The notes under the pieces were generated by a model. That model did no database searches. It saw nothing but the letters and a program-made list of their open reading frames with translations, and was not told the origin of the DNA. Both the position numbers and the translations under genes were made by a program. 21,273 nt of DNA, taken from positions 1-21,273 of IMG/VR virus record IMGVR_UViG_3300001848_000444, one strand, 5' to 3'. Every line of letters begins with the position of its first letter. Position 1 is the stretch's first letter. Positions 1 through 21,273 of this stretch are shown here, one piece after another. The stretch comes from a virus.

Positions 1-368
1 AAGTTCCTCCTCAGTCTATACTGGTCATGGCTGCGGAGAGAGATCTCTTCGCAGTATGTAACACCGTCGTAGGTGGTGCGCAGCACCACTGTGTCGGGGT
101 CCAGCATGCTCAGATCGCTGTCGTGGGCTTCGTTCCCGAAGTAATCGCGGCTGCGAACGAGCTTGTTCTCGACGACACTGACGCGCATCTCTCCGGTCGT
201 CTTGCCGGTCCACTTGATGACGTATTCGTTGTGATGGTCACCCCGGTCGACGTCTATCATGGTGGTTATGATGACGAACTTGCCGTCGGGCTTGAAAAGG
301 TAGGTGCGCTCAGAGCGCCACTGGCCGCAGGAGCGGTCAAACCATTGCAGTAGAGCTGGATCAGTCAT
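1..368 (-). CDS. CpcS/CpeS-like phycobiliprotein lyase (partial, 3' end off the window)
   Basis: Seen: an open frame from ATG at 368 to the left edge, 122 residues visible, no stop. The N-terminal part carries a GQWRSERTY motif (residues 15-23) behind a WFDRS stretch. Further on come a Trp in a beta-strand (W53), LVRSRDY (70-76), MLDPDTVVLRTTYDG (88-102), an EE pair (107-108) and DQYRLR (115-120). Known: CpcS/CpeS lyases are lipocalin-fold proteins that attach bilins to phycobiliproteins; they share a G-W-x-S-x-R N-terminal signature, an LLR..GY strand, a D-x-L-x-L-x-T-x-Y strand and a C-terminal E(E/R)...R-x-R strand, in this order. Inference: a phage-carried pigment-maturation gene, pointing to a cyanobacterial host. 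It overlaps the upstream 35-codon gene by 8 bp. The protein is shorter and more divergent than cyanobacterial lyases, so bilin activity is unproven; another lipocalin-like role is possible. Confidence 0.6.
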   Translation of the reverse strand, partial: MTDPALLQWFDRSCGQWRSERTYLFKPDGKFVIITTMIDVDRGDHHNEYVIKWTGKTTGEMRVSVVENKLVRSRDYFGNEAHDSDLSMLDPDTVVLRTTYDGVTYCEEISLRSHDQYRLRRN

Positions 369-468
369 GGTTGAATTGTTTTTCGAGGTTACTCCAAAGA
401 TGGGGCAAGGAGACGAGCAAACCCGCAAGGAGCAGGCTACCACCATAGAGCAGGATGTCGTGAAGCAT
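361..468 (-). CDS. Small single-span membrane protein
   Basis: This 35-residue frame starts at ATG 468, one base after the stop of the SH3-like gene, and its end overlaps the start of the phycobiliprotein-lyase-like gene by 8 bp. Residues 5-22 are strongly hydrophobic (LLYGGSLLLAGLLVSL) and would span the membrane once; the tail LEKQFNHD is polar. I do not recognise a family. Support is its tight packing in the operon and the membrane segment. It could be an accessory lysis or superinfection protein, but nothing in the sequence decides this. Confidence 0.5.
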   Translation of the reverse strand: MLHDILLYGGSLLLAGLLVSLPHLWSNLEKQFNHD

Positions 469-469
469 G

Positions 470-736
470 TCAGCTATCGGAGGTAAATACTTCGCCGGAC
501 ACCTTAATGGAGATGACACGGCGGGCGTCGAAGGAGCGCCAGGCACCAAGCTTGGCGTCAACGACACGGAAGATGTTAGGGTCAGAGGCGGGCTTGCCGG
601 TTCCCTTGATCTCCAGGAACTGGCGGGGGTTGATCGTCATCTGACGCTCGGAGCCGTCGGCCTTGATGAAGCGGACGGAGACGAAGTGGCTGCCGGCATC
701 GGTGATGGCCTGGCGGAGGGTTTCGTGATTGAACAT
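470..736 (-). CDS. SH3 beta-barrel-like small phage protein
   Basis: An 88-residue protein with ATG at 736 behind a good ribosome-binding site (CAGGAGAGAG). The pattern VSVRFIKADGSERQM (residues 19-33), then a loop, then an IFRVVDAKLGAWRSFDARRV strand pair (54-73), resembles the small phage proteins annotated as SH3 beta-barrel fold (DUF2693-like), which share an F-x-K-x-DG-x-x-R-x-M strand and a V-x-D...G-x-WR-S-F strand. The molecular role of that family is not established. It is preceded by a TATACT promoter-like motif at 761-768 and followed one base later by a small membrane protein. Confidence 0.55.
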   Translation of the reverse strand: MFNHETLRQAITDAGSHFVSVRFIKADGSERQMTINPRQFLEIKGTGKPASDPNIFRVVDAKLGAWRSFDARRVISIKVSGEVFTSDS

Positions 737-760
737 GGATCTCTCTCCTGGTGATGTCTG

Positions 761-768
761 CAGTATAG
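761..768 (-). promoter_or_regulatory. Promoter-like -10 motif (CTATACTG)
   Basis: On the minus strand GGCTATACTGCAG lies between the stop at 773 and the start at 736. It is one of several TA(T/G)ACT motifs placed just upstream of genes in this window. I see no good -35 hexamer 16-19 bases upstream. Function is inferred from position and recurrence only. Confidence 0.35.
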
Positions 769-772
769 CCCC

Positions 773-1030
773 TCACAGGGCGGCGATGTCCTTGAGGGTG
801 GCGCGTTTGTTATCAATCGTAATGGTGCAGCGGGTGTGGAAGCTGGCGCCACGGCGAGCCTCGCGGCAGTCGGCGGCGATGATGTGTCCCTTAAATTCGA
901 TAAAGCGGATACCCTGGGCAGCGGGACGACCAGTGCCATCGGGTTGGCAGATCCGCTTCCAGGAATTGATTGAGGCCTCGACATCCTTAAAGGTGTCGAA
1001 GCTCATGCGGTCGGTGACGAAGGTTGCCAT
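773..1030 (-). CDS. Small protein of unknown function (85 aa)
   Basis: Start chosen at ATG 1030 rather than the far upstream in-frame ATG at 1351, because 1030 follows a clear ribosome-binding site (AAGGGAG, 6 bases before ATG) and the upstream extension would lie on top of two other genes. The protein begins MATFVTDRMSFDTFKDVEA, is mixed alpha/beta in appearance, has three cysteines, and ends in KDIAAL. I recognise no family. It sits in the run of small genes at the downstream end of the transcription unit, behind the CTATACTG motif at 1054-1061. Confidence 0.6.
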   Translation of the reverse strand: MATFVTDRMSFDTFKDVEASINSWKRICQPDGTGRPAAQGIRFIEFKGHIIAADCREARRGASFHTRCTITIDNKRATLKDIAAL

Positions 1031-1052
1031 GGATTTCTCCCTTGGGACTCCT

Positions 1053-1220
1053 TCAGTATAGGCGATTTGACTCCCGGTCGACCACTGCGTAATATTTCGT
1101 AGGGTCGAAGCGGGTCCAGGCATCGGCAAATTCCTTGGCCTCCTTGTACGTGTCGAACACGCCGAAGGGGAGATCGTCGCAGGTGACCTTGAAGGCGAAT
1201 GAGCGGACGGGGCTGACCAT
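1053..1220 (-). CDS. Small protein of unknown function (55 aa)
   Basis: This frame reads from ATG 1220 to TGA 1053-1055, six bases after the preceding gene. It contains FGVFDTYKEAKEFADAW (residues 19-35) followed by KYYAVVDRES, a strand-helix-strand layout common in tiny phage proteins that present an amphipathic helix between two strands. No family is recognised. Its last codons CTA TAC TGA coincide with the promoter-like motif of the next gene. There is no strong ribosome-binding site, so it may be translated by coupling to the upstream gene. Confidence 0.5.
   Translation of the reverse strand: MVSPVRSFAFKVTCDDLPFGVFDTYKEAKEFADAWTRFDPTKYYAVVDRESNRLY
1054..1061 (-). promoter_or_regulatory. 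Promoter-like motif with conserved leader (CTATACTG)
   Basis: On the minus strand CTATACTGAAGGAG is followed by TCCCAAGGGAGAAATCC and then ATG 1030. The same layout (TATACT, a G-rich stretch, TCCCAA or TCCAAA, an AGGAG-like site, start codon) recurs before the genes at 4094 and 11038. The motif overlaps the stop codon of the upstream 55-aa gene. A role as promoter plus translation leader is inferred. Confidence 0.4.
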
Positions 1221-1226
1221 GGTTGT

Positions 1227-1466
1227 TCAGTAGAGAAGGCGGATCGTGTCGTTGCGGTTGAGATCGAAGAACCACCGCTGATACTGCTCGACGGTCTGAC
1301 CGGACCAGGGGCAGGCGTTGGCGATGTCAACAGCAAGCTCGGAGACCTCATCCGAGTATAGCATAGCGACGTCGCCCTTGGGCCATATAACGGTATAGCG
1401 GTTGCTGGTGCCCTGCCTGATGACGTCGATGTCGTACCTCTGCAGAAACTCGATGGTGTCTTCCAT
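1227..1466 (-). CDS. Small protein of unknown function (79 aa)
   Basis: Start chosen at ATG 1466, which follows a strong ribosome-binding site (AAAGGGAGGGAACC); the in-frame ATG at 1532 lacks one. The protein is acidic, with an N-terminal helix (MEDTIEFLQRYDIDVI), a YTVIWPKGD strand and a Trp-rich C-terminal part (QYQRWFFDLNRND). No family is recognised. It is the first gene after the terminator at 1666-1699 and heads a run of small genes. A TTGACA sequence lies upstream (about 1531-1536) but I find no -10 element at a proper distance. Confidence 0.6.
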   Translation of the reverse strand: MEDTIEFLQRYDIDVIRQGTSNRYTVIWPKGDVAMLYSDEVSELAVDIANACPWSGQTVEQYQRWFFDLNRNDTIRLLY

Positions 1467-1645
1467 GGTTCCCTCCCTTTGGGAATGCCTTATCGTAAGC
1501 GAGTAGGCCAGTCGTGTCCAGTCCTGTGTCAAAACCGTAACAATTGGGAATGCTAGGGGCAGCGGGATACCCGTGTTCTATTCGATGCCTCCAGCTCCGC
1601 CGGCAATCGTCTGGTGCGCCGATGCCCGGAAGGTGATCATGAATT

Positions 1646-1660
1646 CTCCCGTTTTGGGAG
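1646..1660 (-). promoter_or_regulatory. Small hairpin whose 3' arm is a ribosome-binding site
   Basis: On the minus strand CTCCC-AAAAC-GGGAG forms a 5-bp stem. Its GGGAG arm lies 5 bases before an ATG at 1640 that opens a 20-codon frame (1578-1640) ending in TAG. It lies just beyond the terminator and before the 79-aa gene. It could be a leader-peptide arrangement, or coincidence in a 190-bp spacer. Confidence 0.2.
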
Positions 1661-1665
1661 GCACA

Positions 1666-1699
1666 GAAAAAGCCCTCCTGCTCGGACGGCTGAAGGGCT
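1666..1699 (-). terminator. Rho-independent terminator
   Basis: On the minus strand AGCCCT (1699-1694) pairs with AGGGCT (1676-1671) across a 17-base loop, followed directly by a T run (TTTTTCTG). It lies 27 bases after the stop of the 57-aa coiled-coil gene and ends that transcription unit. Confidence 0.7.
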
Positions 1700-1725
1700 A
1701 CTGCGACAACGCTAGGAAGTAGAGC

Positions 1726-1899
1726 CTAGGCAAGGGCTTTGATCTCCTGTTCAAGCTTTGCTACAAGCTCAAGATAGGCGTCTCGGCGTTGCTCAAGACG
1801 CTGACGTTCGCGTTGGCGCTTTTCGGTTAGCATCTCTTCATACCGTTTCTCGCTGACGACATAGACGCGAGGGGAGGCCAGGTCAAACAAGTCAAACAT
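1726..1899 (-). CDS. Small coiled-coil protein (57 aa)
   Basis: ATG 1899 to TAG 1726-1728. The N-terminus is MFDLFDLASPRVYVV; from about residue 17 on it is a long charged helix rich in E, K, R, Q (EKRYEEML, RQRERQRLEQRRD, LVAKLEQEIKALA) with heptad-like leucines, so a coiled coil is likely. No family is recognised. There is no clear ribosome-binding site before the ATG. Two small hairpins lie upstream, and a terminator follows, so it closes the transcription unit of the preceding small genes. Confidence 0.5.
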   Translation of the reverse strand: MFDLFDLASPRVYVVSEKRYEEMLTEKRQRERQRLEQRRDAYLELVAKLEQEIKALA

Positions 1900-1951
1900 A
1901 AGCGAGGTGTAACTGCAATCATGATACCCTGACCGGTCGGGTTTTGCGTGT

Positions 1952-1990
1952 GGGCGGCCGAACCGCCCAAGTCCGGTTTGCCGTCAAACC
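1952..1990 (-). promoter_or_regulatory. Two tandem hairpins between small genes
   Basis: On the minus strand GGTTTG-ACGG-CAAACC (1990-1975) is followed six bases later by GGGCGG-TTCGG-CCGCCC (1968-1952), a GC-rich stem with a UUCG-type loop. The first stem contains the stop codon of the upstream gene (1984-1986). No T run follows either stem, so these are not standard terminators. They may stabilise the mRNA end or control the 57-aa gene that starts at 1899. Confidence 0.4.
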
Positions 1991-2244
1991 AACTTTGACA
2001 GGGCTGCTCTGTCAGACTCAAGCTGGGCATATCGCTCGGCTAGCGCTTTCATGGCTTCGAGGTACCGGTGAGCGACCCTGAAGGCCACGAAGCGGGCTTT
2101 GCCATCCTCGTCAAGTTTGAGAATCGTCTCCTCGTCATAGAGGTTGCGCAGGATCATCAGGGTGAACGAGTCAGTCCTGTTGATGAGTTCGTCCAAGTCT
2201 AAGTCGTCGAGGTCAACCTCGAACATGCTCTTTTCTTCGTTCAT
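1984..2244 (-). CDS. Small acidic helical protein of unknown function (86 aa)
   Basis: Start chosen at ATG 2244, which overlaps the preceding stop as ATGA; a longer in-frame start at 2367 would cover the upstream gene. The N-terminal part is very acidic (FEVDLDDLDLDELINRTD, residues 8-25), followed by helices ending in MKALAERYAQLESDRAALSK. No family is recognised. The acidic repeat and helical tail would suit a protein-protein adaptor, but this is only an impression. Confidence 0.6.
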   Translation of the reverse strand: MNEEKSMFEVDLDDLDLDELINRTDSFTLMILRNLYDEETILKLDEDGKARFVAFRVAHRYLEAMKALAERYAQLESDRAALSKLV

Positions 2245-2531
2245 TGATCGTCCTCTTGTGAGTTGGAGTCCCAGGAACTGCCTGGTTCGGATAAGTCTTC
2301 GGGTTTGAACCCGTTGGCCCAGATTGCTCGGACCTGGTGAAGAAGCTCCTTTGAAGTTAACCCCCATGACTTTACGATTGTCTGAATCGTGTCAGCAAAC
2401 TCGTGGTTCTGGTAACGCATCATCAGGGCCGCCAGCAACGTCTTATCGTGGGCGGTTGGGGCTTCGACTGTCTGGGCCAGAGTGTATAGGATCGCCATGT
2501 CTGAATACTGGCGGCCAGAGGGGTATTTCAC
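2241..2531 (-). CDS. Small protein of unknown function (96 aa)
   Basis: The start is GTG at 2531, overlapping the upstream stop as GTGA, with a GTGGAG ribosome-binding sequence about a dozen bases upstream. The protein is mostly helical (DKTLLAALMMRYQNHEFADT, then IVKSWGLTSKELLHQVRAIW) with a polar, acidic tail (SNSQEDDQ). No catalytic motif or family is recognised. It is translationally coupled on both sides. Confidence 0.6.
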   Translation of the reverse strand: MKYPSGRQYSDMAILYTLAQTVEAPTAHDKTLLAALMMRYQNHEFADTIQTIVKSWGLTSKELLHQVRAIWANGFKPEDLSEPGSSWDSNSQEDDQ

Positions 2532-2977
2532 AGGAGGAACTCCACTTTAACTGGGTTAGAGCCGATCGCTACACTGGCGTGGCCACGACCAAGGGGCATG
2601 CGGATGTCGCCACGACGGCCCACGTAGGCTGTCGGACCATCCAGATAGACACGGATACCTTCAGGCAGGAGACAGGCTTCTCCCAGGGCATCCAATAGGC
2701 CGTTCAGGCGCTCACGGGTGGTTTTGCTGGGGCGGCCATCGCCGTCGAAGAAGCCGCCGTCGTATAAGATCGCTTCGATGAACTGCTCGCCGTCGAAGAC
2801 TAGCTCCAGGATCCGGGCGGAGTGGAGCCAGAAGCCGAGGACGGTCAGGTCTCCGTCCCGCTCAATCGATGTGGATGTGTTGCCCTCTGCACAGGGCACA
2901 AACCCACTCTCGCCGGCCTGAAGAAACTCTTCAAGCTTGCGGACAGCGAACTGGGTTAGGGGTCGGTTTGAACGCAT
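2528..2977 (-). CDS. Protein of unknown function (149 aa)
   Basis: ATG 2977 behind a good ribosome-binding site (AAAGGGAG, then AAACCCC). Layout: N-terminal helix (QFAVRKLEEFLQAGE), then beta strands rich in F, Y and V with LYDGGFFDGDGRPSK (residues 71-85), a helix (TRERLNGLLDALGEACL), and further strands (IRVYLDGPTAYVGRRGD). There is no membrane segment. No family is recognised. A TGATAGACT promoter-like motif lies at 3005-3013. Codon use and packing are like the neighbours, so the gene is likely real. Confidence 0.6.
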   Translation of the reverse strand: MRSNRPLTQFAVRKLEEFLQAGESGFVPCAEGNTSTSIERDGDLTVLGFWLHSARILELVFDGEQFIEAILYDGGFFDGDGRPSKTTRERLNGLLDALGEACLLPEGIRVYLDGPTAYVGRRGDIRMPLGRGHASVAIGSNPVKVEFLL

Positions 2978-3004
2978 GGGGTTTCTCCCTTTGAATGTGG
3001 TTTG

Positions 3005-3013
3005 AGTCTATCA
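3005..3013 (-). promoter_or_regulatory. Extended -10-like motif (TGATAGACT)
   Basis: On the minus strand TGATAGACTC lies 28 bases before ATG 2977. It fits an extended -10 element (TGn plus hexamer TAGACT), as do the other TGGTAGACT sites in the window. No -35 hexamer is apparent. It overlaps a TGA stop of the frame discussed for the gene at 3060-3284. Confidence 0.35.
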
Positions 3014-3059
3014 GTTGAAGAAGTGTTCTGTCAACTCCTCAAGAGTTTCTTCGAGCCAA

Positions 3060-3284
3060 TCAGAGCAAGGGGCGGGGGGCGGAATTGCGGCGCCGCTCAG
3101 CCAGAAAAGCTTGGTGAACGCCGGCCTTCCAACCATAGGTTGCAATCTCTTCAAGCAGATCCTTGCGGACGAAGTCAAGCTCATCCAGGACACCAGCGCG
3201 ATCAGCAGCGTCTTCGAGATCGAATCTGCCATTGCTGGCGATCCAAGCCTCTAGGTAGCTAGTAGCTTTTTCAATCTTTTCCAT
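3060..3284 (-). CDS. Small helical protein, possibly frameshifted near its end (74 aa)
   Basis: ATG 3284 follows an ideal ribosome-binding site (AAGGAG, 5 bases before ATG) inside the end of the upstream gene. The protein is helical and acidic (KIEKATSYLEAWI, DLEDAADRAGVLDELDFVRK). After AERRRN the frame becomes Pro/Arg-rich (SAPRPLL) and stops at 3060, right after a run of six G on the plus strand (3074-3079). Reading with one base fewer in that run would continue as CSDWLEETLEELTEHFFN to a stop at 3011, which fills the gap before the next gene. Whether this is a true mutation, a programmed shift or a sequence error cannot be decided here. No family is recognised. Confidence 0.55.
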   Translation of the reverse strand: MEKIEKATSYLEAWIASNGRFDLEDAADRAGVLDELDFVRKDLLEEIATYGWKAGVHQAFLAERRRNSAPRPLL

Positions 3285-3411
3285 TTTTCTCCTTTTTTGA
3301 AAATTGGATAGCGGAACATGTCTCCTTGTAACCTGGGGCCTCCAACCCTGGATGTCTTTTGAATATAGCACTCCAGTCGGGAGCTGGAGTGACCTGTTTA
3401 GCCTTCTTCAT
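3271..3411 (-). CDS. Small basic protein of unknown function (46 aa)
   Basis: Start chosen at ATG 3411, which overlaps the end of the upstream gene by 14 bp; the in-frame ATG at 3489 would overlap it much more. The protein is Lys-rich (begins MKKAKQVTPAPDWSAIFKRH, ends KKEKNGKD). Its last codons provide the ribosome-binding site for the next gene, which starts at 3284. No family is recognised; support is mainly the tight packing. Confidence 0.45.
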   Translation of the reverse strand: MKKAKQVTPAPDWSAIFKRHPGLEAPGYKETCSAIQFSKKEKNGKD

Positions 3412-3757
3412 TAAATGGTGGGTATGGGTGGCCGACCGGGACCTTCGAATACCAAGCCTGCCGGAGTGTATTGTCAAGCCTGTCGTCATAGATTGTCAAC
3501 TCCTGATCCCAGCGGTGGCCCCAGGAGTCCCATGCCGCAACGGAATAGGAAGGACAGCGGGAACAGGCTAGATCAGCCACAAAACGGCGTCCGATCCTAT
3601 TCCATGATGGCTGCAGACCGCGCCATACCAGCGAGCAGCTAGGCCAAGGAAGTGTAGCCCTGTCGAACAGAATGCAACACGGCCCTTTGATTTCGTAGAC
3701 AAAGGCTCCGCCAGGAGAGCAAACCCTGGCGCCAGCAGGTAGGACGAAAGAGGTCAT
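3398..3757 (-). CDS. Protein of unknown function, Cys- and Trp-rich (119 aa)
   Basis: ATG 3757 overlaps the stop of the membrane protein upstream as ATGA. The protein contains five cysteines, including CC at residues 27-28 and a CSRC pair around residues 70-73, and many tryptophans (LPWPSC, VWRGLQPSW, AAWDSWGHRWDQ). A CxxC pair could bind metal, but there is no second pair to complete a zinc site with confidence. No family is recognised. The start and frame are supported by overlaps at both ends. Confidence 0.5.
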   Translation of the reverse strand: MTSFVLPAGARVCSPGGAFVYEIKGPCCILFDRATLPWPSCSLVWRGLQPSWNRIGRRFVADLACSRCPSYSVAAWDSWGHRWDQELTIYDDRLDNTLRQAWYSKVPVGHPYPPFNEEG

Positions 3758-3894
3758 TTGCGTGCCCAGGGGCCAAAATAGTAGACCAGCAGGCTAGCAG
3801 ATACGATAATTGTTATGAGACTCGCATACGCGCCAAATACTAGCAGCGTGTCAAGAATGTTCATGTAGTAATCGAGCTGAGACATTTGGTTCAT
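3754..3894 (-). CDS. Small single-span membrane protein (46 aa)
   Basis: ATG 3894 overlaps the preceding stop as ATGA, and the stop 3754-3756 overlaps the next start in the same way, so the frame is fixed on both sides. It begins MNQMSQLDYYMNILD; residues about 17-40 are hydrophobic (LLVFGAYASLITIIVSASLL) and form one transmembrane helix, ending in a short basic tail (FGPWARK). No family is recognised. Such tiny membrane proteins in phages may affect lysis or exclusion; the sequence does not tell. Confidence 0.6.
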   Translation of the reverse strand: MNQMSQLDYYMNILDTLLVFGAYASLITIIVSASLLVYYFGPWARK

Positions 3895-4094
3895 TCGGCA
3901 GCGGGTTGGTCGGCCAGTGAGATAATGCGACCGTTGACGTTTGCAACAACGTCAACAATGGCATCAGAGAACTCCTTGCAGAGTTCAATCACCTCTTCCA
4001 CCTCATGAAACCGCATCTCGGCAACCTCCCCTACCGTGACAAACTCTGGGGCACGGTTTGGCTTGAAACGGAAGCGGGCAATGATCTCAGCCAT
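3891..4094 (-). CDS. Small acidic protein of unknown function (67 aa)
   Basis: ATG 4094 follows a clear ribosome-binding site (AGCAGGAGTCCCT) and a CTATACTG promoter-like motif at 4119-4126, and it is the first gene after the terminator downstream of the portal gene. The protein starts MAEIIARFRFKPNRAPEFV and continues with a helix rich in Glu (EVEEVIELCKEFSDAIVDVV). No family is recognised. Its position suggests it opens a separate transcription unit of small genes. Confidence 0.6.
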   Translation of the reverse strand: MAEIIARFRFKPNRAPEFVTVGEVAEMRFHEVEEVIELCKEFSDAIVDVVANVNGRIISLADQPAAE

Positions 4095-4118
4095 AGGGAC
4101 TCCTGCTTGGGACCCCCA

Positions 4119-4126
4119 CAGTATAG
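4119..4126 (-). promoter_or_regulatory. Promoter-like motif after a terminator (CTATACTG)
   Basis: On the minus strand the portal terminator's T run is followed by ATGCCCTATACTGTGGGGG, then TCCCAAGCAGGAGTCCCT and ATG 4094. A promoter is expected at this place because a terminator lies immediately upstream. The leader is like those at 1054 and 11063. No -35 hexamer is seen; the place where it would lie is occupied by the terminator. Confidence 0.45.
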
Positions 4127-4131
4127 GGCAT

Positions 4132-4152
4132 AAAAAAGGGGGACCGGCCCCC
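4132..4152 (-). terminator. Rho-independent terminator after the portal gene
   Basis: On the minus strand GGGGG (4152-4148), loop CCGGT, CCCCC (4142-4138), then TTTTTT. It begins five bases after the portal stop codon. Short but very GC-rich stem with a six-T tract, so a confident call. Confidence 0.85.
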
Positions 4153-4157
4153 TTGCA

Positions 4158-5696
4158 TCATTTCGCAACCTTGGCGGCTTGAGCCGTTTTCTGCTGCTCC
4201 GTTTTCGGTGGAGGGCCAGCAGGTGCCGAAGGCTGTTGCGGCATGGCCTCTGCAGCCTTCTGAGCGTCGGCCAGAGCGGCCTGCTTGTCCTCCTCGATTC
4301 TGGCCACCTCCTCCTCGATTACCATGTCCGGATCGAGTACGCCACCACGCTGCAGTTCGTCGAGGACGGTCTGCTTGGACAACAGGCCACTGGAATGCAG
4401 GTTGACGAGCTGAGCCATCTCCGAGGCGCCCAACGGCTTGTTGATCAGCGAGTCGTTGATTGCGATGCCCGACTCCTTGGTGATCTGGTCAACTTCGCCA
4501 GCATACCAGGCCCAGAGTTTCATGAGCATCGAGAACATGCTCGACTTGTTGCGGACCAGGGCGGCCACGCTAGAGGCCACCTGAGAAGCCCGGAGGGACG
4601 CCTCGGTGGCTGTCTTGATGTTCGCCCCGTACAAGAAGTTCAGGGAGCTACGGTCCATGAGCATCTCGACGTGCTCGATCTCGCTCTGGTGGCGCTCCAG
4701 ACTCTTGCCGCTCGGCTCAGCAAAGGAGAAACCGCTGCCGGCTTCGGCGGACAGGTCGACAGCAGTGTTCGGGCCCAGCACCAACGGCGCAGGTTGACCA
4801 TCAGGGCCGATAGGGGCGCCCTTGCGGACGGGCACTGGCATTGCGCACTTGTGCAGTAACTCGGCCAGGTCTGACCGCATCTGGAAATGCTGGATGCTCA
4901 GGTCGGCCAGGCCAGCAAGAGGCAGATCGCCCTGGGCGAAGCGGCTGGTCGTGGCGCCATACCATACCACGGGGATAACCGGAAGGGTGGTGTTGATCTC
5001 GTCAATCTTCTGGTTTGCCCAACGGCTCGTGGCCTCCTTAACCAGTCGATAGCTTTCAACCTTACCAGGAGTCAGCACGTAGTAGATCGGCTCAACGATC
5101 GAACCGAAGGCGTTTTCGGGATCCTGTATGCTACGCAGTTGTCGAATAGTTACCCGCTCAAGTACCTCACGACCCATGTCATAGCGCACGTTCCAGTTGA
5201 TGACGTCAGTGCGCTGGATGTTGATCAGGTACGGCTTGCGACCATCGTTCATCTGATCAAAGAAGTTGTTGGCGCCAGCCTCGGGCATCATGTCAACCAT
5301 GATGAACGTCCCGCCATCGCGTAGGGCGGTCTCATCACAGAGTGTCATAAAGCTCTGCATGCTGGAGCCCTGGAGGTCCACGTCTGACTGCGCCGCCATC
5401 ATGCTGGCAGGGGCATCAATCAGCTGGAAGCGGCTCAGCAGGCCCGCATAGGAGCGGATGGAGTCGCGGTAGATCGGGGCGTAGGTTGCACGGCCAAGGC
5501 GTGACAAGTAGGCCGCATGAGGCTCGGCAGGCTCCTTGGGCAAGTACTTCACCTTGGCCTCGCCTTGGCCGTCTCCGTTCAAGAGAGTCCAGCAATCGTC
5601 AGCTAACTCGAGTTGCGGGAGCAGTCGCACAAGCTCTGGGCGGTGATACGACACCAGAGAGGGGTCGTTGATCGGGTGAGAGATTCCTTGGGGCAT
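4158..5696 (-). CDS. Portal-like structural protein (DUF4055-like)
   Basis: A 512-residue protein. Near the N-terminus it has HPINDPSLVSYHRPEL, then KVKYLPKEP (48-56), AAYLSRLGRATYAPIYRDSI (61-80), and an acidic patch with RDGGTFIMVDMMP (around 126-138). The middle contains a long helical region (SLERHQSEIEHVEMLMDRSSLNFLY), and the tail is Ala/Pro/Gln-rich. Known: DUF4055 proteins of tailed phages share the N-terminal YLP and Y-x-x-Y..RA features and are regarded as portal proteins, the dodecameric ring through which DNA enters the head. Length suits a portal. I see no ribosome-binding site before ATG 5696; an inverted repeat lies in the leader. The gene stands about 10 kb from the terminases, which is unusual for a portal gene. 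Confidence 0.65.
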   Translation of the reverse strand: MPQGISHPINDPSLVSYHRPELVRLLPQLELADDCWTLLNGDGQGEAKVKYLPKEPAEPHAAYLSRLGRATYAPIYRDSIRSYAGLLSRFQLIDAPASMMAAQSDVDLQGSSMQSFMTLCDETALRDGGTFIMVDMMPEAGANNFFDQMNDGRKPYLINIQRTDVINWNVRYDMGREVLERVTIRQLRSIQDPENAFGSIVEPIYYVLTPGKVESYRLVKEATSRWANQKIDEINTTLPVIPVVWYGATTSRFAQGDLPLAGLADLSIQHFQMRSDLAELLHKCAMPVPVRKGAPIGPDGQPAPLVLGPNTAVDLSAEAGSGFSFAEPSGKSLERHQSEIEHVEMLMDRSSLNFLYGANIKTATEASLRASQVASSVAALVRNKSSMFSMLMKLWAWYAGEVDQITKESGIAINDSLINKPLGASEMAQLVNLHSSGLLSKQTVLDELQRGGVLDPDMVIEEEVARIEEDKQAALADAQKAAEAMPQQPSAPAGPPPKTEQQKTAQAAKVAK

Positions 5697-5720
5697 TGCA
5701 GTCGCTGCGAATGGTGGCGT

Positions 5721-5747
5721 CGCGCCGGGACTTGATAGACCGGCGCG
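5721..5747 (-). promoter_or_regulatory. Strong GC-rich hairpin in the portal leader
   Basis: CGCGCCGG (5721-5728) and CCGGCGCG (5740-5747) form a perfect 8-bp stem with an 11-base loop. It sits in the 81-bp space between the dCTP-deaminase-like gene and the portal gene, 24 bases before the portal start. No T run follows, so it is not a standard terminator; it could attenuate read-through, protect mRNA or control portal translation. Confidence 0.5.
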
Positions 5748-5777
5748 TCACGCAACCGCTCATCTAGTAGGTTTCCG

Positions 5778-6272
5778 TCACCCCTTGCTGGGCACCACTC
5801 CCATGTCCCGGTTGTAGCGACCGGTTACGCCGTAGGGGCGGAGAGGGGTTTCGTCTACCCGAGAGAACCGAAGCTGGCCGATCCGCATTCCAGCCTCCAG
5901 CGGAAGCCAGTGGTAGCGATTCAGGTTGGTAAGCTCGAGTGTCACTTGCCCACTGAAGCCTGGATCAATGTACCCGGCCAGGGCATGCTCGTAGCCTTCG
6001 CGGCCTCGGCTGCTCTTCAGTTGAAAGATGCACTCTAGGTGGTCGGGAACATTGATGACCTCGGCGGTATGGGCCAGGATGAAGGCTCCGGGCATCATCT
6101 CAAACCCCGGGATCGAAATATCGACTTCCCTCCATCCCTCGCGCTCCTCGACAAGAATCTTGGGGCCGAGTGTTACATCGTAACTAGCCGGGTTGACCTG
6201 CTGGCGACGGAATGGCTGGATTAGGCCATGCTGGCCCAGGGCTTCGATCTGAAAGTCGACAATTGTGGCCAT
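5778..6272 (-). CDS. dcd: dCTP deaminase / dUTPase-superfamily protein
   Basis: A 164-residue protein with the trimeric dUTPase/dCTP deaminase fold signatures: NPASYDVTLG (27-36), QLKSSRGREG (84-93), AGYIDPGFSGQVTLELTN (99-116) and IGQLRFSRV (131-139). In dCTP deaminase the KSS..R serine and arginine and the Glu in TLEL (here E113) take part in deamination of dCTP to dUTP. Some relatives also cleave dUTP to dUMP; the sequence alone does not show which. The start overlaps the upstream stop as TAATG. Together with ThyX it would supply dTMP during infection. Best call is Dcd; a dUTPase-only role is less likely given the KSS motif and size. Confidence 0.85.
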   Translation of the reverse strand: MATIVDFQIEALGQHGLIQPFRRQQVNPASYDVTLGPKILVEEREGWREVDISIPGFEMMPGAFILAHTAEVINVPDHLECIFQLKSSRGREGYEHALAGYIDPGFSGQVTLELTNLNRYHWLPLEAGMRIGQLRFSRVDETPLRPYGVTGRYNRDMGVVPSKG

Positions 6273-6454
6273 TACTCTGTTGCTCCTTTCTTGGTGGTTT
6301 GCCGAGCCTTGCGAAGCTTGAGGTACCGACTCCAGGCAGCCTGTACGACGTCGTAGTCGTTGTCTCCGAGCTGCTTGTAGCGTCGGTCTACCTTTTCGAG
6401 GTAGAACCTATAGCGATTCTGAAACTCCTCAAGAGCCTTCTCTAGTTCATTCAT
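6272..6454 (-). CDS. Small helical protein of unknown function (60 aa)
   Basis: ATG 6454 lies behind GAGGT at good distance; a second ATG four bases on is out of frame. The protein is almost entirely charged helix (MNELEKALEEFQNRYRFYLE, VQAAWSRYLKLRKARQ), likely a coiled coil. It is the first gene after the nrdJ terminator and its stop overlaps the dcd start (TAATG), so it is co-transcribed with dcd. No family is recognised. Confidence 0.6.
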   Translation of the reverse strand: MNELEKALEEFQNRYRFYLEKVDRRYKQLGDNDYDVVQAAWSRYLKLRKARQTTKKGATE

Positions 6455-6472
6455 ACTACCTCAGGGGAATAG

Positions 6473-6491
6473 AAAGGGGGCCGGGGCCCCC
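6473..6491 (-). terminator. Rho-independent terminator after nrdJ
   Basis: On the minus strand GGGGGC (6491-6486), a four-base loop, GCCCCC (6481-6476), followed by TTTCTATTC. It begins seven bases after the nrdJ stop codon. The stem is strong, the T run short. Confidence 0.75.
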
Positions 6492-6498
6492 TAGGTGA

Positions 6499-9400
6499 TC
6501 AAGCCTTGCCTTCGCGTTCGTCGGCTTCAGCCTTGGCGATGCAGGCCGCGTTGGTGCATCCTGCAACACTCTCAATAGTCCACTCGCTACTGTCATACTT
6601 GTTCAGTATATCAAGCAGGGAGCGGTCATCAGTCATCTCGACAACCTTGCGGGGTAGGATTTGGCGATCATACTCCTCCCTGGAGATGGGTTCAAACGGC
6701 AAGCGAGGGAAGGTCTCGTTTGCATCAAACCGGGCCAACAGAGCGGCCGAGATGTAGCCACCATCGTTCACAATGTTGTCGTAGATCAGCTTGGAGAGCA
6801 CGGGGATCTCCTCTTCACGCAACTCGATGGTTGCGGAAGTGTTGTGGTCCGTGTAGAAGTTCTGCACATTCATATAGATCCCCCACTGGGCTGTGACGGG
6901 CAGCTTGCTCAGATCGTACTCATCGCAGCCAGGTAGGTCAGCCCAGGACACGGAGGTGGGAATCTCGACGAGTACTTCCTGAACGCGAGGATCAGTGATG
7001 TCGTCCAGCAGGTTGCCATGCTCATCGCGGGCAGACTGGGCAGGGATCACCTTGTAGCCGTACTCGATCAGAGCGGGCACCAGGGGGTCCTTAACGCCTA
7101 GGGTGATGCGACGGATGAAGCGCTGGGCCTTGGGCGGGTGCCAGCCACTGGAAGCGCCTGTGAGCAGGCTCTTGGTACCAGCGGGTTGAACGGTGGTGAT
7201 CCGGTTGGGCAGTCGGATGCCATGCTTTGTGCAGTAGTCGTCGACAGCGTCGTGGGCGGCCAAACGGAAGCGCATAAGGTACGACTGCTCGGCGCCCGTG
7301 TACTTATCGGCATAGCGATCGGACTCGGGACGACCCTCCATATTCCACTTCAGCCAGCCAGCCCCGAAGGCGTGGACATAGAAGTCGAACAGGCCAGTGA
7401 AGCTGACGCCAACAATCGGATCGATCTCACGGCTGTACTGATACCGCTCATGTACGAACTTGTGCTGCAGCAGGGAGGCCACCTGTAGGCCAGCGGCATA
7501 GAAGGCGTCGTACAGGCCCTGGAAGTCGTTGGGGTCCAGGGTGTTCAGATGCACCTCTGCCAGGTTGCAGTGGAAGTCGCGGCCGATAATCTCGCCACAG
7601 TTGGCGGAGAGGATGCCCGAGACGTAGCTCTTGCCAACAGAAGACGGATCCACCACCACGTAGTTGTGATGCTCATCGACTGTTCCGTTGTAAACGGTCG
7701 CCGTGCCCGCGTCTCGGATGGCCACAACCTTGTGATTCGCAATGTGCTCGGCGGCAGCGGGGCCGGGAGACCCGTGGTAGAAACCGTTGCGGCAACGGTT
7801 ACCGTAGTGCTCCCGATTGTGCTCAACGTGGGTAGTCGCCTCCAGATTCTGGGGCAGGTTGTTCACCGGGTTCCCATCAACGTGGTGGATAACCTCTCCA
7901 GAAATACCATAGTAATCGGCAATCACCCGATGGCAGAACTGCTGGCGGACAGAATCAGCTTGCTTGTTGTTGCGAGTGATTCGCAAGTGACCATCACGAT
8001 GCTGGTGGATAGCAAAGGCTGAGACGGACTGTCCAACCTTGAGGTCCTTGGCTTGGACCTTGTTGCGCTGCAGGGTGAAGAAGTTGTGGTTATGCGTGGC
8101 TCGCACCTTCAGGCCACTGTCAAACTCGACCTCCAGCACTGGCTGATTATAGCCAGTTACGCGGGGGCTGCGCATCATCCGCACGGCAGCCTCGTTCGTC
8201 TCCTTGTTGACACACCAGACGAGCACGTCCTCTCCACTCTCGACCAGCTCCTCAAAGGTTTTGACACCTTGGTGAACGGTCAGGATTGGCGTGTCCCCAG
8301 TCAGGCAGGGGTTGAGGCCGTAGCGATCCATACGGTGCCGCAGTTCGCGCTTGCTCAGCTTAATACCGAGCTCACGGGCTTCTTTCTCAAGCTGATCCCT
8401 GGCAGCTTTGCGGCCGAATGTCTCATAGGCAACCAGGAAGCGATCACGGCCGGCCCATGTGAGCACGTCAGCGTTCGCACGGGCAATCGCCTCAGGGACG
8501 TACTGGATGGCGCCCTCACCGCTCTGGAATTGCATCCGCACTGCCTCCTCAACCTCCTTGTAGGAAGGCTTGGTATGGTAGCAGCGGGTGTGGTTGGCCA
8601 TGCGCAGGGCTTCCTTGGCCGGGTCAACACGCCAGTTGCCTTCTTCGTCCTGTGAGTACAGGCCAAGCTTGGCAGTGGCGGCCTCCTGGTCGGTCTTGCT
8701 GAACTGACGCATGCCGGCGCTGCGGCGGATGTTGCCGGCCACGATACAGGCTGCGGCCTCGTCGATGAGTAGGCAGGCTTCGACTGTGGTCAGCTTGCGG
8801 CCCTGGGCCTTCGAGAGCAGGGCTGCCACCTTCTTGAACATGTCGCCAAGCTTGATCGGGTTGGCGGTGCCGCCAAAGCCCTTCAGACGCTCGCCGGCAG
8901 GGCGAACCTGGTCAAGAATGACGTGTACCTTAACGAGGCCACTACCAGGAAGGGTTGCAACCTCGATCAGCTTCATGTAGGCATCGACCCAGCCTTGGCG
9001 AGAGTCGCCAACCTGGATGAACAGCTCGGCGTCGGCCCAGTAAAAAGTAGTATTAGCTCGACCCGGTTTTTTGCCAATACCTGAGACGCCAACGACTTCA
9101 ATCTTGTTGAGGACCGGAGGCAGAACGGCTACAACATCGCTCTCAAGCACCGCTCCGGTACCAGAGCCTTGCATAGCCAGGTCGACCAGCAGACCAAAGG
9201 CTTCGATGTCGGAGATGTGGGTTGATGTGCAGTTGTAATACCCGGAGAAGTTCTCAGGCTTCTTACCCCATTCGGTTCCGGCTACCCAGAAGGCGCGTCC
9301 AGAAGGGAAGGAATGCTGAGCCAGGGCTTGCTGGAGAACCAGGTCGTACTCGTCCCGGTCAAGCTTGCCGATGCGAGCGATGTCGCCAATAGTGCGAAGC

Positions 9401-9504
9401 ATCGCCTCTTCGAAGTTCTCCCGAGAACCGTCGGCCTTTCTCCGGCTGTACGTGCGAAGGAATACGGCTTCGGCGGAAGGGGCTGATGGACGGAATTCGG
9501 TCAT
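6499..9504 (-). CDS. nrdJ: Class II (B12-dependent) ribonucleoside-triphosphate reductase, intein-containing
   Basis: A 1001-residue precursor; without the intein (400-635) the enzyme is 765 residues, close to the monomeric Lactobacillus leichmannii RTPR. It reduces ribonucleotides to deoxynucleotides with an adenosylcobalamin-generated thiyl radical, without needing a small subunit. Seen: GYYNCTSTH (C92, expected first redox cysteine), NP (398-399) joined after splicing to CGEI (636-639) to give the NPCGE radical-site loop, FHCNLAE (C646, likely second redox cysteine), QPAGTKSLLTGASSG loop, and a C-terminal GCTNAAC with C983 and C988 in the C-x4-C spacing of RTPR shuttle cysteines. A monomeric RTPR-like enzyme also occurs in cyanobacteria and cyanophages. 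The gene stands alone between two terminators, behind a TGGTAGACT motif at 9547-9556; no good ribosome-binding site is seen. Confidence 0.93.
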   Translation of the reverse strand: MTEFRPSAPSAEAVFLRTYSRRKADGSRENFEEAMLRTIGDIARIGKLDRDEYDLVLQQALAQHSFPSGRAFWVAGTEWGKKPENFSGYYNCTSTHISDIEAFGLLVDLAMQGSGTGAVLESDVVAVLPPVLNKIEVVGVSGIGKKPGRANTTFYWADAELFIQVGDSRQGWVDAYMKLIEVATLPGSGLVKVHVILDQVRPAGERLKGFGGTANPIKLGDMFKKVAALLSKAQGRKLTTVEACLLIDEAAACIVAGNIRRSAGMRQFSKTDQEAATAKLGLYSQDEEGNWRVDPAKEALRMANHTRCYHTKPSYKEVEEAVRMQFQSGEGAIQYVPEAIARANADVLTWAGRDRFLVAYETFGRKAARDQLEKEARELGIKLSKRELRHRMDRYGLNPCLTGDTPILTVHQGVKTFEELVESGEDVLVWCVNKETNEAAVRMMRSPRVTGYNQPVLEVEFDSGLKVRATHNHNFFTLQRNKVQAKDLKVGQSVSAFAIHQHRDGHLRITRNNKQADSVRQQFCHRVIADYYGISGEVIHHVDGNPVNNLPQNLEATTHVEHNREHYGNRCRNGFYHGSPGPAAAEHIANHKVVAIRDAGTATVYNGTVDEHHNYVVVDPSSVGKSYVSGILSANCGEIIGRDFHCNLAEVHLNTLDPNDFQGLYDAFYAAGLQVASLLQHKFVHERYQYSREIDPIVGVSFTGLFDFYVHAFGAGWLKWNMEGRPESDRYADKYTGAEQSYLMRFRLAAHDAVDDYCTKHGIRLPNRITTVQPAGTKSLLTGASSGWHPPKAQRFIRRITLGVKDPLVPALIEYGYKVIPAQSARDEHGNLLDDITDPRVQEVLVEIPTSVSWADLPGCDEYDLSKLPVTAQWGIYMNVQNFYTDHNTSATIELREEEIPVLSKLIYDNIVNDGGYISAALLARFDANETFPRLPFEPISREEYDRQILPRKVVEMTDDRSLLDILNKYDSSEWTIESVAGCTNAACIAKAEADEREGKA
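7600..8307 (-). mobile_element. HNH-containing intein inserted before the NrdJ radical-site cysteine
   Basis: Residues 400-635 of the nrdJ product (236 aa). Block A is CLTGDTPILTV (400-410), block B has THNH (470-473), and the C-terminal end is SGILSAN (629-635) followed by the +1 Cys of the host protein. Between them lies an HNH nuclease core: HHVDGNPVNNLPQNLE (540-555) and further HVEHNREH (559-566). Protein splicing removes the intein and joins NP to CGE, restoring the catalytic cysteine loop. The penultimate intein residue is Ala rather than the usual His, a known but less common variant. The HNH core appears intact, so homing is plausible. Confidence 0.92.
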
Positions 9505-9546
9505 ATTGGTTTAGAGACGCAGGGTTAGGATGCCTTTCGGCTCCAC

Positions 9547-9556
9547 CAGTCTACCA
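9547..9556 (-). promoter_or_regulatory. Extended -10-like motif before nrdJ (TGGTAGACTG)
   Basis: On the minus strand, immediately after a strong terminator, GCTGGTAGACTGGTGG precedes the nrdJ start by 43 bases. TG-G-TAGACT matches an extended -10 element, and a promoter is required here by position. The -35 region would fall inside the terminator stem and shows no consensus. Confidence 0.5.
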
Positions 9557-9558
9557 GC

Positions 9559-9579
9559 AAAAAAAGGGGCCGGAGCCCC
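9559..9579 (-). terminator. Rho-independent terminator after the M23 peptidase gene
   Basis: On the minus strand GGGGC (9579-9575), tetraloop TCCG, GCCCC (9570-9566), then seven T. It lies 12 bases after the peptidase stop codon and separates the lysis region from nrdJ. Confidence 0.9.
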
Positions 9580-9591
9580 TTCTGTTAACAT

Positions 9592-9897
9592 TCAGAAACG
9601 CTGAAGCACCGATGGTGGTCCTGCTACATGGACATGAGGTCCTGCCGACAGGCGCCCAGTTGATCCACAGGAGGAGATCACCTCTCCAACGCTGTAGAAG
9701 CCGTCGATGCCGCGATGGGCCAGGTGACTGATGGAGGTATCTCCCTGGGCGAATACCCACCCCATGTCATCGTCCCAATGAAAAGTGCCATGACCATTGG
9801 CCATAGCACGAACAGGAGACCCGATTACGCAGGCAATGTCGACGGCCGGGTGCCTAGACGAGGAATGCTGAATTACCGGGCCGGCGACTGGAATCAC
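9592..9897 (-). CDS. Minimal M23 (LytM-type) zinc peptidase
   Basis: A 101-residue protein with the M23 metal-binding signatures: HPAVD (H16 and D20 of the H-x-x-x-D motif), a glycine-rich beta-strand core (VIGSPVRAMANGHG), HLAH (58-61) and GPHVHV (H88 and H90 of H-x-H). M23 enzymes cut peptide cross-links in peptidoglycan. The protein is little more than the catalytic core, with no signal peptide or wall-binding domain visible. The start is GTG 9897, overlapping the stop of the upstream membrane protein as GTGA. Neighbouring lysozyme (11035-11637) and small membrane proteins suggest a lysis role; a tail-associated entry role is the alternative. Confidence 0.85.
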   Translation of the reverse strand: MIPVAGPVIQHSSSRHPAVDIACVIGSPVRAMANGHGTFHWDDDMGWVFAQGDTSISHLAHRGIDGFYSVGEVISSCGSTGRLSAGPHVHVAGPPSVLQRF

Positions 9898-10076
9898 TTA
9901 ACCTGGCTCGTTGTGTCTGGAACTCGAATGTATTGTTCCGAATACAGCCTATCAAACTTTCGATTAGCTTCATAGATACTGCTTGCGGCTACTAGCACAG
10001 AAACAACAAAGGAACTACCCTTTAGCTTATAGAGAACCTTGAAAAGCTTGGGCTTAGCAAAATTGAACTCAAACAT
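9894..10076 (-). CDS. Small membrane protein next to the peptidase (60 aa)
   Basis: Start chosen at ATG 10076 (MFEFNFAKPKLFKVL); the ATG at 10124 would overlap the upstream zinc-ribbon-like gene further. A basic N-terminus is followed by one hydrophobic stretch (SSFVVSVLVAASSIY, residues about 22-36) and a charged tail (EANRKFDRLYSEQYIRV). The N-in, one-span layout with a charged periplasmic tail could suit an inner-membrane spanin or holin helper, but no family signature is seen. Its stop overlaps the GTG of the M23 peptidase. Confidence 0.55.
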   Translation of the reverse strand: MFEFNFAKPKLFKVLYKLKGSSFVVSVLVAASSIYEANRKFDRLYSEQYIRVPDTTSQVK

Positions 10077-10206
10077 CGTAGACCTTAGCCTCAGAGGCAG
10101 TGGGATTAGACTCGACAAATTCACGGAAAGCCTTAGTGCTTTGGTCTTCTTTGGTTTCGGTTTTGCACTTGGGACAGCGCAGATTTTCTGGTTTGTTGCA
10201 GGCCAT
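10069..10206 (-). CDS. Small CxxC protein (45 aa)
   Basis: ATG 10206 to TGA 10069-10071; another ATG two codons upstream (10212) is possible. The sequence starts MACNKPENLRCPKCKTETKE: Cys3, Cys11 and Cys14 form half of a zinc-ribbon-like site. The rest is polar (KAFREFVESNPTASEAK). The end overlaps the next start by 8 bp. No ribosome-binding site is evident and no family is recognised, so this is a moderate call. Confidence 0.45.
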   Translation of the reverse strand: MACNKPENLRCPKCKTETKEDQSTKAFREFVESNPTASEAKVYDV

Positions 10207-10244
10207 GAGCATTAAGCGATGAAATGATTGATAAGGAGCAAGCA

Positions 10245-10397
10245 TTACCGGCCTTGACCCTTGTACTTCTTCGACTGCTTCAGGGATCCGCGCTTGCGAG
10301 GACCATTGCCGATCGAGGTGCGCTTGTTGCGGTCTCCCATAGTATGGCCATCCCGATGGATGTGAAGAGCGAGACCGGTAGGGCTGGGTTTTGCCAT
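10245..10397 (-). CDS. Small very basic phage protein (50 aa)
   Basis: Start at ATG 10397, overlapping the upstream stop as TAATG; the upstream in-frame ATG at 10442 lies inside that gene. The second half is rich in Lys, Arg, Gly and Ser (NKRTSIGNGPRKRGSLK, then KYKGQGR). Short basic proteins with TSIG and a KKYxGQGR-like end recur in many tailed phages as proteins of unknown function. Nucleic-acid binding is plausible from charge, but not shown. Confidence 0.6.
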   Translation of the reverse strand: MAKPSPTGLALHIHRDGHTMGDRNKRTSIGNGPRKRGSLKQSKKYKGQGR

Positions 10398-10621
10398 TAG
10401 CGTTTCCAGATGGGGACGAACTTGAAGGGTGGCACTGGCCAACCCTGGGAGGCGAACTCCTTGCTCAGTTTACGATGCAGGGTCCAGGCAAACCAGAAGG
10501 TCTTGGCGTTGATGTAATGAAGCTTAATCTGGGCCTCTACCCAGAGGGGCAGTAGCAAGGCATCCTTGGGGAACAGGATCACCAGGGCGGCCAGAAAAAT
10601 GTAGACGTAGAGGTTGGTCAT
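10397..10621 (-). CDS. Membrane protein of unknown function (74 aa)
   Basis: ATG 10621 overlaps the preceding stop as ATGA. Residues 2-17 (TNLYVYIFLAALVILF) form a hydrophobic segment at the very N-terminus; a second moderately hydrophobic stretch (ALLLPLWVEAQIKL) follows after a short polar turn. The remainder is aromatic and basic (FWFAWTLHRKLSKEF, FKFVPIWKR). It lies between the lysozyme and M23 peptidase genes, so a holin-like part in lysis can be considered; there is no clear family match. Confidence 0.55.
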   Translation of the reverse strand: MTNLYVYIFLAALVILFPKDALLLPLWVEAQIKLHYINAKTFWFAWTLHRKLSKEFASQGWPVPPFKFVPIWKR

Positions 10622-10875
10622 TCGGGTGAGTCGGCAAGGTTGACAACAGTGTAACCAATCTCGTCTGCAAGGCGGAGGTGCTTGAGACTAGAGATCAGGG
10701 CATCGACCTGTGTCGATACATCTAGGTCGCTACAGTAGTCAGGATGCCCGACAACAATTTGCCGGACGCCATGACGAGGGCGGGCGACCCACCCGCCCCT
10801 AGCATTGATGTTGTATAGCCACCGGATGTCGTCGCAGAGCTTGGTGGCCCGTGGATCCTTGAATATCTTCCCCAT
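10618..10875 (-). CDS. Protein of unknown function (85 aa)
   Basis: Start chosen at ATG 10875 (MGKIFKDPRATKLCDDIRWL), one base after the stop of the preceding gene; the longer in-frame start at 10998 would lie over that gene. The protein shows GVRQIVVGHPDYC (residues 37-49) and a helix VSTQVDALISSLKHLRLADEIGY, and looks mixed alpha/beta. It overlaps the next gene as ATGA. No family is recognised. Confidence 0.6.
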   Translation of the reverse strand: MGKIFKDPRATKLCDDIRWLYNINARGGWVARPRHGVRQIVVGHPDYCSDLDVSTQVDALISSLKHLRLADEIGYTVVNLADSPE

Positions 10876-10876
10876 A

Positions 10877-11038
10877 CTACCAGCTCGGGTCGTGGTAGCA
10901 GCGGACGATTTCAACGTCCTGGGGTAGCAGTTCACAGGCAACCATAGTTGCGTCGCAGGCTGAGGCAGCTTTAAGGTAGAATTCGCGGCGGATGCCATTG
11001 CGATCCTGGTAGATAACGGTGAAATCCTTGATAATCAC
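10877..11038 (-). CDS. Small protein of unknown function (53 aa)
   Basis: Start chosen at GTG 11038: it follows an excellent ribosome-binding site (AAAGGAGG, seven bases away) and overlaps the lysozyme stop as GTGA. The protein begins with strands (IIKDFTVIYQDRNGIRREFY), then a helix (AASACDATMVACELL) and a final strand (VEIVRCYHDPSW). This strand-helix-strand plan resembles the 55-aa protein at 1053-1220. No family is recognised. Confidence 0.6.
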   Translation of the reverse strand: MIIKDFTVIYQDRNGIRREFYLKAASACDATMVACELLPQDVEIVRCYHDPSW

Positions 11039-11637
11039 AGGGATGCCTCCTTTGGACTCCCCAAGTATAGATCCCTGGCCCGCTGGAGTGCAAGCCTTAC
11101 TTCTTGTTTCGTAACATGAGCGCGGTTCGAGCCGCCGTAGTAACTGCTGGAGCCGTAGTAGGGGATCGAGGCCCACTCGAGCGCCATCTCCTTCATGGCC
11201 AGCTCGATGTCATGGCTTTGTCCCCTGATGAAAGCGCCGATGTCTGGGCGTTTGTGGTCTATCAGGGTCTGGAGCAGTTTGTCTTGAACGGCGGGAGTGA
11301 AGTGATCTTCCTCGGACACGCCTGACATCTTGATGGCGTAGTCAAGGGTTGATGGAATCATTTGATAGCGGCCCACTGCGAATACAGTGGTACGCTGTAA
11401 CTGCTGGACCTCTCGCACCGTCATTTCGGACAGGCTTCGACCGGTAATCGATCGGATGCCCCCAGGGGTGTCCCCGGCTGATCCGCGATTAACTGAGTCC
11501 CAGCTGCCTTCTCCTTTGGAGATAAGGCTTGATACTACTGCCAGTGGCGTTCTATCGACGACGCCTTTGACGACGCAAGCAACCGGCTGGCTACCTATCA
11601 GGAAAAGAGCTGGAACAAGTGAGGCATAAAGTCGCAT
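11035..11637 (-). CDS. Phage lysozyme / muramidase-like endolysin with N-terminal signal segment
   Basis: Start chosen at ATG 11637: it gives a 200-residue protein with an N-terminal hydrophobic segment (MRLYASLVPALFLIGSQPVA) and lies after a terminator-like stem; the ATG at 11757 would start inside the glutaredoxin gene. The catalytic domain has SKGEGSWDSVNRG (residues 40-52; E43 is the likely acid), GDTPGG, ITGRSLSEMT, VFAVGRYQMIP (85-95) and FTPAVQDKL, a pattern shared with phage and cyanobacterial lysozyme-like muramidases. It would cut glycan strands. The segment ends in PVAC, close to but not a good lipobox, so a signal-anchor or secreted endolysin is more likely. It works with the M23 peptidase downstream. 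Confidence 0.78.
   Translation of the reverse strand: MRLYASLVPALFLIGSQPVACVVKGVVDRTPLAVVSSLISKGEGSWDSVNRGSAGDTPGGIRSITGRSLSEMTVREVQQLQRTTVFAVGRYQMIPSTLDYAIKMSGVSEEDHFTPAVQDKLLQTLIDHKRPDIGAFIRGQSHDIELAMKEMALEWASIPYYGSSSYYGGSNRAHVTKQEVRLALQRARDLYLGSPKEASL
11063..11070 (-). promoter_or_regulatory. Promoter-like motif with conserved leader (CTATACTT)
   Basis: Within the last codons of the lysozyme gene the minus strand reads CTATACTTGGGGAG, then TCCAAAGGAGGCATCCCT and GTG 11038. The layout is like that before ATG 1030 and ATG 4094. Being inside a coding region, it may serve mainly as a translation leader. Confidence 0.3.
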
Positions 11638-11679
11638 TGGTTGTCTCGATAACCGACAGCCATATTGGTTGCAGGCGCA

Positions 11680-11700
11680 AAAGCCCAGGTTGATCCTGGG
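11680..11700 (-). terminator. Probable weak terminator before the lysozyme
   Basis: On the minus strand CCCAGG-ATCAA-CCTGGG (11700-11684) followed by CTTTTGC. Six-bp stem with a four-T run, located in the 107-bp gap between glutaredoxin and the chosen lysozyme start. Confidence 0.5.
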
Positions 11701-11743
11701 CGGCGACTGACCAATGGCGGCCTCGGGTGGATTGATGGTAGCG

Positions 11744-11935
11744 CTAAGATCGAACATGGTTCGAAAGCTCAGTGAAGCCGCCTATGGGCTTCCCGTCAAT
11801 GATAATATAAGGTGCCGTCGGGTGATCTGGGTGTTTTCCTTGAATTTCTTCATATTCGACACCCATGAGATCCAGCAGCGTTTTGGCCTTAACGCACCAG
11901 GGACAGTTGGGGATGGTGTGGATGATGGTTTTCAT
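11744..11935 (-). CDS. Small glutaredoxin
   Basis: Start chosen at ATG 11935, overlapping the phosphoesterase stop as TGATG; a longer start at 12070 would lie inside that gene. The 63-residue protein has the glutaredoxin active site CPWC (C11-C14), a TAPYIIIDGKPIGG segment (40-53) with the cis-proline position and the GG motif, but is shorter than cellular glutaredoxins because it lacks the last helices. It passes electrons by thiol-disulfide exchange; a natural partner is the phage NrdJ with its C-terminal cysteine pair, though this pairing is inferred. Confidence 0.88.
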   Translation of the reverse strand: MKTIIHTIPNCPWCVKAKTLLDLMGVEYEEIQGKHPDHPTAPYIIIDGKPIGGFTELSNHVRS

Positions 11936-13206
11936 CAGATGACTACTTTCACGATGGTTTGGGGTTCGTAGAGGGCCTCGTGGGCCTTCTCGGCGCTTCG
12001 GGCATTGTAGGCCTCGAGCTGTTGGATCACCTCGTAGCCTTCGACGCATTCCACATTCTGTAGGTCGCACTTGACGCCGTCAAGTCCCTGCCGGGTCACC
12101 AGGTGGATGTTCTGGGCCGCCTTGGACACAAAGCCCAGGGCTTCTTCTGAGTAGGCATTGGAACCCACCAGAGAGGCGTTGCGGGACACGTAGTCAGACA
12201 CGACTGTGGCGTGGATGTGGCCGCACAGGATGTGGGTGATGTTGACGCCCTTGGCCGCGTACTTGCCGATCAGGGCCTGGCACTTCTTCTGGTCGGTGGC
12301 ATTGACCTGATGGCCATGCACGCCCAGGAAGGTCTCATTGTGCAGCCGGAACACAGTCTCGTTCGCGGCGAAGTCGTGGAACCGCATGCCCTTGTCTTCT
12401 ACGGCCTCGAAGATCACCTGCAGCATGCTGTAGATGGTAAAGTCGTAGGAGTCGGTTGCGACGACGTCAACCCAGCCCAAGTCATCCTTGGCGCGTGACT
12501 CGTTGCCGGCGACGCCGAAGCAGTCGACAAAGAAGTCCTCACGGAGATCCTGGAGGAACTGCTTGTACAAGTGGACTGCCAGTAGGGTGGCCTTAGCACG
12601 GTTGGTGCTCATGGCCAGCAGCTCGTCCAGGCGGCGATCGCTGTTCATCAGGTCGCCCCCAAAGAACACCACAACACGCTCGACACCATAGGCCTTGCCG
12701 AACAGTTTGGCCTTCTGAGCTAGCAGTTGCAGGCGCTTCGCGGCGACCTGGAAGTCGAAGCGATTGGTCGGCAGGTTGACCAGCTCATTGAAGTGGTTGT
12801 CCGACAGGTGGATAACCATCGCGGCAGCCTCCGGGTCAAGGGGGCCTGACCGGCGGGAGCAGCCCTCCATAGAGGCCCCTACCACCTCCAGCTCGGCGAG
12901 CAGGGCCTCGTTGTAGGCGGCTACGGCGTTCTCGATCCGGGCGTGCTCCCGGAAGGACTTGTTCTTGATGCGGGCTTCGTCGGCCTGCTTTTGGACCAAC
13001 TTGGCAAGCCGTACGCCCTCAGACACCGTTTCGATGTCAATAGGCGATGCCGTCAGCTCGGTTTTGACGTATCCACGAAGCTGATTAGGCCTTGCGAGGC
13101 CCCGATGTCGGGAGTAAAGAGCCTCTGCGACGCCAAGGTACGAACCGATCTCCTCGTAGAGATCACGCACTTCGTCACGCAGATGGCTGATTGGGGTCAG
13201 GCTCAT
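11935..13206 (-). CDS. Calcineurin-like metallophosphoesterase
   Basis: A 423-residue protein. Metal-binding motifs in order: SDNH (D136, H138), GGDLMNSD (D185), GNES (234-237) in place of the common GNHE/D, VHGH (H297, H299), and CGHIH (H330, H332). These define the metallophosphoesterase fold, with two metal ions cleaving phosphomonoesters or phosphodiesters. The first 110 residues are helical (DEVRDLYEEIGSYLGVAEAL, VSEGVRLAKLVQKQADE) and may bind nucleic acid as a helix-turn-helix. The absence of His in GNES removes a usual catalytic or metal ligand, so activity may be altered. The start overlaps the primase by 32 bp; a GTG at 13170 would avoid the overlap. Place next to primase suggests a DNA-related nuclease role, not proven. 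Confidence 0.82.
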   Translation of the reverse strand: MSLTPISHLRDEVRDLYEEIGSYLGVAEALYSRHRGLARPNQLRGYVKTELTASPIDIETVSEGVRLAKLVQKQADEARIKNKSFREHARIENAVAAYNEALLAELEVVGASMEGCSRRSGPLDPEAAAMVIHLSDNHFNELVNLPTNRFDFQVAAKRLQLLAQKAKLFGKAYGVERVVVFFGGDLMNSDRRLDELLAMSTNRAKATLLAVHLYKQFLQDLREDFFVDCFGVAGNESRAKDDLGWVDVVATDSYDFTIYSMLQVIFEAVEDKGMRFHDFAANETVFRLHNETFLGVHGHQVNATDQKKCQALIGKYAAKGVNITHILCGHIHATVVSDYVSRNASLVGSNAYSEEALGFVSKAAQNIHLVTRQGLDGVKCDLQNVECVEGYEVIQQLEAYNARSAEKAHEALYEPQTIVKVVI

Positions 13207-14779
13207 CGTTGGCCGAAAACAGCACTTCGTCTTCCAGTATAACGGCCAGGTGGTCGATCACTTCTTGGTCTTCATTAACGATAACATTTGGCTGTATCAG
13301 CGTCCGCAGCTGCTCCATGTAGTGCGGCTCTGCCACTACGACAACAGCCATGACGCTGTGAGGAGTGAGATCTCGTGGGCAGTACTCCTGCAGCTCCTTC
13401 AGGCGAGCCGTCAGCCAGCGCAGGGCCGGATGCTGGACTAGTTCCATCAGTGGCAGAAGATTTGCGCGTAACTCGGGGCGATGCACAAACAGGCGGAGCA
13501 GGCGCCGCTCAGCCGCTATACGTGTGGCTGAAGGGGCCCTAGGAATCCACTCCGATTCGGAGGCAAAGAACTCGCCATTGCCCCAGTCCTTGGCTAACTT
13601 CTCGGCCTCTTTCTCACTGGAGGTCAGGACCCGGGCTGCCTTGTCGACGTAATGGGTGCGCAGGGCCTTCGAGCGCAGGCTGTCGATGAGCGTCCGCAAC
13701 TTCTGCTCAACGTCCGTAACCATGGCCGTATCAGTCTTGTCAAGAGCGGCAGCCCAGGTGTCGATCACCCAGTCAAGCCAGCTCTCGGCGTTTGCCAGGT
13801 ATGAATACAGGTCACCACCACCACGGATTACCTCGTCGGGATCCGAGCCTTCTGGCAGGATCGCAACGCTGAGATTGAGCTGTCCCTGCAGGGCCATGGG
13901 GCCAGCTGCTTTGATGAACTGCTCTGTCGCCTTCCTTCCGCCAGCATCGCCGTCGTAACATAATATAATAGTTTTTATGTTACGGGTCAATCTCTGTAGT
14001 ACCAAGGGGTCTGGAGCCCCGGTACCCTGCATGGCTACGACGTTTCGGATGCCAGCCTGCCACATGCTGACGACATCGAGATGGCCTTCCACGAAGATGA
14101 TCGAGCCAGCTTCACGGGCGGCCTCCTTGGCGCGAACCTCGTTGAAGACCAGCGACTTCTTGTCGAAGAGGTCGTTCGACTCAGTGTTCTTGTATTTGGC
14201 GGGCTGGCCCTCCCGGGTGGCACGGCCAGTCCAGCCAACCAGCTCACTGCGGTGGTTGTAAATGGGCAAGGTGATCCGGCCCTCAAAGAAGCCCTTCGAA
14301 GAGAAGCCGATACCGAACTCTCTGGCCGCCTCAGCGGTGATTCCACGGGCCTGCAGCAGGCCTCTGATCCTGCTAGCCTGTGGTGCTCTCAGGTTTGCTT
14401 TGAAAGCGTCTTGCTCGGTCTGCAGGGCTGCAATGGCTACCTTGCGCTGTTCATTGCGGAAGGCCCGTTCCTCTGCGTTCTCATCATCAGTCTCAAAGCC
14501 AACGCCGAGGAGTTGGGCTGCGGTCTCTGCCGCTTCTCGCCAAGAGAGTCCATGACGCCGGACAACATAGTCAATAGCGTCGCCACCACCACGACAGACA
14601 TGGCAGAAGCAAAAGCCCTTGTCATCGTTAACCGTAAGTGAGGGGTTGGTGTCGTCATGCCAAAGGCACTGAGTAAGGAACTCGTGGCCAACTCGCTTGA
14701 GCTGGGCGCCGGTTGCCTCAATCAGTGCCGAAAGGGGTGCGGCCTTGATTGCCGCGATGGTTTTTGGGGTGACTGCCAT
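13175..14779 (-). CDS. DnaG-type DNA primase
   Basis: A 534-residue protein. The N-terminal zinc finger has C38, H41, C59 and C62 (CLWH then CHVC), the CHC2 pattern of bacterial primases. The central part has the DnaG catalytic core, with GITAEAAREFGIGF and RITLPIYN, then the TOPRIM motifs FVEGHLDVV (around 228-236) and ILCYDGDAGGRKA (around 270-282), which bind the catalytic metals. The C-terminal part is helical and could contact a helicase. Primase makes RNA primers for phage DNA replication. No helicase or DNA polymerase lies in this window. The start is 6 bases after a TAGACT motif with no ribosome-binding site, so the transcript could be leaderless if that motif is a promoter. Confidence 0.93.
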   Translation of the reverse strand: MAVTPKTIAAIKAAPLSALIEATGAQLKRVGHEFLTQCLWHDDTNPSLTVNDDKGFCFCHVCRGGGDAIDYVVRRHGLSWREAAETAAQLLGVGFETDDENAEERAFRNEQRKVAIAALQTEQDAFKANLRAPQASRIRGLLQARGITAEAAREFGIGFSSKGFFEGRITLPIYNHRSELVGWTGRATREGQPAKYKNTESNDLFDKKSLVFNEVRAKEAAREAGSIIFVEGHLDVVSMWQAGIRNVVAMQGTGAPDPLVLQRLTRNIKTIILCYDGDAGGRKATEQFIKAAGPMALQGQLNLSVAILPEGSDPDEVIRGGGDLYSYLANAESWLDWVIDTWAAALDKTDTAMVTDVEQKLRTLIDSLRSKALRTHYVDKAARVLTSSEKEAEKLAKDWGNGEFFASESEWIPRAPSATRIAAERRLLRLFVHRPELRANLLPLMELVQHPALRWLTARLKELQEYCPRDLTPHSVMAVVVVAEPHYMEQLRTLIQPNVIVNEDQEVIDHLAVILEDEVLFSANDEPDPNQPSA

Positions 14780-14784
14780 GGGGA

Positions 14785-14794
14785 CAGTCTACCA
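14785..14794 (-). promoter_or_regulatory. Extended -10-like motif just before the primase (TGGTAGACTG)
   Basis: On the minus strand GGTGGTAGACTGTCCCC lies between the sigma-like gene stop and ATG 14779. If used as a -10 element, transcription would begin at or very near the start codon. The same ten bases recur at 9547 and 15552. Confidence 0.4.
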
Positions 14795-14795
14795 C

Positions 14796-15530
14796 CTAGA
14801 ACAGGCTGCCCTGGAATCGATCGTCACCCAAGTCCTCCCAACCGTCAAGTAAATTAACATCCATCTGGCTCCAGTCGGTAGCCGCACACCCAGCAGCCGC
14901 AAGTAGAGCATCGACAGCTGCTCGTGGGACACGGGTGCCGGTGCCGTTGAGGTATACCTCGATCTGCGAGAGACTGCTCTGGTGCTCTTGGTCGAGTTGC
15001 TCAATAGAGCGACTGGCCTGCTCGATATACATGGTGGCGAAGTCCACCTCTGAGGGCTCCAGGGGCTCCGTAGGGGTGGCTTGGTCCTTGAGCTCAAGCG
15101 GTGGGCCCGAGCAGACCTTGCGGACCTCCTGCCAGTCCTCCAGATCGATACCCAGCTCCCGGGCTACCTGGATGTCGGTGGCGCCACGGTACAGCATCTT
15201 ACGGCCCTTCAACCAGCGCTCGCGCATCTTGTGGCTCAGGCGCATAGCATAGGTTCTATCGCGAACCCAATGTAGCAACTCGCCACGGATTGTCGGCACG
15301 GCAAGACTGGAGAACTTCATGCTCTTGCCAGTGGTCGGGTGAGGCTTGTCCGCGTCGTATCGGAAGGCTGCCTTGCAGAGCCCCTCGAAGGCTACAGACT
15401 CCAGGGTCTGGTAATCGATACCTGTCGACCGCTGAATGCGCCAGGCCTCGCGACGAGCTAGGTTCAGATTGCTAGCCGCAAGCTGCTGTTGCTCTTTGCT
15501 GAGCTGGAATTTCTGCGGCTTGCGTGCCAT
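14796..15530 (-). CDS. Sigma-70 family RNA polymerase sigma factor, lacking a recognisable region 4
   Basis: A 244-residue protein. Residues 20-95 match sigma region 2: LARREAWRIQ, a helix YQTLESVAFEGLCKAAFRYDADK (40-62), then MKFSSLAVPTIRGELLHWVRDR (71-92), close to the FSS(F/Y)AVP.IRGE...(Y/F)LRD signature of group 3 sigma factors in cyanobacteria and other bacteria. Residues 95-140 (RLSHKMRERW, DIQVARELGIDLEDWQEV) fit region 3. The last 100 residues show no region 4 helix-turn-helix signature and are acidic. It likely recruits host RNA polymerase to phage promoters or modifies it. It lies between terminase and primase genes. A TGGTAGACTG motif precedes it. Alternative: an anti-sigma-like decoy derived from a sigma factor. 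Confidence 0.82.
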   Translation of the reverse strand: MARKPQKFQLSKEQQQLAASNLNLARREAWRIQRSTGIDYQTLESVAFEGLCKAAFRYDADKPHPTTGKSMKFSSLAVPTIRGELLHWVRDRTYAMRLSHKMRERWLKGRKMLYRGATDIQVARELGIDLEDWQEVRKVCSGPPLELKDQATPTEPLEPSEVDFATMYIEQASRSIEQLDQEHQSSLSQIEVYLNGTGTRVPRAAVDALLAAAGCAATDWSQMDVNLLDGWEDLGDDRFQGSLF

Positions 15531-15536
15531 GCCTGG

Positions 15537-15730
15537 CTTAGTAACTGAAATCAGTCTACCAGGTCGAATAGTGACCCCCAGGTTTGAGCATCGTCGAGAG
15601 GCTTAGGGGGTGTTTCGGGGAGACGTTACGGACGCCTCCAGAGCCGTGCCTTCGCGCTTGCCAAGTGGGTCCCCGGCGCATGAGCGGCAAACTCAGCCCG
15701 ATGCCGAAGCAGAGCGGGAACGATAGTAGT
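15537..15730 (-). other. Spacer between large terminase and sigma-like gene
   Basis: This 200-bp stretch has no convincing gene. A frame of up to 66 codons (15556-15756; inner ATG at 15681 gives 41 codons, MRRGPTWQARRHG) is Pro/Arg/Ser-rich, lacks a ribosome-binding site and is probably chance. ACCCCC and GGGGGT on either side of a 26-base loop (about 15577-15615) can form a 6-bp stem without a T run. TAGACT motifs flank both ends. Confidence 0.4.
15552..15561 (-). promoter_or_regulatory. Extended -10-like motif before the sigma-like gene (TGGTAGACTG)
   Basis: On the minus strand CCTGGTAGACTGATTTC lies 22 bases before ATG 15530. It is identical over ten bases to the motifs before primase and nrdJ. 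A near copy, TGGTAGACTA, overlaps the large-terminase stop codon at 15727-15736. A phage sigma factor preceded by the common motif could be self-regulating. Confidence 0.45.
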
Positions 15731-17248
15731 CTACCAGGCGCGATACTGAGGGACATCAGGTAGGGCCCTGTCGCCTCGGCCCCAGGTAACCGTCGTTAGT
15801 TGCGGAGCCGACCGCTGGGTCATGTAGTTGATGGCCATGGTGAGACCATCGACCATGTCGTCGTTCTTCGACGCGGGAAACAGGGAGAACTCGTTCAGGA
15901 ACGCATCGAGCCAGTGTGCGCTTGCCGGCAGGAACACGTTGCCAGCCTCGACGATCGGGACAATACCACTGGCTCGGGCCTCCTTGGATTTGTCCGGTTT
16001 GAAGCCGATTAGGCCTGGAACCTTTTGATGCATCATCTGGTAAACGGCATGACCAGACGCCGCAAGTTCGATGACGGTGCCGCTTAGAGCGTGCCTTTGA
16101 TACATACGGTTGATCATCGCCATCGTACCGACCACGTCGAGCTTTTCCCTAACGAGGTCGAGAACGTAGAACCGATTGCCCGCCTGCCCAACCACAATCC
16201 CAACGACATAGTCACTCTTGCTGGTAGCGGTGAAGGTAGCGTCAACCGCAAGCATGACACGCTGGAAGTCCGGAATAACGCTGTCGTGACCGTAATACTG
16301 CCACCAATCAGGACTAAACATGTTGCCGCCCTCAGGGGCCGGTCTCTGCTGGTAGAGAGAGGCGAAATCGCGCGAGCCGACGGCTTCTCTGATCCTTTCG
16401 AGGTCGTCCACATCGTAACGCTGGGGACAAAGCGCTGTACCCACTTCGGTGCGCCAGTCAGGGATAATTTCACAATGCGGTGGCAGGAGGGGGCGGTCAC
16501 CTTCGTCTTCATAGAGAGCAGGCAGGTCAACAATAGTCCAATTCTCGCGTCCCTTCTCGGAAACATTCATCTCGTTCTCGAGCAGTTGACCGATCATGTC
16601 ATTCTCTGACCACCGGGTCTGAATCACAACAATGGCCCCGACATGGGGCTCAAGACGGGTGTAGAGGGTAGAGGTGTACCAGTCGTTCAACTTGTCCATC
16701 ATCCTACCGCTCTCTGCGTCCTCCCGGTTCTTGACGGGGTCGTCGATGATCAGCAAGTGGCCAGATCGACCAGTGATAGCACCGCCAACACCAGCAGCCC
16801 AAAGGCCACCACCACCCTCGGTGCCCCAGGCATTAACTGCCTGAGAGCTAGCATTCAGAAGTCCGCCGCCCTCACGGTAGAAGTCGCGGGCCTTTCTTGA
16901 GAAGCCTTCTGCCAGTTCTGCGCTATATGAACTGATGCCAACATGACGGTCGGGGTGAGCAAGCAGATAGGCAGCAGGCAGAAGTTGAGAAGCCAGGAGG
17001 CTCTTTCCGTGCCTCGGCGGCACCTGAAGTATGAGTCGATTGCAGTCTCCGTCGATGACGCGCTGAAGCTGCTCGATGACTGTTGCATGGAACTTGAACA
17101 TCTTGTAGTTGGGATAGACCTGCTTGATGAACCTCCAAAGCACGATCTGCTTCGAAGTGCGCTCAGCCTTCTTCGCCTTGACGGCGCGAATCAGGTCCTG
17201 GCCAGACGCAGCCTTGGCCAGATAGTCCTTGCCTAGTTTCTGAGCCAT
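15731..17248 (-). CDS. terL: Terminase large subunit (packaging ATPase-nuclease)
   Basis: Start chosen at ATG 17248, four bases after the terS stop; an in-frame ATG at 17284 lies inside terS. The 505-residue protein has a Walker A motif QVPPRHGKS (75-83), Walker B LLIIDDP (165-171), a coupling motif VVIQTRW (207-213), the SLYQQRPAP segment (297-305) typical of this TerL group, and a C-terminal RNase H-like nuclease with AVDAT (D336) and NDDMVDG as metal ligands. It drives DNA into the prohead through the portal and cuts concatemers. It pairs with the small subunit directly upstream. Complete in length and motifs. Confidence 0.96.
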   Translation of the reverse strand: MAQKLGKDYLAKAASGQDLIRAVKAKKAERTSKQIVLWRFIKQVYPNYKMFKFHATVIEQLQRVIDGDCNRLILQVPPRHGKSLLASQLLPAAYLLAHPDRHVGISSYSAELAEGFSRKARDFYREGGGLLNASSQAVNAWGTEGGGGLWAAGVGGAITGRSGHLLIIDDPVKNREDAESGRMMDKLNDWYTSTLYTRLEPHVGAIVVIQTRWSENDMIGQLLENEMNVSEKGRENWTIVDLPALYEDEGDRPLLPPHCEIIPDWRTEVGTALCPQRYDVDDLERIREAVGSRDFASLYQQRPAPEGGNMFSPDWWQYYGHDSVIPDFQRVMLAVDATFTATSKSDYVVGIVVGQAGNRFYVLDLVREKLDVVGTMAMINRMYQRHALSGTVIELAASGHAVYQMMHQKVPGLIGFKPDKSKEARASGIVPIVEAGNVFLPASAHWLDAFLNEFSLFPASKNDDMVDGLTMAINYMTQRSAPQLTTVTWGRGDRALPDVPQYRAW

Positions 17249-17252
17249 TGGG

Positions 17253-17879
17253 TCACTCGTCCAGCGGGATGTCGTACACGTCATCGGTAACGTCCTCGAC
17301 GTTCACCTGTTCGAGCTCCTGGTCCACCACGGCCATCAGCTCATTGACGCCAAGAGAGGTTGCCCAAGCCTGGCGGCCCTGCTCGGAGATGTTTGCAGCT
17401 GCACGCATCAGGCCAGACACGAGTGCCATCGGGATCTCTTCGCCCTCGGCATCTGCCCGCTCTATTCGCCTCTGGATAACCGCCATTAGGTCATTGCTAA
17501 CCGCCACGAACTTCTCAGCCTGCTCCTGTTGGCTCTTGCGGAACTTTTCAATGCTTTGGCGGTGACGGGTCCGCTCCATCTTGTTGGCGCTCTCGAAGGC
17601 CCTGGTGAGCTGCTTCTGGTCCCACTTCGCGGCACGACGCTGCCATTCCCAGCGACTTGCCCATTCCATGATGGTATTCTCCCCCATCTCGCAGATCTCC
17701 GCCACTGCAGCATAAGACCTCCCAGACCCCAAATTCATGTAGGTCTGGAAGGCCCTGAATTGCTTGTCGTTCTCGTGACGTCCTGCGTCGCTAACCCGGT
17801 ACCCTCTGCGGAAGTTGTAGATGGGCCCCGGGTTGTATGGGGGCTGAGCCTCTTTCCAGGAACTCGGGTCCGACGACAT
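17253..17879 (-). CDS. terS: Terminase small subunit
   Basis: A 208-residue protein directly upstream of terL. It has a helix-turn-helix (SYAAVAEICEMGENTIMEWA, residues 55-74) followed by RWEWQRRAAKWD (76-87), a pattern common in phage small terminase subunits, then a long helical oligomerisation region (FRKSQQEQAEKFVAVSNDLM, IQRRIERADAEGEE) and an acidic tail. It recognises the packaging site and regulates TerL. A GTGGAGTG sequence about 10 bases before ATG 17879 is a fair ribosome-binding site. Confidence 0.85.
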   Translation of the reverse strand: MSSDPSSWKEAQPPYNPGPIYNFRRGYRVSDAGRHENDKQFRAFQTYMNLGSGRSYAAVAEICEMGENTIMEWASRWEWQRRAAKWDQKQLTRAFESANKMERTRHRQSIEKFRKSQQEQAEKFVAVSNDLMAVIQRRIERADAEGEEIPMALVSGLMRAAANISEQGRQAWATSLGVNELMAVVDQELEQVNVEDVTDDVYDIPLDE

Positions 17880-17917
17880 CAGTTGGAATCACTCCACGCG
17901 CTGTAGGATACCGCTCC

Positions 17918-18604
17918 CTAGAAAGTCCAGTTCAGCTCGTCCAGGGCTTCTGCTACTGACGGGAAGTACTCTCTGAAGATACCGATCGCCTTCAGTGCCA
18001 CGTCCTGATGCTCTTCCTGGGTGCCGTTGGCAGACCGGAGGCATAGGTAGTGGATCCAGGAGCGGCAGTTGCCAGTCACGTAGAGGGTCGTCTCGGCGGC
18101 CTGGGGCAGGATGGCCCTTGCACACTCCTTGGCGATGCCGTGCTGAAGCATGGCCGTGTATAGGTCTTCGGCCTGGCGGAAGTGTTCGTCCAGCTTGGCC
18201 TGGAACCAGAGTTGAGTCTCCCCTGGAAGCTCGTCTATGCTCTTCTGGCGGTTCTTGGGGTGTGGTGCCCGCAGGTGTGGCAAATGGATCACCAGGGGCG
18301 CCTCGGCCTCTCCTGCGTAGCGCCTGGACAACTGCTGGAAGCAGAAGCTGCGGTGCCGCAATATCTGAGTGGCGATGTCCAGCGTCGTGGTGACCTGGAG
18401 GGTCATGTGGGCATGCTCGAAGACGCTCCAGTGGCCGTGCTTGATGCAGTACTTCAGGAGGCCGGAGACCTTCGGGTTGTCCTGGTTCTTGGGGTTGCTG
18501 ACCCGGGCCACATGGCCCATGAAAAATTCGGCGTCTGGAGTTACGAACTCAAGCTCCACACGGGGGAACTCAAGCTTGGTCGTGTCGCGGTTAGCGATTG
18601 TCAT
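17918..18604 (-). CDS. thyX: FAD-dependent thymidylate synthase
   Basis: A 228-residue protein with the ThyX signature RHRSFCFQQLS (R83-H84-R85, S93; RHR-x7-S), and also HWSVFEHAHMTL (58-69) and an NCRSWIHYLCLRS segment near residue 178, which forms the FAD and dUMP site in the tetramer. ThyX methylates dUMP to dTMP using methylene-tetrahydrofolate and FAD/NADPH. Full length for the family. Start overlaps the preceding stop as TGATG. It joins dcd and nrdJ in thymidylate supply. ThyX is common in phages of hosts that use it, cyanobacteria among them. Confidence 0.96.
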   Translation of the reverse strand: MTIANRDTTKLEFPRVELEFVTPDAEFFMGHVARVSNPKNQDNPKVSGLLKYCIKHGHWSVFEHAHMTLQVTTTLDIATQILRHRSFCFQQLSRRYAGEAEAPLVIHLPHLRAPHPKNRQKSIDELPGETQLWFQAKLDEHFRQAEDLYTAMLQHGIAKECARAILPQAAETTLYVTGNCRSWIHYLCLRSANGTQEEHQDVALKAIGIFREYFPSVAEALDELNWTF

Positions 18605-18789
18605 CAGTACTCCGTGCGAACCTTGGGATTATAGGGGTGGCGGGCCTTGTCCTGTATAGCTTGTAACATGTCTTCACAGGCCGATCGGACGCTGCGGGAG
18701 GTAGTCCCGCAGTAAGTACCACGGGCGTTGGGATCGTCCTCCACGTCCCAATCCCACCAACCGTCGTTGAGCTCAATGGTGATCTTCAA
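18604..18789 (-). CDS. Small protein of unknown function (61 aa)
   Basis: The frame starts at TTG 18789, overlapping the nuclease stop as TTGA, with AGAGGA about 12 bases upstream, and its stop overlaps the thyX start as TGATG. Both junctions support it. The protein begins with a strand and an acidic Trp-rich turn (KITIELNDGWWDWDVEDD) and continues with a helix containing two cysteines (SVRSACEDMLQAIQDKARH). No family is recognised. Confidence 0.55.
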   Translation of the reverse strand: MKITIELNDGWWDWDVEDDPNARGTYCGTTSRSVRSACEDMLQAIQDKARHPYNPKVRTEY

Positions 18790-19625
18790 AACAGGTCATC
18801 CTCTTCTTGTGTGGGCTGGCCGAACGGGGTATACCAGCTCGGGTATTCCAGTGACCGGATCCTAGGCTGGCGACCGGGCCAGCGGTCGAGATCGTTGCAA
18901 GTCTTATAGAGACGCAGAGCGGCGACGCACTTGGCGTTGGCTTCGGCCATCATCTCGTCGCTCACCTCAAAGAGATCGACGCTGTAGGGGGCCTTCCGCT
19001 CGACGGCAGCGAACATGAACTTAAAAGGCTTGCCGAAAGCTACCTCAGCAGCCTTAGCATAATACGCCGCCTGAAAATCGTACCCCAGGCTCACCACCTT
19101 CTTGGTGAATAGCTCAGGCTCAACCGAGTCAGTCGTCTTCAGATCGAGAACGATACCCTCATCCACCAACACACGGTCGAGGCGGGCCTTGCAGCGGACG
19201 CCCTCCCAGTCCCAATAGATCGACACCTCATTGTACTTGATGTACTCGGGGTCGGATCCGTTGAACCACAGTAGCTCGCGCAGGGAGTCACCCATGCCGA
19301 TGACAGAGCCCCAGGGGTCGTCCTTGCCGCCCTCCGCCAGTGGCTTCTTACGGCCCAGGGAAGCCTTCCACTCCTTGCCTTCCTTGGTGGCCAAGCTAAG
19401 GCCGTCAGGCTTCTTGACGTAGTGGGCCTTAAATGCCTCTGCGCCGTCCAGGACGAGGCAGTGCAGGGCCGTGCCCATCTCCATAGCAGGAGTGGGAATC
19501 AACTTGGTCTTGATGGCTGCCTGGTAGTGGGCCGGGCTCTCAAGGATCTTCTTGAGGGAGGACTGGTTAACGCCCTCCTCTCTGCGATAGTCGAAATCTG
19601 CCTCGTTAAAGCGAGTCTCTGCCAC
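18786..19625 (-). CDS. RecE-like PD-(D/E)XK exonuclease
   Basis: A 279-residue protein starting at GTG 19625, one base after the RusA-like stop. It has the signatures of the RecE C-terminal/YqaJ-like nuclease group: VNQSSLKKILESPAHY (19-34), MGTALHCLVLD (50-60; H55), CKARLDRVL (145-153; D150), VLDLKTTD (159-166; D161 and K163) and FQAAYYAKAAE (184-194). Such 5'-3' exonucleases expose single strands for annealing-type recombination. A single-strand annealing partner is not visible in this window, but could lie outside. Adjacent RusA suggests a shared recombination module. Confidence 0.88.
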   Translation of the reverse strand: MAETRFNEADFDYRREEGVNQSSLKKILESPAHYQAAIKTKLIPTPAMEMGTALHCLVLDGAEAFKAHYVKKPDGLSLATKEGKEWKASLGRKKPLAEGGKDDPWGSVIGMGDSLRELLWFNGSDPEYIKYNEVSIYWDWEGVRCKARLDRVLVDEGIVLDLKTTDSVEPELFTKKVVSLGYDFQAAYYAKAAEVAFGKPFKFMFAAVERKAPYSVDLFEVSDEMMAEANAKCVAALRLYKTCNDLDRWPGRQPRIRSLEYPSWYTPFGQPTQEEDDLF

Positions 19626-19626
19626 G

Positions 19627-19998
19627 TTAGAACAGCGGTTCCTGTTCGCAGTCTAGCGGGTAGATGCGGACGATCCACTTGGAGGCGCCCCTGTTCGCCT
19701 TGCGCCAGCGGACCTGCAGTTCGGGGATGATCGATACGCGGTCGTCAACCCAGAGTACTTTGTTAGCCGTGTCCATGAAGGCTCCGATGATGTTGTCAGC
19801 ATCGGCTCGGCCTTCGCCATACACATCCAGTTCTAGCCGAATGGGCCCCTCTAGGGGAGGCCCTTGGTACTGTTCCTGGATCTGACGGAGCATCTCACGC
19901 CGCTTGGCCTGGTACTCTTTTGGCATGAAGGTGCCTCGACTGGTGACCCGGGGTCGAGCCTTCGAGAACAGCACCATGTTAACTGTCAGTTCAATCAC
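19627..19998 (-). CDS. RusA-type Holliday junction resolvase
   Basis: A 123-residue protein starting at GTG 19998; an ATG seven codons on (19977) would cut the first strand (IELTVNM). Motifs: SKARPRVTSRG (12-22) and GRADADNIIGAFMD (63-76), then VLWVDDRVS (81-89). RusA enzymes use the two aspartates of the D-x-DN motif (here D66 and D68) and a later Asp (D85 or D86) to bind metal and cut four-way DNA junctions. The lysine that normally follows DN by three residues (K76 in E. coli RusA) is Gly72 here, so activity or metal use may differ. It lies just upstream of the RecE-like nuclease. Confidence 0.88.
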   Translation of the reverse strand: MIELTVNMVLFSKARPRVTSRGTFMPKEYQAKRREMLRQIQEQYQGPPLEGPIRLELDVYGEGRADADNIIGAFMDTANKVLWVDDRVSIIPELQVRWRKANRGASKWIVRIYPLDCEQEPLF

Positions 19999-20098
19999 TG
20001 GTATTCAAGCGATTGACCAGGATGGAGACGCACAAAGAAAAGGCACCGCTAACAATAACGGCGCCCAGAAGAAGTCCAATAGCGGATTCGGTGGTCAC
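19991..20098 (-). CDS. Tiny membrane protein (35 aa)
   Basis: The frame starts at GTG 20098, overlapping the LOG-family stop as GTGA, and ends at 19991, overlapping the RusA start by 8 bp, so it fills the space between the two genes exactly. It has one transmembrane helix (AIGLLLGAVIVSGAFSLCVS, residues 6-25) and a polar tail (NRLNTSD). A GAG sequence stands at usable distance. No family is recognised; the fit of both ends is the main support. Confidence 0.55.
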   Translation of the reverse strand: MTTESAIGLLLGAVIVSGAFSLCVSILVNRLNTSD

Positions 20099-20640
20099 GT
20101 TAGCTCAAGCAGCAGTTCAGCTGCCTGGATAGGTGACGTAGCTTTCCGATGGAAGCACTGCTCCGAATCGCCAATGTAACCGGCCAACCACATCATCGAA
20201 GAAGAGTACGTCATGATATTGTCCCACATCTGACCAACAAGAATGAGCGGCTTGTTGTTCATATGCCTGACCTGTAGCAGCTGGATTACAGTCAGGATTT
20301 CCAGCAAAGTCCCATAGCCACCAGGAAGAGCAATGAAAGCATCGCAGTCATCAGTAAACTGCTTGAGTCTGGTAAAGAAATTGTCATGATGACTATCGCG
20401 CTGCACTGCTGGGTTTGTTGAGGACTCAAATGGCAGGTAAATTGAGTAGCCGAGAGAACAGGTGCTTCCTTCGCAGCCAAGCTTGGCTCCGACGTTGGCT
20501 GCCTCCATGAGGCCAGGGCCTCCTCCGGTGGCAATTGTCCATCCACTCTCTGCTAGCAGGCGGGCTGCCTGCACTGTACCGTAGTAGACTTCCGTTTCGG
20601 GGCCAGGACGGGCCGAGCCGAACATTGCGACGGTTTTCAT
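20095..20640 (-). CDS. LOG-family / TIGR00730-type Rossmann-fold nucleotide phosphoribohydrolase-like protein
   Basis: A 181-residue protein with the LOG-family motifs TGGGPGLMEAAN (38-49) and LPGGYGTLLEIL (105-116; the PGGxGTxxE signature), plus FFTRLKQF (88-95). These proteins, once labelled lysine decarboxylases, cleave ribose 5-phosphate from nucleoside monophosphates; plant and bacterial members make cytokinins, and others recycle nucleotides. The role here could be breakdown of AMP or another nucleotide signal, or a nucleotide-sensing function related to SLOG domains; the sequence does not show the substrate. The start overlaps the DUF3310 gene as ATGA. Confidence 0.85.
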   Translation of the reverse strand: MKTVAMFGSARPGPETEVYYGTVQAARLLAESGWTIATGGGPGLMEAANVGAKLGCEGSTCSLGYSIYLPFESSTNPAVQRDSHHDNFFTRLKQFTDDCDAFIALPGGYGTLLEILTVIQLLQVRHMNNKPLILVGQMWDNIMTYSSSMMWLAGYIGDSEQCFHRKATSPIQAAELLLELT

Positions 20641-21191
20641 GTGGTGGGTCCTTCGTAGATACCAAGGGTATAGGAGCGACCGTTGCGGTCAACGCCGAAG
20701 AGGAGGCCACGGCGCTCAAATGTGGCGATGATCTCATCGTCCTCAAATTGGTCGAGGTCTTTGTGAAGCTCACTGAGGTCAACCTCGCAAGATGGCGCCA
20801 CGGGCCTGGGAACGTAGGCCTCAAAGGGACCAGCACTTTCGTCCCAGCCAGCTTCCAACTCTTCTGCGTACGGATCGAACTGGCCGTCTAAGGACTGCTC
20901 TCGATTGTAGATCTTGCCCTCGGCGGCGCAGGCCGCATAGTCTTCAAGCACATCCTCGTAGGTAAGGGCGTAGGGGACATTCTTGGCTTCGAGGGTTTCG
21001 ATCTCGCGCTGCAAATACCACATGGCCTTTTTGAGGCCCTCACAGGGATCCTCGCCAGGCTTACGGCCATTGCGGGAGATGTACTTCAGGGCATTGCCCA
21101 GTCGGTAGTTGAGGGCCCAGTCTTCGATCACCTCAATGGGCTCGAAGCGGCGGCCTCCACGGTAGTGGAGGGGGTCGATCATGTCAGTCAT
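20637..21191 (-). CDS. DUF3310-domain protein
   Basis: A 184-residue protein. Residues 1-65 carry the DUF3310 pattern: DPLHYRGG, FEPIEVIEDWALNYRLGNAL (16-35), KYISRNGRK and LKKAMWYLQREIE (53-65). This domain occurs in many phages and is sometimes called a nucleotide kinase in annotations, but its biochemical role is not firmly known. The rest is acidic and unordered in appearance, ending in strand-like RSYTLGIYEG. The start, ATG 21191, overlaps an incoming gene as ATGA; ATG 21182 is an alternative. It is coupled to the LOG-family gene downstream. Confidence 0.78.
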   Translation of the reverse strand: MTDMIDPLHYRGGRRFEPIEVIEDWALNYRLGNALKYISRNGRKPGEDPCEGLKKAMWYLQREIETLEAKNVPYALTYEDVLEDYAACAAEGKIYNREQSLDGQFDPYAEELEAGWDESAGPFEAYVPRPVAPSCEVDLSELHKDLDQFEDDEIIATFERRGLLFGVDRNGRSYTLGIYEGPTT

Positions 21192-21273
21192 TTGGCAGAA
21201 GGGGTGCAGGGACGAACATTCCGAGCATCATAGCAGATTACTCGCCGCTGGCCGATCTTGAGGAAAACGACGC
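21188..21273 (-). CDS. 3' end of an unknown gene (partial at right edge)
   Basis: From the right edge one minus-strand frame is open for 27 codons (VVFLKIGQRRVICYDARNV is part of it) and ends at TGA 21188-21190, overlapping the DUF3310 start as ATGA. The other two frames hit stops. Too little is visible to name it. Confidence 0.45.
   Translation of the reverse strand, partial: VVFLKIGQRRVICYDARNVRPCTPSAK

Follow-up and report, generated by a model that had tools for sequence, protein, structure and literature searches.

According to a passage of a 2023 paper (PMC10665884), cyanophages of clusters A and B carry T-type lyase genes (cpeT/cpcT) for host biliproteins, and a further lyase gene, cpcV, occurs in S-CBWM1 and four marine strains of cluster C. 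In the same passage the carriers of cpcV are myoviruses, and the phage cpcV genes and a putative Synechococcus SYN20 prophage make up one clade, apart from host cpcV. The phage label cpcV is used here as it stands in that paper and in deposited annotation. Deposited annotation names an S-type lyase or CpcV in phages S-CRES1, S-CRES2, S-CRES3, S-CREM2 and S-CBWM1 and a hypothetical protein in S-B68. Phage S-type lyases are thus already annotated and published, and the copy described below adds one divergent member. Because of this record, the gene is less new than an earlier note on this DNA had supposed, even if its description as a divergent phage copy stands.

The DNA analysed here (the window) is IMG/VR virus record IMGVR_UViG_3300001848_000444, positions 1 to 21,273. 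A CpeS-family (S-type phycobiliprotein lyase-like) gene occupies window positions 1-368 on the minus strand; it begins with an ATG at 368-366 and is truncated at base 1, after 122 codons. The full 148-aa gene lies at 5004-5450 of a 42.6-kb contig, IMGVR_UViG_3300001847_000341 (L003), whose position 5004 corresponds to window 368 and which is identical to the window across the 5370 bases compared. The 26 C-terminal residues absent from the window are encoded at 5372-5450 of that contig. All the ordered CpcS/CpeS signatures named in the earlier note are present in the translation (GQWRSERTY, LVRSRDY, DPDTVVLRTTY, EE and YRLR), and the assignment to the CpeS lyases that was built on them is now supported by profile comparison and by a predicted lipocalin-like barrel (see below). 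Against the Pfam CpeS profile (PF09367, cut-off 23.3 bits), the window fragment scores 35.7 bits (E 9.7e-9) and the complete protein 36.9 bits (E 4.1e-9). A family scan of the window's own record returned two pieces, both within the lyase frame. Profile searching of the PDB retrieved 4tq2 (E 3.7e-5) and 3bdr (E 0.033); a single-sequence search of PDB sequences with the lyase protein gave no match, and a PHROGs search with the partial protein gave no family. NCBIfam returned no family for any of nine S-type proteins, host ones among them, and is therefore uninformative. The rate of nonsynonymous change (dN) is lower than the synonymous rate (dS) in all seven phage lyase pairs computed, two of them with saturated dS (the window lyase and L010 give dN 0.32 and dS 0.99), which indicates that the gene is being maintained. 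Judged by its sequence, the window gene is a genuine, maintained and divergent phage S-type lyase-like gene.

A T-type (CpcT/CpeT) identity was also considered and rejected. The Pfam scan at E up to 0.01 gave CpeS as the sole family, with no match to CpeT; the T-type phage lyases belong to a different family.

A tblastn search of 50,697 phage records with window 3-371 (the gene fragment and one extra upstream codon) found the lyase gene in 15 records representing 12 differently named phages, all of them Synechococcus phages, at 34-49% identity. Closest are the lyases of S-CRES1, S-CRES2 and S-CRES3, with 48-49% identity across 99% of the query. These are documented by deposited annotation only (a literature search found no paper on the three phages), and the window copy departs from six positions on which the other aligned phage proteins agree. 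S-CREM2 and its relatives follow at 37-38% and S-CBWM1 at 34%, so that the CpeS-family genes of the T4-like cluster C "cpcV" phages (S-CREM2, S-B68, S-N03 and S-H34) and of S-CBWM1 are 34-38% identical to the window's. In IMG/VR, 16 lyase loci were found on viral contigs, one of which belongs to the window's own phage (L009 and L003 are one contig). In some related phages a Glutamine-II riboswitch lies 5' of the lyase gene (L004 5614-5675, L005 2914-2966, L012 381-435 and L013 1745-1800), and in L004, L005 and L013 its position is between the portal and lyase genes; none was detected in the window at threshold.

That the carrier is a phage, as first proposed, is confirmed by window genes for a portal, a primase, a phage sigma factor and both terminase subunits and by a gene order known from Synechococcus phages. 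On the minus strand, the window encodes the thymidylate synthase ThyX (17918-18604; Pfam Thy1, 151.4 bits), the terminase small subunit (17253-17879; PHROG 6299, 164.1 bits) and large subunit (15731-17284; PHROG 38, 360.4 bits), a phage sigma factor found at the same place in S-CRES1 and S-CRES3 (14796-15530; PHROG 36098, 335.7 bits), a DNA primase (13175-14779; PHROG 6444, 437.5 bits), an exonuclease/phosphoesterase (11935-13206; PHROG 284, 184 bits), a lysozyme/endolysin-like protein (11035-11757; 99.2 bits to PHROG 37890, of unknown function, and 50.8 bits to the endolysin family PHROG 90), a class II ribonucleotide reductase that carries an intein-like insertion (6499-9504; Pfam RNR-II_ins_dom, 36.4 bits), a dCTP deaminase-like protein (5778-6272; Pfam DCD, 92.5 bits) and the portal protein (4158-5696; PHROG 145, 309.7 bits). 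RusA and a glutaredoxin are encoded as well. The order thyX, terS, terL, sigma factor, primase, phosphoesterase, thioredoxin/glutaredoxin, lysozyme, ribonucleotide reductase, nucleotide enzyme and portal, followed by the lyase, is common to the window, S-CRES1 and S-CRES3. The ribonucleotide reductase frame (1001 aa) exceeds its S-CRES1 counterpart by about 230 aa and contains matches to Intein_splicing (52.9 bits) and to an HNH_3 endonuclease (25.7 bits). A small protein encoded at window 470-736 (minus strand) gives a sub-threshold match to WYL_2 (22.0 bits, cut-off 26.7).

The large terminase subunit is 88.5% identical to that of S-CBS2, 84.1% to that of S-CRES3 and 81.4% to those of S-CRES1 and S-CRES2; among the 2389 records matched by tblastn, only S-CBS2 (two records) and S-CRES1-3 exceed 80%. 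Over the matched part of the portal, identity is 87% with S-CBS2 and 76% with S-CRES1, and the window's succession of dCTP deaminase and portal recurs in S-CBS2. These comparisons group the carrier with S-CBS2 and S-CRES1-3, which are estuarine Synechococcus phages, unlike the myoviruses that carry the published cpcV genes (see above). The terminase identity and the shared gene order make a Synechococcus-type picocyanobacterium the very probable host. The tblastn search of phage records gave no lyase match in S-CBS2, so that the gene is dispensable, or optional, in this group of phages.

The interval between terL and the sigma factor gene contains, at window 15574-15610 on the minus strand, a full match to the Rfam abiF RNA (RF03085, 53.5 bits, gathering threshold 37). 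The corresponding gap in S-CRES1 and S-CRES3 measures 24-25 bases, and no abiF match was found in the stretches of these two phages that were scanned. No Abi_2 protein (PF07751) was found in the window, the 42.6-kb contig or seven related records, the environmental ones being fragments. According to a passage of PMC12373285, abiF motifs make up the RNA antitoxin to AbiF in C. difficile; by analogy, a lone copy could act as an anti-AbiF decoy. An abiF RNA in a cyanophage, S-CREM1, is already in print (PMC9964418). The abiF core pattern occurs in at least 119 viral stretches (80 are listed, L194-L273). Among the matches listed, 19 of 20 loci scanned passed the Rfam threshold (L207 fell below it), and 47 of 48 abiF-pattern records picked from them, mostly longer contigs and possibly fragments, lack Abi_2 (PF07751).

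AlphaFold2, run on 14 phage rows, predicts the ten-strand lipocalin-like barrel that the lyase assignment had called for, with an N-terminal helix (residues 4-12) preceding the strands (mean pLDDT 91.9, pTM 0.84). Among solved structures, Foldseek puts 4tq2 first (E 2.7e-7), which is CPES, an S-type lyase from Guillardia theta. VIA-align, used to re-examine the Foldseek matches, places 3bdr (Ycf58 of Thermosynechococcus; Z 16.9, rmsd 1.8 over 129 residues, 22% identity) ahead of 4tq2 (Z 16.1, rmsd 2.8 over 135 residues, 22% identity), with a spirocyclase third (Z 14.3). We take Ycf58 to be a member of the S-type lyase family. The same barrel is thus seen in CPES and Ycf58 and predicted here, in a protein that is shorter (148 aa, against 177 modelled residues in 4tq2 and 156 in 3bdr) and that, by alignment, lacks about 20 residues found in CpcS, CpeS and CpeU between its second and third strands. 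In the structural list, high ranks also go to spirocyclases, nitrobindins and fatty-acid-binding proteins, and likeness to a barrel would not by itself show function.

An alignment of 60 rows was assembled from 16 phage proteins, 31 proteins of a cyanobacterial paralogue group designated X (20 picoX, from picocyanobacteria, and 11 cyanoX, from elsewhere) and 13 CpcS/CpeS/CpeU/CpcU-like proteins. Twelve positions reach at least 85% conservation in each of the four groups (G15, W17, S19, R21, W53, R72, Y100, E107, R118, R120, E139 and R141), and the window protein keeps every one of them, including GxWxSxR, the Trp, Arg, Tyr and Glu positions, RxR and ExR. It also keeps T98, where picoX proteins have Ser. 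E107 and R118 presumably correspond to Glu-136 and Arg-146, which are catalytic in CPES of G. theta. The window copy alone deviates at T22, C106, S110, R121, N122 and S136, on which the other 15 of the 16 phage rows agree.

In the tree of these 60 rows, phage, picoX and cyanoX sequences group together and are split from the 13 CpcS/CpeS/CpeU/CpcU-like rows at 100/100. When six rows of another paralogue, Y, were included with eight picoX and eight cyanoX rows, phage and X sequences still grouped at 100/99; paralogue Y joined the CpeS rows at 92/99, the older lyases then no longer forming one side of a branch, and picoX nested inside the phage rows at 95/80. A single phage clade is not the best tree and is not rejected (p-AU 0.337); with picoX and the CpcU-like row left out, a branch separates the 16 phage rows from all others (SH-aLRT 99). 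Each of the three trees had long branches flagged, and the terminal branch of the window lyase is itself long (0.78 in the 60-row tree). The trees omit L003 (= L009), L015-L017 (near-copies of L014), L023 (the S-CBWM1 genome), L024 (a fragment), the records of S-CRES2, S-N03, S-H34 and other phages, and some of the host loci. We assigned the labels CpcS, CpeS and CpeU ourselves, CpcS through the split gene of strain WH5701 and the others by resemblance. A passage of PMC2246261 describes WH5701 cpcS as split over two frames, and Table 3 of that paper lists cpcS as the family's sole member in this strain. WH5701 was found here to carry an X gene as well. The phage lyases branch with a separate cyanobacterial paralogue, outside CpcS, CpeS and CpeU.

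Group X (L105-L191), defined as one paralogue of strong, full-length matches, is a widespread S-type paralogue in cyanobacteria; three members (L107, L110 and L131) lack a Pfam CpeS match or fall under its cut-off. A first search of genome contigs with the phage profile gave no relative, and the matches came from later scans: a relative was found in 147 of 201 genomes of WH5701's family at E up to 0.01 and, with the limit set at E 0.001, in 100 out of a phylum-wide sample of 292 genomes, counts that include weak matches to other S-type paralogues. No demonstrated activity was found in the literature for group X. Fourteen X-bearing picocyanobacterial genomes were picked by hand (12 small, 2 large). 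Bilin reductases are present in all 14, and six have no phycobilisome-linker match and a single phycobiliprotein match of 96-108 bits. These six, read as Prochlorococcus-like from their size (1.6-1.7 Mb) and base composition, have 32-33% G+C in the four with loci measured. X lies near a bilin reductase in none of the 14. It is within 3 kb of one in two of ten cyanoX genomes, and in one of these two the X gene has two bilin reductases in a row just downstream on the same strand. No neighbourhood naming a function emerged from the four picocyanobacterial and six cyanoX loci scanned, although L116 and L137 have a phosphoribosyl-pyrophosphate synthetase and a histidine kinase in common; the surroundings of the remaining loci vary, save for the bilin reductases close to two cyanoX genes. 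Given the reductases in all 14 genomes, their proximity in two of the ten cyanoX genomes and the lack of linkers in six, X may be tied to bilins and is not clearly tied to phycobilisome assembly.

The most likely reading, which we favour with some reserve, is that the phage protein binds a bilin in its barrel and transfers it to a host biliprotein. We infer that host-made bilin would be taken up by the barrel, where the conserved Trp, Arg and Glu positions would hold it, and passed to a cysteine of the biliprotein; the benefit to the phage would be a phycobiliprotein kept pigmented as the host's own supply declines during infection, and host light harvesting might be affected in this way. Lyase activity is probable, and the gene is probably of host origin. 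Synthesis of the bilin by the phage was rejected: heme oxygenase was found in none of three phage records and bilin reductase in none of 12 (the environmental records being fragments), which points to the host as the source. Counting against lyase function are the nearest host relatives, which form a paralogue separate from the characterised CpcS, CpeS and CpeU, as well as the missing match in S-CBS2, the six deviating positions and the absence of X from the vicinity of bilin reductase in all 14 picocyanobacterial genomes.

The main rival, itself rather unlikely, is that a protein derived from the group X paralogue binds bilin without attaching it, as a chaperone, carrier or helper in biliprotein turnover; the phage would then recover or buffer bilins freed as the antenna is dismantled. 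The position of the phage proteins in the tree argues for such a role, and a review deems a part in turnover conceivable for one homologue. It would also fit the retention of X in the six linker-less genomes, which possess bilin reductases; these genomes come, however, from a hand-picked set, and the biliprotein that persists in them is a possible lyase substrate. Against a carrier, the phage proteins retain the positions common to characterised lyases, and an S-type lyase is among the top two fold matches. A broader version, which we consider doubtful, is that all cyanophage S-type proteins descend from a little-studied paralogue that is a bilin carrier or recycler, through which phages would handle the bilins that the antenna releases in the course of infection; it draws on the tree, on the retention of X without linkers and on the failure to find bilin-synthesis genes in the phages. 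Improbable is the reuse of the barrel to bind a different ligand or a host protein. The fold class is a general one in which spirocyclases, nitrobindins and fatty-acid-binding proteins score well, and the window copy departs from the phage consensus at six positions, but 3bdr and 4tq2 lead the structural comparison, and the protein clears the CpeS cut-off and keeps the shared Trp, Arg and Glu positions. That the gene is a decaying, functionless relic of a captured host gene, as the long end branch and the S-CBS2 result might hint, is very improbable in view of its open frame, preserved core positions, dN below dS and presence across several phage groups.

With transfer of bilin to a host biliprotein as the preferred reading, these results place the phage S-type lyases beside an unstudied cyanobacterial paralogue. 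They raise a testable question, namely whether these phage genes serve to attach pigment, as their annotation has it, or perform a different task involving bilins, and they bear on how phages would touch light harvesting when no bilin-synthesis gene is found beside the lyase.
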